64,000 nucleotides of DNA from Komarekiella atlantica HA4396-MV6 (GTDB taxonomy: Bacteria > Cyanobacteriota > Cyanobacteriia > Cyanobacteriales > Nostocaceae): assembly GCA_019359395.1 (NCBI GenBank), contig JAHHHK010000025.1, forward strand, positions 1 to 64,000, given 5' to 3'. Below the pieces are notes generated by a model. It was not told the DNA's origin, searched no databases, and worked only from the letters and a program-made list of their open reading frames with translations. Shown here in pieces: positions 1 to 64,000 of this stretch. The position numbers and the translations under genes are program-made. Every line of letters starts with the position of its first letter. Position 1 is the first letter of the stretch.

Positions 1-147
1 TGTTGAACTCCCGGTCAATGTGATATCTTTTCCGTAACACCTCAAGTCTGCCTTGCGATTGAGTACATTTTTCCCTATCTCAATCACTGTAAGGCTTTTG
101 GGTTTCGCACCGCGAACTAGTCTAAACCCAGTCATAATTCTTCGGTC
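1..147 (-). pseudogene. C-terminal fragment of a formylglycine-generating-enzyme-like (FGE-sulfatase) protein, cut by the window edge
   Basis: Read on the minus strand, an in-frame stop at 148-150 is followed by an open frame that runs off the left edge. Its first residues, DRRIMTGFRLVRGA, match the usual C-terminal ending of the FGE-sulfatase (SUMF1) domain, where GFRLVR is strongly conserved. The N-terminal bulk of that domain is missing because the stop lies directly upstream. About 30 further residues follow the motif and I cannot assign them. A truncated remnant is the simplest reading. A new gene starting at the ATG at 133-135 is possible. The family call rests on one motif only. Confidence 0.35.
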
Positions 148-163
148 TTATCCCAAACTCACG

Positions 164-1240
164 TTACTTTAAATGTTCGGTAAAAAATGACGTGAGTTTA
201 TCAAAGGGAATTAACTCAACTCTGTCATATAAATCAACGTGTCCTGCTTTCGGAATGATATACAATTCTTTGGGTTCGGCTGCACGTTTGTAGGCATCCT
301 CACTAAACTCTCTTGAGTGAGCTTTATCACCCGTGATGAAAAGCATAGGACGAGGGGAAATCGTTTCTATGTCATTAAACGGATAAAAATTCATAAACTT
401 GACGTTACTACTTAGCGTCGGGTGCGTTGTGAGTTCCGGCGATCCTCCTTTAGGCGTGTATTCACCTCTCGGTGTACGGTAGAAATCATAAAACTCACGC
501 TGGATAGGGGGTGTGTTTTCATCTAACTTATGTACAGTCCCACTGGTGTATTTGGTTTCACCATCGGTAAACTCTACATAACGTTGCTTTGCAGCCTCCT
601 CCTGGATTTTCTTTCTCTGCTCAAGGGTCAGCGAACGGTTAAGTGCATTTCGGTTGGCTGCTCCCATATCGTACATGCTGACAGTTGCGATCGCTTTCAT
701 TCGCGGATCAATCTTAGCGGCACTGATAACAAAGCTTCCGCTACCACAAATTCCAATTATTCCGATTCGGTTTCTGTCAACAAATGGACGAGTACCAAGA
801 AAGTCAACTGCTGCACTGAAATCTTCAGCATAAATATCAGGCGCAACAGCGTTGCGTGGTTCGCCCTCACTCTCACCCCAGAAAGACAAGTCAACAGATA
901 AAGTCACAAACCCTCGTTGAGCCATATTTGCAGCATACACATTGGCACTTTGTTCTTTTACAGCTCCCATAGGATGCCCAACAATGATCGCCGAATGTTT
1001 TTTACTCTGATCTAAATTCTTGGGAATAAATAGATGTCCCGCAACATTCATTTTGTATTGGTTTTTAAAAGTAACCTTATACATTGCAATGTTATCGCTT
1101 ACCTTAAAAGTTGTATATGCGTTTGGTGTTATTTTTTCCATTTCTTTTCCCTTTTCTGATTGTCCTTTTTGTTCTGTTTGTGTGTAAGCCTGCCCGCTGA
1201 TCATGAGAGTCATCATCCCTAAAATTAATATATATTTCAT
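164..1240 (-). CDS. Secreted alpha/beta hydrolase, dienelactone-hydrolase-like
   Basis: This protein of about 358 residues has an N-terminal signal peptide (MKYILILGMMTLMISGQAYT) and an alpha/beta hydrolase fold. Visible motifs are HPMG (oxyanion region), the nucleophile elbow GICGSG with Cys where most hydrolases have Ser, an Asp in FITGDKA and a His in KAGHVDLY. A Cys nucleophile is known in dienelactone hydrolases. The start was placed at 1240 because GGGGAG lies just upstream and the signal peptide begins there; the frame stays open to 1312 but adds a non-signal extension. The substrate is unknown. It is divergent from the AraC-type regulator at 1482, which may control it. The export signal and codon style differ from the neighbouring cyanobacterial genes, so acquisition by transfer is possible. 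Confidence 0.8.
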   Translation of the reverse strand: MKYILILGMMTLMISGQAYTQTEQKGQSEKGKEMEKITPNAYTTFKVSDNIAMYKVTFKNQYKMNVAGHLFIPKNLDQSKKHSAIIVGHPMGAVKEQSANVYAANMAQRGFVTLSVDLSFWGESEGEPRNAVAPDIYAEDFSAAVDFLGTRPFVDRNRIGIIGICGSGSFVISAAKIDPRMKAIATVSMYDMGAANRNALNRSLTLEQRKKIQEEAAKQRYVEFTDGETKYTSGTVHKLDENTPPIQREFYDFYRTPRGEYTPKGGSPELTTHPTLSSNVKFMNFYPFNDIETISPRPMLFITGDKAHSREFSEDAYKRAAEPKELYIIPKAGHVDLYDRVELIPFDKLTSFFTEHLK

Positions 1241-1481
1241 ATAATTTCTCCCCTTTTCATTGTTAGATTCACAGATTGAAATTGTTGCTCTATTAATCTG
1301 AAATTTCTCCAAATATCAATCTGGTTTTTATCAGCAGCGTTTCTACCGTTTGCTGTATGAGTTCAATTATGCGGGCGTGAGAACGGATAGCGTGAGGACG
1401 TTCATCGAAAAAAACCGGACAATTCTCCAAAAATCCGCCGCGTCATGTGCTGAAGAGAAACAAAGCCTTTAAGATAAATTT
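1241..1481. other. Divergent intergenic region between the hydrolase and AraC genes, with a possible coding remnant
   Basis: This gap should hold the promoters of both divergent genes. On the plus strand, 1302-1472 is open in one frame and encodes a basic, aromatic-rich stretch that includes GFYQQRFYRLLYEFNYAG. It has no start codon of its own and ends at TAA 1470-1472. It looks like the 3' tail of a lost gene, but I do not recognise the family. No clear operator palindrome was found. Confidence 0.3.
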
Positions 1482-2408
1482 ATGAACCAAAGAGAAGCAG
1501 AATTTGAAAAGCGAAAGATGCAGATCAATCGGGAAGAGTTGATCGAAAGAATGATTCGTCTCGCTCCCGAAAACAGCCTTTTGGAAGTGTTTCCGGGCAT
1601 TTTCATATATCAATCGTCGAAACCGACCGAGAGTCAGGTATCCGTATTAAAACCCGCCTTCTGCGTCATCGCGCAGGGCAGTAAGGATGTGCTTTTGAAC
1701 GATGAATTATTTCACTATGATTCCGGTCATTACTTAATCTCGACGCTTGATTTGCCGATTATGAGTAATGTTGTCGAAGCGTCAGAGGAAAAACCTTATT
1801 TGAATCTTCGGATAGACCTCGATCCGGCACTTGTTGCTGCGGTGATGATTGAATCCGGCATCGAAACAAAAAAAAGCGGTGCCGGAGTCAAGGCGATGGA
1901 TGTCAGCCCGGTTGATGCCGATTTGCTGGAAGCGGTCGTCAAATTGGTGAAACTATTTGACACGCCGGACGAAATGAAGTTTCTCGCGCCGCTCATCATC
2001 CGCGAGATCATCTACCGGCTTTTAAAAGGAAAACAGAGCGCACGCCTGGGCCAGCTGATCGCTACGGAAGGCGACGCGCAGCGCATCTCCAGGGTGGTCA
2101 AGCAAATCCGCGAGAACATCGATCAGCCGCTAAAAATCGAAGATACAGCCCGTGAGATCGGCATGAGCGTGTCAGGCTTTCACCAACATTTTAAGTCTGT
2201 TACGGCAATGAGTCCCTTGCAGTTCCAGAAACAAATACGGCTTCAGGAAGCGCGCCGTCTGATGCTCGGCGAAAACATGGACGTGGCGATCGCCAGCTTT
2301 CGCGTCGGTTACGATGATCCGTCTTATTTCAGCAGGGAATATAAAAAACTATTCGGTATTCCTCCGCATCGTGATATCGCCAAGCTGCGTAGCAATTTAG
2401 GGCAATAA
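1482..2408 (+). CDS. AraC-family transcriptional regulator
   Basis: The protein has 308 residues. The N-terminal part (about 25-190) resembles the AraC_N ligand or dimerisation domain (pattern LLEVFPGIFIYQSSKPTES). The C-terminal part (about 205-300) holds two helix-turn-helix motifs of the AraC/XylS type, including IEDTAREIGMSVSGFHQHFK and VAIASFRVGYDDPSYFSREY. The family binds promoter DNA and usually activates a neighbouring gene, here plausibly the divergent hydrolase. The gene is visibly richer in G+C than its surroundings, which fits recent acquisition. An alternative start MQINREEL lies about 12 codons downstream. Confidence 0.85.
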   Translation: MNQREAEFEKRKMQINREELIERMIRLAPENSLLEVFPGIFIYQSSKPTESQVSVLKPAFCVIAQGSKDVLLNDELFHYDSGHYLISTLDLPIMSNVVEASEEKPYLNLRIDLDPALVAAVMIESGIETKKSGAGVKAMDVSPVDADLLEAVVKLVKLFDTPDEMKFLAPLIIREIIYRLLKGKQSARLGQLIATEGDAQRISRVVKQIRENIDQPLKIEDTAREIGMSVSGFHQHFKSVTAMSPLQFQKQIRLQEARRLMLGENMDVAIASFRVGYDDPSYFSREYKKLFGIPPHRDIAKLRSNLGQ

Positions 2409-2938
2409 GAATTGGACAAGTTTATTGGTGCAAAGGACTAATACAAAGTTGCTCGCTTTTTGTTCCGCCGCGTTGAGCATAAGCAAAAACGGCGTGGTAA
2501 AACCGAATTCTGGCAGCAGTCAAAAAAAGTACTCGTAAGACCAAAAAAGAACAACCCCAGTCTGCTTGAGATTGCAGTTTTTCCCTATTTTTCCCGAACC
2601 TCTCCCCCATAAAAAGGAATAAATTTCCTAAAACTATTGTCTAATAATGGCTGATTAATTTGAGTACATTATTAATACCTATTAATAGATGAGATATAGG
2701 TAGTGAAATAATATATGCAGTATTTGTTGAGAGTTAAATTAATAGCCGACAGTTGTCAATTAAAATCATCATTTTAAATATTAAATTTAAAATTCTAATA
2801 TCAAAGATGTAATACACTGACTTCCTGGTGGCTATTTCTAATTCTGCTATTCACAGGTTCTCTTTATTCAGTTGAGAAAACCAAGCGATGCCTAGGTTGG
2901 GCTACGCCTACGCTACAAGGTGAGACAGGAAGAAAATC
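2409..2938. other. Intergenic region upstream of nifJ
   Basis: There are 530 bases without a convincing gene. The first part is open for about 57 codons on the plus strand (ending TAA near 2610) and encodes a very basic sequence with FWQQSKKVLVRPKKNN; it has no start or recognisable family and may be a remnant. From 2620 on the sequence is A+T-rich. A short repeat, cctaggttggg followed by gctacgcctacgctac, lies at 2891-2917. Its first 11 bases recur in the element at 41.8 kb. The nifJ start codon follows gacaggaagaaaatc. Confidence 0.4.
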
Positions 2939-5900
2939 ATGAACAAAACCTTTGCAACTATTGACGGGAATGAAGCTGTTGCCCGTGTTGCCTACAAATT
3001 AAATGAGGTAATTGCCATTTATCCGATCACCCCCTCTTCAGCAATGGGTGAATGGGCGGATGCTTGGTCGGCTGAAGGTCGTCCCAACCTCTGGGGTACT
3101 ATTCCCAGTGTTGTGCAAATGCAGAGCGAGGGCGGAGCTGCTGGTGCAGTGCATGGGGCACTGCAAACGGGTTCCTTGAGTACCACCTTCACGGCATCTC
3201 AGGGGTTATTGTTGATGATACCCAACTTCTACAAAATTGCTGGCGAACTTACTAGCGCTGTAGTTCATGTTGCAGCCCGCTCCCTAGCTACCCACGCTTT
3301 ATCAATTTTTGGTGATCATAGCGATGTGATGGCAGCCCGTGCTACTGGGTTTGCTTTGTTGTGTTCTGCCTCAGTGCAGGAAAGTCAAGACTTTGCCCTG
3401 ATTGCCCATGCAGTCACTCTAGAGACGCGAGTACCTTTTATGCACTTTTTTGATGGCTTCCGTACCTCACATGAAGTGCAGAAAGTCAAATTGCTTTTAG
3501 ATAACGACTTGCGATCGCTAATTCATGACCAGTTAGTACTCGCCCACCGTACCCGCAGTCTCACCCCAGACCGACCAACTTTGCGGGGTACAGCCCAAAA
3601 TCCTGATGTCTACTTCCAAGCCCGTGAAGGCGCTAACCCCTACTACAACGCCTGTCCTGAAATCGTCCAGCAGATCATGGATAAATTTGGCGATCGCACA
3701 GGTAGGTATTATCAAATCTATGAATATTATGGTGCAGACGATGCCGATCGCGTCATCGTCATCATGGGTTCAGGTGGTGAAACAGTCCACGAAACCGTCG
3801 ATTATCTCAACGCCGGCGGTGAAAAAGTTGGTGTAGTGAAAGTGCGACTCTATCGCCCCTTTGATGTGCAACGGTTTGTTGCAGCTTTACCAACTAGTGT
3901 AAAAGCGATCGCTGTTCTTGACCGCACCAAAGAACCAGGTAGCGCCGGGGAGCCGTTGTATTTAGATGTAGTGGCTGCCGTTCATGAGGCGTGGGGGGAG
4001 AGGAGGGCAGGGGGAGCAGGGGGAGAATTCCTAACTCCTCACTCCCTTGTAGAGACGCGATTAATCGCGTCTCTACTCAGCACTCCTAAAATCATTGGTG
4101 GTCGTTATGGGCTTTCTTCCAAAGAATTTACGCCGGCAATGGTAAAGGGCGTCTTTGATAATCTCGCTCAAGTGCAGCCGAAAAACCACTTTACTATTGG
4201 TATTAATGACGATGTTAGTCATACTTCCTTGAGCTTTGACTCTAACTTTTCTACTGAACCAGATAACGTTGTTCGGGCAATGTTCTACGGGTTAGGTTCC
4301 GATGGTACAGTCGGTGCTAACAAAAACTCGATTAAGATTATTGGGGAAGAAACTGACAACTACGCCCAAGGTTATTTTGTTTACGACTCTAAGAAATCTG
4401 GCTCAATGACCGTTTCTCACCTACGCTTCGGGCCTGAGCCAATTCGCTCCACTTATCTAATAGACAAAGCCAACTTTATAGGTTGTCATCATTGGGGTTT
4501 TCTAGAACGCATAGATCTTCTGAAAGCTGCCGTTAATGGGGCAACTTTGCTGCTTAACAGTCCATACAATGCAGATACCGTCTGGGAAAATCTACCGCTG
4601 AAAGTACAGCAGCAAATCATTGATAAGCAGCTGAAGTTATATGTTATCAATGCTAGTCAGGTTGCCCGCGAAAGTGGCATGGGTGGAAGAATTAACACGA
4701 TTATGCAAGTATGCTTTTTTGCTTTAGCGGGTGTCTTGCCACAGGAAGAAGCGATCGCTAAAATCAAACAAGCAATTGACAAAACTTACGGTAAAAAAGG
4801 CGCGGAAGTTGTCCGCATGAATTTGCAAGCTGTTGATAACACTCTTGCTAACTTGCATAAGGTAGACATACCACCTACCATCAATAATCAACAATCTACA
4901 ACTATCAATCCCTTTCCCCTCAGCGCTCCTGAATTTGTCCGGGATGTCTTAGGTAAAATCATGTCTTGGGAAGGCGATGATTTACCTGTGAGTACCTTAC
5001 CTGTAGATGGCATCTTTCCCAGTGGTACTGCCAAATGGGAAAAACGCAATGTAGCAGAAGAGATCCCTGTGTGGGATGCAGATGTCTGCGTTCAATGTGG
5101 TAAGTGTGTTATGGTTTGCCCTCACAGTGCCATCCGCGCCAAGGCATATCAAGCGAGTGAGTTAGTCAACGCACCACCAACCTTCAAGTCAACTGGTGCA
5201 AAAGACAAGGACTTTGCTAACCAGAAATTTACCATTCAGGTTGCCCCAGAAGACTGTACAGGCTGCACTATTTGTGTAAATATTTGTCCTGCCAAAAATA
5301 AAGCTGAGCCAATGCATAGGGCGATTAATATGGCACAGCAGTTACCTTTGCGAGAGCAAGAGCGGAAAAACTGGGATTTCTTCTTGAGTTTGCCCAATCC
5401 TGACCGACGGCAGTTGAAACTGAACCAGATTCGTCAACAACAACTCCAAGAACCTTTGTTTGAATTCTCTGGTGCTTGTGCAGGTTGTGGCGAGACACCT
5501 TATTTAAAATTATTGACACAACTATTTGGCGATCGCTCCGTAATTGCCAACGCCACAGGTTGTTCCTCCATATATGGTGGCAATCTTCCTACTACACCTT
5601 GGACGACAAACGCCGAAGGACGCGGCCCCGCATGGTCAAATAACTTATTTGAAGATAACGCTGAATTTGGTTTTGGCTTCCGCCTCTCCTTAGATAAACA
5701 AGCTGAATTTGCGGCAGAACTACTACAACAATTGAGCGGTGAAATAGATGAAAAGCTTATCCATTCCATCCTCAATGCTGAACAAAAATCTGAAGCTGAC
5801 ATCTGGGAACAGCGGGAAAAAGTGGCACTGTTGCAGCAGCAGTTAAACAAAATTGTGACTCTAAACCCCAATCTGCAATCCAAAATCCAAAATCTCAAAT

Positions 5901-6580
5901 CAATTGCTGACTACCTGGTAAAGAAAAGCGTCTGGATTGTCGGCGGTGACGGTTGGGCTTATGACATTGACTTTGGCGGTATCGACCATGTGCTAGCCAG
6001 TGGCCGCAATGTAAACATCTTGGTAATGGATACAGAAGTATATTCTAATACAGGCGGTCAATCTTCCAAAGCCACCCCACGAGCAGCAGTTGCTAAATAT
6101 GCCGCTAGTGGCAAGCCTGCACCCAAGAAAGACTTAGGTTTAATTGCTATGACCTACGGAAATGTCTACGTAGCGAGTGTAGCTCTTGGTGCTAGGGATG
6201 AACATACCCTAAAGGCGTTCTTAGAAGCAGAGGCTTACGATGGCCCGTCCTTAATCATTGCTTACAGCCATTGCATTGCCCACGGCATCAACATGACCAC
6301 AGCGATGGATCACCAAAAATCCCTGGTAGAATCAGGTCGGTGGTTGTTGTATCGCCATAATCCTGAGTTGCAAAAACAGGGTAAAAATCCCTTGCAATTG
6401 GATATGCGATCGCCCACGCAGTCAGTAGAAAAATCAATGTACCAAGAAAATCGCTTCAAAATGCTTACCAAAAGCAAACCCGACCATGCACAGCATTTGT
6501 TAAAACTAGCGCAAACTGAAGTAAACGCTCGTTGGCAAATGTATCAATATTTAGCAGAGCGTAAACCATCCCAGTGCTGA
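2939..6580 (+). CDS. nifJ: Pyruvate:ferredoxin (flavodoxin) oxidoreductase
   Basis: This 1213-residue single-chain PFOR oxidises pyruvate with CoA to acetyl-CoA and CO2 and passes the electrons to ferredoxin or flavodoxin. It needs thiamine diphosphate and three 4Fe-4S clusters. The ligand motifs are visible: CVQCGKCVMVCP near residue 717, CTGCTICVNICP near 773, and the C-terminal CAGCGETPY near 846. The N-terminal YPITPSSAMGEWAD and the ThDP-domain segments ATGCSSIYGG and GGDGWAYDIDFGG are also typical. A low-complexity insert of about 28 residues near 354-381 carries one copy of the dispersed palindrome in frame. Another stretch near residues 640-660 (PPTINNQQSTTINPF) also looks like a linker expansion. 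No nitrogenase genes are nearby, so it may serve general fermentative metabolism or nitrogen fixation. Confidence 0.95.
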   Translation: MNKTFATIDGNEAVARVAYKLNEVIAIYPITPSSAMGEWADAWSAEGRPNLWGTIPSVVQMQSEGGAAGAVHGALQTGSLSTTFTASQGLLLMIPNFYKIAGELTSAVVHVAARSLATHALSIFGDHSDVMAARATGFALLCSASVQESQDFALIAHAVTLETRVPFMHFFDGFRTSHEVQKVKLLLDNDLRSLIHDQLVLAHRTRSLTPDRPTLRGTAQNPDVYFQAREGANPYYNACPEIVQQIMDKFGDRTGRYYQIYEYYGADDADRVIVIMGSGGETVHETVDYLNAGGEKVGVVKVRLYRPFDVQRFVAALPTSVKAIAVLDRTKEPGSAGEPLYLDVVAAVHEAWGERRAGGAGGEFLTPHSLVETRLIASLLSTPKIIGGRYGLSSKEFTPAMVKGVFDNLAQVQPKNHFTIGINDDVSHTSLSFDSNFSTEPDNVVRAMFYGLGSDGTVGANKNSIKIIGEETDNYAQGYFVYDSKKSGSMTVSHLRFGPEPIRSTYLIDKANFIGCHHWGFLERIDLLKAAVNGATLLLNSPYNADTVWENLPLKVQQQIIDKQLKLYVINASQVARESGMGGRINTIMQVCFFALAGVLPQEEAIAKIKQAIDKTYGKKGAEVVRMNLQAVDNTLANLHKVDIPPTINNQQSTTINPFPLSAPEFVRDVLGKIMSWEGDDLPVSTLPVDGIFPSGTAKWEKRNVAEEIPVWDADVCVQCGKCVMVCPHSAIRAKAYQASELVNAPPTFKSTGAKDKDFANQKFTIQVAPEDCTGCTICVNICPAKNKAEPMHRAINMAQQLPLREQERKNWDFFLSLPNPDRRQLKLNQIRQQQLQEPLFEFSGACAGCGETPYLKLLTQLFGDRSVIANATGCSSIYGGNLPTTPWTTNAEGRGPAWSNNLFEDNAEFGFGFRLSLDKQAEFAAELLQQLSGEIDEKLIHSILNAEQKSEADIWEQREKVALLQQQLNKIVTLNPNLQSKIQNLKSIADYLVKKSVWIVGGDGWAYDIDFGGIDHVLASGRNVNILVMDTEVYSNTGGQSSKATPRAAVAKYAASGKPAPKKDLGLIAMTYGNVYVASVALGARDEHTLKAFLEAEAYDGPSLIIAYSHCIAHGINMTTAMDHQKSLVESGRWLLYRHNPELQKQGKNPLQLDMRSPTQSVEKSMYQENRFKMLTKSKPDHAQHLLKLAQTEVNARWQMYQYLAERKPSQC
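4049..4076. repeat. Dispersed palindrome inserted in frame in nifJ
   Basis: This is a perfect 28-base palindrome centred on gacgcgattaatcgcgtc with gtaga/tctac arms. It reads VETRLIASLL in the nifJ frame. It sits after a G-rich low-complexity stretch (about 3990-4040), and both together form an insert compared with ordinary PFOR sequence. The same core occurs at 6581, 6611, 26245, 26275, 27352, 27391, 27430, 55412 and 55451. Confidence 0.9.
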
Positions 6581-6635
6581 GTACAGACGCGATTAATCGC
6601 ATCTGTACAAGAGACGCGATTAATCGCGTCTGTAC
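6581..6635. repeat. Two copies of the gacgcgattaatcgcgtc palindrome after nifJ
   Basis: Copy one spans 6581-6608 (one mismatch, cgcatctg) and copy two 6611-6635. Both begin or end with gtac-type arms and can fold into long hairpins directly after the nifJ stop codon, so they could act as a transcription terminator or mRNA stabiliser. A C-rich stretch follows (6650-6675). Confidence 0.85.
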
Positions 6636-6727
6636 AAAAGTCAGTATTTATTCTCCCCCTGCTTCCCCTGCCCACATCCAAGGGTTTGCTACAGTGAGAA
6701 TTATTCGGCAACCGTGAGGATTGGCAA

Positions 6728-7435
6728 ATGGTTAGAGAGTACTCACCCCAAACACAATCCAATTCGCCCCAGAAACATCTGCCTCCGCTTGAAAGTGGCG
6801 ATCGCCTGACTCGCCCTGAATTTGAGCGGCGTTATGCAGCTGCTCCCGATATTAAAAAAGCGGAACTGATTGAAGGAATCGTTTACGTGGCATCTCCCTT
6901 AAGACATGAACAGCATGGCAAACCCCACAGTCGAGTTATGACTTGGTTAGGCGTCTATCAAGCAATGACCCCCGGTGTTGACTTGAGCGATGCCCCGACA
7001 GTCAGGCTAGATTTAGATAACGAACCCCAGCCAGACGCGGTGCTGTTTATTGAATCTGCTATGGGTGGACAAACTCAATTGAGCAGCGATGGTTATATTG
7101 AAGGATCGCCTGAGTTTATTGTGGAAATTGCCGCCAGTAGCGCCGCCATTGATAGGGGTAGCAAAAAGCAGGTTTATCGCCGTAACGGGGTGCTGGAGTA
7201 CGTAATCTGGCAATCTTACGAGAATCAAATTGAATGGTTTCACCTCACCGATGGCGACTATCGATTACTATCTCCTAGTGTAGATGGCATCATTCGCTCC
7301 CAGGTGTTTCCAGGGTTGTGGTTAGCTGTGGAAGCACTGCGAAACAATCAGATGGCGCGGGTGTTGGAGGTGTTGCAGTTGGGATTAGATTCAGCTGAAC
7401 ATGGGGAGTTTGTGAAGCAATTGGAGAAGAAATAG
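6728..7435 (+). CDS. Uma2-family (DUF820) putative endonuclease
   Basis: The protein has 235 residues and belongs to the Uma2/DUF820 family, a PD-(D/E)XK nuclease-fold family greatly expanded in cyanobacteria. The expected active-site pattern is visible: Asp in PQPDAVLF, Glu in PEFIVEIAASS and Lys in the downstream KKQVYRRNGVLEYVIW segment. The biological role of the family is unsettled; proposals include restriction-like or mobile-element-associated functions. The ATG at 6728 gives the usual family length. It is convergent with the RibD-like gene on the other strand. Confidence 0.85.
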   Translation: MVREYSPQTQSNSPQKHLPPLESGDRLTRPEFERRYAAAPDIKKAELIEGIVYVASPLRHEQHGKPHSRVMTWLGVYQAMTPGVDLSDAPTVRLDLDNEPQPDAVLFIESAMGGQTQLSSDGYIEGSPEFIVEIAASSAAIDRGSKKQVYRRNGVLEYVIWQSYENQIEWFHLTDGDYRLLSPSVDGIIRSQVFPGLWLAVEALRNNQMARVLEVLQLGLDSAEHGEFVKQLEKK

Positions 7436-7495
7436 GCAGGCGATCGCTTCCATTGAACTGAGGACACTAAGCCAATAAACCCAAAATCATCGGTA

Positions 7496-8215
7496 TTACT
7501 CAGAATAAACCTTTCTCTGTGCTGAATCGGACAAATTTTTGAGTGTGCGATAGTGCAAAAACAACTCGCTTCCCATCTGGCGAGTTTCCACGAGTTCAAG
7601 TTGAGGAGCAGCACTAGGTGCAAAACCCTCTCCCTCTACTGGGCTGGGCGCACGCTGTCCCCCGTAAATAACCGGCCAAATAGTCAACCACCAATCATCA
7701 ATTCGCTCCGCCTCCACCAAAGCAGCTATTAAAGAGCCACCTCCCAAAGCCACAACTTTGCGAATACCCCGCTCTGCCATTAAGGTGTAAGCTTTATCCC
7801 AGTCTAAATCTGTATCCCCCAGATCAATTAAGTCAGCTTGCTTTTGCAGAGCCGCTGCATCAGAATTGCGTTCTAAACCAGTGCGTGTCGTAAATATCCA
7901 TCGCTCAACATCCTGGCGAAAAAAAGGGATATCTGATGGGAGATTAAGCGATCGCGATACCACACAAGTAATAGGCTGAGGAGACTGTCCGCGAACCTGA
8001 CGCGCTGCTAACAGTTCAGGATTGCGAATTGTAAAGGTTGTCCCCTCGGCTCGAATTGTCCCCGCTCCCACCAAGATTAGATCAGCAAGAGATGCTTGAT
8101 ATTCTAAGTGTGCTTGATCGGCTGGATCAGAATCGCGTGGTGCTCTAGGATCTACAGCACTAATCTTTCCATCAGCCGTCATGGCAAGAACTACGGTTGT
8201 TTGAATAGCTGTCAT
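7496..8215 (-). CDS. RibD C-terminal-domain reductase (riboflavin pathway or dihydrofolate-reductase-like)
   Basis: The 239 residues contain only the reductase domain, without the N-terminal zinc deaminase of bifunctional RibD. MTADGKIS near the N-terminus, ILVGAGTIRAEG and ALGGGSLIAALV match the NADPH-binding RibD_C/DHFR-like fold. The family reduces 5-amino-6-ribosylaminouracil 5'-phosphate in riboflavin synthesis, though single-domain paralogues may act on other substrates. A short proline/glycine-rich stretch near residues 192-202 (APSPVEGEGF) looks like a variable loop. The gene starts only 24 bases after the HLIP gene on the same strand, so co-transcription is possible. Confidence 0.75.
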   Translation of the reverse strand: MTAIQTTVVLAMTADGKISAVDPRAPRDSDPADQAHLEYQASLADLILVGAGTIRAEGTTFTIRNPELLAARQVRGQSPQPITCVVSRSLNLPSDIPFFRQDVERWIFTTRTGLERNSDAAALQKQADLIDLGDTDLDWDKAYTLMAERGIRKVVALGGGSLIAALVEAERIDDWWLTIWPVIYGGQRAPSPVEGEGFAPSAAPQLELVETRQMGSELFLHYRTLKNLSDSAQRKVYSE

Positions 8216-8239
8216 GGCTACGTTAATACGAGCAACAAT

Positions 8240-8419
8240 TTACAGGATGCCCCAAAAATGGAGGAAGCCTTGACCAGTAAAAGCTTCAATTAAGATAACA
8301 GATAAAAAACCAATCATTGCTAAGCGACCGTTCCAATTTTCACTTTGAGGAGTGAATCCAAGAGGCAAAGCATTGGGGTCTTGTGAAGGAGTAGGCGTAG
8401 TTTTCTTAAAACCTGACAT
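8240..8419 (-). CDS. High-light-inducible protein (HLIP, small CAB-like)
   Basis: The protein is 59 residues with a single membrane helix carrying the chlorophyll-binding signature [12 protein letters not shown], followed by a short hydrophobic C-terminus. HLIPs bind chlorophyll and carotenoid and protect photosystem assembly intermediates in the thylakoid membrane under excess light. The start at 8419 is preferred over the longer open frame because AGGAG stands 8 bases upstream and the N-terminus then matches typical HLIPs. The RibD-like gene follows on the same strand. Confidence 0.88.
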
Positions 8420-8885
8420 GTAAAAGCTCCTGTATATTGCGTTGTCTAAGTTGCGACTGTAGGTAATATAGTGCAATAGATAATTAAGAAAATATAGTAG
8501 TGAAATCCACCCGTATAGTTTGCCAGGGTATCTCAAAATCAGTAAGCTGTGGCGATCGCGTCAAAATCTCATTCACCTGCTTGGGCGTTGCATGAATACT
8601 GGACTTTGTGTAGGGATTTAGTCAAAGTGGGTGATAGGACGCTGAAAAATAAGCACAAGATTGTTCGCTTTTGTGTCTAATGGCTCAGGTAAAAACTGTC
8701 CAAAGTTCTGTATAAATATACTGCAACCGTAGTTTTTCAAACGGTGTTTTCTTAGCTACATATACAAAACTACTTTGGCTTTAGGAAGCGTCAGTCGTTC
8801 GGTGCTGACCCTACAACCTTTTGTTCAGCAGGTAAAACGCGGTTCAGATTTAAGGCAGAAATTCCTTTTTGAAAGGAGAATGGTG
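8420..8885. other. Intergenic region between the HLIP and PPOX genes
   Basis: This divergent spacer should hold promoters for both flanking genes. It contains one HIP1-like gcgatcgc near 8551 and is otherwise A+T-rich. I see no RNA gene or palindrome. The frame upstream of the PPOX gene is open from 8775, but no ribosome binding site supports an earlier start. Confidence 0.4.
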
Positions 8886-9335
8886 ATGTTAGATATCGAT
8901 GAAATGAGTTTGAAGGAAATACAAGAGCTTTTGAAAGAAGTGGGACACGGACACCTTGGTTGTGTCTTCAAAGGGCATCCTTACGTTGTACCGATGCACT
9001 ACTATCTCCAAGGCTCAGACATTTACCTTTTCACCACCGAAGGCATGAAGACGCAAGCGATGGACGAAAATCCAGAAGTTTGCCTCCAGATTGAAGAAGT
9101 GCATGACCCAGCACACTGGCGGAGTGTGATAGTAACAGGTCGAGTTGAGCGCATCACCACGCAGCCAGACATTGATCGAGCTATGCACTTTATTAAAGAA
9201 CGGAATCCAACGCTTTCGCCTGCAATTAATCGTACCTGGGTCGATAGTTGGGGGCGCACGGAGGTGATTGCTATCTTCCGCATTCATTCCAGCGAGATGA
9301 GTGGACGGACAACTACTGGAGTGAGTAGCAAGTAA
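8886..9335 (+). CDS. Pyridoxamine 5'-phosphate oxidase-like (PPOX/FMN-binding) protein
   Basis: A protein of about 149 residues with the split beta-barrel flavin-binding fold: GHGHLGCVFKGHPYVVPMHY near the N-terminus, FTTEGMKTQAMDENPEVCLQ in the middle and WRSVIVTGRVERI after it. This subgroup (related to NimA and PNPOx-like proteins) binds FMN or F420 and reduces small molecules; the substrate here is unknown. The ATG at 8886 is favoured because AAAGGAG lies 7 bases before it, while the ATG at 8880 is too close. The next gene starts 46 bases downstream on the same strand. Confidence 0.75.
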   Translation: MLDIDEMSLKEIQELLKEVGHGHLGCVFKGHPYVVPMHYYLQGSDIYLFTTEGMKTQAMDENPEVCLQIEEVHDPAHWRSVIVTGRVERITTQPDIDRAMHFIKERNPTLSPAINRTWVDSWGRTEVIAIFRIHSSEMSGRTTTGVSSK

Positions 9336-9381
9336 GCATTCGTCGCCGCAGTCTCAGTCCCGACTCAGTTTAAGGAGTTCA

Positions 9382-9711
9382 ATGAGCATGGTGGGCAACT
9401 TATTGCAGTGTGAGTATCTTGGTTGGGGGAAATTAGAGTCGTTTCGATCAAGGTCTTTATCCGAGAATGAGGCGTTAATTTTCACGGCGATTGCGGGAAC
9501 CGCTCCGGTATTAATTCGAGGATTTCTCAATTGTCTGCGTTCTCCAGAACTCCAAGCAAAAATTCCTCAGCAATTTTCTGAAAATGACGTAGCAGGAGTC
9601 ATGGTGGAAATGGTCAGAACGCTGCCGGAAAGCCTGTTGCAGGAGTGGGCGAACCAATCCAACACCGATCAAACTATGGTTTGTGCGATCCTACGCTGGG
9701 CAATAAACTAA
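9382..9711 (+). CDS. Conserved-looking hypothetical protein
   Basis: This 109-residue protein has no motif I recognise. It is mostly alpha-helical by appearance, without a signal peptide or membrane segment. AAGGAG stands 4 bases before the ATG at 9382, so translation is likely. It follows the PPOX gene closely on the same strand and may form a two-gene unit with it. Confidence 0.6.
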   Translation: MSMVGNLLQCEYLGWGKLESFRSRSLSENEALIFTAIAGTAPVLIRGFLNCLRSPELQAKIPQQFSENDVAGVMVEMVRTLPESLLQEWANQSNTDQTMVCAILRWAIN

Positions 9712-10025
9712 TGGATTTGCGACCATCAGAGAAACACGGTTTTCGATTCAATACCAATGGATAGCTTTCAAACTACCGCCCTAACCTGTAACCAGAGCGG
9801 TATAACAATTTAGCTTATATGGAATTTTTTCTGGGTAATGCCTGAATTGGGCTATTATCGAGGATTTTTCCGGGGTATTTACCTCATAGCGGACATTATT
9901 AAGACTTTTTTCGTATAATATTCCTGTTACAGAACATTATCGAGCTTTTGTAGCAATTGTCTTGAAGTTCAATAAATTTCCCCATTCCTTTTAACCTTCA
10001 AAACAATCGCTACCCATGTTAAGGA
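9712..10025. other. Intergenic region with no recognised gene
   Basis: The sequence is A+T-rich and has stops in all frames. Two loosely similar stretches, gggctattatcgagg and gaacattatcgagc, lie at about 9849 and 9931 and may be decayed repeats. No hairpin followed by T residues was found after the 9382 gene. Confidence 0.3.
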
Positions 10026-10184
10026 TTATTTCCTGGCAATTACCCACACTGCATGAACAATCCCCGGAATATAGCCCAAAAACGTCAAAAGTATATTAAT
10101 CCAAAAATCTTTACCTATTCCTACTTGCAAAAATACTCCCAGAGGTGGTAGGAAAATGGCACACAAAAGACGAACTAAATCCAT
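10026..10184 (-). CDS. Pmp3/YqaE-family small membrane protein
   Basis: This 52-residue peptide begins MDLVRLLCAIFLPPLGVFLQ and ends GIVHAVWVIARK, with two hydrophobic helices and the family signature of Pmp3/YqaE (UPF0057): an early LPPLGVFLQVG and a later LLTFLGYIPGIVHA. In yeast and plants members affect membrane potential and salt tolerance; in bacteria they are stress-associated. An excellent ribosome binding site, TAGGAGG, stands 6 bases before the ATG at 10182-10184. It appears to be a single-gene unit. Confidence 0.88.
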   Translation of the reverse strand: MDLVRLLCAIFLPPLGVFLQVGIGKDFWINILLTFLGYIPGIVHAVWVIARK

Positions 10185-10323
10185 TTGAACCTCCTAATTA
10201 ATCTCAAAAAGAACATCTTTCTGCTGAAGTGATTTATCACTGTTTCAGCATATTTGTACTTTTCAAAGATAACATTGCCCTTCTTTATGAAGATTACCGC
10301 TAAGATGCGGTAAACCACACTGA

Positions 10324-10671
10324 TTAACCACCACTAATTTTGGCCTTATAGCCGAGTTTAGTCAAAATCTCAACAATTTTTTGCTTGTGATCGCCCTGAA
10401 TTTCAATTTCGTTATCTTTGACTGTACCACCTGTGCCGCACTGAGTTTTCAACTGTTTCACCAAATCTGCTAAGGTTTCTGGTTTGACTTGAAAACCGCT
10501 AATTACAGTGACAGTTTTGCCTTTGCGTCCTTTGCGGGAGGCTTGCACTTTGAGATTTTGTTGTTGCGGAGGTAATTCTGGAATTGGTCTTTCTGTAGCG
10601 GCGGAGTTCTCGTTGCCAAATTCACGGTAGACAAAGCTTTTGTCGGAAGATTTGGAATTGGAGGAAGACAT
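10324..10671 (-). CDS. SUI1/YciH-family translation initiation factor
   Basis: The protein has 115 residues. The C-terminal 70 form the SUI1 (eIF1-like) domain, with the core FQVKPETLADLVKQLKTQ, CGTGGTVKDNEIEIQGDH and a final LTKLGYKAKISGG. Bacterial members (YciH) bind the 30S subunit and influence start-codon fidelity. The N-terminal 45 residues are polar and probably disordered. The gene stands alone between the Pmp3 gene and the trpB leader. Confidence 0.88.
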   Translation of the reverse strand: MSSSNSKSSDKSFVYREFGNENSAATERPIPELPPQQQNLKVQASRKGRKGKTVTVISGFQVKPETLADLVKQLKTQCGTGGTVKDNEIEIQGDHKQKIVEILTKLGYKAKISGG

Positions 10672-11047
10672 AAATCTTTATTAAGAAAAAATCAGAGGCA
10701 GTGGAAACCGCTATGTAACCATTCTGCTGGTAAATCAATTTCTAGACTAACATTACCAATCCATAGCAGTGGACTAAAAAGTTACCCAATTCTGGACATC
10801 AAGCAATACGGTTCGGATCAGCAGAGGAGTCAATAGTCATAGTCAAAAATCTTTCCCTTATCTCCTTCATCTCCCCCTGCCCCGGTTGTTGAGCGTAGTC
10901 GAAACACTACTCGCTCATTCCCAGTCACCAGTCCCTTTTACAAGAATTACTTCTCAAGACTCAAAACCGTTTCATCAGTAAGACATCGTATCCTATATGG
11001 TTCAGACTTTCCTATAATTAAGTCATTCCTGTGATTGAAATCAGCCT
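10672..11047. other. Intergenic region upstream of trpB with a dispersed repeat
   Basis: The region contains a C-rich tract near 10855-10883 and, at 10884-10908, a 25-base sequence beginning ggttgttgagcgtagtcg that recurs at 57348-57372 inside cobN. No trp leader peptide or attenuator could be recognised before trpB. Confidence 0.6.
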
Positions 11048-12289
11048 GTGACTACCACTCCCCTATCTCCCAGTTCCCCATCAACTGCTCAGGTTCCCGA
11101 TATACAAGGACGTTTTGGACGCTTTGGCGGTAAGTACGTCCCGGAAACACTGATGCCTGCTCTTGCTGAACTAGAAACAGCTTATCAGCAATACCGCAAT
11201 GACCCTGGTTTTCAAGCAGAATTACAACAATTGTTGCGGGACTATGTAGGACGTGCGACGCCGTTGTATTTCGCTGAACGTCTGACTGCTCATTATGCTC
11301 GACCTGATGGTACGGGGCCACAAATCTATTTGAAGCGTGAAGACTTGAATCACACTGGCGCTCACAAAATCAACAATGCCCTCGGTCAGGTGTTATTGGC
11401 GAAGCGCATGGGCAAGCAGCGGATTATTGCAGAAACGGGTGCTGGACAACATGGAGTAGCGACCGCAACTGTTTGCGCTCGTTTTGGGCTGGAATGCGTA
11501 ATTTACATGGGTGTTCACGATATGGAACGCCAAGCCCTAAATGTGTTCAGAATGCGTTTGATGGGTGCAGAAGTATGTCCCGTGGCTGCGGGAACAGGCA
11601 CGCTCAAGGATGCAACTTCTGAAGCGATTCGAGATTGGGTAACAAATGTGGAGACAACTCACTACATCCTGGGTTCAGTCGCAGGGCCGCATCCTTACCC
11701 GATGATGGTACGAGATTTCCATGCGGTGATTGGACAAGAAACTCGCGCTCAAGCAATCGAAAAGTGGGGTGTGTTGCCCGATATTTTGATGGCTTGTGTG
11801 GGGGGTGGTTCCAATGCGATGGGACTATTCTATGAGTTTTTAAATGAGCCTTCTATCCGGTTAATTGGGGTTGAAGCAGCGGGAGAAGGTGTTAATACTG
11901 AAAAACACGCAGCTACCTTGACAAAAGGACGCATTGGTGTATTGCACGGAGCAATGAGCTATCTGCTGCAAGATGAAGATGGGCAAATAATTGAAGCACA
12001 CTCAATTAGTGCTGGGTTAGATTATCCCGGTGTTGGGCCAGAACATAGCTATTTAAAAGATACTGGTCGCGCTGAATATTATAGTGTGACAGATGAAGAT
12101 GCTTTGGCGGCGTTCCAGCGATTGTCTCGGCTGGAGGGAATTATCCCAGCGCTGGAAACTGCCCATGCGATCGCCTACCTAGAAACCTTATGTCCCCAAC
12201 TTACTGGCAGTCCTCGGATTGTGATTAATTGCTCAGGACGCGGTGACAAGGATGTACAAACGGTAGCGAAGTTTTTGAACCCTGCATAA
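11048..12289 (+). CDS. trpB: Tryptophan synthase beta chain
   Basis: The 413-residue PLP enzyme joins indole and serine to form tryptophan in complex with TrpA. The PLP lysine lies in [13 protein letters not shown] near residue 107, and the phosphate-binding loop [10 protein letters not shown] and GRGDKDVQ near the C-terminus are intact. The start is a GTG at 11048; the first 20 residues are a variable Ser/Pro/Thr-rich tail. TrpA is not adjacent, and trpC lies 20 kb away on the other strand, which fits the scattered trp genes of cyanobacteria. Confidence 0.96.
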
Positions 12290-12320
12290 ATATACGTAAA
12301 ATGTCTGAGATGAAACCCAG

Positions 12321-13478
12321 ATGGCTCAACAATTCCAACATGCAATGCTACCGCAACCGACTCACGACGAGTTGGCACGCCAAAACTTTGTCCAAAGTCT
12401 AAGAATGCACATTTTCAGGAATCTTCTTCCTGGCAATAAGGTAGTTTATGAAAAACGAGTCAAACCTAAGTTTGAACAAGAACATCAGCGTCCTCCCCAA
12501 AACCGTTATGAAATTAGGGAGATAATGCAGCACGAACCCCACTACCGCTGGTTAAATGCCCTCAAGCGAATTAACCAGGAAATGTTGTGGGAATCCGTCA
12601 ATGCAAGTGTTGACAGACATCTACCAGACTTGATTGAGCGTGCCAAAGACAAGGGTAGTGAACTGGGTACTTTAACACTCGACCCAAATTTGCAAATACC
12701 TATTTATCAAAAAGCTGTAGACATTCACTGTATGCCAGGAGGATATCACAGTGAATTCACAGCTGATGATGTAGCTGCTGGTGCAACCTACGATCGCGGA
12801 GTTTATGTTTATGGACTCGGTTGGTTGGGGCCGCTAAACGATGACATGGGGCTATCTATAGTCCAAAACTACCTCCAGCCAGAATATCCCAACTTCCGAC
12901 CCCAAAAAATTCTCGACATGGGATGTTCTATTGGCAATAGCACATTGCCCTACGTAGATGCCTACCCCGATGCAGAAGTCTATGCCATAGATATCGGCGC
13001 ACCAATGCTACGTTACGCCCATGCACGAGCAGAAGTCTTAGGTAAGCAGGTACACTTTTCACAGCAAAATGCTGAACACACTAACTTCCCAGATGAATCA
13101 TTTGACTTAGTGGTTTCCCACATTTTATTGCATGAAATTCCCCCGCCAGCTGTCCGTAAGGTTATGCAAGAGTGTTATCGGCTTCTAGCTCCCGGCGGCA
13201 TGATGCTTCATGTTGAAGCACCCTTGTATCGTCACATGGATGCTTATAGCCAGTTCATGTACGATGGGGAAACCGTTAACAATAACGAACCATTTTGGAG
13301 TGCTGTACGCAATCTGGACTTGGTGGCGCTAGCTGCGGAAGCTGGTTTTGCAGCAGATCAGGTATTCGAGAAGTTTGTGCCTAACGGCGCATGGAAAGCA
13401 AAAGTAGCCAATAACAATTCTCAAAATGGCAATTCAGGCAATCGGGGCACTTGGTTTGTGGTTGCTGCAACTAAGTAG
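12321..13478 (+). CDS. Class I SAM-dependent methyltransferase with a long N-terminal extension
   Basis: The protein has 385 residues. The N-terminal 190 have no recognised motif. The C-terminal part is a UbiE/Methyltransf_11-type domain with motif I ILDMGCSIGNSTL, motif II YAIDIGAP, and the later SFDLVVSHILLHEI and RLLAPGGMMLHVE. The substrate is unknown; the extension suggests a specialised or secondary-metabolite substrate. The next gene begins 11 bases after the stop, so the two probably form an operon. Trp synthesis ends 31 bases upstream, so read-through from trpB is possible too. Confidence 0.75.
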   Translation: MAQQFQHAMLPQPTHDELARQNFVQSLRMHIFRNLLPGNKVVYEKRVKPKFEQEHQRPPQNRYEIREIMQHEPHYRWLNALKRINQEMLWESVNASVDRHLPDLIERAKDKGSELGTLTLDPNLQIPIYQKAVDIHCMPGGYHSEFTADDVAAGATYDRGVYVYGLGWLGPLNDDMGLSIVQNYLQPEYPNFRPQKILDMGCSIGNSTLPYVDAYPDAEVYAIDIGAPMLRYAHARAEVLGKQVHFSQQNAEHTNFPDESFDLVVSHILLHEIPPPAVRKVMQECYRLLAPGGMMLHVEAPLYRHMDAYSQFMYDGETVNNNEPFWSAVRNLDLVALAAEAGFAADQVFEKFVPNGAWKAKVANNNSQNGNSGNRGTWFVVAATK

Positions 13479-13489
13479 AGGTATTTAGG

Positions 13490-13768
13490 ATGTCGAAGAC
13501 AGCCAAAGGGAAGCGACCCGTTTACTTAGATGACCCACAAATCGATAAGCTGCTGGCGATAGTAATGGCTTTAACAAGTGAGGTATCCGTGCTGCATGAT
13601 CGGCTGGATACTATCGAATGTTTGTTGGCAGCTCAGGGTATTTTATCTGCTGCTGACATTGACGCTTATGAGCCAGATGAAGAGGTAACGAAGAAACGTG
13701 AACATTGGCGGGCAGAATATCTTGCCCGGATACTGCGCGTGTTACAGGAGCCGTTAGATACCCTTTAA
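13490..13768 (+). CDS. Small protein paired with the methyltransferase
   Basis: The protein has 92 residues, is acidic to neutral and lacks a signal peptide. The central segment LLAIVMALTSEVSVLHDRLDTIECLL has heptad-like hydrophobic spacing and may form a coiled coil. No family is recognised. Its position 11 bases downstream of the methyltransferase suggests a partner or accessory role. The following 285 bases to 14053 are A+T-rich with no gene. Confidence 0.6.
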   Translation: MSKTAKGKRPVYLDDPQIDKLLAIVMALTSEVSVLHDRLDTIECLLAAQGILSAADIDAYEPDEEVTKKREHWRAEYLARILRVLQEPLDTL

Positions 13769-14053
13769 GCATTAGATGAACATAAGTTGCACATTCCAGT
13801 TAGAGAATTATCTCTCAAGATACATCCTAGCTGGAATTTGTTTAACTTATTCTTACGAGGTGTATTAAATAGAATAACTTAACTAACCAAGAGCTAGTAG
13901 TAAATAGTTTAGTCCCTTAAAACCTTACACAGAGCAATAAATTACTGAAGAAGGATAGAAATTTTATTTTGCGTTTAGTTCGTCTACCTAATTGTAAGTG
14001 TTTGATTATGAACAGGAGTGTGATTAGATAGTCTCAAAATTTACTTTGAGCAC

Positions 14054-14584
14054 ATGATCCGAACAACAATCTACGGCATTGTAGGAACTCTTGTTCTCAG
14101 CAGTGGGGCGATCGCAATTTCTGTACCAAATCAAACTTCTGCACCGAAGTCTTCAAATGTATCAAGTCATAATCGTCAAATTATTGCCCAATCTAGCATC
14201 AACACCACTGCTATAGAACAAGCAGTTTTCCAGCAAATTAATAATTACAGAGGTTCCCAAAGGCTGCCAGTGCTGTTACGTAATTCTGCCAGCGACACTC
14301 AAGCAAGGATTCACAGTCAGAATATGGCAAGCGGTAGAGTTTCATTTGGACATAGCGGATTTAGACAGCGAGTTCAAGCAATTGCTATTCCCTATATATC
14401 TGCCGGTGAAAATGTCGCTTATAACCGGGGATATAGTGACCCAGCTAAGCAAGCCGTTAAAGGCTGGCTTGAAAGTCCAGGACATCTCGCTAACATCAAA
14501 GGAAATTACAATCTAACGGGGATTGGTGTTGCCACAGGCTCCAACGGCAGAATCTACATAACACAAATTTTCCTTCGCGTTTAG
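14054..14584 (+). CDS. Secreted CAP-domain (SCP/PR-1-like) protein
   Basis: This 176-residue protein has an N-terminal hydrophobic segment (about 5-25) and a CAP domain from about residue 58: INNYRGSQRLPVL, ARIHSQNMASG, the GENVAYN motif, WLESPGHLANI and TGIGVA. These are the signature CAP motifs, including the conserved His and Glu positions. Bacterial CAP proteins act outside the cytoplasm, but their function is mostly unknown. It is followed by a paralogue at 14895, so the pair arose by tandem duplication. Confidence 0.85.
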   Translation: MIRTTIYGIVGTLVLSSGAIAISVPNQTSAPKSSNVSSHNRQIIAQSSINTTAIEQAVFQQINNYRGSQRLPVLLRNSASDTQARIHSQNMASGRVSFGHSGFRQRVQAIAIPYISAGENVAYNRGYSDPAKQAVKGWLESPGHLANIKGNYNLTGIGVATGSNGRIYITQIFLRV

Positions 14585-14894
14585 TTTCGCAAAATTTAAG
14601 TTTTTTCTCAAATTTATGATGAATAATGTAGTATCAACAACATTTGTTTAATTGATACTATATTATTTTTCTAGTAATTCATGAAAATATTAGATTCTCA
14701 ACAAAAGCAAAAGTTACTCAGATGCAAATGACCTATCCTAAAATTGACAGTCATCAATGATTATTTGTATTTTCTATGAAGGATGTGCAAAGAGTTTCTA
14801 AGTTCCTGAATTCTTAACAGTATCCTGGCATATATCTTCAGAACAATAAGATAGAGTATAAGTCTTACATCTCTACAACATTACCTAATTCTCC
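14585..14894. other. Spacer between the two CAP-domain genes
   Basis: The 310 bases are A+T-rich and stop-filled in all frames. They probably hold a separate promoter for the second CAP gene. No strong hairpin or repeat was found. Confidence 0.35.
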
Positions 14895-15467
14895 ATGTTT
14901 CGACAAACTGCTTTTGGCATCGCTTTAAGTACGCTTGTCCTTGCTAGCGGATTAACGACCACTCCCATACCAGGTCATACTTCTAGTAACCAATCGACTA
15001 ATAATCGGCCATTGTCAATTGTTTCAAATCAAGTTGCATTATCAACTACTACTTTTCAAACTACTGATCTAGAAAAATCAATTTTTGACCAAATTAATCG
15101 ATATCGAACTGCCAAAGGTCTACCAAAGTTGACCTTAAATGCGAATATCACTAAACAGGCAAGGATTCATAGTCAAAATATGGCCAATGGAAAAGTTCCG
15201 TTTAGCCATCAGGGATTTGAACGGCGAGTCAAAGCTATCCCCCTTATTTACAATAGTGCGGCTGAAAATGTCGCTTTCAACCAAGGATATAGTAACCCCG
15301 CGGCTGAAGCTGTGACTGGTTGGGTTAACAGTCCAGGACATCTGAAGAATCTTAAAGGAAATTACAATATTACAGGGATTGGTGTTGCTGCGAATAAGCA
15401 AGGCGAAGTCTACCTGACTCAAATTTTCATTCACACTAACACTCGCCCCCCTATACGCCGCAAATAA
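14895..15467 (+). CDS. Secreted CAP-domain (SCP/PR-1-like) protein, tandem paralogue
   Basis: The 190-residue protein mirrors the preceding one: a hydrophobic N-terminus, a Thr/Ser/Asn-rich linker, then a CAP domain with INRYRTAKGLPKL, ARIHSQNMANGKV, AENVAFNQGYSN, WVNSPGHLKNL and TGIGVAANKQG. GEN of the first copy is replaced by AEN here. The two share most core residues but have diverged in linker and tail, so the duplication is not recent. It ends in a basic tail, RPPIRRK. Confidence 0.85.
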   Translation: MFRQTAFGIALSTLVLASGLTTTPIPGHTSSNQSTNNRPLSIVSNQVALSTTTFQTTDLEKSIFDQINRYRTAKGLPKLTLNANITKQARIHSQNMANGKVPFSHQGFERRVKAIPLIYNSAAENVAFNQGYSNPAAEAVTGWVNSPGHLKNLKGNYNITGIGVAANKQGEVYLTQIFIHTNTRPPIRRK

Positions 15468-15634
15468 ATCACCCATTCCCAATTAATAGAACGCTTGCAG
15501 TAGGGAAATTCTAAGTTACGAATTTCGTATAGCTCTACTAAATAGATTTAATTTATAATATTTTTGCACAATAATAATGTAGTGTCTGACAAGACTTTAG
15601 TCTGGTGGATACTGCATTTATTATTGAGTGATTC

Positions 15635-16264
15635 ATGACATTACAAGATTTTCAGGTAAGCGATCGCGACCTTAGTGACGCAGCTCTTGAACAATATTTA
15701 GAATCCGTGGCGATCGCAGTAGATACAGAAACAATGGGATTGTTACCACTGCGCGATCGTTTATGTCTTGTCCAGCTATGCAACCCAGAAGGCAAAGTAA
15801 CTGCAATCCGCATAGCCAAAGGACAAGGTAACGCCCCAAATTTAAAAAAGCTTTTGGAAGCAGCTAATATCCAAAAAGTGTTTCACTTTGCTCGTTTTGA
15901 CCTTGCCACCTTACGATACAATCTGGGGATTCAGGTTCAGCCAGTCTTCTGCACCAAGATTGCCAGTAAATTAGCCCGTACTTACACTAATCGCCACGGA
16001 CTCAAAGATGTAGTGCAAGAATTAGAACAAGTGGAACTAGATAAAAGCGCTCAAAGTTCTGATTGGGGTAACGCCGCTAATTTATCTGAAGCTCAACTAA
16101 GTTATGCCGCTAATGATGTACGCTACTTACTCAATGTGCAGCAAAAGCTAATAGAAATGCTCCGCCGCGAAGAACGTTGGGAACTTGCTCAAGAATGCTT
16201 TGATTTTTTACCGACGATAGTTTCTTTGGATTTATTACAGTTTAAAGATTTATTTGAACATTAG
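15635..16264 (+). CDS. rnd: Ribonuclease D-like 3'-5' exonuclease
   Basis: The 209-residue protein has the DEDDy exonuclease motifs: AVDTETMGL (Exo I), HFARFDLATL (Exo II) and YAANDVRYLL (Exo III with Tyr). It lacks the C-terminal HRDC domains of E. coli RNase D, as is usual for the short cyanobacterial and alphaproteobacterial forms. It should trim structured RNA 3' ends. The ATG at 15635 gives the expected family N-terminus. The gene stands alone. Confidence 0.88.
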   Translation: MTLQDFQVSDRDLSDAALEQYLESVAIAVDTETMGLLPLRDRLCLVQLCNPEGKVTAIRIAKGQGNAPNLKKLLEAANIQKVFHFARFDLATLRYNLGIQVQPVFCTKIASKLARTYTNRHGLKDVVQELEQVELDKSAQSSDWGNAANLSEAQLSYAANDVRYLLNVQQKLIEMLRREERWELAQECFDFLPTIVSLDLLQFKDLFEH

Positions 16265-16684
16265 ATCAACCAATGAACAGTCAAGATTAGATGTCTTGAA
16301 AAAATCCTAAGTTGTTTATTTAGAACCACAGATAAACACCGATGAACACTAATAAATTATCTATCTTGAAAAGTTATGTTCGCCGGAAGCCAGCGCACCC
16401 TGCGGGTTCGCGTAGCGTTCCGTAGGAAAGCAAGCTACATACTTTTCGCTGTGTTTACCTGCGTTTATCTGTGAGTTTAACTTTCACAAAATTGACTTAT
16501 GCAAGAAGTTTATTGAACACGTACAAGGAAGGGCTAAGGGCGAAAAAGAAGGAATCAAGAGGGGAATCAGATCACACCCTACTTGATTCTAGGTACACAA
16601 ATTATTGATTGTGTCCAGCAGATTAAATTATAAGGCTTCGCCACGAGAAGCTACGCCTCTTTATCAATCTGAGTTCTTTTTTAC
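16265..16684. repeat. Intergenic region with a repeat module sharing its ends with the 41.8-kb element
   Basis: Within this 420-base spacer, 16365-16448 starts cttgaaaagtt and ends acttttcg. It holds the 12-mer gcgcaccctgcg at 16393-16404 and is followed by a gtgttta..gtttatctgtg stretch. The flanks cacagataaacaccg (about 16327) and gtttatctgtg (about 16463) are inverted copies of one another. The same modules occur at 41802-42005, and the 12-mer also at 51862. A further hairpin-like sequence, ggcttcgccacgagaagc, lies at 16633. Confidence 0.65.
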
Positions 16685-17311
16685 CTAAGAGCGATTTTCA
16701 GACTCGTTAATGTCTTCTTTGATATCACTAATTCCCTTTTGAATACCTTCTTTCAAGTTACTGGCTCCCTCTTGAATGCCTTCCTTCAAGTTACTAGCTC
16801 CCTCTTGAATATTTTCTTTGAGGTCACTGGCTCCTTTTTGAATGCTTTCGGTGGCACTAGCGCCTCCCTTTGGCTGATTTTCTAAGTGATTCTGCATCCG
16901 AGCCACTACATTGTAATCATCTTCGCCTGCGGGGGTTCTGGATTCAACAATACCTTCCGTTGGCCCACCGATTGCCTTCCATGCAGCAAGACCGCCTTTG
17001 AGTTCAGATACATGTACAAATTGAGCAGAACGAAGTATTTGTGCGGCTTGGGAAGTTTCTTCTTCATTTGCACCGTAGACGTAGATATCACGGCTTTTAT
17101 CTATAGACGCTACTGCGCGTTCTTCCAATTGATCTATGGGCATCGGCATTGCTCCCATGATATGACCCTGATTATAGGTCATGCGATCGCGCACATCAAG
17201 TATTGTAAAAGCTGGTTCACCCCATTCCAGACGAGACTTCAGCGTATGAACATCAGATTGTGCATCTATTGGTGGCTGTGGAGGAATGATCCCGCCTACT
17301 AAGTTATCCAT
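16685..17311 (-). CDS. Rhodanese-fold protein lacking the catalytic cysteine, with an amphipathic repeat tail
   Basis: The protein has 208 residues. Residues about 20-120 form a rhodanese fold (TILDVRDRMTYNQGHIMGA, GGLAAWKAIGG). The active-site loop, usually CxxGxRS, reads GANEEETS, so sulphurtransferase activity is unlikely and a binding or regulatory role is more plausible. From about residue 148 the tail carries four 11-residue units of the type IQEGASNLKEG; the DNA units (33 bases) are near-identical. Such Lys/Glu/Ala repeats resemble LEA or apolipoprotein-like amphipathic helices. A good AAAGGA site precedes the ATG at 17311. Confidence 0.8.
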   Translation of the reverse strand: MDNLVGGIIPPQPPIDAQSDVHTLKSRLEWGEPAFTILDVRDRMTYNQGHIMGAMPMPIDQLEERAVASIDKSRDIYVYGANEEETSQAAQILRSAQFVHVSELKGGLAAWKAIGGPTEGIVESRTPAGEDDYNVVARMQNHLENQPKGGASATESIQKGASDLKENIQEGASNLKEGIQEGASNLKEGIQKGISDIKEDINESENRS

Positions 17312-17672
17312 AAATTGTCCTTTGCTGATTACTTTAAAAGCAATTTAACGAAAAAGACTAGCTTAATTGCTCTTTCTTTGGTGTGAATATTCTCAAAGTC
17401 TCTCTTCAGATAGACGGACTTTTTTTTTAAATTCTTACCAATTAATTAGTTTTAAATACAATAACTATACGTTGCAAAAAATCTAATATTTTGGATCAAT
17501 CTATTTGAATATATTTAAGCTTTACAAATCAATATAATTCAGTTAAGACTGGATTACCATAAAAATTATTAGTGTCTATATTATTCACGCTCTTAACCAA
17601 GCTAAGCCTTAGTTCCGTAGGTAAAAATCTCACTAGATGTTGTAATTCATAGTAAAATGACCATATAAGCAT
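17312..17672. other. Intergenic region without recognised content
   Basis: The 361 bases are A+T-rich and hold the rhodanese-gene promoter. A run of nine T residues lies near 17420. I see no gene, RNA or repeat. Confidence 0.35.
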
Positions 17673-20036
17673 TTACGCAAAAAGTCTATTCTCAATATCA
17701 GCGATCGCTAATAATAATGTCTCCTCAATTTCTTGCCGCACTATTGGAGTTACAATAGAAGCGCTATTTAGGCAATCTACCAACAATTTATTAGCATCAT
17801 AATATTGCTGAAGCAATTCTTTCTGCTGTTCGTTGAATTGCCAATTATGACCAATGTTGCGATACTTAATCAGCATTTTTCTTAATTGTTCACCCCAGCT
17901 TTTACCGTTAGCTTGCCACCAATCTCCAAATTTATTTTGATCACTATCTATATAGGGTAGTTGTTTTTTGAGTTTTTGCAGCACTTGCTTCAATTCAGGC
18001 TCAACAACAAGGTCAACAGCTTCGTTAAAGGCAATGGTAAGAGCATGAGCATGATCCAAAGCTAGGGCATCGTTGAGGGTGTGCTCAAAAGCAAAGTCCA
18101 GCTCATTCACACAAGCAATAGTACTAGATAAAAACTCATCAAGGGCAAGATCACGGTCAAAGGCTATATTACCAACAAGGGCATACTCAAGGTTATAACC
18201 AGGAGTATGAGCAAAAGTGCGACGCCTATGATAAGAGCTTCGCTCAACGCAAACCAGGTAAAAGGCACGGACGGCCACTGCTTTGTAATGAGTCGAGACA
18301 GAGCTGGATTTTTGATATAGCCAAGTTAGAAAATACTGTAATTTATCATCATCAGCCAATAGCAAATCAATCTTTTGCTTCATTAACTGTAACATTTCAT
18401 CAGCATGTGTTAGCATACTAACAGTTAACAAAAATATATCGTGCCAGCGCTTTTCGGTAATATGATTAACTAGATTGTGCCAAGTTTCTAAATTAGAACT
18501 TTCTACAATTTTTTTAGTAGTAAAATACTCTTGAAATGTCAGATGAGAAAATGAGTATATTCCTTGTGCTCTTTCTACTAATAAACCATTTTGGGACTCA
18601 ATTGCTTTTAACAGAGGTTCACTATCTATCTGGAATTGAGTTAACTCTAAGCTAATTTCTCCTACTGTGTGTAATTCAGTAATTATTTGTTGAAGTTTTT
18701 GTTTTTCAAAAAAATAAGTTTCTTTTTCAAAACTGATAGCTGCAAGCTGGAAAAGCAAATTTTTCTTATTCGATAACGTTAAATTTTGAGCTATGCGATC
18801 GCGTTTAATGCCTCTTATTTCATCCCATTTGACCAGCAAAATATTTAGTGCTTGCTCATATAATTTAGTTGGATTAGATGGAAATTGATCTTTTACGTGG
18901 AATACTAGACAAATTAAATGAAGCAGTATTGGTGTGACTGCCAATTCGCGAATATGCTGATTTTCTGGTAGATTCAGCTGATTAATAAATAAATTTCCTA
19001 AAGCTTCCCCATCTTCCCTAGATTTCAGAGCTACTGCAACAAACCAATTTTTGGCATAAACTTCTACTTGAGTGTCATCAAAGTCTGCTATTTCAACTTC
19101 AGTAAAACCCTGAAATCTATATTTCTGAGCAGCAATTCGACAGCTAATAACAAACTGGTTTTTGTAAAAATCCTGAGCAAATCTGCGAATTTCTCTTGTA
19201 ATTTGGTCTGCATTTGCTGATGGTACTTCATCTAATCCATCTAGCAATATCAGCAGCTTACCTTGAGTAAGAAGGTTTGTAGTTGATTCTGGTTTAACAC
19301 CACAGATGATAAATTCTTGGCTTATATAGTTAAATATATTTAATTCGCTGTCACTTTTGGTATCTTCAAAAAATTCTTTTATCCTGATAAAAATTGCTAT
19401 GCGATTTGGCTGAAACTCGCCTTTATTACATTCAGTCGCAAGATATTGTAAAAATGCAGTTTTACCCGACCCTGGTTTACCTAATACCATTAGCTTAGAG
19501 TGGCGCAAAACAGCTTCCAACCCTGCTAATTTTTTCTGATGTTTATATCCTCCCAGTCGGTTAAAGTTCGATTCAGATTTAAAGTCTTTCAACAAATCTG
19601 AAATCTCTCGCCATTGCTGACTGTTTATTTTCTCTAAAACATTGGTATTGGTGTAAATGTCCGTCAGTTGAACTGTCTGGGCAATATCTATCATTTGCAA
19701 AGTACCGCACTGGTCTTGAATTTTGCCTTGACGTTTTTGGCGAATTTCCCACACCAATGCATCTACATCTACTTTGTTGGACTGTACTTTAGCAGTTGCC
19801 TCCGATATTACATCTTCAGGTAAGCCCGCAACTTGTTGCCAAGATAACCCTAGTTGTTGACAAATTTGCACAAAACAAGTGCGAGAAACTGATTCACCTG
19901 CAAAAAATTTGGAAACTGGTTGGCGTGTAATGCCTAAAGCTGCTGCTAATTTGTGCTGACTCCAAGTTTTGTCTGTTAAAGCTGTTTTTGCTGCCCTGAT
20001 ACCTTCTGGTGATGCTCTCAGTCCTTGGCTTGCCAT
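17673..20036 (-). CDS. HTH-NACHT NTPase, candidate NLR-like defence protein
   Basis: The protein has 787 residues. Residues 1-70 form an XRE-type helix-turn-helix (WSQHKLAAALGITRQPVSKF). A linker follows, then a NACHT module with Walker A GKPGSGKTAFLQYL near 187, Walker B LLILLDGLDEVP near 255 and the sensor region QFVISCRI near 295. The region from about 560 is alpha-helical, with repeated Ala/Leu/Asp-rich segments (LALDEF, FAFEHTLNDALALD) like the helical C-terminal domains of cyanobacterial NACHT proteins. Bacterial NACHT proteins include proven antiphage systems (bNACHT). No separate effector gene is adjacent. The HTH could bind its own promoter or sense nucleic acid. Both are inferences. 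Confidence 0.85.
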   Translation of the reverse strand: MASQGLRASPEGIRAAKTALTDKTWSQHKLAAALGITRQPVSKFFAGESVSRTCFVQICQQLGLSWQQVAGLPEDVISEATAKVQSNKVDVDALVWEIRQKRQGKIQDQCGTLQMIDIAQTVQLTDIYTNTNVLEKINSQQWREISDLLKDFKSESNFNRLGGYKHQKKLAGLEAVLRHSKLMVLGKPGSGKTAFLQYLATECNKGEFQPNRIAIFIRIKEFFEDTKSDSELNIFNYISQEFIICGVKPESTTNLLTQGKLLILLDGLDEVPSANADQITREIRRFAQDFYKNQFVISCRIAAQKYRFQGFTEVEIADFDDTQVEVYAKNWFVAVALKSREDGEALGNLFINQLNLPENQHIRELAVTPILLHLICLVFHVKDQFPSNPTKLYEQALNILLVKWDEIRGIKRDRIAQNLTLSNKKNLLFQLAAISFEKETYFFEKQKLQQIITELHTVGEISLELTQFQIDSEPLLKAIESQNGLLVERAQGIYSFSHLTFQEYFTTKKIVESSNLETWHNLVNHITEKRWHDIFLLTVSMLTHADEMLQLMKQKIDLLLADDDKLQYFLTWLYQKSSSVSTHYKAVAVRAFYLVCVERSSYHRRRTFAHTPGYNLEYALVGNIAFDRDLALDEFLSSTIACVNELDFAFEHTLNDALALDHAHALTIAFNEAVDLVVEPELKQVLQKLKKQLPYIDSDQNKFGDWWQANGKSWGEQLRKMLIKYRNIGHNWQFNEQQKELLQQYYDANKLLVDCLNSASIVTPIVRQEIEETLLLAIADIENRLFA

Positions 20037-20342
20037 AGTCTCAGCCTGAAACTTGTAGTATCATATATGCTTAAGAGGATAACTACGCGTTAATGCGCTC
20101 TGGGTAAATACTTACAGACTCTTTTTAGAGCACACACTCGTTAGTTAAAGTAAAGTAAGGTATTTAGTTTATTTACGCTTTATTTAAGTGTGTAGAGTTA
20201 AGTTTATACTGCTTAATTCTAAAAACATACCAAAATTATACAATAATCATACATTGTATAAGCATTATGATGGCTGAAGTTTTTATAAACTTCATGGAAA
20301 ATTAGGTGTACACAAGTACTACACTGCTCATACTCAGCTGAG
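20037..20342. other. Divergent spacer between the NACHT gene and the response regulator gene
   Basis: The 306 bases should hold promoters for both genes. gtgtagagttaagtttatact and repeated acactcgttag/acttaagtg-like words occur, but no clear operator. No gene was seen. Confidence 0.35.
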
Positions 20343-21149
20343 ATGGGCGTAAATACACTATCAACAGCAACACGCAAAGCGAAGCTGCCGCAACAGCAAC
20401 TCGGCAAATCAACAGTAGGCTGCATTATGGTTATGGCTCCCGCGACTACTCCCAATCCCAAGATTATGATCGTCGATGACGACTTCGGCGTCAGAAATCT
20501 CGTCTATCGTTTTCTCAGTCGGAAATATCAAATAGAGTCGGCAGCAGACGGTAAAACTGCCCTCTCATTATTTGAGCAATTTAATCCAGCCCTAGTAATT
20601 CTGGATTGGAATTTGCCAGATGCTAATGGTTATAGCCTCTGTCAAGAAATGCAGAGTCGCACTAATGTTTTAGTGATGATACTGACTAGCCGGACTGATG
20701 AGGCTGATAAAATTAAAATACTGGCCGCAGGTGCAGATGATTTTCTGACTAAACCATTTAGTCTTGCAGAGGTAGAAGTTAGGGTAGAAGCCCTTTTGAG
20801 GCGTATACGCTATATCAATCCCTCTCCAACACAACGTCTCATCTTTAAGCAGCTAGCAATTAACCCAGAAGGTCGAGAGGTAACACTTAACGATAAACCC
20901 CTTGCCTTAACAGCCTTAGAATTTAATATCTTACATTTTTTAGCAAGTCATCCCGGTCAGGCTTGGAGTCGCCCACAGCTAATTCAAAAAATTTGGGGTT
21001 GTGACTACGTAGGAGATGGACGAGTGGTTGATGTGCATATTGGTCAGCTTCGCAAGAAGATGGAAGTCGATGCCAGCGTACCGGAGTTTATTAAAACAGT
21101 TCGGGGCTATGGTTACAAGTTTGAACCACCTGAAAATACCAAAGTTTAA
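20343..21149 (+). CDS. OmpR-family response regulator
   Basis: This 268-residue regulator has a receiver domain (acidic pocket IMIVDDDFG, phospho-acceptor Asp88 in LVILDWNLPD, Lys in DDFLTKPFS) and a C-terminal winged-helix domain (LTALEFNILHFLASHPGQ, VVDVHIGQLRKKM, TVRGYGYKF). The family binds DNA as phosphorylated dimers. The start is uncertain: ATG codons at 20427 and 20433 lie nearer the conserved part, and the first 28 residues look non-conserved. No histidine kinase gene is adjacent, so it is an orphan in this window. Confidence 0.85.
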   Translation: MGVNTLSTATRKAKLPQQQLGKSTVGCIMVMAPATTPNPKIMIVDDDFGVRNLVYRFLSRKYQIESAADGKTALSLFEQFNPALVILDWNLPDANGYSLCQEMQSRTNVLVMILTSRTDEADKIKILAAGADDFLTKPFSLAEVEVRVEALLRRIRYINPSPTQRLIFKQLAINPEGREVTLNDKPLALTALEFNILHFLASHPGQAWSRPQLIQKIWGCDYVGDGRVVDVHIGQLRKKMEVDASVPEFIKTVRGYGYKFEPPENTKV

Positions 21150-21904
21150 CCTTCCAGATATAAGGAATGCTTCATAAAAAGATTAACTCAGATCTGTAAG
21201 TATTAGTTTTATCGCTTAATAAATAGGCATTACAGATGACGCATCTAAATACTTTTACTGAGGTTTGACTAGAATTAAGTTCTCAGGTGCGGATGTACTA
21301 GCGTAAAATGTCAGCTTGATTTAACAATCAATACAGCCTTTCATTAGCTAACATCCGCACCTATGTAATTTACAATTGTTTTTAGATGTAGAGGTAGACA
21401 AAACTAGAAGAATTGTATTCATGTATACTGCCACTGTTTCTTTAATATTTAGCAACATTATGGCAGCATCTCATTACCAAAAAACATAATCATGCTGAAA
21501 TAAAAATTGCTAACTAATGCTTAGCAGCAAGTAGTATCACCATCACTATCTTTAATTTGTCAGACCAAATCTACCACTGCCGCGACCTTCGTTTTCAACA
21601 CTCACACAATACTCCTTAATATCCAAAGCTTCTCAATCCCATCTACAGCACTTACATAGGCAAAACAGGACATTTATTAGAAGAATTGGTGAAAACTTTT
21701 GTGCTTGGCTAGGAGATTGAGTTAACCCGATGTTTTCTCAACCAACATGATTTTTTGTTTAACATCAGGACATTTTTGATATTCTCAAAGTTATCGCGGC
21801 GACTAGTTATTCATAAGTTGCCAGTTCTACTTGAGCTAGTTTGATTTATAAGCTCTCAGTTAGTAAAGCGCTTGCGGGAGAAAGATGTCATCGGTTTCTA
21901 GGAA
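21150..21904. other. 755-base intergenic region with an inverted repeat
   Basis: The region has no convincing gene. It contains the stem-loop-forming inverted repeat annotated at 21285-21362. The stretch 21600-21880 has loosely coding-like composition but is broken by stops in every frame, so at most it is an old remnant. The gene on the right ends at 21905 on the minus strand. Confidence 0.4.
21285..21362. repeat. Inverted repeat with 16-bp arms
   Basis: Left arm 21285-21302 (aggtgcggatgtactagc) pairs with right arm 21347-21362 (gctaacatccgcacct), leaving a two-base bulge (ac) and a 44-base loop. It lies downstream of the response regulator gene. It may be a structured RNA element, a terminator without a T tract, or a small mobile-element remnant. 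Confidence 0.7.
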
Positions 21905-22576
21905 TTATCCTAAATTAGCAGAACGTTGAAATACTACCGAAAGATTATTTGCTGGCATTGGGCAAGTATGCTGTAATGTTAAATGTTGTGCGCTGGCTGC
22001 TGCTACAACATCATCGAAGTTACGCACACCCCACTCTGGGTTTTGGGCGCGTAAAGATTCGTCAAAAGCTGCATTACTCGGTGCTGTATGTGCTCCATCT
22101 TGCTTGAAGGGCCCATATAAATAAAGAATGCCTCCTGGTGAGAGGATACGGCTAGCCCCTGCCATTAGTCCTAGACAGGCTGACCAAGGTGAAATATGAA
22201 TCATATTAATGTTGACTATGGCAACAATTGGTGAAGTACTAAACCACTCAGTTAGTGCCTCTCTTTCCACGGGCCAGACTGGCTCTCTAACATCAAGCTC
22301 AAGTGGTGGATAAAGATTATCACACGGAAAGTTTTCAGCCCATGCAATAATACTGGCTCGTAATTGCGGATTTGCATCTGTTGGTAGCCACTTTCGAGGG
22401 CTGAGCCTGGGAGCAAAAAATACTGCGTGTTCGCCAGTACCACTTGCTATTTCCAAGATAGTGCCACTTGCAGGCAATACTTGTAAAAGTACTTCTATAA
22501 TTGGTTCGCGATTACGCTGGGTTGCTGGTGCATATTGTCGTGCGTCTTGTGGTGTCTTCATTTCGTTTTTAAGCAC
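21905..22576 (-). CDS. DUF938-family putative SAM-dependent methyltransferase
   Basis: The protein has 223 residues. It matches DUF938: RQYAPATQRNREPI near the N-terminus, then a Rossmann motif I ILEIASGTGEHAVFFA, PTDANPQLRASI, and NINMIHISPWSACLGLMAGA. Members are predicted methyltransferases, of unproven substrate. The start may instead be the ATG at 22561 (MKTPQDAR), five codons in. It lies 89 bases downstream of the pdxA gene on the same strand, so it could be co-transcribed. Confidence 0.85.
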   Translation of the reverse strand: MLKNEMKTPQDARQYAPATQRNREPIIEVLLQVLPASGTILEIASGTGEHAVFFAPRLSPRKWLPTDANPQLRASIIAWAENFPCDNLYPPLELDVREPVWPVEREALTEWFSTSPIVAIVNINMIHISPWSACLGLMAGASRILSPGGILYLYGPFKQDGAHTAPSNAAFDESLRAQNPEWGVRNFDDVVAAASAQHLTLQHTCPMPANNLSVVFQRSANLG

Positions 22577-22665
22577 ATACTAATTTTTATCCTATTTGCG
22601 ATCGCTCAGCAGAATCTAGACATTCCTAAGCTTGCCGAATATCTAGTTTTTAAGTGCTTTGATTT

Positions 22666-23754
22666 CTAATCTCTCACCGCTACTCTTTGACTAACCAATT
22701 CAGCTGCTAACTCTATCGCTGCTTTTATACTCGTAGCATCAGCAATTCCCCTACCTGCAATATCAAAGGCTGTACCGTGATCTGGTGAAGTCCGAACAAA
22801 AGGCAGACCGATAGAAGTATTCACTGCCCGGTCAAATGCCATCAACTTCACAGGAATTAAGCCTTGGTCGTGGTAAAGTGCCAGGTAGGCATCGGCTGGA
22901 TTTTGGATGGAAGAATTTCCGTACCAAGCTTGACCAGGTTTAACCCACATCGTATCTGGTGGTATGGGCCCATCTAGCTGTAATTGAGGTCTGTTTTGGC
23001 GCTCTTGCGTAATCCACGGAATTAACCAATCTTGTTCTTCACTTCCTAGTTGGCCCTGTTCGCCACTGTGGGGATTTAAACCTGCGATCGCAATTCTCGC
23101 CTTTTCTATCCCAAAATCTTTCTCTAAACACTCCACCAACAAATCTAATTTCTTTGTCAGCAGTTGTGGTGTCAGTGCATTTGCTACTTGACATAAAGGA
23201 ATATGTGTGGTGGCTAGTAAGGTACGAAGTGTCCAGCCAGTATGGGGCGATCGCGCCACAAATAACATCCCAAAACGGTCAACACCTGACTTTTGTGCCA
23301 AAAGTTCTGTTTGCCCTGGATAATTATACCCCGCAGCTTTCCAAGCAGATTTAGCTATGGGGCCTGTGACAATCCCATCAAATTCACCAGCAAGTGTTTG
23401 AGCGATCGCGTATTCCATGTAAGCAAAACTAGCTGCACCACTTGCTGCATTACCTACTCCTAAGAGAATTTGACTTTCAATCTCGCTGTCCAGCGGCACA
23501 TCAATAACTGACAACTGGGCTGGATTTGCCAAAGGTGCTAAGTTCTTAGTTGAGTTTAGGTTGTCATAAATCCGTGTCAACAAATCCCGACTACCCACAA
23601 CCTTTACATCACATTTTTTACTTATTTCCGTGTCTGCCAAGGCTTTCAAAATCACTTCAGGGCCAATCCCCGCCGGATCGCCCAGCGTCAGCACCAAACG
23701 CGGACGCTTCTCTTGAGGAAACTTTATTAAACTAGATTGATTAATTTGATACAT
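22666..23754 (-). CDS. pdxA: 4-hydroxythreonine-4-phosphate dehydrogenase
   Basis: This 362-residue enzyme oxidises 4-phosphohydroxy-L-threonine in the DXP-dependent branch of pyridoxal phosphate synthesis. The family signatures [11 protein letters not shown] near residue 26, GPIAKSAWK near 130 and [11 protein letters not shown] near 292 (metal-binding His) are intact. The length is a little above the usual 330 because of an N-terminal extension of about 17 residues, [17 protein letters not shown]. It is divergent from petM. Confidence 0.95.
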
Positions 23755-23938
23755 ATAGTTTCTAGATTATGGTCATCAATTTGTTCCCTCTTCCCCTCTG
23801 CCCCTCTCTCCAGAGTAGGGATTACCTGCTAAACTAGTTTAAAATTATTTACACAGGTCTAATCCTACAGCAACTTTTGAAAAGCTTCTGGTAGACCTAA
23901 TGTTTACACAAACCAATTTGCAAAGGAGAATCACATCA

Positions 23939-24043
23939 ATGGGCGGCGAAATTTTCAATGCGGCTCTGTTGTCCTTCGGTTTAATCTTCGTAGGCTGGGG
24001 TCTAGGCGCGTTATTACTTAAAATTCAAGGATCAGAAGAATAA
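23939..24043 (+). CDS. petM: Cytochrome b6f complex subunit 7 (PetM)
   Basis: The 34-residue protein begins [20 protein letters not shown] and is followed by [14 protein letters not shown]. It is a single transmembrane helix, nearly identical to known cyanobacterial PetM. It is a small peripheral-edge subunit of the b6f complex in the thylakoid membrane. AAGGAG stands about 10 bases before the ATG. A hairpin terminator follows directly, so it is a single-gene transcript. Confidence 0.95.
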
Positions 24044-24050
24044 TCCTTGC

Positions 24051-24085
24051 AATCATCTGCTTGTGTAAGGGCAGATGATTTTCTT
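24051..24085 (+). terminator. Intrinsic terminator after petM
   Basis: A perfect 10-bp stem, aatcatctgc (24051-24060) with gcagatgatt (24071-24080), encloses a 10-base loop and is followed by ttctttg. It lies 8 bases after the petM stop codon. Confidence 0.8.
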
Positions 24086-24232
24086 TGCCTAGAAAAATAG
24101 CTTGTCCGCCAACCGGACAATGCTTTTTTCAAAACATTAATTAATTTTCTTAAAAATAATGTAAACTTTTGTTTACATAGGCTATTCTGATAAGATTCTT
24201 TTCATAAAACATTAAGATTTATAACAATCCTC

Positions 24233-25219
24233 ATGACATTATTAATTGTCGGTGCCACTGGCACCTTGGGAAGACAAGTGGCTCGTCGTGCGATCGATGA
24301 AGGGTATAAGGTTCGCTGTCTTGTCCGAAGTGCCAGAAAAGCCGCATTTCTCAAAGAATGGGGCGCAGAACTCGTATCGGGCGATTTGTGTTATCCTCAA
24401 TCCCTGGCTCAAGCACTGGAAGGTGTAACCGCAGTTATTGATGCTGCAACATCTCGTCCCACAGATTCACTAAGTATTAAACAAGTGGACTGGGATGGTA
24501 AAGTCGCATTAATTCAAGCGGCAAAAGCTGCGGGTGTAGAACGTTTTGTGTTCTTTTCAATTTTGAATGCTGATAAGTACCCAGAAGTGCCACTGATGGA
24601 AATTAAGCGGTGTACAGAACTCTTCCTGGCTGAGTCTGGCTTAAATTACACCATCTTGCAACTGGCTGGCTTTATGCAAGGGTTAATCGGTCAATACGGA
24701 ATTCCCATTTTGGAAGGACAACCGGTTTGGGTGACTGGTGCTTCTTCTCCCGTTGCTTACATGGACACTCAGGACGTTGCTAAGTTTGCTATCCGCGCAT
24801 TGAGTTTGCCAGCAACAGAAAATCAAACTTTCCCCTTAGTCGGCACTCGTGCATGGAGTGCAGAAGAAATTATTAGTTTGTGCGAACGCTTATCTGGAAA
24901 AGAAGCCAGGGTAACGCGGATGCCAATAAACTTACTACGTACCGTGCGGGGATTCATGCGATTCTTTCAGTGGGGATGGAACGTGTCAGACAGACTAGCG
25001 TTTACAGAAGTATTGGCTAGTGGTCAACCATTAAATGCTTCGATGGATGAAGTATACACAGTCTTTGGGTTAGAGCAACAACAAACCACAACCCTAGAAA
25101 GCTATCTACAAGAGTATTTCAGCCGAATCATGAAAAAACTTAAAGAGTTAGACTACGAGAAAAATAAAACCAAAAAGCAGAAAACCAAAAAGACTCCTTT
25201 TAAACAGTCGTCACAGTGA
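24233..25219 (+). CDS. ycf39: Ycf39/HCF244-like NmrA-type SDR protein
   Basis: This 328-residue protein has an atypical short-chain dehydrogenase fold with the N-terminal NAD(P)-binding motif LLIVGATGTLGRQVARRA. The body matches Ycf39: CLVRSARKAAFLKEWGAELV, FVFFSILNADKYPEVPLM and SPVAYMDTQDVAKFAIRAL. Ycf39 with HLIPs helps insert chlorophyll into newly made D1 during photosystem II assembly. The C-terminal 20 residues are very basic (KNKTKKQKTKKTPFK). petM lies directly upstream but behind a terminator. Confidence 0.88.
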   Translation: MTLLIVGATGTLGRQVARRAIDEGYKVRCLVRSARKAAFLKEWGAELVSGDLCYPQSLAQALEGVTAVIDAATSRPTDSLSIKQVDWDGKVALIQAAKAAGVERFVFFSILNADKYPEVPLMEIKRCTELFLAESGLNYTILQLAGFMQGLIGQYGIPILEGQPVWVTGASSPVAYMDTQDVAKFAIRALSLPATENQTFPLVGTRAWSAEEIISLCERLSGKEARVTRMPINLLRTVRGFMRFFQWGWNVSDRLAFTEVLASGQPLNASMDEVYTVFGLEQQQTTTLESYLQEYFSRIMKKLKELDYEKNKTKKQKTKKTPFKQSSQ

Positions 25220-25305
25220 ATACGTTTTTGACTAATGACTACGATGTCAAAAATGTGTAAGGATTACATAAGACAGAGCATCGCCTAAAAATTGGATATT
25301 TGAAT

Positions 25306-26223
25306 GTGCCGAAAGCAGGCATTATCTACAATGATGTTAAACCGATAGCGGGTCGTGTCGCTATCGAACTGAAAGACAAGCTAACCGCTGCCGGTTGGAA
25401 TGTATGTATCACTACGAGTATCGGTGGAATACTGGGCTACTCTAACCCAGAAAGTCCTGTATGCCACACCCCAATTAACGGTCTGACGCCCCCTGGTTTT
25501 GACTCAGACATGAAGTTTGCAGTGGTATTAGGGGGAGACGGCACTGTTTTAGCAGCGTCTCGCCAGGTCGCTCCCTGTGGTATTCCACTATTAACAGTGA
25601 ATACTGGTCACATGGGATTTTTAACTGAGGCTTATTTAAACCAATTGCCTCAAGCAATAGAACAGGCGATAACTGGTAAGTATGAAATTGAAGAACGAGC
25701 GATGCTCACCGTCAAAGTATTTCGGGGAGATTCCATATTGTGGGAAGCCCTCTGCTTGAATGAAATGGTGCTGCATCGAGAACCTTTGACCTCTATGTGT
25801 CATTTTGAAATTGCCATAGGGCGTCATGCGCCAGTAGATATTGCGGCGGATGGTGTAATTGTTTCTACACCAACTGGTTCGACAGCTTATTCACTCAGTG
25901 CAGGTGGCCCGGTGGTGTCTCCTGGTGTACCTGTCTTGCAGCTAGTACCTATATGTCCGCATTCCCTAGCTTCGAGAGCCTTAGTTTTTCCAGACACGGA
26001 ACCAGTCAACATCTATCCAGTAAATATTCCTCGGCTGGTGATGGTGGTAGATGGCAATGGCGGGTGTTATATCTTACCAGAGGATCGGGTATATTTAGAG
26101 CGATCGCAATATATGGCCCGATTTATTCGTCTACAACCACCGGAGTTTTTCCGAATCTTGCGAGAAAAATTAGGTTGGGGTTTGCCACATATTGCTAAAC
26201 CTACTTCTGTAGAATTGCCTTAG
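25306..26223 (+). CDS. nadK: NAD kinase
   Basis: The protein of about 305 residues phosphorylates NAD to NADP with ATP. The family motif [11 protein letters not shown] (catalytic Asp) and [10 protein letters not shown], the conserved NE in LNEMVLHRE and [15 protein letters not shown] are all present. The GTG at 25306 ([12 protein letters not shown] after the initiator) is chosen over the TTG at 25300 because it matches the known N-terminus of cyanobacterial NadK. Cyanobacteria usually carry two NadK paralogues; only this one is in the window. It is followed by palindromic repeats rather than another gene. Confidence 0.94.
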
Positions 26224-26623
26224 TTAAGAGTCAAAGGTCAAGAAGTAGAAACGCGATTAATCGCGTCTGTACAAAACGCGATTAATGGCGTCTGTACAAG
26301 GGTCAAGAGTCAAAAGTTATTATTCTCTCCCTTGTCCTCCTTGTCCCCCTTGTCTCCCCACTCTTCCACTCCCCCACTCCCCCCAATCCCCAATTTGGTG
26401 ATTTCCTTCCAGAATTACTGGTATAGGAATGGTATTTGGAATTAGTTATTAAGATTGCATCTGAGAATTCGATGGCTGATGCCTGAACGTGCTAAAAGAT
26501 CTTATGCAGCACGTCAAATCAGTATTGCTCGATCACTAAAAGCTCGTAATTGCACTTGTAGCTGATGTACAGACCTTACTCCATAACGTCTATACAATCC
26601 AAAACCTAATATCCCAAATTGTT
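26224..26623. repeat. Intergenic repeats between nadK and nblR
   Basis: Two gacgcgattaatcgcgtc-type palindromes lie at 26245-26272 and 26273-26297, the second with a taatggcg mismatch. A C/T-rich low-complexity tract follows at about 26320-26395. The remainder is an A+T-rich leader of the response regulator gene. No other gene was seen. Confidence 0.85.
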
Positions 26624-27310
26624 ATGACAGTTGCTCAAAGTCCTTGTGTCTTGGTGATTGAAACCGATGAGAGCCTAGCAAATCAGCTTTCTTTCGATTT
26701 GCAAGAAGCCGGCTATGATTCGATTTTGGCTCATGATTCAACGAGCGGTATGCAATACTGCCGCGATCGCCAACCTGCTTTAATTGTTCTAGACCGGATG
26801 CTGGCAGGAGAATCAGGACTCACATTGTGCAAAAATATCAGAAGTTCTGGTTTGCGATCGCCTGTACTGGTATTAATGGCAAGAGATACAGTCGATGATC
26901 GTGTAGCTTGTTTAGAAGCCGGAGCTGATGATTATATCCTCAAGCCTTATCGCTCAGAGGACTTTTTGAAATTGATTCGCCTCTACCTCAAACCTGATAT
27001 TGATACCACAGAGCAGTTACGCTTTGGGGATTTGATTTTAGACATAGCAACTCGCCGCGCTATACACAGCGGCCGGACAATTGACTTGACGATGAAGGAA
27101 TTTGAACTATTAAAATTCTTAATGGAACATCCGCGTGAGGTGTTAACCCGCGAACAAATTCTAGAAAATGTTTGGGGTTACGACTTTATGGGTGAGTCGA
27201 ATGTAATTGAAGTGTATATCCGTTACTTGCGCCTGAAAATCGAAGATGAGAGTCAAAAGCGGCTTATTCAAACGGTGCGAGGCGTAGGCTATGTGTTAAG
27301 AGAATCCTAG
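26624..27310 (+). CDS. nblR: OmpR-family response regulator, probably NblR
   Basis: This 228-residue protein has a receiver domain (VIETDES, phospho-Asp in LIVLDRMLAGESG, Lys in DDYILKPYR) and a winged-helix DNA-binding domain (LTMKEFELLKFLMEHPREVL, NVIEVYIRYLRLKIE, TVRGVGYVLRES). The second acidic-pocket residues read ETDE rather than the usual DDE, and the sequence as I recall it matches NblR, which controls phycobilisome degradation and stress survival. RpaA/RpaB-type regulators are the alternative. Confidence 0.75.
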   Translation: MTVAQSPCVLVIETDESLANQLSFDLQEAGYDSILAHDSTSGMQYCRDRQPALIVLDRMLAGESGLTLCKNIRSSGLRSPVLVLMARDTVDDRVACLEAGADDYILKPYRSEDFLKLIRLYLKPDIDTTEQLRFGDLILDIATRRAIHSGRTIDLTMKEFELLKFLMEHPREVLTREQILENVWGYDFMGESNVIEVYIRYLRLKIEDESQKRLIQTVRGVGYVLRES

Positions 27311-27351
27311 TCGGTTAATATAAAAGCAATATTTTATACAAAGAGTCAGGA

Positions 27352-27457
27352 GTAGAGACGCGATTAATCGCGTCTGTACAAGGGTCAAGAGTAGAGACGC
27401 GATTAATCGCGTCTGTACAAGGGTCAAGAGTAAAGACGCGATTAATCGCATCTGTAC
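27352..27457. repeat. Three tandem 39-bp units of the dispersed palindrome
   Basis: Palindromes start at 27352, 27391 and 27430, an exact 39-base period. Each unit is the 28-base palindrome plus an 11-base spacer aagggtcaaga. The third copy has two substitutions (gtaaag and cgcatct). They lie directly after the nblR gene and may end or stabilise its transcript. Confidence 0.95.
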
Positions 27458-27616
27458 AAGGGTCAAGAATTATTCTTCCCCATTCTCCCACTGCCTAACT
27501 ACGACAATACTGTAAACTAAATGCCGCGACACAGACGAGTCAAAGACGTAGGTTTTCTGCCGCGATCGCTGTGAAGCTGTAAAATCGAAATCTAAATTAC
27601 AAAATCAAAAATTATT

Positions 27617-28144
27617 ATGATTCGTTGGCTAAGTTTACTCTCGATGTTATTGGGTGTGTTGCTGATGAGTTGTTCTGTGCCGACAACAGCCAAACCTCCG
27701 ACTTTCACCTCTACTCAAACTCCAGCACCAGAGAGTTTAGGTCAAACACTACAAATTTCTGGTAAAGCTATTGTTCCCAATGGCACAACGATTCAGTTAG
27801 AAGTGGCGCGGACGCCAGCACAGCAAGCCAAGGGGTTGATGTATCGACCAGCTTTACCAAATAACCGAGGGATGCTATTTCAGTTCCCTTCAGCACAACC
27901 AGTCAGTTTTTGGATGAAGAATGTACCTGTACCGTTGGATATGGTCTTTCTAAATAAAGGAGTCGTCAAGTATATTCAGGCTTCTGCGCCTCCCTGCAAA
28001 AGTGAGCCTTGTCCTACCTATGGCCCCAACACACCAATCGATACGGTGATTGAACTTCGATCTGGACGAGCCGCCGAATTGAATTTAAAAGTGGGTGATA
28101 TTGTCAAAATTGAGTTTCTAGATTCTAGTGCTTTGCAAAGATAA
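27617..28144 (+). CDS. DUF192-family lipoprotein
   Basis: The protein has 175 residues. The N-terminus is a lipoprotein signal with lipobox LLMSC (Cys about 19), then a Pro/Thr-rich linker. The DUF192 domain follows from about residue 50: LEVARTPAQQAKGLMYRPALP, NRGMLFQFP, VSFWMKNVPVPLDMVFL and VIELRSGRA. The function of DUF192 is unknown; the domain is often found on exported proteins. The gene stands alone. Confidence 0.85.
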   Translation: MIRWLSLLSMLLGVLLMSCSVPTTAKPPTFTSTQTPAPESLGQTLQISGKAIVPNGTTIQLEVARTPAQQAKGLMYRPALPNNRGMLFQFPSAQPVSFWMKNVPVPLDMVFLNKGVVKYIQASAPPCKSEPCPTYGPNTPIDTVIELRSGRAAELNLKVGDIVKIEFLDSSALQR

Positions 28145-28664
28145 AAATTTGAGTCATTCCTCTGTTAGAGTCCCTCAAAACATAAATACATAAATTTTTT
28201 GTAAAAAAAATTACGTAATGTGGTAAAAAGTTCAGTTATGAGGCTACTATTTAACAACTGTGGTAATAATATGAAGTCTTACTATCTTTGAGATGAAATC
28301 GCAGTTTTAAGGTTTGGTTGCAAAAATCTTCCTCTGGGCGTACGTGTAAATAGACTTCCATAGAGGACTATAGGCTATGGAATCTTGATTACTATATGTG
28401 TAATTAAATAAAGCACTGAAGTAAAAAAGATGAAGGCAGTTGACTGGATGAAGATGCTACTTGAGAATCGAGTGCATAAAGCCCACCAAGATTTCTACTT
28501 CCTCGACCCTCTGTGAAAATACTCTCTTTGAGACAGATAAAAAAGCTCTACTGGAGTGTATATCCAGTAACAGCACAATGACAGATAAAATACTGGCTAC
28601 TGGCTACTGAAAAACGGTGAACTAATATATGACAATACACTCGACACAAGGAGGTGAAATACAA
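28145..28664. other. Intergenic region upstream of the DUF2949 gene
   Basis: The 520 bases are A+T-rich. A 28-codon open frame beginning at 28430 (MKAVDWMKMLLENRV...) lacks a good ribosome binding site and is not called. A short direct repeat, tactggctactggctact, lies at about 28591. No RNA gene is recognised. Confidence 0.35.
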
Positions 28665-28856
28665 ATGTCACCATCAACATATTCTAGACTTATTCATTTT
28701 TTGCAAGAAGATTTGGCAATTTCTGCTGCATCTCTGGCGGTGGCGCTTCGCCATCGGGAGCAAGACCCTGGCCCTCTGCCAATGATTCTTTGGCAGTATG
28801 GGTTAATTACTTTAGAGCAGTTAGAACAAATTTATGATTGGCTGGAGACGGTATAG
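28665..28856 (+). CDS. DUF2949-family small cyanobacterial protein
   Basis: This 63-residue soluble protein begins MSPSTYSRLIHFLQEDLAIS and contains LPMILWQYGLITLEQLEQIYDWLE, as in DUF2949. The family is largely confined to cyanobacteria and has no known function. The start at 28665 is clear because a strong AAGGAGGTG stands 8 bases upstream; the longer frame from 28629 would put that site inside the gene. Confidence 0.8.
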   Translation: MSPSTYSRLIHFLQEDLAISAASLAVALRHREQDPGPLPMILWQYGLITLEQLEQIYDWLETV

Positions 28857-28889
28857 ATATCAAAATTCAACTTAGGAGGAAACGCAATC

Positions 28890-28949
28890 GTGCTAGCCTC
28901 TTTGTTATTGAATGAACGCAAATTTAAAGTAAGGGCAACTTATGAGTAG
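28890..28949 (+). CDS. Possible 19-residue micro-ORF
   Basis: A GTG at 28890 preceded by TTAGGAGGA at 9 bases opens a frame MLASLLLNERKFKVRATYE that ends at TAG. A second short frame with AGGAG (start 28971) follows but runs through the terminator hairpin. The strong ribosome binding site is the only support; no family is known. Confidence 0.2.
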   Translation: MLASLLLNERKFKVRATYE

Positions 28950-29050
28950 CTCATTCAGGAGAATTAAAATATGTCACATCCACTCTACCTTGTACAAAGG
29001 TTGATAGATTGGGTAATTAACTCTGACAGTTTCTACTCATTTACATACAA

Positions 29051-29090
29051 ATTAAAAGAGCGGGTTGATAATTCAACCCGCTCTTTTAAT
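29051..29090. terminator. Bidirectional intrinsic terminator
   Basis: A perfect 18-bp inverted repeat, attaaaagagcgggttga (29051-29068) and its complement (29073-29090), has a 4-base loop. Runs of A on one side and T on the other let it work for the DUF2949 side and for the aminotransferase gene ending at 29131. A second, weaker hairpin lies at 29094-29116. Confidence 0.9.
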
Positions 29091-29130
29091 TCAGTGCTAA
29101 CTTTAAAAGTTAGTACTCAGCACTTGATAC

Positions 29131-30285
29131 TTAGGACTGACTAAATACTCTAGCTGCTGCTGCTACACCAGCTCCAGGAGTGAAGTTTTCGTAGCCAAGT
29201 TCTGAAAGGGCGACTTCCAAGGATGCTATACAGCTAAGGATATCGCGATCGCTCACAAAGCCCAAGTGACCAATGCGGAAAATTTTGTTTGACAGATGGT
29301 CTTGTCCGCCGGCTAGAGCAATATCAAAGCGTTTTTTCATCAATGACCGAATCTTATCCGATTCAATTCCTTGTGGTGCTACAGCCGTAATTGCCGGACT
29401 GGCGTTACTATCCGCTGCAAATAGGGGTAGATTCATGCCTTTTATGGCGGCGCGGGTAGCATTTTTGAGCCGTTCATGCCGAGTAAATATGGATTCCAGT
29501 CCTTCCTCTTTCATGCTTCGCAACGTGGTATGTAGCGCGAAGATCATATTCACAGGCGGAGTAAATGGCGTTGTATTTTTAGCTGTGGCTTTGCGATATT
29601 TACCTAAATCTAAATAATATTTCGGCAATTTCGCGGTTTTGTAAGCTTCCCAAGCTTTGGGGCTAACAGAGACAAAGCCCAATCCCGGAGGAATCATATA
29701 ACCTTTTTGGGAACCGGAAGCAACTACATCCAAACCCCAGGTATCTATGGGTAGATTGAACGCACCCAAACTAGTTACGGCATCAACGATAATTAAAGCT
29801 TCACCATGTTCTTTGACATGGCGGTTGATGGTTTCCAGGTCATTGAGTACTCCAGTTGAAGTTTCACTGTGAGTGATAATCACAGCTTTGATTTGCTTTT
29901 CGGTATCTGCTTGGAGTTTCTGGGCAAATACTTCTGGGTCTAAAGGTTTTCCCCATTCTGTAGTAATTTCTTCTACATTCAGACCATAGGCTTGACCGAC
30001 TTCCACCCAACGTTCACCAAATTTACCGTTAGAGCCAATTAAAATGCGATCGCCTGGAGAAAGGAAATTAATTATACCTGCTTCCACAGCCCCCGTACCA
30101 CTGACATTTAGCGTCAGCACATCACTTTGAGTTTGGTGCAGCCATTTGAGGTTTTCTGTCACCTCTGCCAATATGTTGCTAAATTCACTAGTGCGGTGTC
30201 CAATTGGGTGCTTGGCTAATGCCAGCAAGGCTGCTTCTGGCACTGGGGTAGGGCCAGGAATCATCAGCATCAGCTTATTGTCCAT
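29131..30285 (-). CDS. Class V aminotransferase, alanine-glyoxylate/serine-glyoxylate type
   Basis: This 384-residue PLP enzyme has the N-terminal MIPGPTPVPEAALLALAK, HRTSEFSNIL, SGTGAVEAGIINFLSPGDR, and the PLP-lysine region ASGSQKGYMIPPGLGF near residue 195. The family transfers amino groups to glyoxylate, part of the photorespiratory glycolate pathway in cyanobacteria; some annotations call it the small subunit of soluble hydrogenase, an old misnomer. The gene is a single unit ending at the bidirectional terminator. Confidence 0.88.
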   Translation of the reverse strand: MDNKLMLMIPGPTPVPEAALLALAKHPIGHRTSEFSNILAEVTENLKWLHQTQSDVLTLNVSGTGAVEAGIINFLSPGDRILIGSNGKFGERWVEVGQAYGLNVEEITTEWGKPLDPEVFAQKLQADTEKQIKAVIITHSETSTGVLNDLETINRHVKEHGEALIIVDAVTSLGAFNLPIDTWGLDVVASGSQKGYMIPPGLGFVSVSPKAWEAYKTAKLPKYYLDLGKYRKATAKNTTPFTPPVNMIFALHTTLRSMKEEGLESIFTRHERLKNATRAAIKGMNLPLFAADSNASPAITAVAPQGIESDKIRSLMKKRFDIALAGGQDHLSNKIFRIGHLGFVSDRDILSCIASLEVALSELGYENFTPGAGVAAAARVFSQS

Positions 30286-31033
30286 GTATGTGTCCTAATA
30301 TCAAAATAAAAGTCAAAATTGTGAGGGAATGGTTAACTATGATGGCAAATTCTAGACATTCATTTATAAAATTACACTCAGTTGGTCACGAGTCTTGGGT
30401 GTATTCTCCACATCTATAGCAAAAATATCGTGGGAATTAATTTTCGGTCAGCTGGTCAGCTTGATCTTTGCAACTTATTTGAGACTCCAACTCAGATGAG
30501 ACCTTTGTTTTAGGCAATCTCACCAAGAACATAAATATTAGGCTGGGGTGTCGTCAGCTAGCGGAAAGTAGACACCAAATTTATTCTCCAGTTTGTCTAA
30601 ATTCTATAGAAGCGTTTATCTAGAATCTCATGAATTGGCATACAGGTACAATAATTTATTAAATTTTATTTCATGCTAAGTAGCTAGGCGTCAATAAATT
30701 AAGGTTTGTAGTAAGGACTTTAGTCATGATAATCATTGTTTTGAGCGATGAATCGCTCACTACGTGCTAAAAGTTGTTATTAATTATACGTATTTACTTA
30801 CACCTGTTAAGTGGAAGGGCTTAATTAAATAAATAGTGTTCAATGAATAGTGTAAATATTACTTATTTTACAAGTAGCACAGTTGTAAAATATGACAACC
30901 AAGGCAACTCTACCTCGCTAGGGTTAGTTGCTGATTGCCAAGTTTAAGACTGAGGGATCATAAGGTATGCTTCTCACTATGGTAAGCAAACCTGAGAAAG
31001 TGCTATCAAGGTTAAAATATTAAGCTAGCCACA
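30286..31033. other. 748-base intergenic region with one dispersed repeat
   Basis: No gene is seen. At 30704-30724 lies gtttgtagtaaggacttta, a 21-base repeat found again at 61001-61021. It is the half-arm of a palindromic repeat common in Nostoc genomes. gagcgatgaatcgctc at about 30754 forms a small hairpin. Confidence 0.6.
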
Positions 31034-31285
31034 TCAATCGGGGACTACAACTTTGCTACTGTTATGATGATTGATTGACCAACGGTGATCAACTGCTACA
31101 GCAGAAAACTGGCAAATTTCTTCCAGTCGCTTTTGTTGGACAGCAGCTTTTCGGAGAGTAATAATTAGTTGATTTACCTGATGTCGTAAATCTGGATTAT
31201 CACTAACTGCCATCATGGTTTGTCTTTCTAAAAGTTGAAGTATAAGTTCGTAGTGGACAGGTGAAGGTAGAGGAATTTGCTCCAT
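31034..31285 (-). CDS. Small conserved cyanobacterial protein (DUF5340-like)
   Basis: The protein is about 83 residues starting MEQIPLPSPVHYELILQLLE. It is soluble and helical. It resembles the DUF5340 family of cyanobacteria as I recall it, without known function. The start at 31285 fits the family better than the ATG at 31306. trpC lies just upstream on the same strand (70 bases from its stop). Confidence 0.55.
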   Translation of the reverse strand: MEQIPLPSPVHYELILQLLERQTMMAVSDNPDLRHQVNQLIITLRKAAVQQKRLEEICQFSAVAVDHRWSINHHNSSKVVVPD

Positions 31286-31376
31286 GAAGTTGAATTTTAA
31301 TTTCAAAATTGGAATATTGTATTAATCAGAGTTTATCTCTTGCTAATGAATTGTTACATAAGAAATAACTAGTTCA

Positions 31377-32288
31377 TTACTGCTTTGATTCCGCTGGTGA
31401 TGAAGATATGGCAAAGAGTTTAGTAATCGCTAATTTAGGATCTGGTTGTTTGACTAAAGATTCTCCAATAAGTACAGCAGATGCACCTGCTGCATCTACC
31501 AAACTCAAGTCATCTGGATTGTGTAGTCCTGACTCGCTCACAACTAAGATATTCCGCTGTTGCAATTGGCTACTCCTTGCGTCCAATAATTGACAAGTAG
31601 TTTGTAAGTCAACAGAGAAATCTTCTAAATTCCGATTATTAATTCCGACTAAGGATACGTCATCTAAAGCTAACACGCGGTCAAGTTCCGCCAAACTATG
31701 GACTTCAATTAAGGCAGCCATTTTCAGATTGTTAGCAATTTTGACAAAGTATTGCAAATCTTGATCGCTCAAAATAGCCGCAATCAATAAAATGGCATCT
31801 GCACCCTTAACCCGTGCCAAATACATTTGGTAAGGATAAATAACAAAATCCTTGCATAGTAGAGGCAAATCCACAGCCGCGCGAACCAAAGCTAAGTTAT
31901 CAAAGCTACCTTGAAAAAACTTGGCATCCGTTAACACCGAAAGACAACTAGCACCACCTTGTTGATAGGATAGGGCGATCGCTACTGGGTCAAAATCTTC
32001 CCGGAGAATTCCTTTGCTGGGTGAAGCTTTTTTGACTTCTGCAATCAACGCTGGTTTTGTCTTACCTTGGCGCAAAGCCGCGATAAAATCACGGGTTGGC
32101 GGTGCGGAGAGTGCCTGTTTCTGCAATTCCCGCAAAGGAACCTTTTCCCGCATTTGCTCAACTTCTACTTCTTTATGCCAGACAATTTCTTCCAAAATAT
32201 TGTTTGGCGCGGAATCAGGCACGGCAGCCTGATAACGTAATATCGACACAGCAATAGCTGGGTTAGGTTGACGGCGACGGATTTGCAT
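31377..32288 (-). CDS. trpC: Indole-3-glycerol phosphate synthase
   Basis: This 303-residue TIM-barrel enzyme converts CdRP to indole-3-glycerol phosphate in tryptophan synthesis. The motifs [19 protein letters not shown] (catalytic Lys), [29 protein letters not shown] and [12 protein letters not shown] are intact. A 30-residue N-terminal extension before ILEEIVWHK is usual in cyanobacterial TrpC. The start ATG at 32288 is followed upstream by the dispersed gtcatttgtc repeats. Confidence 0.95.
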
Positions 32289-32328
32289 AATTAGTCCTTA
32301 GTCATTAGTCATTAGTCAGTGGTCAAGA

Positions 32329-32379
32329 GTCATTTGTCCTTATTTATTAGCAAAGGACAAATGACAAAGGACAAATGAC
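32329..32379. repeat. gtcatttgtcctt inverted and direct repeats
   Basis: gtcatttgtcctt at 32329-32341 pairs with aaggacaaatgac at 32353-32365 and again at 32367-32379. Related gtcattagtc words lie at 32300-32318. The hairpin lies between lpdA and trpC and may serve as a terminator. The same repeat family forms the ends of the element at 51546-51930. Confidence 0.85.
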
Positions 32380-33809
32380 TAAATTGCGATCGCTCTTTTA
32401 TAAGCTTCGTCCAGCACTTCTGAAAGTGTTGGGTGAGCGTGAACCAGATGAGCGAGGCTTTGTACAGATTGACGGTTAGCGATCGCTGCTGACGCTTCGT
32501 GAATTAAGTCTGAGGCATGCAGTCCAAAAATGTGGACGCCCAAGACTTCACCTGTGTCTTTGCGATACACTACCTTAGCTATGCCGTCGGCTTCGTTTTC
32601 TGCCAACGCTTTAGAATTACCTTTGAAGTAACTCTTACTTATGGCAATTTCAAACCCTTCAGCTTGACCTAAATCTTTAGCTGCTGTTTCTGTTAAGCCG
32701 ACATAACTGACTTCTGGATGAGTAAACGCGGCTGCGGGGATGCTGCGATAGTCTACTGTCCGCTCTCTGCCAACAATATTATCCACCGCGACGATGCCTT
32801 GAGCCGAAGCCGCGTGCGCCAGCATCATTTTGCCATTAGCATCACCAATTGCCCACAAATGCGGTACTACTTCACCCGCTGACAGCACCGCCATCCGGTC
32901 ATCAACTGGGATAAAATTTCGCCGATCAACTTCCACACCCACAGACTCCAAACCGAGATTTTTGGTCGCGGGGATGCGTCCGGTAGCCACTAAGCAAGCA
33001 TCTACCTCGATGACATCTAGATCCTCTTTGGTTTTGAAATTTGCTAACTCAATCACCACAGGTGAACCAGGGATGACTTTTTTGGCGTATATTCCCACTT
33101 TGGTTTCGATATCGCGGGGAGTAATTAGCACCCGTTCAGCAAGTTTGGCAATGTCGCGGTCAAATCCCGGCATCAACTGATCTAGGGCTTCAATCATGGT
33201 GATTTCACAACCCAAAGCTGAGTAAATATCGGAAAATTCCAAGCCAATGTAACCACTACCAATAATTGCCACCCAGTCTGGTAACGACTCTAACTTCACT
33301 CCCTGGTCACTGGTAAAGACAGTTTTGCCGTCTACTTCAATCCCTGGAGGAACAAAAGGAATTGAACCAGGGGAAAGGATAATGTCTGTGGCTGTGATGG
33401 TTTTTTCACCACTATCACCAGTAACAGTGACTTTTTGCGCCCCAGCGATTTTTCCCCAGCCTCTAATAATATCAACTCCTAGACGCTTGAGACTGTTAGT
33501 TAAGTCGCCTTGAATTTTTGATACTAGATTGTCAGCATGATTGGCGATCGCTTGGCGATCAAATTCCACACTACCAACCTGAATTCCTAACGACTTGAGG
33601 TGGTGGGCATCGCGTAACTCCCGCACACGTCCTGATGCTGCCAGCAGTGCTTTAGAAGGAATACAGCCTCGATTGACACAGGTTCCTCCCATGTCAGCCG
33701 CTTCGATAATCGCCGTTTTCAGACCGCAGCTTACAGCGTGTAAGGCTGCGCCATGTCCGCCTACACCAGCGCCGATAATCACTAAATCGTAATCAAATCC
33801 TTGACTCAC
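32379..33809 (-). CDS. lpdA: Dihydrolipoyl dehydrogenase (E3)
   Basis: This 476-residue flavoenzyme reoxidises dihydrolipoamide in the pyruvate dehydrogenase and glycine cleavage complexes. It has the FAD motif [17 protein letters not shown], the redox-active disulphide [13 protein letters not shown], the NAD motif [10 protein letters not shown] and the C-terminal [14 protein letters not shown] with the catalytic His-Glu pair. Lipoyl synthase (lipA) is in the same window. trpC lies downstream on the same strand, separated by the hairpin repeats. Confidence 0.95.
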
Positions 33810-34199
33810 GTTAGTTTCCCCGTGTGCTTCGCCTATTTATTCTCAACTTGACTAGCTATCAGTGCAACCCCTTTTAGGTTCGGATGTTGCTAACTGAAAT
33901 TATTATTCACGCTAGCAGGCGAAGAGACTGATAATTTTAGTATTATAGTCAAATTTATATAGTTATTTTTTCATACTTTACAATAATTGGGCATTTTAAT
34001 GATTGTCTCGTTCCCAGTTTGAAACTGGGAATACCTATTGAGAGGGCAGCCGCCTTCTGTATTAGGCTAAATATTAACCCAAATTTCGACAGCGTCACAC
34101 TTTGGACTTATATCCACACCCCGCTTGACCTTTTGACGATCGCTTTGAGTTGTCACCAACAGGTTCTATCTGGGAACGAGGGAATCGCCTATTCATAAA
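33810..34199. repeat. Intergenic region with a ttcccag-type inverted repeat
   Basis: ttcccagtttgaaactgggaa at 34011-34031 is a hairpin. ctcgttccca (34007-34016) is inverted at tgggaacgag (34171-34180), so a sequence of about 174 bp is bounded by 10-bp inverted repeats. This resembles a small dispersed element. No gene was seen. Confidence 0.6.
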
Positions 34200-35075
34200 C
34201 TATAAATACTTCTGCAACAATAATCCCAGCTTTTCCTTCGTCGCCGTTGGTGCTTTATCCAACTGAGTCAAAATCGCATATTTCAAAGCCGAATGAGCAT
34301 CACTAGATGGCGGATTTTCACTCAAGCGCCGTACAGTTTCTTGAATTACCTTTTGAGCATTGACTGCATTCCGCAGCAAATTAGCAATCACCAACTCCAC
34401 GGTTACGCTATCATGCTCTGGATGCCAACAATCGTAATCTGTTACTAGTGCTAAGGTTGCATAAGCAATTTCGGCTTCCCTTGCTAACTTCGCCTCCGGT
34501 AAATTTGTCATCCCAATCACAGTTGCACCCCAGCTACGGTAAAGATTTGATTCCGCCTTGGTTGAAAAAGCTGGGCCTTCCATGCATACATAAGTGCCAC
34601 CGCGATGCAAGGTGACTTCTGGTAAATTCAGAGAAGCGATCGCATCTGCCAACACCAGAGCTAAATTTTTACAAATCGGATCCCCAAAGGCAATGTGAGC
34701 GACAATTCCCTCACCAAAAAACGTCGAAACCCGATTTTTAGTTCTATCAATAAACTGATCTGGCACCACCATATCTAGTGGTTTAGCTTCTTCCTTCAAC
34801 GAACCCACAGCACTAGCTGAAATTAAATACTCTACACCTAGTTGCTTCATTGCATAGATATTGGCGCGAAACGGTAACTCAGAAGGTAATAGCGTGTGAT
34901 TGCGACCATGACGCGCTAAAAAAGCTACTCGTGTATCCTCCAGTGTCCCCAAAATTAAAGCATCTGATGGTGAACCAAAAGGAGTCTGGACTTGCACTTC
35001 TTCTATATCTTTGAGCGCATCCATTTTGTATAAACCACTGCCACCAATAATCCCAATACGAGCTTGAGTCATCAT
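34200..35075 (-). CDS. mtnP: S-methyl-5'-thioadenosine phosphorylase
   Basis: This 291-residue enzyme cleaves methylthioadenosine with phosphate in methionine salvage. The phosphate-binding [48 protein letters not shown] and [21 protein letters not shown] match MtnP/PNP class II. The start might be the second Met. The gene is single and divergent from the small gene at 35257. Confidence 0.94.
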
Positions 35076-35256
35076 CTGAACCTATTCCTTGCTGCACCGC
35101 CAAGTTACTTTACCGAAAAGAAGAGTAGCAGGGGAGGCAGTAAAATAGCAACCAGCAATTCTTCATTCTTACGTAGAGATACTCATGTAAAATTTGTAAG
35201 AAATAGTATACTAATATAATTAGTTGCAAAACTTACATAAAGTTTCAGTAAAGAAT

Positions 35257-35460
35257 ATGCGAGCTATTGGCCCCTCAAACCAAATACTGTTAGAAACAGT
35301 GTTGGAGCGCGTATTTACTATTCGCAGAATTACACGCCAGGATCAGCAGTTGTTAATGTCAACATTACTGTCCAAAGAAGGTTTAAACGAAGAAGAACAA
35401 CTGCAAATCAGCCGAGTTTTTGATGCTTTACAAAAAGGATTACTCAAGGTAGTGGATTGA
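35257..35460 (+). CDS. Small hypothetical protein
   Basis: The 67 residues begin MRAIGPSNQILLETVLERVF. It is soluble, charged and probably all-helical. No family is recognised, though such short proteins are common in cyanobacteria. The ATG at 35257 is preferred over a TTG at 35224. It is convergent with the lasso-cluster exporter, six bases away, and is not obviously part of that cluster. Confidence 0.6.
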   Translation: MRAIGPSNQILLETVLERVFTIRRITRQDQQLLMSTLLSKEGLNEEEQLQISRVFDALQKGLLKVVD

Positions 35461-35465
35461 ATATG

Positions 35466-37283
35466 TTACCGATACTGTTGGGCTTGGGTTTCAAATAAGT
35501 AGGCATAAGTACCGCCCATCTGCATCAATTCTTCATGGGTTCCACTCTCAACAATCGTGCCACCTGCCATAACATAAATGCGATCGGCCATTTTGACAGT
35601 AGATAAACGATGGCTGATTAGGATCGCAGCTTGATTTTTGATGAGTTGGCGAAACTGTTCAAATACTTCGTATTCAGCCTTGGGATCCATTGCACTGGTG
35701 GGTTCATCCAAAACAATCACTTGCGAGTTGCGGAGAAATGCTCGCGCCAAAGCTACCTTTTGCCACTGCCCAATACTCAGTTCTTCTCCTTGATCAAACA
35801 ACTTCCCTAGAACGGTATCATAACCTTGGGGTAATTTGGCAATCACGTCATCAGCACCAGAGCGACGCGCCGCAGCAATAATGCTTTCTCGCTCCGCTGG
35901 TAACTCGATATTGCCCAACCAAATATTTTCCTGAGCTGTGAAGTGGTACTTGGCATAGTCTTGAAAAATCACGCTGATTTCCCGCCGCAAGTCTGCCATT
36001 CTATATTGGCTGAGGTCAATGCCATCAATAGTAATGCTGCCAGTAGTTGGGTCGTACAAGCGGCATAAAAGTTTAATTAAAGTAGTTTTTCCAGAACCAT
36101 TTTCTCCCACAAGCGCCACTACTTCCCCTGGTCGAATTGTCAGATTGATATCTTCAAGTGCCTGACGAGTAGTGGTAGCGTATTGGAAACTCACTTTGTT
36201 AAAAACGATGCCAGTTTGCATCGGTCGAGGAATAGGCTGGGGATTTAAAGGTTCTACTAACTTAGGTTGTAAGTCAAGAAACTCGTAGAGGTTAGCAAGA
36301 AATAGATTATCCTCATACAAATTAGACAAACTAACTAATAGACTTTTAATATCATTTTGTCCTCGTTGTAATGCTTGGTGATAGAGTACCAAATCACCCA
36401 AACGTAGGACACCCTGGATAGCTTGATAGACTATGAAAGCATAAACACCAAAGATGAAAATACCCGCTATAGCTTCCGCAATCAAATTAGCTATAGAGCG
36501 TTTGCTGAAAATGGCTATTTTTTCTTTATATATCTGCCGCCGGATCCGAAGATACCATTGACTGAAGTATTCACCTAAATCAAACAAGCGAATTTCTTTA
36601 GCGTACTGGTCTGATGTCAGCATCCAAGCAAGGTACATTGCTTGCCGTTCCGGCTGCGTGCGTTTACGCTGCCAACGATACATGACACGACTGTATTTTA
36701 CCCGTACTAGCAGAGCCGGAATGGCTGCTACAAAAAGAATGCCGATAATTCCCCAGTGGAGTGAGAGCAGTAAACCCACCATCGCCACTAAGGAAATACT
36801 ACTTTGACCAACTTGTGCTAAACGATTGAGAATTTCAGGAGGACGGTAAGGAGCTTCTCGTTGCGCTCGTTGCAGGGCGTCGAAGTATTGGGCGTTTTCG
36901 TAGTACTCTAAGTCAGTAGCAATTGATTTAGCATTAATAATTCCCTGCATGTAGTCAGTCACTTGCTGAGAATGGGCAGTAACCACTAATTCTGTTAGTG
37001 AACTGCAAATACTGCTTACAAGAGTGACTGCACCAGCCAAGATAACCCAGAGGATGACATTACGAAAGGCGACTGTTTTATCAGCAACGTTGAGGTTGGC
37101 AACTACTGCATCTATGATTAGTTTGGTGAGATAGATTGATATTACGGGTAGTATACCTTGGATAACTAATAGTACTATGCGAGCGATCGTCCAACCGGGA
37201 CTACTTTGCCACACCAGGCGTAATGCAGGCACAAGATGTAAAGTTTGCTGAATTTTTTGTTTGATGTTTTTGCCTGCTCGCAT
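35466..37283 (-). CDS. ABC transporter of the lasso peptide cluster (exporter D)
   Basis: This 605-residue half-transporter has six membrane segments in the first 340 residues and a C-terminal ATPase with Walker A GENGSGKTTLIKLL, signature LSIGQWQKVALARA and Walker B VIVLDEPTSAMDP. It has no C39 peptidase domain. Lasso peptide D proteins export the mature peptide and give self-immunity. It lies 57 bases downstream of the kinase gene on the same strand and is the last gene of the cluster. General lipid or drug exporters of this type look alike, so the role rests on context. Confidence 0.88.
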   Translation of the reverse strand: MRAGKNIKQKIQQTLHLVPALRLVWQSSPGWTIARIVLLVIQGILPVISIYLTKLIIDAVVANLNVADKTVAFRNVILWVILAGAVTLVSSICSSLTELVVTAHSQQVTDYMQGIINAKSIATDLEYYENAQYFDALQRAQREAPYRPPEILNRLAQVGQSSISLVAMVGLLLSLHWGIIGILFVAAIPALLVRVKYSRVMYRWQRKRTQPERQAMYLAWMLTSDQYAKEIRLFDLGEYFSQWYLRIRRQIYKEKIAIFSKRSIANLIAEAIAGIFIFGVYAFIVYQAIQGVLRLGDLVLYHQALQRGQNDIKSLLVSLSNLYEDNLFLANLYEFLDLQPKLVEPLNPQPIPRPMQTGIVFNKVSFQYATTTRQALEDINLTIRPGEVVALVGENGSGKTTLIKLLCRLYDPTTGSITIDGIDLSQYRMADLRREISVIFQDYAKYHFTAQENIWLGNIELPAERESIIAAARRSGADDVIAKLPQGYDTVLGKLFDQGEELSIGQWQKVALARAFLRNSQVIVLDEPTSAMDPKAEYEVFEQFRQLIKNQAAILISHRLSTVKMADRIYVMAGGTIVESGTHEELMQMGGTYAYLFETQAQQYR

Positions 37284-37340
37284 ATTTGAAATTTATACAT
37301 TAATAAAATTTTAAATTTAGATTAAGCTAAATCACAAAAT

Positions 37341-38267
37341 CTATGCTGTGACTGGTTGGTTATCACTTGCCAAATCTTCTTCTACCAAACGTGCTACATC
37401 AGGCAACAAGTCTAGGGAACGGGGTCGTTTCAGATTATAGATAGGTAGATTGTTAACTAAACTAGTACATTGATGCAAATGCACAGATGCCTTAGCACTC
37501 TGGATAAATTGCTTACCAACTAACATGGGGATATAAGAATTAGCAATTAGCTGAGTTATGGCTTCTGTAGGTGTGAGAGGTTTGATTTGAAGAGTTGAAC
37601 CTACAGAAAGTACATAGATTCGCGTGATGGTTAGGGGTGTTCGTAAAAAGTTATCGATAGTGGGGCGATCGCGTTTCTCAGCGTCAGGATGGATCTTCCT
37701 TAATGTTTCTGGATTATCTCCTAATGCGGCTGTGGCTGCGTCGGGCCAAAGCTTGATTCGCGGAAATCCTGGAATTAATATGGGGGCGATCGCACTGTCA
37801 ACATCCACAGCAGCTACATCATCTGCCATCAGTTTATGCCCCCGTCCATAGAGAGTTGCTGCCATAGTAGATTTACCTTGCCCCGATCGCCCCAAAAAAA
37901 CGACAGCATTACCATCCACTGCGATCGCGCTACCATGCAGCACCAAAAACTGCCGTTGATGAAGCAACATTCCTAAGACTGCTCCTAACAGAGGTAGACG
38001 AATAACGCTTTCTTCGACACCTGGAAGCGGTTCGATAATAACTTCCTTTCCAGAACGTACTAAAAATTTACCTACTACTTTCCAGTACAAGTAAGTATAT
38101 TCACCATCAATCTGAAAGTAACTCCATGATGGGGCAGGTGTAGGTAATAACCAATTGACTTCTCCATAGCGGATAACTACATCTGCTTCTATATGTGTTG
38201 AACTTTGTAGCTCCGGTAAAGGTAAAGCAGAGCAGATATTCAAGCTATAAGCAGTGTAACTATACAT
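37341..38267 (-). CDS. HPr-kinase-like protein, candidate lasso precursor kinase
   Basis: The 308-residue protein carries an HprK/P-type nucleotide-binding core: Walker A FLGRSGQGKSTMAATL near residue 130, and the downstream acidic KLMADDVAAVD. The N-terminal 100 residues differ from true HPr kinase, as in the kinases of lasso clusters in Firmicutes (PadK, ThcoK), which phosphorylate the C-terminal Ser of the precursor. The precursor encoded just upstream here ends in Ser, which fits. This activity is inferred, not shown by sequence alone. It is on the same strand as the other cluster genes. Confidence 0.8.
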   Translation of the reverse strand: MYSYTAYSLNICSALPLPELQSSTHIEADVVIRYGEVNWLLPTPAPSWSYFQIDGEYTYLYWKVVGKFLVRSGKEVIIEPLPGVEESVIRLPLLGAVLGMLLHQRQFLVLHGSAIAVDGNAVVFLGRSGQGKSTMAATLYGRGHKLMADDVAAVDVDSAIAPILIPGFPRIKLWPDAATAALGDNPETLRKIHPDAEKRDRPTIDNFLRTPLTITRIYVLSVGSTLQIKPLTPTEAITQLIANSYIPMLVGKQFIQSAKASVHLHQCTSLVNNLPIYNLKRPRSLDLLPDVARLVEEDLASDNQPVTA

Positions 38268-38488
38268 CTCATAAACTCCATATTCAGTAGCTATAAGTTA
38301 CTTTCCTACACAAACTAATTTTTTATTTAAATTTGAGTAAATACCTCTGCTTAGTTGTAACCTAAACAGAGGTAAATCAATAATCTGGACTATCTAAGCT
38401 TGTGAAGCCTATATATCAGATTGACTGGTAGATAATTAGGCAAAACTTGAGTATCCTATATCTACCTATTTATCGTTCCAAACTCCTG

Positions 38489-38635
38489 CTAGGAGAAAGT
38501 TACATCGTCTTTGGGAGTCGAGATAGGAAATTCTTTATCTGTAAACAAGCCCAAGCCAAGACCTTGAGTCAAGACTTCGACTTCGCCATAAACAGTCAGT
38601 TTGGGCTGGGTGTAAGGCTTCTTGTTAGCAGTCAT
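38489..38635 (-). CDS. Lasso peptide precursor (A)
   Basis: The 48-residue frame lies between the cyclase and kinase genes. Residues 1-24 form the leader: the segment YTQPKLTVYGEVEVLTQ fits YxxPxLxxxGxxxxxTx exactly, with Tyr8, Pro11, Leu13, Gly17 and Thr23 at the penultimate position. The core (25-48) starts GLGLGLFTD, so core Gly1 can close a nine-residue macrolactam with Asp9. The tail is K-E-F-P-I-S-T-P-K-D-D-V-T-F-S with a C-terminal Ser. GGAG stands about 7 bases before the ATG. My hand-calculated monoisotopic mass is about 2565.3 Da for the lasso form and 2645.3 Da with one phosphate. I have no database comparison. Confidence 0.9.
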   Translation of the reverse strand: MTANKKPYTQPKLTVYGEVEVLTQGLGLGLFTDKEFPISTPKDDVTFS

Positions 38636-38841
38636 AATTTTCTCCATTGTTTTTTGGTGTTTTGTTTACTTTCAAGGTTGGCTCTATTCAGAACCAAGAA
38701 ACAGCTAAGTGTGATATCACGCCATCTAGCTGGGTAACAATCAAACTCGCTGTGCTGTTGGATGTTGCCTAGAAGAGAACAGCCAACAGGACAATGATTT
38801 GACATATCATGGAAACTTTTCTAGAAGATGAAGACGTTGAT

Positions 38842-40821
38842 TTAAACTCCTTTTTCGGCAAATTCATTAGATCTATTCTGTGCAGCATACTGCAACCATA
38901 AAGCTAAAGAAACAGCTATCCAAATTGTGTGGACATCCTTTCCTGCTGTTGGAGATTGTGAAGAGATAAATCTTTGATATGTCTGCTTGAGGTCAGTAAC
39001 ATCTATATATTCTGCAAGGACTCCTAAATCATCCAGAATTAACTTATCCAAACGCTCTCGCTCAAAAGACAATAAACCATGGACGAGATTTGGAGAAAAA
39101 TTTGCTTTGCCTCGACGCCATTGCACTTCTATCGGCAAAACATTAGCCATTGCGCGGCGCATGACGACCCGATTCCAGCCCATGTGCAGCTTTTGCTCAG
39201 CAGGCAAGGAGAGGCAGAACTCTACTAAACGCTTGTCCCAAAAAGGGTAGCGTTGTTCAATAGAAAAGGCAGCACAAGTTTTGTCTTGCATCTCAGCAGC
39301 AAATGACACTAAACCTTGGGTGACATTGCGGTAGTGTCGTTCTCTTTCGTTTTGGCCAAAGTTACTTTGGATTTTTTGCCAAGCCTGATAGCGTTCTTGG
39401 AGACCTACACGCTGGACAAACTCAGCATTCAATATGGCACTCCAGGCAGGCTGGTTAGCCGATTGGTTATCTTGGCGAGAGCTTAACCGAGTAAGTGCTT
39501 GCCAACTCCGTTGAAAAAGCCTTAGAGGTGGGTATTTGGAAAATGTCGGTTTAATTCCATATTGTTTTACATAACTCCATAGCCATCTCCAAAAATTCAC
39601 ATTGAAAGTTTTAGCTAGTTCTTTAATTTCTCTTGCCAAAGCTAGCCAGCGACCTGCTCGTGCTAGTTCACTTAAGTAACCGTAACCATCCGATACGACG
39701 TTATCGCCATCAAAACCATCGAAGACAACACGAACACCTTGCGCTTTAATCGCTTCATACAAAGCCCAACTCATAGACCAATTGGGTGCGTAAAAGGCCT
39801 CATCTTGATGCCAAAACATTTGGTCTATGTTCTTCAAAGGACTAATTTGATCTCCTTTGATATAGTGTGGCTCAAGTCCACCCTGCGCTAAAACTGCGTT
39901 GATATATGGGCGTTCATCACATTCAGCCAACTCATCAAACACTGCCGAGAATGTATGCAGACGCCGCTCTCCATCTTCAGCAAGCAGTTTCCGTGCCATA
40001 CAAGTAATCGATGAAGAATCTAGTCCACCGCTCAAATGAGAGCCAATAGGAAAGGCGCTACGCAAGCGGCACTGCACTGCTTTGCTAAAAATTTCACGAA
40101 ATGCTTCAGCATACTCTTCATCTGAACCTAAAAGCAATTCCCGATTAGGATCAATAGACCAGTATGATTGTAATTTTATTCCTTCAAGGCTTACTGTCAT
40201 CCTGTGAGCAGGAGGTAGTCTGAAGATATTCTTGTATGAGGTAATATCTGCCTCGTGAAACATTGATGCTAGATAGTCACCTATCCTCACTTCATTAATC
40301 TGACGAGGAACATCTGGCACACAAAAGATAGCTTTGATTTCACTAGCAAAAATGAAAGCTTGTTCAGACGCATAGTAATAGAAAGGTTTAATGCCAAAAT
40401 GATCTCTGGCACAAAAGATTATTTGCTTTTGCATATCCCAAATAGCAAAGGCAAAATCACCTAATAAATTTTCTGGGCATTGCTCACCCCATTTTTCGTA
40501 AGCAGCCAGCACTAGCTGGCTATCAGTTATTTTTTCAGGTGGATAGTTATTAAGCTGTAATGTATAAATTAACTCATCTCTGTTATCTATACGAAGATCT
40601 GCTGTAATCACTAAATCTTCAGTTTGATTAACCAGAGGTAACTTTTCCAACAACGATTCAGGAGTAGTCCATAACATACTATGACCCAACCCAACAGATC
40701 CAGCGCACCAGGCATCTAACCCATCTGGCCCCCTATGGGCAAGAATATTGACCATATCCTTGAACTGCTGATAATTAACTAGCTTGCCATCTAGGTTGTA
40801 GATGCCGATAATACCACTCAT
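38842..40821 (-). CDS. Lasso cyclase (asparagine-synthetase-like, C)
   Basis: The 659-residue protein is built like AsnB: an N-terminal glutaminase-like domain (about 1-200) and a C-terminal ATP-dependent synthetase domain with the PP-loop SHLSGGLDSSSITCMA near residue 265. Residue 2 is Ser (MSGIIGIYN) where functional glutaminases have Cys, so ammonia is not made. Lasso cyclases adenylate the core Asp/Glu and close the macrolactam. The ATG overlaps the B2 stop by four bases (ATGA), which indicates coupled translation. Ordinary asparagine synthetase is excluded by Ser2 and context. Confidence 0.92.
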   Translation of the reverse strand: MSGIIGIYNLDGKLVNYQQFKDMVNILAHRGPDGLDAWCAGSVGLGHSMLWTTPESLLEKLPLVNQTEDLVITADLRIDNRDELIYTLQLNNYPPEKITDSQLVLAAYEKWGEQCPENLLGDFAFAIWDMQKQIIFCARDHFGIKPFYYYASEQAFIFASEIKAIFCVPDVPRQINEVRIGDYLASMFHEADITSYKNIFRLPPAHRMTVSLEGIKLQSYWSIDPNRELLLGSDEEYAEAFREIFSKAVQCRLRSAFPIGSHLSGGLDSSSITCMARKLLAEDGERRLHTFSAVFDELAECDERPYINAVLAQGGLEPHYIKGDQISPLKNIDQMFWHQDEAFYAPNWSMSWALYEAIKAQGVRVVFDGFDGDNVVSDGYGYLSELARAGRWLALAREIKELAKTFNVNFWRWLWSYVKQYGIKPTFSKYPPLRLFQRSWQALTRLSSRQDNQSANQPAWSAILNAEFVQRVGLQERYQAWQKIQSNFGQNERERHYRNVTQGLVSFAAEMQDKTCAAFSIEQRYPFWDKRLVEFCLSLPAEQKLHMGWNRVVMRRAMANVLPIEVQWRRGKANFSPNLVHGLLSFERERLDKLILDDLGVLAEYIDVTDLKQTYQRFISSQSPTAGKDVHTIWIAVSLALWLQYAAQNRSNEFAEKGV

Positions 40822-41255
40822 AGTCTGTTTCCTGGCAAAGATGGCAGTTGGGTAAAGCGTGAAAGATCTGTTAGATAACCAATTACAACTTTTCCTTGAC
40901 TTTCAACCCACGCATGGGCTTCTAGTTTCCCTTCGTCACTTTTGGCAACTCCTATACGGAGTTCTGGTAAGTAACCTCGTCGAGTCATGAGTACCTGGCA
41001 AGCTAAAGCACGGGCGAGACACTTAGCGCCACTGGGCATACAACGAGTACTTACATTAACAGCCCAGATAATTTTGCTAAGGGAGGTTTGGTCTAGTTTA
41101 GTGTTTGGCTGACTAATGCTACCCAGGATTTGCCGTAAGGTTTGAAATGGCAGTAACCACAATCCTAATTTGATTAATCCCAACAAAATAAAGGTATTTA
41201 TCAAAAGATAGCGATCTTTGTTTGTGAGGCGCAGCAATTTAAGCACCTGCTTCAT
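40818..41255 (-). CDS. Lasso leader peptidase (B2, transglutaminase-like)
   Basis: This 145-residue protein matches the lasso peptide biosynthesis B2 family, with a Cys-His-Asp triad: Cys in SGAKCLARALACQ, His in LEAHAWVESQG and Asp in GYLTDLSRF. It has a hydrophobic N-terminal segment (about 15-40). B2 removes the leader just after the penultimate Thr region. Its start overlaps the end of the PqqD-like gene by 17 bases and its stop overlaps the cyclase start, so the three genes form one operon. Confidence 0.93.
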   Translation of the reverse strand: MKQVLKLLRLTNKDRYLLINTFILLGLIKLGLWLLPFQTLRQILGSISQPNTKLDQTSLSKIIWAVNVSTRCMPSGAKCLARALACQVLMTRRGYLPELRIGVAKSDEGKLEAHAWVESQGKVVIGYLTDLSRFTQLPSLPGNRL

Positions 41256-41541
41256 GTCTTATCTCGATTAGTCCTTTTGTTGCTAAGTCTTCAAGCAATA
41301 CTAAAATGTCAGCTTCACATGCTTGGGAATCAACTTCATACTCTGCTAACAAGGCATCCCGAATTTCTTTTACAGTTTTCGGAGCTTGAATCAGATTCCA
41401 AATGCTTACTCCTACTTGATTTAAACCGTAGTAAACCCCGGAGTTGATATCAAGAATAACTGCTTCTCCTTGCAGTTCAGAAAAAATCTGATTCTTGGCT
41501 GCTACTACCTTAGGAAAATTGGTCGATAAGTTTACAGGCAT
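41239..41541 (-). CDS. PqqD-like RiPP recognition element (lasso B1)
   Basis: The 100-residue protein has a PqqD-type RiPP recognition element fold: EAVILDINSGVYYGLNQVGVSIWNLI followed by TVKEIRDALLAEYEV and a C-terminal helix. B1 proteins bind the leader peptide at the Tyr/Pro/Leu motif and deliver it to B2. It is the first gene of the operon on the minus strand, so the main promoter should lie above 41541. Confidence 0.92.
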   Translation of the reverse strand: MPVNLSTNFPKVVAAKNQIFSELQGEAVILDINSGVYYGLNQVGVSIWNLIQAPKTVKEIRDALLAEYEVDSQACEADILVLLEDLATKGLIEIRHEAGA

Positions 41542-42283
41542 TTTCAGTAAATTCTCTATGCACTTTTGTTTATGCTTAGATTAATTTATAACATTTCATA
41601 AAAACTACTGCTACACAACAATAGTATCTTTACTCATTGTTTTAAATTATCCTTGATTTTATAAAGCATCTGTAAAGGAAACAAAATGAAACATGAGTTG
41701 TTCTCTCTAAAATACTACGTTTGACATTTATACATTCTTCTTTGCTTCTAATTAATTAAGATGTTTATAGTGTTTTCTAGTCAACTTAGGTACAAGTTTA
41801 TCAGTGTTTATCTGTCTTGAAAAGTTTACCTAGGTTGGGAAACCCCGTTCGCATGATTGCGTCTCACCTTCTCTACGAGACCAAGGCGTTGGCGGAGCCT
41901 CTCGCAGAGAAGGGAGAAGTTCTGAGCGCCGGACGCCGGCGCACCCTGCGGGATCTTGCTACAGACTTCTCTCCGCCTACAGAACTTTTCGCAGTGTTTA
42001 TCTGTGGTTAATTACTTCTTTTGTGTACTTCACTCAAGTGAGAACCGCTATAGCTACTATCCTAATTAAAAATAGTCCGTATCAATTAGTTTATAAGTAA
42101 TTGTATGTCTTCTCTCCATAGGTAGGTATTTATTAAGCAGCTATTAACTTGTGAAATCACTATTACGATGAGACAAAGCTGAAAATGTAGATGATTGCAA
42201 GTCCACTTGAACTGTGCGATCGCAAAACTCACACAAACATCGACAATCGTTGAAACGTAACTATAAAATCCCACAGAAACTCT
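41542..42283. other. 742-base intergenic region upstream of the lasso operon
   Basis: The first 250 bases are A+T-rich and probably hold the promoter of the lasso operon. No second precursor was found there. The segment 41802-42005 is the repeat element described separately. The remainder to 42283 holds no recognised gene. Confidence 0.5.
41802..42005. mobile_element. Candidate MITE-like element with 14-bp flanking direct repeat
   Basis: cagtgtttatctgt occurs at 41802-41815 and again at 41992-42005, flanking about 176 bases. The insert begins cttgaaaagtt and ends aacttttcg, so it has 8-bp inverted termini (gaaaagtt). Inside are G+C-rich palindromes and gcgcaccctgcg at 41939-41950. A related shorter copy lies at 16365-16448. 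The perfect flanking direct repeat looks like a target duplication. Confidence 0.65.
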
Positions 42284-43300
42284 TCAGTCTTGACCTCTGC
42301 TTATCCACTTTACTGCTTCGCGTGCGGATGTAATATGCAGTGGTATTTTAATGACTCGCACTTCCCCTGTGTCGGAATTGATTGCTCTGAGAAAATGATG
42401 AGGCTGGACGTTGGCTCGTTTCCCGATGCGTAAAAGCGTGTAAAATAGCTTGTATTCTTCCCAGGAATCAATTTCAGTTGCGTTTAATTCTTCTAATAAG
42501 CGTGCCCAAGCAGTGTCATTAATTTGTTTGGGCTGGCGTTGTCGCTGAATTTGACCAGAGTTAGTGTATAAAGTATAGCCATCTTCAAACACAATTGCTG
42601 CTTCGTCTTCTGCATGGAGACGATTCTTGCTATCGAAGCTGACTTTTCGAGGGCGATCGCAAACAATACAGATATTATTGAAGAAAAATGTCCAGCCACA
42701 GTTTCTAGTGAATATTTCTAATATTAGCAGTTTGTCTTGAAATTGCCGATAGTTGAAAGTATTTATGCAAAATTCAAAGAAACTACCCCCTGCAACTAAA
42801 CTTTCTGGCTTTTGGCAACTGGAAAATATATTTTTGAGAAATTCTTGATATTTATTACCAAACTGTTGATAGGCAATATCTCGCCACTATCTTTCTAACT
42901 GTTGTTTTAGCGGAGTTGCAAACTGTTTGACAAAATGATTTTCAAAAGCCGAATGTAAGTCATTTTGCAGCGTTACAGGTAATTGCACAAGTAATAATGA
43001 GTGCAAACTGCTGTAGAGTTTACTCCAATACTGACTATTGATAACACTACCTAGTGTGTTGTAGGAATGCAATCGCACCAAACTCCAAATGTATTCCAAC
43101 GCCGCATTAGGACTATTAACAAATATTATTTTTGGCTTGGCAAGCCCAAGTGCAATATATATTGCATTGACTGCATCTGCCGCTTTTTGTTGGTCAATTG
43201 CTTTGGTAGATAGCCCAAAGTGTTGCCATTTTTCGCGGGTAAGAGGTATTAAAGCTTTTTGCTCTGGAGTCAAGCTGTCAAGCGACATACTGCGAATCAA
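42284..43300 (-). pseudogene. DUF6745-like protein gene interrupted by one in-frame TAG
   Basis: One reading frame runs from ATG 43300 to the stop at 42284, about 338 codons. It is broken only by a TAG at codon 138 (42889-42887). Before it the sequence has LTPEQKALIPLTREKWQHFG and DQQKAADAVNAIYIALGL; after it WRDIAYQQFGNKYQEFL, CDRPRKVSFDSKNRLHAEDE, DSWEEYKLFYTLL and SAREAVKWISRG. This layout matches the DUF6745-type family of cyanobacteria as I recall it, with a shorter middle. Both halves read sensibly, so a single CAG-to-TAG change is likely. A sequencing error or read-through is possible. Confidence 0.7.
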
Positions 43301-43482
43301 AAAATGTGATTATTTTTATTAAACCAGTTACGTGGATCATCTAGTTTAATTTGATAAATCAATGCCAGTAGCAAAAGCAAAGAAGCAACCAAGTATATGA
43401 AACGGCGAACCAAGATTTCCGCTACAAAAATATAGTTAACAGCACGTTAGTAAATCTGTTTTTATCGCTAATTACATAAAAA

Positions 43483-43556
43483 TCGGGATGACTGGATTCG
43501 AACCAGCGGCCCCTTCGTCCCGAACGAAGTGCGCTACCAAGCTGCGCTACATCCCG
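43483..43556 (-). tRNA. trnP-CGG: tRNA-Pro (anticodon CGG)
   Basis: The 74-base minus-strand sequence folds as a cloverleaf: acceptor CGGGATG/CATCCCG, anticodon stem CTTCG/CGAAG with loop TTCGGGA (anticodon CGG), and T-loop GGTTCGAATCC. No CCA is encoded. The discriminator base is A. Confidence 0.95.
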
Positions 43557-43691
43557 CCATAAAGATGGCACTGTACACCTAAAATATCACAACCAGTAGT
43601 AAATGACAAAACTACATTTATAAAGATTACTTCCCCAAGGGCTTTGCTTGCTACGATTAGATGTAGATAACTTTAGTAATGAAAGTGGATT

Positions 43692-44579
43692 GTGACTGTA
43701 AAACCAGACTGGTTGCGGGTGAAAGCGCCTCAGCGGGAGCGCGTTGCTAACGTTAAAGAAATTTTGCGGGATTTAGCCCTCAATACGGTTTGCGAGGAAG
43801 CGTCCTGTCCGAATATTGGTGAGTGCTTCAACGCTGGTACTGCCACTTTTTTAATTATGGGGCCAGCTTGTACACGCGCCTGTCCCTACTGTGATATTGA
43901 CTTTGAGAAAAAACCCAAACCACTAGACCCTACTGAACCTGGACGACTGGCGGAAGCCATTCGCAGGTTGAAACTTAATCATGTGGTTATCACTTCTGTG
44001 AACCGAGATGATTTGCCGGATGGTGGTGCATCCCAGTTTGTGCGCTGTATCGAAGCGGTTCGCACCATCTCGCCACATACTACAATTGAGGTACTAATTC
44101 CTGACTTGTGCGGCAATTGGGATGCTCTGGAGATCATTCTACAAGCTGCACCAGAGGTGCTAAACCACAATACGGAAACGGTTCCACGCCTTTATCGCCG
44201 GGTGCGTCCCCAAGGGAATTACGATCGCACGCTAGAATTACTTAAGCGATCGCGTCAAATTGCTCCTTGGACATACACTAAATCCGGTATCATGGTCGGA
44301 CTCGGCGAAACTGATGCAGAAATCCGCCAAGTTATGCAAGACTTGCGAACCGTTGATTGTGATATTTTGACAATTGGGCAATACCTCCAGCCCAGCCAAA
44401 AACACTTAAAAGTAGATGAATTTATCCACCCAGAACAATTTACTGCTTGGAAGATATTCGGAGAAGAACTGGGATTTTTGCAAGTCGTTTCTTCACCATT
44501 GACAAGAAGCTCATATCATGCAGAACAAGTGAGGGAATTAATGGAACGTTACCCCCGCTCAAAAAGTGATGAGTTATAA
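43692..44579 (+). CDS. lipA: Lipoyl synthase
   Basis: This 295-residue radical SAM enzyme inserts two sulphurs into protein-bound octanoate. It has the auxiliary cluster motif [12 protein letters not shown] and the radical SAM motif [10 protein letters not shown], plus the C-terminal RSSYHAEQV. The start is a GTG at 43692. gpsA begins 11 bases after the stop, so the two are probably co-transcribed. Cyanobacteria often carry two lipA genes. Confidence 0.95.
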
Positions 44580-44589
44580 GTTATGAGTT

Positions 44590-45558
44590 ATGAGTGATCA
44601 GATTTACTCCACCTCAAAGCTTAAAACTCAAAACTCAAAACTTTCCATTGCAATTCTGGGTGCTGGTGCTTGGGGTATGGCTTTGGCAAATCTAGCAGCG
44701 GCTAATGGTCATATAGTGCGCGTGTGGTCGCGTCAGGGGTCACAAACCTTGGAAGCCGTGCTACAAAATGCTCAAATAGTCTTGTCTGCTATTTCGATGA
44801 AAGGTGTGAGTGATGTTAGTTCCCAAGTACATTCTTTCGCCCTTTCTCCTGAGACGATTTTTGTCACAGCGACAAAGGGCTTAGATCCAGAAACCAGATG
44901 CACACCGTCGCAAATTTGGCAAACAGCTTTCCCTAATCATCCAGTAGTTGTTCTGTCAGGGCCCAATTTATCTAAAGAAATAGAACTGGGATTACCAGCT
45001 GCAACGGTAGTAGCCAGTAACGTCCCCACTGCGGCGCAACTAGTGCAGCTAGTATTTTCTTCTCATCTATTTCGGGTATATACCAATCCTGATCCCTTGG
45101 GTGTGGAACTAGGGGGAACACTAAAAAATGTAATTGCGATCGCATCGGGTGTGTGTGATGGCTTGCAACTAGGAACAAATGCCAAAGCTGCTTTAGTTAC
45201 CCGTGGACTGACAGAAATGGTTCGGATTGGTAATCTCTGGGGTGCAAATACGGAAACCTTTTATGGTTTGTCGGGTTTAGGAGATTTGCTAGCAACCTGT
45301 AACAGCCCCCTAAGTCGTAATTATCAAGTTGGCTACCAACTAGCTGGTGGTCAGACACTTACAGAAATTCTCGCAAATTTACAAGGAACCGCTGAAGGAA
45401 TCAATACCTGCCGAGTTTTGGTGCAAATAGCTCAGCAGCAAAATATTGCTATGCCAATTACCGAGCAAGTTTATCGATTACTTCAGAGTGAAGTCTCACC
45501 CCAACAAGCACTTGATGAACTGATGCTGCGAAATATCAAACCAGAGTACAACTATTAA
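44590..45558 (+). CDS. gpsA: Glycerol-3-phosphate dehydrogenase [NAD(P)+]
   Basis: This 322-residue enzyme makes sn-glycerol-3-phosphate for membrane lipids. The NAD motif AILGAGAWGMALANLAA, VLSGPNLSKEI, the catalytic GGTLKNVIAIASGV and SGLGDLLATC are present. The segment before the NAD motif (SKLKTQNSKL) is encoded by a repetitive aaactcaaaactc stretch and is probably an extension. The true start could be later. Follows lipA. Confidence 0.95.
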   Translation: MSDQIYSTSKLKTQNSKLSIAILGAGAWGMALANLAAANGHIVRVWSRQGSQTLEAVLQNAQIVLSAISMKGVSDVSSQVHSFALSPETIFVTATKGLDPETRCTPSQIWQTAFPNHPVVVLSGPNLSKEIELGLPAATVVASNVPTAAQLVQLVFSSHLFRVYTNPDPLGVELGGTLKNVIAIASGVCDGLQLGTNAKAALVTRGLTEMVRIGNLWGANTETFYGLSGLGDLLATCNSPLSRNYQVGYQLAGGQTLTEILANLQGTAEGINTCRVLVQIAQQQNIAMPITEQVYRLLQSEVSPQQALDELMLRNIKPEYNY

Positions 45559-46043
45559 TTAGTATTTTTCAGCGCAAACGAACTTACTATCTGACAAGAG
45601 GTAAGACACTTGCAAAGAAAAAATCAGCCCAGCCGTATTAGATATATTTTAGCAAAGCGATGGTTGGATTGATTTTTTTATCTTTTTCTTTAACCTGATT
45701 AAATCTTGGGATTAGAGTGCCATTAGGTTATCTAGATACCTGAAGAATTCGATTTATTTGGAACGCAGACAAGACTGTTATTTTGCAGTGAATCACTATA
45801 CAAAAGAGATAAAAATGTAGTTAAGGTATACGATTAGCTGCATAAAGTTTTATTTTTTAATTCAGTAGATACTGTTTTAACAATTCAGTAAATATTAGGT
45901 TATCACCTACTTAAAAGCAGCTTACATTTATCTTAATGTTCTCTGATTGCTCAGATGTAGCGCCGCAGTACAGAATTTATTTTCAGCTTCTGGTTGAAAC
46001 ATTGTTTCTACAAAATCCTCGCGCAACACGCTTTAAATATCAC
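45559..46043. other. Intergenic region after gpsA
   Basis: There are 485 A+T-rich bases. The frame of the following pseudogene is open back to 45936 but without a signal sequence there. No repeat or RNA gene was seen. Confidence 0.35.
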
Positions 46044-46703
46044 ATGCGTTACTCAAGAGCTACAGTTTTAGCTGTGGTTTTAGTATTTTTCGGGATAATG
46101 TCATTAAGTCATACGCCAATCAGTATGATGGCGCATGAAAAAGTAGAACCTGAGAGGATAGCCAACATGTCATCTTGTGAATCAAACAATCCCAATGCTA
46201 TTGAAGTTGATGGAATCTGCTTTGAAACCTTAGTGTAAAGTCGGAAGTATAATCTTCCAATCTTTGGAGAAGAGACACCGATTAAATTTGGAGTAAGAAT
46301 TACTAATAACTCATCAACTCCTCATCGATTTGAACTACCTCATTTTGTACCAGAAATATTAAATCCATATGGAAAGCTTATGGAAATGAGTTTTGGTAGA
46401 AATACAACCAAATTTGTAGAAGAGTCAGATATTCCTTTAATTATGTCTGGAGAAAGTTTGGATTATTGGATGGAAGCGAAATTAAAGTGGTATAGCAAAA
46501 AGTGTATTCAGCTTACAGGTTATGCATTGTATGGAGGAATTTTGAGCTTTTACGACTTGAAGCAAACTAAATATCAGATTCGGATGAAATATGTCAATGA
46601 TTTACCCATACGAAAAGTTCGTTTATCTACAGGCTCAAGAAAATACGGCGATTTTTGGACTGGTCAAATTACCACAAATTCTGTCAACTTTTGCCTGAGA
46701 TAA
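46044..46703 (+). pseudogene. Exported hypothetical protein gene interrupted by one in-frame TAA
   Basis: The frame beginning at ATG 46044 (MRYSRATVLAVVLVFFGIM, a signal or anchor segment) meets TAA at 46236-46238 (codon 65). It then stays open in the same frame to 46703, about 219 codons in total. Flanking residues ICFETLV and SRKYNLPIFGEETPIKFGV join naturally if the stop was CAA. The C-terminal part has no motif I know. The translation after the stop looks like a beta-rich extracellular domain. No other stop is present. Confidence 0.6.
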
Positions 46704-46806
46704 TTCTAAAAAAACAGTATTTTATCTCTAATTTAAGATGTTTTATCTAGATTTAGTTTATTAGAATAGTCAGCTTGTAAAAATGTTTTTCAGGAAGCAG
46801 TAAAAG

Positions 46807-48021
46807 ATGAAAATTAAGGAATTAATAGCATTTATCATAGTAGCGTTATTGATAGTGACTCTGGAACTCCTTTCTACATCACAGGTGAATCTAAAACTCC
46901 TTACGGTTTCTCGGATCAACCTAGTAGAAATGATATTGGATGGGATCATGATTGGATTGCAGACCTCTACCTAGCTGAAGAAATAAAAAAACCTGGTAGC
47001 AACGTTTCTACAGTTCTGATTTACGGGGGAGTCCGCTGGGGTTGGCATAACAAAGTAGACAGAAAGAAAAAAGAGCCTAATCCTGTACCTGGTGCTTGCC
47101 CAGTTAACAGTAGTATAGGTATCTGTGATTTTAATAGTTTTTCTGACAATCTATCCTCCGGTGCTGAAGTAGATAACTTCAAACTGTCAAAACTTACTCC
47201 AGGTTCCAAGTTTTATGCCTATATTGACAATGACATACCTGGAAATCGATGCAATCCAAACACATTGTTAGAAGCATATGATGGGTATGGTTATCGGACA
47301 AATGGCGACAGTGATAGTAGTCCAGTAGGAGATGGTTTCGGTTCTGCACTGACAGGTTTTGTATCCAGTGATGGCAGCATCAATCTAAAAGTAGGTGCTG
47401 CTAATCGTGGTAATCGTGGGGAAGACCGAGGTGACTATGAACTTAATGTTGCAGTATTCGACGACGAAGCAGATTTTCCGTATGTTGTAGGTAGTAGCGG
47501 TGGAGGTGGTGTAGGTAAAGAACGCCCAGGCGGAACTCAACAAAATCCAATTCTTCCCAACGCTAAAGAAGGTAACTGGCAAATATTCCACAACGTTCCT
47601 GGTTGTCGCTGGTACGATCCACACACTCCCTATGGTTTTGAATTTCAAGCACTTGACGACACATTATTTAGTGAGATTCTAGATTTCCCCGTTGCCCCAG
47701 ATAATCGATTTACTGTTTCAGTAGGAGATAGAATACTGGGCGAATTCGGTGCGGGAGACAGTGTAGATTTTACATCATTATTTGGTTCTGGTATTTCCAA
47801 CTTTAAAATCACTGGCATCGATTCCTTGTTTGGTTCAACAGAAGAAACAGCTATTCCCCATTCAACTAGCATTTAACGACCGTATGAGTAGTTTCAAAAT
47901 GCGCCCATTTTCTCAAGAAAGTTCTCCTCAGTCTGTTCCTGAATCCACATATGCATTTGGATTATTAGCACTCAGCGCGTGGGGTACAGTGAAAGCGCTA
48001 AAAATTAGATTTGACAAGTAA
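46807..48021 (+). pseudogene. PEP-CTERM surface protein gene with two apparent frameshifts
   Basis: AGGA precedes ATG 46807, which opens a short hydrophobic signal-like segment (MKIKELIAFIIVALLIVT). The long body lies in another frame from about 46852 to 47876 (DSGTPFYITGESK ... DSLFGSTEETA). The C-terminal sorting signal SVPESTYAFGLLALSAWGT with basic tail lies again in the first frame, to TAA 48019-48021. So shifts occur near 46855 and near 47850 (ctattcccc). The body is Gly/Asp-rich and extracellular-like. A PEP-CTERM tail marks export and exosortase cleavage. It could be real decay or sequence error. Confidence 0.65.
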
Positions 48022-48023
48022 CC

Positions 48024-49304
48024 GTGAACCGTCTCTACACACTGCTATTTTCCCTCAGCATCATTCTCATCAACCCAATCGGTGCAATGCGCGGGGAAAT
48101 CTGGACTCAACCAAAAGTATTTGCCATTAGCCTTATCTGCATACTCAACTTTTTAATCCTCTGGTCAGACAGGGAAAACCTAAAGCTGCCTCAAAGTTGT
48201 AAAATCAGCAGACTACTGTGGGAAATATTTTTGGGAATTGGGTTAATTGCAACTCTCGCTAGTCCTTTCCCCTGGCGTTCCCTATTCGGTCAAGAACAGA
48301 TGGGCGATGGCTTGCTGTACTGGCTGCTCATTGCTATCTTCACTCTCAGCAATAGCTTGCTGTTAAGGCTGCATCCAGAACTAGCCCGTTCTCAACTACA
48401 AGGTTTAGTAATTGGCGGAGTCATCCTTGCCCTGAGCATCTTTCCCCAAGCCATTAACTGGCGCATTGACTACACAGCCACAACAGGGCAGCTAATACAA
48501 GACAACATCTTACGGAGTACAATTTTCCAAAATCAGCAACCAATAGGTTTATATTCCCATCGGGGTCATGCGTCATTTGTCTTAGCAGCAGTGGCAATTA
48601 TGACATTTGTAGGTTGGCAGTGGCAATGGATAGACACACCAAAAGCTGCAATTGCTAGCATCTTGATTATCCCAGCTTTGCTGCTCACTCAAACCAGGGC
48701 GGGATTATTAGCCTTATTAGCAGCGAGTATCTACTTATTAGGACGCCAGCATTATAAGCTTTTAGTCTCAGCAACGCTCGTGTGTCTGCTCGTCATTGGC
48801 ATCACTACCAGCACCAGACAAATCAATAATTTCCCTTTAATTAAACAAATCACGTCCGACCGGGTTTATCTGTGGGAAATGGCCAACTATGGAATCAGTC
48901 AGCGTCCTTTACTCGGATGGGGTATGAATGGCTTCGGCGCAGCTTATCCCAATGTGCGCCACAGTAGAACAATAGCTAAAGTTACTCGCTTGGGTGACTT
49001 TAGTTTCGACTATCAAGACAAAAACGGGCAAATGCAAACAAGACAACTACCCACAACCAAGGCACATAATCTAATTTTAGATACAACTTTATCGGTAGGC
49101 TTACTGGGAATGGCATCCTATCTGGGGCTGTTAGGATGGTGTCTATGGCGGGTTATCAAATCACCTTACCGTGGGATTGAAGCAGTCTTTATTGCCTACC
49201 TTGTCTTTACCTTCACCTGGTTTGAGTGCGCCCAATTTACGCATCTAGCTTGGTGGTCACTTAGTATATGTGGAATGTCCCGTGTCCTGAAAATCACCCC
49301 TTAA
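48024..49304 (+). CDS. O-antigen ligase-like (Wzy_C) polytopic membrane protein
   Basis: The 426-residue protein has about ten to twelve membrane helices and the Wzy_C-type segment IPALLLTQTRAGLLALLAASIYLLG. A periplasmic loop holds LLGWGMNGFGAAYPNVRHS. The family joins or polymerises glycans at the outer face of the inner membrane. It starts with GTG two bases after the PEP-CTERM gene stop, so the two form an operon, a known association of PEP-CTERM proteins and polysaccharide genes. The substrate is unknown. Confidence 0.8.
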   Translation: MNRLYTLLFSLSIILINPIGAMRGEIWTQPKVFAISLICILNFLILWSDRENLKLPQSCKISRLLWEIFLGIGLIATLASPFPWRSLFGQEQMGDGLLYWLLIAIFTLSNSLLLRLHPELARSQLQGLVIGGVILALSIFPQAINWRIDYTATTGQLIQDNILRSTIFQNQQPIGLYSHRGHASFVLAAVAIMTFVGWQWQWIDTPKAAIASILIIPALLLTQTRAGLLALLAASIYLLGRQHYKLLVSATLVCLLVIGITTSTRQINNFPLIKQITSDRVYLWEMANYGISQRPLLGWGMNGFGAAYPNVRHSRTIAKVTRLGDFSFDYQDKNGQMQTRQLPTTKAHNLILDTTLSVGLLGMASYLGLLGWCLWRVIKSPYRGIEAVFIAYLVFTFTWFECAQFTHLAWWSLSICGMSRVLKITP

Positions 49305-50290
49305 AAGCGCCACCATCATCTGTTTGCTGTGTCTATATATTGGGCAGTACTCAGCCAAAGCCAGAGCCACAATGGACGCAATAAATGGAAGTGGAGTTTC
49401 AGGCGCAAAGTCACCGCAGTTCACCATTCATCTGCTCGCCACAATGGACGCAATAAATGGAAGCGGAGTTTCAGGCGCGTTTCCAACAAGCAATTACAAA
49501 ATTTGTAGGCAGTAATTACCGTTCGACAGCTTTTGAGAACGAAAAAAGGTTTTGTTCTAGAGCGATAATGGACTTTCTTGCGGGTAATCAAAAAAGGCGA
49601 TCGCTTTTTTATAATCTGAAGACGCTGATGCTGATAGAATGCTCACACCTTGGAAATTGACTTTTATTGATCGCGTGTAAAACCCCATCCCCTTGTTGGT
49701 GGCAGGGCTGCCTCGTTCAATCTCCCTAAAAATCTCAGCGAAAAAAAAGGGTTGTTGACTTTTGTCTGACGTAGGGTAGCAGTACTAATGAGAATAGTTA
49801 ATCAGCAATTAGCTGAGAGTCAAATTTTTGGCGTTATTACTAATCTGTTCTCAATAATCTATTAGCTATACTTATTTCCGAATATTCTCTAGGGAAAAAT
49901 TGTAAATCGTCAGGAAATTACTTTTATAGCCATGTAAATATGACTATGCCAATTATAAGCATGATTTTTACTGAAATATGTTTATACATAGTTACAAAAA
50001 TAACACCAAAAACCAGTCAAAGTTGAACTATTGACTAGGTAGCTTGGAATTTAAAACCTAGCTGTAGATTTGAATAGCTATTGGTTCAATCAAAAGCTTA
50101 GTAGTTAATTAAGTTCAGTAATACTGTATCTAATAAAACCATTGCATATATTTTCAAAAAAAACTGTAATGGAATCATTAACCGTGTTAGTTCATCTTGA
50201 ATCACGGGAACAATAGCAACAGTTAAATAGCTGAACGTAATCTTAGCTGACCGTAATCTATTGTTACCTGGAGCCATTGAGACGATCCCT
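49305..50290. repeat. Long intergenic region with a 41-bp direct repeat
   Basis: A 41-base sequence beginning gccacaatggacgcaataaa occurs at 49366-49406 and 49438-49478, with one mismatch, 72 bases apart. From 49457 a frame of 67 codons starts inside the second copy, without a clear ribosome site. The part from 49660 on is the A+T-rich leader of the sigma factor gene, with no gene. Confidence 0.6.
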
Positions 50291-51541
50291 ATGCCAGCAA
50301 CATCTTTTTACGCAGATGCCGCCTACAATACCCAAAAGTCCCGACAGGTCTTAGATCCGGATCTCACGATTGATGACAGTGAGTTACCGGTAGATGATCT
50401 ACACGAGTTGGAGATGGCTTCTGTTGACCCTGTTAACTTTGCTGCTAACACTAACCGTCGCAGTACTGACCTGGTACGTCTATATCTTCAGGAAATTGGT
50501 CGGGTTCGGTTGTTAGGGCGGGATGAAGAGGTTTCAGAAGCCCAAAAAGTCCAGCGCTACTTGCGGATGCGAATAGTACTTGCTAATGCCGCAAAACAAG
50601 GGGATGAAGTGATTTCACCCTATCTCCGATTAGTTGAAGTTCAGGAGCGTCTAGCCTCTGAACTGGGACATCGCCCCTCGTTAGAAAGGTGGGCTGCCAC
50701 TGCTGGCGTGATGGTATCGGATCTCAGACCGACTTTAGCAGATGGCAAACGTCGCTGGGCGGAAATTGCCAAGTTGACAGTAGAAGAACTGGAGCAAATT
50801 CAGTCTCAAGGACTCCAGGCAAAAGAACACATGATTAAGGCTAATCTTCGCCTAGTTGTGTCTGTTGCTAAGAAGTATCAAAATCGCGGCTTGGAATTGT
50901 TGGATTTAGTCCAAGAAGGCACATTAGGTTTAGAGCGAGCTGTGGAGAAATTTGACCCAACCAAGGGTTATCGCTTTAGTACTTATGCCTACTGGTGGAT
51001 TCGTCAGGGAATTACACGAGCGATCGCTACTTCTAGCCGCACGATCCGCCTACCTGTTCATATTACAGAAAAGCTGAACAAAATCAAAAAAGCTCAACGC
51101 AAAATTGCTCAAGAAAAAGGTCGCACCCCTACCTTAGAAGATTTAGCAACTGAGTTAGAAATGACACCTACGCAAGTACGGGAAGTTTTGTTACGGGTTC
51201 CTCGCTCCGTTTCTCTAGAAACCAAGGTAGGAAAGGATAAAGACACAGAGTTAGGTGAACTACTCGAAACCGACAGTGTAACCCCAGAAGAGATGTTAAT
51301 GCGAGAATCTTTACAAAGAGATTTGCATCATCTTTTGTCTGATTTAACTAGCCGGGAGCGCGACGTGATTCTGATGCGGTTTGGTTTAGCAGATGGTCAT
51401 CCTTACTCATTAGCAGAAATTGGACGTGCTCTCGATTTATCGCGGGAGCGGGTACGACAAATTGAGTCTAAAGCATTGCAAAAACTGCGCCAACCAAAGC
51501 GACGTAACCTCATCCGCGACTACTTGGAGTCTTTAAGTTAG
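50291..51541 (+). CDS. sigC: Group 2 RNA polymerase sigma factor, SigC-like
   Basis: The 416-residue sigma-70-family protein has region 1.2 (STDLVRLYLQEIGRVRLL), region 2 (ANLRLVVSVAKKYQNRGLELLDLVQEG, FSTYAYWWIRQGITRAI), region 3 and region 4.2 (YSLAEIGRALDLSRERVRQIESKALQKL). The short N-terminus lacks the long acidic region 1.1 of the primary sigma factor. MPATSFYADAAYNTQKS and the furA neighbour match SigC of Nostoc as I recall it. The ATG at 50291 is preferred over a TTG at 50261. Confidence 0.85.
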   Translation: MPATSFYADAAYNTQKSRQVLDPDLTIDDSELPVDDLHELEMASVDPVNFAANTNRRSTDLVRLYLQEIGRVRLLGRDEEVSEAQKVQRYLRMRIVLANAAKQGDEVISPYLRLVEVQERLASELGHRPSLERWAATAGVMVSDLRPTLADGKRRWAEIAKLTVEELEQIQSQGLQAKEHMIKANLRLVVSVAKKYQNRGLELLDLVQEGTLGLERAVEKFDPTKGYRFSTYAYWWIRQGITRAIATSSRTIRLPVHITEKLNKIKKAQRKIAQEKGRTPTLEDLATELEMTPTQVREVLLRVPRSVSLETKVGKDKDTELGELLETDSVTPEEMLMRESLQRDLHHLLSDLTSRERDVILMRFGLADGHPYSLAEIGRALDLSRERVRQIESKALQKLRQPKRRNLIRDYLESLS

Positions 51542-51545
51542 TCAA

Positions 51546-51930
51546 TAGTCATTTGTCATTTGTCATCTGTTACCCCTTCGGGGTGATGCCTCCGGCACGC
51601 CTGCCGTAGGATGCCCAAAGGGCTGTAAGGCGAACGCCAGTCCACAAGGGCGGCAAAGCCCTTACGGGTTCAGCAGTCCCTCTACTTGGGGAGACCCCAA
51701 GATCGGGCTGCTTCACCGCACGTGTGGCTGGTCTCACAAAGTTGAGCCAGTCGCAAGGGAAAGGGTTAAGAGACTTGTGCGTTAGCGTAGCGGTAGCGAC
51801 GCAGGAGCGTCACTGGTGTCTGTTCGCCGATTCGCCTTTAGGCATTGCCGTAGGGCAGTCGGCGCACCCTGCGAGAACGCCTAAAGACTTTGCACTTTGT
51901 CATTAGAAAACTGCAAATGACAAATGACTA
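51546..51930. mobile_element. 385-bp repeat element with perfect 17-bp terminal inverted repeats
   Basis: tagtcatttgtcatttg at 51546-51562 is the exact reverse complement of caaatgacaaatgacta at 51914-51930. The inside is G+C-rich and contains several small palindromes (ccccttcgggg, ggcattgccg) and gcgcaccctgcg at 51862-51873. No transposase-size frame is present. It looks like a composite non-autonomous element. It lies between sigC and furA. Confidence 0.7.
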
Positions 51931-52161
51931 AGGACAATTAACTGATTTGATCCCCAAAGCTATAGCCTCTTAAGAGGCTATAGCAAATTATTTGCATTTA
52001 ATTTAACCAAAGTATCTCCAGGCTTATTCTCAGGATATGTTGAGGATGGGGATTATGTATTATCTAATTTCTTATTAAGATTTCATTAATTGTACTTGAG
52101 TATTTAGCAAAGCTTATCAATAAGCAATGATTGTTGCAAATTGCCCAAAATATTTGTTATA

Positions 52162-52188
52162 TTCTCAACTAACAAGCTTTGTTGAGAA
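52162..52188. promoter_or_regulatory. Inverted repeat before furA, candidate operator
   Basis: ttctcaac (52162-52169) and gttgagaa (52181-52188) form an 8-bp inverted repeat with an 11-base spacer, ending 8 bases before the furA ATG at 52197. FurA of Anabaena is known to regulate itself. Whether this is a Fur box cannot be decided from sequence alone. Confidence 0.4.
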
Positions 52189-52196
52189 AAATTAGT

Positions 52197-52652
52197 ATGA
52201 CTGTCTACACAACTACTTCACTTAAGGCAGAACTAAATGAGCGAGGCTGGCGTTTAACTCCCCAGCGCGAAACAATTTTACACATTTTCCAGGAACTTCC
52301 ACAAGGTGAACATCTCAGTGCGGAAGATCTTTATCACCGTCTAGAAACTGACGGTGAAGGAATAAGTCTGTCAACTATCTATCGGACTTTAAAGTTGATG
52401 GCAAGAATGGGAATTCTGCGGGAATTAGAACTGGGAGAGGGACATAAGCATTATGAACTCAACCAGCCCTACCCACATCATCACCATCACCTGATCTGTG
52501 TTAGGTGTAACTCAACTATCGAGTTCAAAAACGACTCTATTTTAAAAATTGGAGCTAAAACTGCACAAAAAGAAGGTTTTCATCTGCTTGATTGTCAAAT
52601 GACAATCCATGCGGTTTGTCCCAAGTGCCAACGAGCACTGATGCCGCTTTAG
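52197..52652 (+). CDS. furA: Ferric uptake regulator FurA
   Basis: The 151-residue regulator begins MTVYTTTSLKAELNERGWRL. The winged-helix domain (LSAEDLYHRLETDGEGISLS) is followed by the metal-binding part with PHHHHHLICVRC, a second Cys pair in CPKCQRALMPL and conserved His/Glu. It represses iron uptake and related genes. The sequence appears nearly identical to Anabaena FurA as I recall it. sigC lies upstream and the peptidoglycan-binding-protein gene is convergent, as in Nostoc. Confidence 0.94.
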   Translation: MTVYTTTSLKAELNERGWRLTPQRETILHIFQELPQGEHLSAEDLYHRLETDGEGISLSTIYRTLKLMARMGILRELELGEGHKHYELNQPYPHHHHHLICVRCNSTIEFKNDSILKIGAKTAQKEGFHLLDCQMTIHAVCPKCQRALMPL

Positions 52653-52782
52653 TTCTTGAGTGGGATAACAATGCGAAACTACTCAATTAACCAAATAAGT
52701 GGAATTTTGAGCAATTTGTATTCGCTGTTATCGGAGGCAAATAACCATTTGGGAACTCATGCTAGCAACTCCTAAGCGGATG
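52197..52782 (-). ncRNA. Predicted furA antisense RNA (read-through of the convergent gene)
   Basis: In Anabaena PCC 7120 the gene facing furA, alr1690, is co-transcribed with an antisense RNA (alpha-furA) that covers furA and lowers its expression. The same gene pair stands here in the same orientation, 130 bases apart. No strong terminator for the minus-strand gene is seen; the only hairpin, near 52774-52797, lies at its stop codon and has no T tract. The end points are unknown. Confidence 0.35.
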
Positions 52783-53934
52783 CTAAAAGCGTCCGCTCTT
52801 AAGATCATTGAGACTGATACCGTAGAATTCCTGGGCTTGTTTAATCGCTTTTTTGGTATCAGATGCCATCACGCCGTTCAGCTCGCCTTTATAAAAACCT
52901 CGCTCCCGTAGTCGCGTTTGGATTTCCAGGACATTAAACTCGCTTTTGGGAGCAGTATTAACTAGGTTATATAACTTACCTCTGGTAGTTGGCCCGGCAA
53001 CGCCACTTGCACTTAAGTAATTGGCTGCCTGAAATCGACGTACAGCATCGGCGGTATAGGGGCCATAGTAGCCATTTGGCTCTCCCTCTAAATATCCTGC
53101 CTGGATTAAATGTTGCTGAAGAACTCTAACTGGCTCGCCGCGATCGCCTATGCGGAGTTTATTTCGATCAACTACCCGTTTAGGAGAATCTTCTCCATCA
53201 CCAATACTTGTTGGCGGTAATTTACTTAGTGTTGCTGGGCCGACAATCCCGTCAGCATCTAATTTATAAGAATTTTGAAACCGCTTGACAGCTTCTTCGG
53301 TAATTGGGCCAAATATCCCCGTGGCATTCCCGTAATAAAAGCCTGCGACTCGTAACCGTTCTTGTAAAACCCTGACATTTTCACCTTCATCACCTTTAGA
53401 AAGGTAGTTGGAGTTACGGCGCTGGTTAGTCGTTGATTTAGCAGTAGTAGTTTTTTTGGCTTGTGTTCTTGTAGTATTGGGTTTTTTGGCTTGTGTTCTT
53501 GTAGTATTGGGTTTTTTAGCTTGTGTACTCGCAGGCGTTGTCCGCCAGCGTTCTAATTTTTGCAGGGTTGTCGCTCCAACCATGCCATCCACTGGTAAGC
53601 CAGCAGCTTTTTGAAAGCGTCGCACAGCATCTTCTGTGGAGAAGTCATACACTTGGGTGACTGGGGCTGGATAAAAGCCTGCTCTTTTCAACTGTTGTTG
53701 TAAATTCCTGACAGAAGGGCCTTGATCGCCTCTTTCCAGCGCCATGACGCTGCTGACAGCGCTGAGAATGGACAAAGCTATAGCGAGGGGAAGCATATAA
53801 TTCCACGCCTTACTAGAAAGCCGTTTCCAGTCTGGCGCAGCTGCTTTGTTTAATAAAGAATTGAGAGAGATTAATTCATTGGGTTCGCTGTCTTCGTAGG
53901 CGAAAGCTAAGTGCAAATACGCAAGGTTTTCCAT
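52783..53934 (-). CDS. Peptidoglycan-binding protein, alr1690-like
   Basis: This 383-residue protein has a membrane segment near residues 45-65 (YMLPLAIALSILSAVSSVMAL) and three PG_binding_1 modules, at about 66-120, 175-235 and 258-315. The modules contain patterns such as GPSVRNLQQQLKRAGFYPAP and VRRFQ.A, followed by a fourth, weaker copy. The linker at about 134-165 is Thr/Lys-rich with ten-residue units AKKPNTTRTQ. The protein probably anchors to the cell wall. It is convergent with furA. Confidence 0.85.
   Translation of the reverse strand: MENLAYLHLAFAYEDSEPNELISLNSLLNKAAAPDWKRLSSKAWNYMLPLAIALSILSAVSSVMALERGDQGPSVRNLQQQLKRAGFYPAPVTQVYDFSTEDAVRRFQKAAGLPVDGMVGATTLQKLERWRTTPASTQAKKPNTTRTQAKKPNTTRTQAKKTTTAKSTTNQRRNSNYLSKGDEGENVRVLQERLRVAGFYYGNATGIFGPITEEAVKRFQNSYKLDADGIVGPATLSKLPPTSIGDGEDSPKRVVDRNKLRIGDRGEPVRVLQQHLIQAGYLEGEPNGYYGPYTADAVRRFQAANYLSASGVAGPTTRGKLYNLVNTAPKSEFNVLEIQTRLRERGFYKGELNGVMASDTKKAIKQAQEFYGISLNDLKSGRF
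53461..53520. repeat. Two 30-bp tandem units inside the peptidoglycan-binding-protein gene
   Basis: ttgtgttcttgtagtattgg plus ten bases occurs at 53461-53490 and 53491-53520, with one mismatch; a degenerate third unit flanks each side. On the coding strand the units read AKKPNTTRTQ in frame and expand the linker. Confidence 0.85.
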
Positions 53935-53952
53935 ATTTATTTCCTACACCGT

Positions 53953-56900
53953 TTATTTTTCTTCGATAGTTGCTTCAGCTTGATGTACTAGGTTCCGCAA
54001 ACTTTCTAATGTCCGTATATTTACATCCTGCCATAAACCGCGCTTGTATGCTTCTAATAATCTTTCAGCCATGTCACGCAATGCCCACGGGTTCTTTTTT
54101 TGAATGAATTCTGAGACAACTGGATCAAGCAAATATGCTTGTACTATTCCTTGATACATGTAATCTTCCACACATTTAGCTGTAGCATCGTAGGCAAATA
54201 AGTAATCCACTGTTGCCGCCATTTCAAATGCACCTTTGTAACCGTGGCGCATCGCCCCTGCAATCCACTTGGGATTAACCACGCGAGAACGATACACGCG
54301 TGCAATTTCTTCTCTCAGTTGGCGAACGCGTGGTTGAGCAGGAATCGAATTATCGCCAAAATAGGTTTGGGGATTTTTTCCTTGTAGAGAACGCACCGCT
54401 GCGGTTAATCCACCCTGAAATTGGTAATAATCGTCAGAATCAAGCAAGTCGTGTTCACGGTTGTCTTGATTGTGCAGCACAATTTGCATTTGTGCCAAGC
54501 GCTGTTCAAATGCTTCGGGTGCGGGGGCTGGGGGTTGGGGGCTGGGGATTGGGGATTGGAAAGAAATTTTTCCCCTCTGCCCCCCTGCCCCTCTGCTCCC
54601 CTGCCCCTCTGCTCCGCTTCCTGAAGAGTAAGCGTAACAACTCCAGTTAATGTAGGCACGAGCTAAATCCTGGTCATCTGTCCAGTTTTGTGACTCAATT
54701 AAACCTTGGAGTCCAGCACCGTAAGCACCTGGAGCCGAGCCAAAGATCCGATAGCGCGATCGCTCTTGCGCTGCTTCTAAAGTTAAACCTTGTGTAGTCC
54801 ATAACTCAGTTTCTTGGCGAACTGCAACTGCTAGGGGGTTTTGTTCTGGTGGTTCATCCAAGTTTGCTACTGCTGCAACTGCTTGAGCAAATAAATCAAT
54901 TAAATTGGGAAAAGCATCCCGGAAAAATCCAGAAATTCGCAAGGTTACATCTACACGGGGACGCCCCACGATCGCAAGTGGCAAAATCTCAAAATCCACT
55001 ACCCGCCGCCCTGCTCCATCCCATACGGGTTGTACGCCAAGTAAAGCCAACGCCTCAGCTATGTCATCACCCCCAGTTCGCATGGTGGCAGTTCCCCACA
55101 ATGATAATCCTAGTGTCTTCGGATACTCACCATGTTCTTGAGTGTAAGATTCAATGAGGATTTCAGCTGCTTTTCTACCTACATCCCAAGCTGTTTCTGT
55201 AGGAATAGCACGAATATCTACAGAGTAAAAATTTCTCCCAGTTGGCAGGACTTCCGGGCGTCCGCGTGTGGGTGCGCCAGATGGAGCGCTCTTGACGTAT
55301 CCGCCATCGAGTCCGTGTAATAAGTTGGTGATTTCTTGGTGAGTTTGTTGGACAGCAGGGAGGAGGCGATCGCGTATCCAATCAAGAACGGTGCTGAGTG
55401 ATGAGTGCGGAGTAGAGACGCGATTAATCGCGTCTGTACAAGAGTCAAGAGTAGAGACGCGATTAATCGCGTCTGTACAAGAGTGCTGAGTGATGAGTTG
55501 TTCTACCAACTCTGCTGCGTGTTCTTCTAAAACCTCGACAATATCGCCGAGGGTGCGGCATTCTTTGCCATTGACTATTGACCACTGCTCACTAGACATT
55601 GACAAATCGGCTGTGAGAGGGTCAAAATCTAAACCCCAATCTTCAGCTATGGCGCGGGTTAAACCTGAAGAATAACGATTGGGTGTCCGGGCGATCGCAA
55701 CTATTAAATCTCGCAGTTGACGCCCTTGAGGACATTGCCCAAAAATGTGTAAACCATCACGGATTTGGGCTTCTTTCAATTCACAAAGGTAGCCATCAAT
55801 TGAATTCAAAATTAAAGATTCCAAATTTCCAATTTCGGTTTCATCTTGAATTCCCAAATCCCGGTAAAGATTTTCTGTGATTACCAGTTCGCGGATGCGA
55901 TCGCGAATAGCTGGTAAACGTGAAGGATCTAAACTTTCCGCTTCGTAATACTCATCAATTAAATTTTCTAATTGTTGCAAAGAGCCATAGAGTTCTGCAC
56001 GAGTCATGGGTGGCGTCAAGTGATCTATAATCACTGCCTGAGCACGACGTTTTGCTTGTGAACCTTCACCTGGGTCATTCACAATAAACGGGTACAAGTG
56101 GGGAAGTGCTCCAAAAGCTACTTCTGGATAACAATTACTAGATAAAGCTACACTTTTACCGGGCAGCCATTCTAGATTTCCATGTTTTCCCACATGAATC
56201 ACAGCATCAGCCCCAAAACATTTCCTAACCCAATAATAAAAAGCTAAATAATCATGAGTTGGTTGCAAATCTGGCGCATGATAATTCAAGCTGGGGTCAA
56301 TATCATAGCCCCTTGCTGGCTGAATTCCCACAAAAACGTTACCGAGTTTAATTCCAGGAACAGGAAAAGAGGCAGAGGAGAAGAATGCTTGATTGCTTCC
56401 CTGCTCAAAATTACCCCAACGCTCACTAATATCCTGCTGCACTGCTGGCGGTAAAGAAGCAAAATACTCTTGATAATCTGCTAAAGAAACACTTTGCTGT
56501 ACCGGACGCCATTCTCGTCCTTCGGGATCATTTGTGACGCCAGCTGTCAGACATTGAATCAACTCATCTCCTTGAGTGGGTAAATTTTCCACCTCATACC
56601 CAGCCGAGTGCAAAGCCTGAAGAATTTCCATGCAACTAGCTGGAGTGTCCAGTCCCACACCATTAGCTAGGCGTCCATTACGGTTGGGGTAATTTGCCAA
56701 AATTAGGGCAATTCTCCGCTCTTGAGGTGGTTTGGAACGTAGACGCACCCAATTTGCTGCTAGATTAGCAACAAAATCGATGCGATCGCTCACTGGTTCA
56801 TAAATTACCACATCTGTCTCTAGGTTGGGATTACGAGTGTGCACTGCTTTAAAAGACACAGCACGGCTAATAATTCGTCCATCTACTTCTGGTAGCGCCA

Positions 56901-57960
56901 CATTCATCGCTATATCGCGGGGAGACAGCCCTTGAGACTGCAATTCCCACTGCTCAATTGACCCGCCACTAAGGATAACCTGCAACACTGGCACATCTAA
57001 TTTTTCCCACAGGTCAATTTGGGGCGTGTCTGTTTCCAACCGTGCTAGAGAAAAACTGGTGGTATTCAGCAGCAGTGCAATTTGCTCAGAATCTTTGGGC
57101 TGGAAAAATTCGCTCAACTCTGCTTGAACTTCAGTGTCACGCAGTGAAGAAACAAACACTGGTAATGGTTGTAAATTTCTCTCAGCTAAGGCTGCACATA
57201 ATGCTTCAATTACCTTAGTATTTCCCGATAGATAATGGGCGCGGTAGAACAGGATGCCGACTTTAGGCATTAGGGATTGGAAGCTTTGAGGTTCCGAGGT
57301 GGATAAATCCAGTTCTAACTCTCCCCTGCCCCTCTGCCCCTCTGCTCGGTTGTTGAGCGTAGTCGAAACACTGCCCCTCTGCTCCCCTGCTCCCCAATCC
57401 CCAGCCACCAGCCCCCATTCATACAATCCCACACGAGGAATCGGTCGAGGCGGGAGGGGATTGAATGAAGTTAACAAGCAAGTATCAGCGATAAATTGGA
57501 GGGCGTTAACGAAATTTTCTACGCCACCTTCGCTAAAGTACTGCCAAACTTGGTTAACAATATTTAAAGGCAAGGTAGATTGAGAAATTAAGTCAGGATC
57601 AAGAGCGTCGTCCCCTGGCATTACAATGAGGGTTGTACCATTCCGTTGTACAATTTCTTGCACCACTTCTAAACCATAAGCCCAGTAGGAACGTCCTCCT
57701 AACAGGCGCAAAATAATTACTTTAGCAAGTTCCAAAACTTGCTCCCCATAAGTATCTATACTTATTTGTTGCTGCAACTGCAACAGGTTGGCAACTCTTA
57801 ATGTCGGAAATGTTGCTGGTAATTTTGTCACCGCAGCTGCCAGAGTTTGAATATCGGTATCAGCAGCCGTAATCAATACGAAGTCCGCTGGAGTTTGTTC
57901 TAAAAAAATTAAACCTTCTGACTGATCCCATCCGCCTGATGTGGCACTTATACGATGCAT
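53953..57960 (-). CDS. cobN: Cobaltochelatase subunit CobN
   Basis: This 1335-residue CobN/magnesium-chelatase-H-family protein inserts cobalt into the corrin ring in cobalamin synthesis. Recognisable parts are the N-terminal binding region, ANYPNRNGRLANGVGLDTPAS, HVGKHGNLEWLPGKSVALS, PFIVNDPGEGSQAKRRAQA and the C-terminal MRHGYKGAFEMAATVDYLFAY. Three low-complexity inserts are visible. One near residues 182-223 carries the 57348 repeat, one near 820-855 the two palindromes, and one near 1115-1147 is Gly/Pro-rich. None breaks the frame. ChlH is the alternative, but this sequence reads as CobN. It is divergent from the histidine kinase gene. Confidence 0.92.
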   Translation of the reverse strand: MHRISATSGGWDQSEGLIFLEQTPADFVLITAADTDIQTLAAAVTKLPATFPTLRVANLLQLQQQISIDTYGEQVLELAKVIILRLLGGRSYWAYGLEVVQEIVQRNGTTLIVMPGDDALDPDLISQSTLPLNIVNQVWQYFSEGGVENFVNALQFIADTCLLTSFNPLPPRPIPRVGLYEWGLVAGDWGAGEQRGSVSTTLNNRAEGQRGRGELELDLSTSEPQSFQSLMPKVGILFYRAHYLSGNTKVIEALCAALAERNLQPLPVFVSSLRDTEVQAELSEFFQPKDSEQIALLLNTTSFSLARLETDTPQIDLWEKLDVPVLQVILSGGSIEQWELQSQGLSPRDIAMNVALPEVDGRIISRAVSFKAVHTRNPNLETDVVIYEPVSDRIDFVANLAANWVRLRSKPPQERRIALILANYPNRNGRLANGVGLDTPASCMEILQALHSAGYEVENLPTQGDELIQCLTAGVTNDPEGREWRPVQQSVSLADYQEYFASLPPAVQQDISERWGNFEQGSNQAFFSSASFPVPGIKLGNVFVGIQPARGYDIDPSLNYHAPDLQPTHDYLAFYYWVRKCFGADAVIHVGKHGNLEWLPGKSVALSSNCYPEVAFGALPHLYPFIVNDPGEGSQAKRRAQAVIIDHLTPPMTRAELYGSLQQLENLIDEYYEAESLDPSRLPAIRDRIRELVITENLYRDLGIQDETEIGNLESLILNSIDGYLCELKEAQIRDGLHIFGQCPQGRQLRDLIVAIARTPNRYSSGLTRAIAEDWGLDFDPLTADLSMSSEQWSIVNGKECRTLGDIVEVLEEHAAELVEQLITQHSCTDAINRVSTLDSCTDAINRVSTPHSSLSTVLDWIRDRLLPAVQQTHQEITNLLHGLDGGYVKSAPSGAPTRGRPEVLPTGRNFYSVDIRAIPTETAWDVGRKAAEILIESYTQEHGEYPKTLGLSLWGTATMRTGGDDIAEALALLGVQPVWDGAGRRVVDFEILPLAIVGRPRVDVTLRISGFFRDAFPNLIDLFAQAVAAVANLDEPPEQNPLAVAVRQETELWTTQGLTLEAAQERSRYRIFGSAPGAYGAGLQGLIESQNWTDDQDLARAYINWSCYAYSSGSGAEGQGSRGAGGQRGKISFQSPIPSPQPPAPAPEAFEQRLAQMQIVLHNQDNREHDLLDSDDYYQFQGGLTAAVRSLQGKNPQTYFGDNSIPAQPRVRQLREEIARVYRSRVVNPKWIAGAMRHGYKGAFEMAATVDYLFAYDATAKCVEDYMYQGIVQAYLLDPVVSEFIQKKNPWALRDMAERLLEAYKRGLWQDVNIRTLESLRNLVHQAEATIEEK
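55412..55478. repeat. Two 39-bp-spaced palindromes in frame in cobN
   Basis: Copies lie at 55412-55439 and 55451-55478, exactly 39 bases apart, the same period as in the intergenic array at 27352. On the coding strand each reads CTDAINRVST, so the insert is the repeated unit CTDAINRVSTLDS. 39 is a multiple of 3, so the frame is kept. Confidence 0.93.
57348..57372. repeat. ggttgttgagcgtagtcg repeat in frame in cobN
   Basis: A 25-base sequence, identical to 10884-10908, is flanked by C-rich tracts of the type ctgcccctctgc on both sides (about 57321-57400). It lies in frame in the N-terminal part of cobN. Confidence 0.85.
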
Positions 57961-58053
57961 AATCCTGTATTACCGTTTTAAACTGTTGGTTAGTACATAA
58001 TCAAAACAACCTTTCAGCCCAGCATTCAGCTCTCTTTTACCAGATAATTGAAA

Positions 58054-60150
58054 ATGCTTAGTTCTCCTGATTTGAGCTTTTCTCGAAATTTGCCTTTAGT
58101 TGTATTTAATCAGCTTGGGGAATTGTTCCAGCAGATGGCTCAAGCAGTAGAAACTGAAGTTTTGATACTTACAGAAGCGATGCTGGCGCGGATTCATTTA
58201 CCTGTAGAGTGGCAGAGGCAAAAGTTTTCACTGGTTGTTTCTGAGCGATTTAGTGCGTTATTGGTGGGAAACCCGGAAGAGAAGGGGACACAGGGAGAAT
58301 TTGCTTCATCTAATCAGAACTCAGGACTGACTGTAAGGTTGACATTTAATTCAGAGGCGATCGCCTCCTTTATCTCGAAGTTGAGAGACTTGTTTGAGCG
58401 TGATTCCTACACTCACCAAAACCTTGAACGCTATCGTCAAATTCTGGGTTCTAATGATGCTACGCTCCAAAGTAAATTCACGCTGTTGTTATTAGAGTAT
58501 CTCCTGCCGCAGCCAAACGAGGAAGTGACAGAATCTTCAAGCGCAATTAAACCTGAAGTTTATGTCTGTCAGCCTGTGGAAGATGCTCTGAAAAAACAGA
58601 TTTCCCAAGAGCGGTTGTTGAATCAGGTGACAACTCAAATCCGCAAAAGTTTGGATTTGTCGGTAATTATGGCAACGGCAATTATACAGGTACGTGAGTT
58701 TTTGGAATTAGACAGATTAGTAATCTATAGATTTGAGGGTTCTAAAGTCAAGGCTCAACAATACCAGTCCGAGGTCATATCTCTTAATGGAACAGCAGTT
58801 GCTACAACGAGACGTCACAATCTCAATAAAAACCAGTCTTCAGTTCAAAGTGCTGCTAACCCGTATTCTGACTTCTCTACTCATGCGGCTAGCGCTTCAA
58901 TGTTCAATGGGCAAAACTTATCTTTTGTGTCAGTCAATCCCCAATCTCCACTTGAAGACTACCAAGATTATGGAGGTTGTATTGTCTACGAAGCCCGTGC
59001 TAGAGATGCAATCCCATCAGTGTTGAATTACAAGGAACAGAATTGCTTTATGCGAACCTCCCAATGTTGGGAGAAGTATAACCAGGGCTTTACCTTAGCT
59101 GTGGATGATGTTGAAAAAACTTACGCTCTGGAGGAGTGTTTGTTAAATTTTTTAAGGGAAAGCCAAGTCCGGGCTAAGTTAGCAGCACCAATTATATTTG
59201 AAGAAAAACTGTGGGGTTTGCTGATTGCTCATCATTGCAATGAGCCACGTCAGTGGACTGAGAGTGAAAAAAGTTTGCTGACATCGATCGCGGAACAATT
59301 AGCGATCGCCATTCACCAAGCTGAGTTAATGCGATCTCTACGAGATGCTGCGCGAACGCTCACCCAAGAAAAACAAACTCTCGAACAACGAGTGATTGAG
59401 CGCACAATGGCACTGCGTGACGCCTTACTCGCCGCCGAAGCCGCTAGTCGCCTCCGAAGTGAATTTCTCGCCACCATCAGCCATGAATTGCTCACTCCTT
59501 TAACTTACGTTATCGGCATGTCTTCTACTTTGTTACGTTGGCCTTTGGGTGAGTTGAGTCAACGACAAAGAGGTTATCTGCAAACAATCCACGATTGTGG
59601 CGAACATTTATTAGAAATGATTAATGACATCCTGGATTTATCGCAAATCGAGGCTGGTAAAGCAGTTTTAAATATTTCAGAATTTTCATTGACAAAAATC
59701 GCAGAGAATGTGATTGAGTCACTGTTAGGAAAAGCGACTAACGAGCAAGTCAATCTTAAACTCGATTTGCAAATTGACCCACGGCGCGATCGCTTTACTG
59801 CGGATGCAGGACGAGTAGAGCAAGTTCTCTGGAATCTGTTAACCAATGCTATTAAGTTTACCCCCGAAGGTGGTAGCGTTACTTTGCGCCTTTGGGTGGA
59901 AGACAACACCGCTATCTTTCAAGTCGAAGATACTGGGATTGGCATTGCTGAAGAACAGTTACCAATAATGTTTGAAAAATTTCAACAACTCGATACACCC
60001 TATCGCCGCCGCTATGAAGGAACTGGACTTGGTTTGGCTTTAACTAAACAACTCGTGGAACTCCATCGAGGTCGAATTGAAGTAGAATCCACTGTCAGTA
60101 TTGGTTCAATTTTTACTGTATGGATACCAACACATAGGAGTGCTGAGTGA
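58054..60150 (+). CDS. GAF-domain sensor histidine kinase
   Basis: The 698-residue protein has an N-terminal region of about 150 residues of unknown fold, a GAF domain (about 195-440) with a long insert, a coiled linker, the HisKA domain with H-box ATISHELLTPL (His about 477) and an HATPase domain (LWNLLTNAIKFTP, VEDTGIGIAEEQ, GTGLGLALTKQL). It autophosphorylates and passes phosphate to an unlinked regulator. The ATG at 58054 is taken rather than the TTG at 58048. The GAF insert has CFMRTSQCWEKYNQGF, which might bind a cofactor. Confidence 0.88.
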   Translation: MLSSPDLSFSRNLPLVVFNQLGELFQQMAQAVETEVLILTEAMLARIHLPVEWQRQKFSLVVSERFSALLVGNPEEKGTQGEFASSNQNSGLTVRLTFNSEAIASFISKLRDLFERDSYTHQNLERYRQILGSNDATLQSKFTLLLLEYLLPQPNEEVTESSSAIKPEVYVCQPVEDALKKQISQERLLNQVTTQIRKSLDLSVIMATAIIQVREFLELDRLVIYRFEGSKVKAQQYQSEVISLNGTAVATTRRHNLNKNQSSVQSAANPYSDFSTHAASASMFNGQNLSFVSVNPQSPLEDYQDYGGCIVYEARARDAIPSVLNYKEQNCFMRTSQCWEKYNQGFTLAVDDVEKTYALEECLLNFLRESQVRAKLAAPIIFEEKLWGLLIAHHCNEPRQWTESEKSLLTSIAEQLAIAIHQAELMRSLRDAARTLTQEKQTLEQRVIERTMALRDALLAAEAASRLRSEFLATISHELLTPLTYVIGMSSTLLRWPLGELSQRQRGYLQTIHDCGEHLLEMINDILDLSQIEAGKAVLNISEFSLTKIAENVIESLLGKATNEQVNLKLDLQIDPRRDRFTADAGRVEQVLWNLLTNAIKFTPEGGSVTLRLWVEDNTAIFQVEDTGIGIAEEQLPIMFEKFQQLDTPYRRRYEGTGLGLALTKQLVELHRGRIEVESTVSIGSIFTVWIPTHRSAE

Positions 60151-60235
60151 TGAAGCGCGGATAGCTCTGGTTTAGCCCGTGCTGAGTCTTGTTAGCGGTA
60201 GCGGGGCGTTTAGCCCGTCCTGAGTCCAAAAGTTT

Positions 60236-60937
60236 TTGCCCAATGCTCAATGCCCAATTCAAAGCTTAAGCAGGGGACTGATTGTGTCCTGTCAAGCACC
60301 TGTTGATTCACCATTGCATGAACCGATAGTAATTGCAGCAATGGCACAAGCTGCTGTAAATAATGGTGCAGTGGGTGTACGGATTGATACGCCAAATCAC
60401 ATCATTGCTGTACGTGAAAGGGTAAAAGTGCCAATTATTGGTTTATGGAAGCAAGTAATAGCTGGTTCTGATATATACATTACGCCACAGTTTCACCATG
60501 CGGCTGCTGTTGCAAAAGCAGGAGCGGACATTATTGCTATAGATGCAACATGCAGAAAGCGTCCTGGTAGTGAAAAAATGGCGGATATTATTGCCCGAAT
60601 TCGTCAGGAATTGGGTAAATCAGTAATGGCAGATGTGGATACAATTGAGGCGGCAAAAGCAGCCGTAGATGCTGGTGCTGATATTGTGGGAACAACCCTT
60701 TACGGCTACACTCTTGAAAGTAATTATCCTCCTCCTGGCTGGGAACTCCTCACGCAGATAGTGCAACAGTTAGATATACCTGCGATTTGTGAAGGCGGTA
60801 TTTCTTCACCTGAAATGGCTCGTAAAGCATTAGATTTAGGTGCTTATGCTGTTGTAGTTGGCACAGCTATCACAGGAATTGATTTGCAAGTTAAAGCTTA
60901 TAAATCTGTGCTTAGTGGTCAAAAGCTTAAGAAATAG
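60236..60937 (+). CDS. nanE: N-acetylmannosamine-6-phosphate 2-epimerase
   Basis: The 233-residue TIM-barrel protein has GLIVSCQAPVDSPLHEP near its start, GAVGVRIDTPNHI, DIIAIDATCRKRPG, VMADVDTIEAAKAAV and AICEGGISSPEMARKALDLGAYAVVVGTAIT, all NanE motifs. It converts ManNAc-6-P to GlcNAc-6-P. The start is uncertain: TTG 60236 lies in repetitive leader sequence (caatgctcaatgcccaattc), and no good ATG precedes the conserved part; a GTG lies at about 60284. Confidence 0.85.
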   Translation: MPNAQCPIQSLSRGLIVSCQAPVDSPLHEPIVIAAMAQAAVNNGAVGVRIDTPNHIIAVRERVKVPIIGLWKQVIAGSDIYITPQFHHAAAVAKAGADIIAIDATCRKRPGSEKMADIIARIRQELGKSVMADVDTIEAAKAAVDAGADIVGTTLYGYTLESNYPPPGWELLTQIVQQLDIPAICEGGISSPEMARKALDLGAYAVVVGTAITGIDLQVKAYKSVLSGQKLKK

Positions 60938-61308
60938 CAGATGCATACCAAGTGAAATGCCTAGCTGTTAAGCGCTTATGCTCGGTGCGATCGCCCAAAA
61001 GTTTGTAGTAAGGACTTTAGTAGAAGACTTTATAGATTGTTTGTATCAGCAAAATTCAGATCGAATGCTCACTCAATCAACTGCAAAGCTTTCTGAGCAA
61101 GCTTTGCAAAAAATCTGGGATAATCCCGATGATGCTGAATATGACCAACTATGAATTTAGTGATGTTGTTTTAGGCTGATGTGGCAGGATATCCAGGTAG
61201 TGCGTGCCAAATTGATGAAATCGGGAAAAACATCTGATGGGGCTGAAGTCTATATTGAGACTTTCATCGGCTGGTTAATCTTGAAAAAATTGCCACAGGA
61301 GAAGAACC
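60938..61308. pseudogene. Toxin-antitoxin remnant: antitoxin ORF and truncated MazF/PemK-like start
   Basis: A 29-codon frame at 61065-61154 reads MLTQSTAKLSEQALQKIWDN and ends in DDAEYDQL, typical of small type II antitoxins. It overlaps a second frame at 61141 beginning MTNYEFSDVVL, the usual N-terminus of MazF/PemK-type toxins, but this ends at TGA after 12 codons. The toxin body is missing. The repeat gtttgtagtaaggacttta lies at 61001-61021, just upstream. The sequence to 61308 contains an unassigned short frame. Confidence 0.5.
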
Positions 61309-61569
61309 ATGTTCAGCTTAATCATATCTTTACTAATTGTGCTGGGTGTGCTAAGCTTTATCGCTCTTATCATAGGTGCTGCTTCACCTTCTAGAAACAG
61401 TTCCCATAAAAGGCGTCGGAGCAACTTTGATAATTCTTTTAGTAACAGTAGTTGGTATGTTGGTGATACTGGAGGATATGACTCTAGTAATAACTATGAT
61501 TCAGGCAACAGCAGTAGCTATGACTGTGGCAGTAGCTATGACTCTGGCAGCAGTAGTAGCTGTGACTGA
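61309..61569 (+). CDS. Small membrane protein with Ser/Gly/Tyr/Asp-rich tail
   Basis: The 86-residue protein starts with a membrane segment, MFSLIISLLIVLGVLSFIAL, and a basic KRRR patch. It then has a repetitive tail with units GYDSSNNYDSGNSSSYD and CGSSYDSGSSSSCD, containing two Cys. AGGAGAAG stands 4 bases before the ATG. The DNA of the tail is a tandem agcagtagctatgact-type repeat. No family is recognised; the tail may be disordered or metal-binding. Confidence 0.6.
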   Translation: MFSLIISLLIVLGVLSFIALIIGAASPSRNSSHKRRRSNFDNSFSNSSWYVGDTGGYDSSNNYDSGNSSSYDCGSSYDSGSSSSCD

Positions 61570-61595
61570 GCTAGGCGCGGTTAATAAAATTAAAT

Positions 61596-62234
61596 TCATA
61601 GATTCTCAGAACGCATCCGCACACTTCCCGCCTGACAATCGCGTAACCAAGCTTTAACACCTTGGGCGATCGCACCATTACTAGTATCACGTGGTGGCGA
61701 TGGTGGTTGTTGTTTTGGATAAGCACCTGTTTGGGTAAACATCATCACTAAACGCCAACCACTTTTAGCTTTAGTCAACAACAGCCAGTGGAATTGCTGC
61801 AATTCTACCGCTTTCTTACCTGTATACTGCCGCTCCAAGGTAGTAAAGAAAACTTGCTCAACTCCTGATGCCGCACTTTTAGGCGCATCTGCGCTATGTT
61901 CTTCAGAGTTAAGAGGCAAAGGAGTCAAATCAGGTTTTCCTGCCACTAGCATATAGCTGTAAACGTCACTTTTTCTACTAAGGCGGCGAGCGCGTTGACT
62001 GGCTCGATTAGCATAACTAGGTAAATCCCGCAATAATTGAGTAGTTAATATTTCTAAGTTTTGTTCAGAACATAAAGGTCTTACGCTACTATTGATGTTT
62101 TGCTTCTGTGCCAACACAGGGTTAGGGGTGAGGTTTTTTGATAAGGCTGGCTCTAGGCTGTTTAATATTAAAAACCAGAAGCCACAAGCGACAAACCACA
62201 AACGATAATTTTTATTTCTGACTCCTGGATTCAT
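61596..62234 (-). CDS. Exported hypothetical protein
   Basis: The 212-residue protein has an N-terminal hydrophobic segment ([20 protein letters not shown], about 12-31) and no recognised domain. The central part [20 protein letters not shown] and [21 protein letters not shown] suggest a compact extracytoplasmic fold. It ends [12 protein letters not shown]-like with a Pro-rich linker before it. Its ATG overlaps the pyrF stop by four bases, so it is translationally coupled to pyrF. Confidence 0.7.
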
Positions 62235-62950
62235 GCGATCGCACTTAACTCCTCAGAAATCCTCTTCCAGGCTAACTCAGGCTCACTTGCAGCAGTGATG
62301 GGACGCCCAATCACCAAATAATCTGCACCCACTTGAATAGCTTGCACTGGGGTGAGCGATCGCTTTTGATCGGCTTTATCTGCCCAATTTGGTCGTACCC
62401 CTGGACAAACTAAGAGAAAATCATCTCCACAAGTTTGCCGCAACTGCGCCACCTCTTGGGGCGAACAAACCACCCCATCCAACCCTGTTTCTTGCGCCAG
62501 TAATGCCATTTCTAGGGCATATTCTGGCAATTCTAGAGGAATCTTTAAATCAAACGCCAGTTGCCTAGCAGAAATGCTCGTCAGCAAGGCAATGGCTATT
62601 AATTTAGGTGGTTTCACACCTGCTTGTGCAGCCCCCTCCTGCGCCGCCTCAGTTGCCGCTTTCAGAGCATCTTTACCAGCGGTAGCATGAATTGTGAGTA
62701 AATCCACACCATAACGAGCAGTACTACGGCAAGCACCAGCAACAGTGTTAGGAATGTCGTGAAATTTTAAATCCAGGAAAATCCGCTTTTGCCGAGACTT
62801 TAGCACTTCCAAAATTTTCGGCCCAGTGCTGGTAAACAACTCTAAACCAACCTTCCAGAAACCAACTTGCGGAAGTCGATCCACAAAGGCGATCGCACTC
62901 TCTTCATCTGCTACATCTAGGGCAACAATAACCCGCTCATTTATATCCAT
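62231..62950 (-). CDS. pyrF: Orotidine 5'-phosphate decarboxylase
   Basis: The 239-residue TIM-barrel enzyme makes UMP. The motifs [33 protein letters not shown] (catalytic Asp-Lys-Asp) and [19 protein letters not shown] are intact, and [12 protein letters not shown] forms the phosphate site. The hypothetical gene downstream overlaps its stop. tyrS lies upstream on the same strand across a C-rich spacer. Confidence 0.95.
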
Positions 62951-62957
62951 CTATATA

Positions 62958-63013
62958 ATTCCCCATTCCCCATTCCCCAGTCCCCAGTTCCCAGTCCCCA
63001 GTCCTCAGTCCCC
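62958..63013. repeat. C-rich low-complexity spacer
   Basis: Repeats of ccccattcccc and ccccagtcccc fill the gap between tyrS and pyrF. The same type of tract occurs near 26350, 54520 and 57330. Confidence 0.8.
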
Positions 63014-63015
63014 AT

Positions 63016-64000
63016 TCAAGCCACTAAACGCACAAACTTATTTTTACCAACTTGTAAAACCTTGCCTTCTAAATAAGTGGAAGAAGCGAAAGTAGTATCA
63101 ACATCGGTAATGCGATCGCCATCTAGGCGCACCCCACCCTCTTGGATTTTCCGCTTTCCTTCACCCGTACTTTTGCACAAGCCACTAACATTGAGAATAT
63201 AAGCTAACTTAACCGGAGGTGACAGACCAGCTAAAGAAAATTCTGGAACAGCACCTTCTTGACCACCGCTTTTTGCTGCAACTTTTGCCTCATTAGCTGC
63301 TTGTTCGCCATCGTACTGTCTAACAACTTCCCATGCTAAAAGTGTTTGGCGATCGCGGGGATTTTCTGGCAATTTATCCAAAGGTAAATCCGTCAACAGT
63401 TCAAAATACTGCTCCAAGCGATGATCGGGGACTCCTTGTAACTTCTGATACTTTTGAGCTGGGTGTTCTGACAAGGCAATATAATTACCTAGAGACTTAG
63501 ACATTTTTTGCTCTCCATCCGTGCCAATCAAAATTGGCAGCAGCATCCCAAACTGAGGCTTTTGACCAAAATGGCGTTGCAAATCTCTACCTACAGCAAT
63601 GTTAAACTTTTGATCAGTCCCTCCTAATTCCACATCTGCCTCAACCGCGACAGAATCAAAACCCTGCATCAACGGGTACAGGAACTCATGGATAAAAATT
63701 GGATTCTCTTTTCTATAGCGTTCTGCAAATCCTTCCTTGGCTAACATCTGCCCCACCGTCATCGTGGAAAGTAACTCCAAAATTTTCCCTAAATCAAGCT
63801 GGGAGAGCCATTCGGAGTTATAACGCACCTCTAACCTTCCTGGTGTGTCAAAATCCAAGATAGGTCGCAATTGGTCAAGATAAGTCTGAGCATTTTGGGC
63901 TACGTCTGCTTCTGTAAGCTGACGGCGCACCTCAGATTTACCCGTCGGATCACCAATACGCGCTGTAAAATCGCCAATAATTAGAACTGCTGTATGACCT
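63016..64000 (-). CDS. tyrS: Tyrosyl-tRNA synthetase, 5' end beyond the window
   Basis: The frame is open to the right edge, so only the C-terminal 327 residues are seen (the family has about 400). [20 protein letters not shown] lies near the edge and belongs to the Rossmann catalytic domain. [20 protein letters not shown] and [12 protein letters not shown] follow, and the C-terminal S4-like RNA-binding domain ([14 protein letters not shown]) closes it. The KMSKS form is typical of the TyrZ-like type found in many cyanobacteria. Confidence 0.93.

Follow-up and report, generated by a model that had tools for sequence, protein, structure and literature searches.

The window, a stretch of 64,000 nucleotides from the Komarekiella atlantica HA4396-MV6 assembly (7.8 Mb, 80 contigs), carries a lasso-peptide operon on its minus strand, in the order B1-B2-C-A-K-D. 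We put the probability that this is an intact operon producing a lasso peptide at about 0.85. Six lasso genes on one strand had been placed here by a sequence-only reading, and their coordinates and family matches bear this out:

41239..41541, minus strand: B1, PqqD-like leader-binding protein (RRE), 100 aa; PF05402 74.2 bits, NF033536 80.9 bits (cut-off 80)
40818..41255, minus strand: B2, transglutaminase-like leader peptidase, 145 aa; NF033537 115.2 bits (cut-off 33)
38842..40821, minus strand: C, AsnB-like lasso cyclase, 659 aa, with Ser2; NF033535 (lass_lactam_cya) 971.6 bits (cut-off 525)
38489..38635, minus strand: A, lasso precursor, 48 aa (24 leader, 24 core); NF033528 ("lasso_cyano") 30.4 bits
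38335..38375, minus strand: conserved block of 41 bases between A and K, identical across five genomes, with a hairpin inside
37341..38267, minus strand: K, HprK-like kinase, 308 aa; Hpr_kinase_C PF07475 34.9 bits (cut-off 33.3)
35466..37283, minus strand: D, ABC exporter, 605 aa; ABC_tran PF00005 125.3 bits

An RRE protein (B1), a B2 peptidase and an AsnB-like cyclase are thus encoded side by side, and all six frames are open along their full length. B1 overlaps B2, and B2 overlaps C by 4 bases; A is flanked by about 200 bases on each side and overlaps neither neighbor. The Cys and His ascribed to the peptidase are Cys79 and His114, invariant in all 53 aligned B2 rows. Ser2 of C, which had also been pointed out, is present but normal. 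It was rejected as a special feature because, of the 65 aligned C rows without a gap in this column, 64 have Ser (three further rows are gapped). The closest named relatives of C (93-96% identity) come from Komarekiella delphini-convector, Nostoc sp. B(2019) and Nostoc sp. MG11. Among 72,556 plasmid records, relatives of C were found in four at E <= 1e-40, all below 60% identity and none cyanobacterial.

On the basis of these families, B1 would bind the leader of A via Tyr8, Pro11, Leu13 and Gly17, and K would phosphorylate the linear precursor, most likely at Ser24, the C-terminal residue of its core. B2 is predicted to cleave after residue 24, with Thr23 at position -2. C would then activate Asp9 and join it to Gly1, yielding a 9-membered ring through which a 15-residue tail is threaded, and D would export the product.

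Precursor gene A and its conservation

Numbered from ATG 38635, the leader of A contains Tyr8, Pro11, Leu13, Gly17 and Thr23, that is, Y-x2-P-x-L-x3-G with Thr at -2. The 24-residue core begins with Gly, has Asp9 as the acid expected for the ring (Asp/Glu at core 7-9) and ends in Ser. The leader residues, Gly1 and Asp9 are all as the sequence-only reading had listed them. GGAG stands six bases upstream of ATG 38635. An alternative in-frame ATG at 38647, 12 bases upstream, would give 52 aa; it has no GGAG and is missing in a relative (locus L043) that retains the GGAG of the shorter frame. Therefore, ATG 38635 is the better start, in agreement with the 48 codons assigned earlier. The three precursors of another relative, L038, all begin at the equivalent place. 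The masses computed for the core, 2565.300 Da as a lasso and 2645.267 Da when phosphorylated, reproduce the values of about 2565.3 and 2645.3 Da given before.

Five genomes (the window, L035, L036, L037 and L043) encode one and the same core peptide in varying DNA. Genomes with this core include those of Komarekiella delphini-convector and Nostoc sp. B(2019). Relative to the window, the core DNA differs by 3 bases in L035, 5 in L036, 2 in L037 and 8 in L043 (counting the stop codon as well, 4, 5, 3 and 9). Over the 48 codons of A, the ratios of synonymous to non-synonymous changes were 8:2, 10:1, 5:0 and 14:0, respectively, and no non-synonymous change fell within the core in any of the four comparisons. 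Judged by these counts, the precursor is under purifying selection.

Against the NCBIfam precursor model NF033528, A scored 30.4 bits (E 2.8e-7) and missed the curated cut-off of 33 by 2.6 bits, its leader aligning to model positions 2-24 of 35. By sequence, A is related to NF033528 though below the threshold, and this model alone could overlook it because of that shortfall. The earlier description of a precursor of unannotated type overstated its novelty, since NCBIfam holds both the NF033528 precursor and the NF033535 cyclase models.

The subthreshold score is also what would favor reading the small ORF as a chance frame, with the true precursor elsewhere. We regard this as highly improbable, given that the core changes are all synonymous and that 57 of 65 cyanobacterial C genes have a precursor in the corresponding position. 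Further, when the 1174 ORF-like segments of the window were screened with a strict rule (Y-x2-P-x-L-x3-G-x5-T plus D/E at about core 7-9), A alone matched, and 60 dinucleotide shuffles gave no match; a looser leader rule matched twice in the window against a shuffle mean of 0.15. The only other match to NF033528 in the genome reached 13 bits (E 1.13). The proposed 48-codon gene thus proved to be real on the strength of its strict leader match and its core conserved over varying DNA. It is also improbable, though less so, that the operon has fallen silent or decayed, yielding no product. Locus L043, which shares the core, has no ABC gene in the stretch examined and so points that way, while the six full-length open frames of the window and the purifying selection on A in four comparisons argue for a functional operon.

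Gene order among relatives and the hairpin between A and K

Relatives were drawn from a survey of 388 genomes from the order, in which the cyclase model NF033535 matched at E <= 1e-100 in 62 genomes and above its cut-off in 47. We took every listed place above the cut-off, 2 of the 18 listed below it, and named loci; after removal of four copies of another locus, 70 C genes were compared, 65 of them cyanobacterial (L044-L048 come from other phyla). For 63 of the 70 C genes (59 of the 65 cyanobacterial ones), a same-strand kinase gene lies no more than 3.5 kb away; the remaining seven include two at contig ends, one with the kinase on the opposite strand and one with the kinase before C. Both a kinase and a precursor between it and C were found for 59 of the 70 C genes and 57 of the 65 cyanobacterial ones, with more than one precursor in 18 and 17 of these loci, respectively. 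C-A-K is therefore the usual order in cyanobacteria. The sequence-only reading had placed the precursor correctly between C and the kinase, but the arrangement is not the oddity it was taken for, and we rejected gene order as an unusual feature.

The precursors themselves came to 100 rows, of which we dropped one repeat from a split C gene (L056) and four judged spurious by eye (L048, L074, L077 and L100), leaving 95 precursors with 89 distinct cores. At the Desulfocapsa locus L047 the precursor precedes C, and it hence falls outside the counts. The same leader spacing was present in 92 of the 95 precursors, and Asp or Glu at core 7-9 in 78. The core of the window belongs to a subfamily with the pattern L/T-D9-x-x-F-x-x-x-T-P-x-x-x-L/V-T-F/I-S, found at L035-L039, L043, L085 and L095; the L047 core is more distantly related and ends in RFSP.

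In the alignment of the window with its four nearest relatives, 41 consecutive bases between A and K are identical. They contain a hairpin (38342-38374) with a 13-bp stem and a 7-base loop, folding at -20.4 kcal/mol with a z of -6.4, a value for a stretch chosen after being seen. A similar stem with a different loop occurs in L038. The hairpin in L043 is identical, yet it did not beat all 20 mononucleotide shuffles. As a feature general to the relatives the hairpin was rejected, with only 26 of the 58 listed clusters beating 20 of 20 mononucleotide shuffles (three were too short to measure). It was likewise rejected as a dispersed repeat, the genome containing one match with up to 3 mismatches allowed, and it is absent from the seven terminator-like sites of a consensus scan. 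The hairpin probably protects the A transcript or partly terminates transcription after A, which would leave A in excess over K and D.

Kinase K and candidate phosphorylation sites

K contains His111, a Walker A motif (126-134), Lys132, Ser133 and Asp149-Asp150. Across 58 aligned kinases, His111, Lys132, Ser133 and Asp150 are present in all 58 and Asp149 in 57. The corresponding residues (His, P-loop Lys and Ser, Asp-Asp) are described as required in other lasso kinases in passages of PMC9266682 and PMC10368454. The AlphaFold2 model of K (pLDDT 92.9) matched PEPCK and HprK chains in Foldseek at a probability of 1.00 (TM by query 0.3-0.6), and as modeled, K has the HprK/PEPCK fold.

According to passages of PMC9266682 and PMC8498205, the kinases PadeK, ThcoK, SyanK and PsmK modify the C-terminal Ser of their substrates. 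The window core ends in Ser and so shares this paeninodin-type feature. By analogy with those kinases, Ser24 is likely to be the main phosphorylation site. Ser is the last residue of 19 of the 89 distinct cores, leaving 70 with a different ending; within cyanobacterial loci the count is 17 of 86, or 17 of the 83 where a kinase was found. Since Ser accounts for 10% of all core residues, cores end in it more often than composition predicts, though far from regularly, and because most distinct cores lack a terminal Ser, the terminal-Ser rule is not general in this kinase family. This leaves a puzzle: nearly all these operons keep an apparently active kinase, yet about four in five cores have no terminal Ser.

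Within the window's own subfamily, residues follow the conserved LTFS (GTF, ETPMRG) in two of the three L038 precursors and in one in the second cluster of L039, so the Ser of LTFS need not be terminal. At L038 three precursors stand beside one kinase, with LTFS internal in two and terminal in one, and this trio makes the terminal-Ser rule directly testable.

Many cores without terminal Ser share another feature. A tail motif, G/D-S-x-D/N, was present in 34 of the 70 non-Ser cores, whereas 500 shuffles averaged 8.2 and never exceeded 17. Two of the 19 terminal-Ser cores have it (1.3 in shuffles). The motif was spotted by eye and then tested on the same cores, and it is the one reported of four variants tried, all of which were in excess in non-Ser cores. 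The Ser of this motif is a testable candidate for a second phosphorylation site.

On a quick-type tree of 55 kinases, which has long branches, terminal Ser required 9 changes, a number that none of 500 shuffles matched or undercut (15.5 for shuffled data). The window kinase falls in a group of 16 rows (support 93), in which 11 clusters are terminal-Ser and 1 carries the motif. A second group of 24 rows (support 86) contains 1 terminal-Ser cluster and 18 with the motif, and 15 rows lie outside both groups. Fisher tests gave about 2e-5 for each group, a value that ignores shared ancestry and applies to groups picked after the tree was seen. In an independent-pairs test of terminal Ser against the motif, which had only 6 pairs, an average of 1.1 pairs showed the expected opposition, 0.1 the reverse and 4.8 no difference (median P = 1). 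An association of core type with kinase group is therefore suggestive only, because both branch supports are below 95, the relatives are not independent, the motif was tested on the cores in which it was seen, and the pair test had no power.

These observations bear on a different reading of K, one that accepts the lasso operon but has the kinase target another core hydroxyl (Thr8, Ser15, Thr16 or Thr22), or Ser24 whether or not it is terminal. We consider this rather unlikely for the window, whose core ends in Ser and whose kinase belongs to the group in which 11 of 16 clusters have terminal Ser. It gains some weight from the 70 of 89 cores that lack terminal Ser though 63 of 70 C genes adjoin a kinase, and from the 3-6 residues past LTFS in L038 and L039. 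Additionally, in the passages of the literature consulted, BsfK of Bradymonas sediminis phosphorylates Ser3 (PMC10368454) and LppK acts on a Ser3. Phosphorylation at the terminal Ser24 is the reading we prefer.

Known lasso systems and two possible modes of phosphorylation

The nearest described counterpart is the cyanobacterial lasso system of NCBIfam. The window cyclase exceeds the NF033535 cut-off, the leader matches NF033528 and the gene order is that of most relatives, but the precursor stays under its model's cut-off and the core is unlike most relatives' cores. With the paeninodin-type systems (PadeK, ThcoK, SyanK, PsmK), as presented in passages of PMC9266682 and PMC8498205, the window shares B1, B2, C, an exporter, an HprK-like kinase with His-Lys-Asp-Asp and a core-terminal Ser. 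The members described in passages of PMC8498205, however, come from Firmicutes and Proteobacteria, and the window is likened to them by gene content and residues. The Bsf system of Bradymonas sediminis, in passages of PMC10368454, also has an HprK-like kinase with the same conserved residues that acts on the linear precursor, but its leader has Ile at -2, its target is the ring Ser3 and its core ends in Asp, whereas the window has Thr at -2 and a terminal Ser. A cluster of Cyanocohniella sp. LLY resembles the window in being cyanobacterial, with B1, B2, C and a precursor reported from genome reading, and differs in that the passages of PMC9332814 consulted mention no kinase in the cluster.

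Words beginning with "cyanobacteri" are absent from the main text of PMC9266682, PMC10368454 and PMC8498205, all on lasso phosphorylation. Within the papers searched, which include neither the first report of the paeninodin kinase nor that of RODEO, "cyanobacterial lasso" was not found; a short peptide string from the core likewise gave no match. The family is already known, being catalogued in cyanobacteria with its cyclase and precursor modeled in NCBIfam. What is new within this known kind is the predicted Ser24-phosphorylated lasso peptide with its own core, an uncharacterized cyanobacterial lasso peptide with exact masses to look for.

Beyond the window, we tentatively propose that the cyanobacterial HprK-like lasso kinases may form one family with two modes, one modifying a Ser that is C-terminal or close to the C-terminus, as in the window's group, and the other on an internal tail Ser in G/D-S-x-D/N. 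If this is true, these cyanobacterial lasso peptides would be phosphorylated almost universally in the course of their synthesis, in many cases at a site for which the literature examined gives no lasso-peptide report.

Surroundings of the lasso operon

The exporter gene of the lasso operon in the window is faced by a small open reading frame:
35224-35460, plus strand: ORF of 78 aa, facing the exporter gene

This ORF had no family match in NCBIfam or Pfam. It is kept in seven of the loci compared, each of which also carries an MTAP gene relative. For the cyanobacterial relative L043, the lasso core is identical to that of the window; the stretch of L043 examined showed neither the exporter gene nor the MTAP gene that flanks the operon in the window, and the operon therefore seems to lie at a different genomic place there.

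Further lasso-type loci in the same genome

Outside the window, an additional lasso-type locus was observed at 4314-8272 of L110 (G000:C66:160000-175000). It encodes a fused B1-B2 protein along with an AsnB-like C and a protein resembling 2OG-Fe(II) oxygenases; its candidate precursor is:
L110, 8114-8272, minus strand: candidate precursor, 52 aa

Its end is aromatic-rich (GYWGYWDDWGGYYS), and Val, not Thr, stands close to the presumed cleavage site.

Two other loci outside the window each hold a cyclase of the albusnodin/ikarugamycin family together with B1 and B2: 6994-12443 of L108 (G000:C61:4000-16969) and 2927-8411 of L109 (G000:C16:54000-69000). L108 also has an ABC gene, and its candidate precursor carries very many Arg, His and Gly residues in the tail. 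In L109 the ABC gene is encoded on the other strand; downstream, on the opposite strand, lie two candidate precursors that are nearly identical to each other.

A related locus in Desulfocapsa

The Desulfocapsa locus L047, from another phylum, holds the same enzymes as the operon of the window in a different gene order, together with a precursor whose core resembles that of the window:
L047, 6516-6662: precursor with core LDADFPVGTP...RFSP

This similar core and the shared enzymes may reflect spread between phyla.
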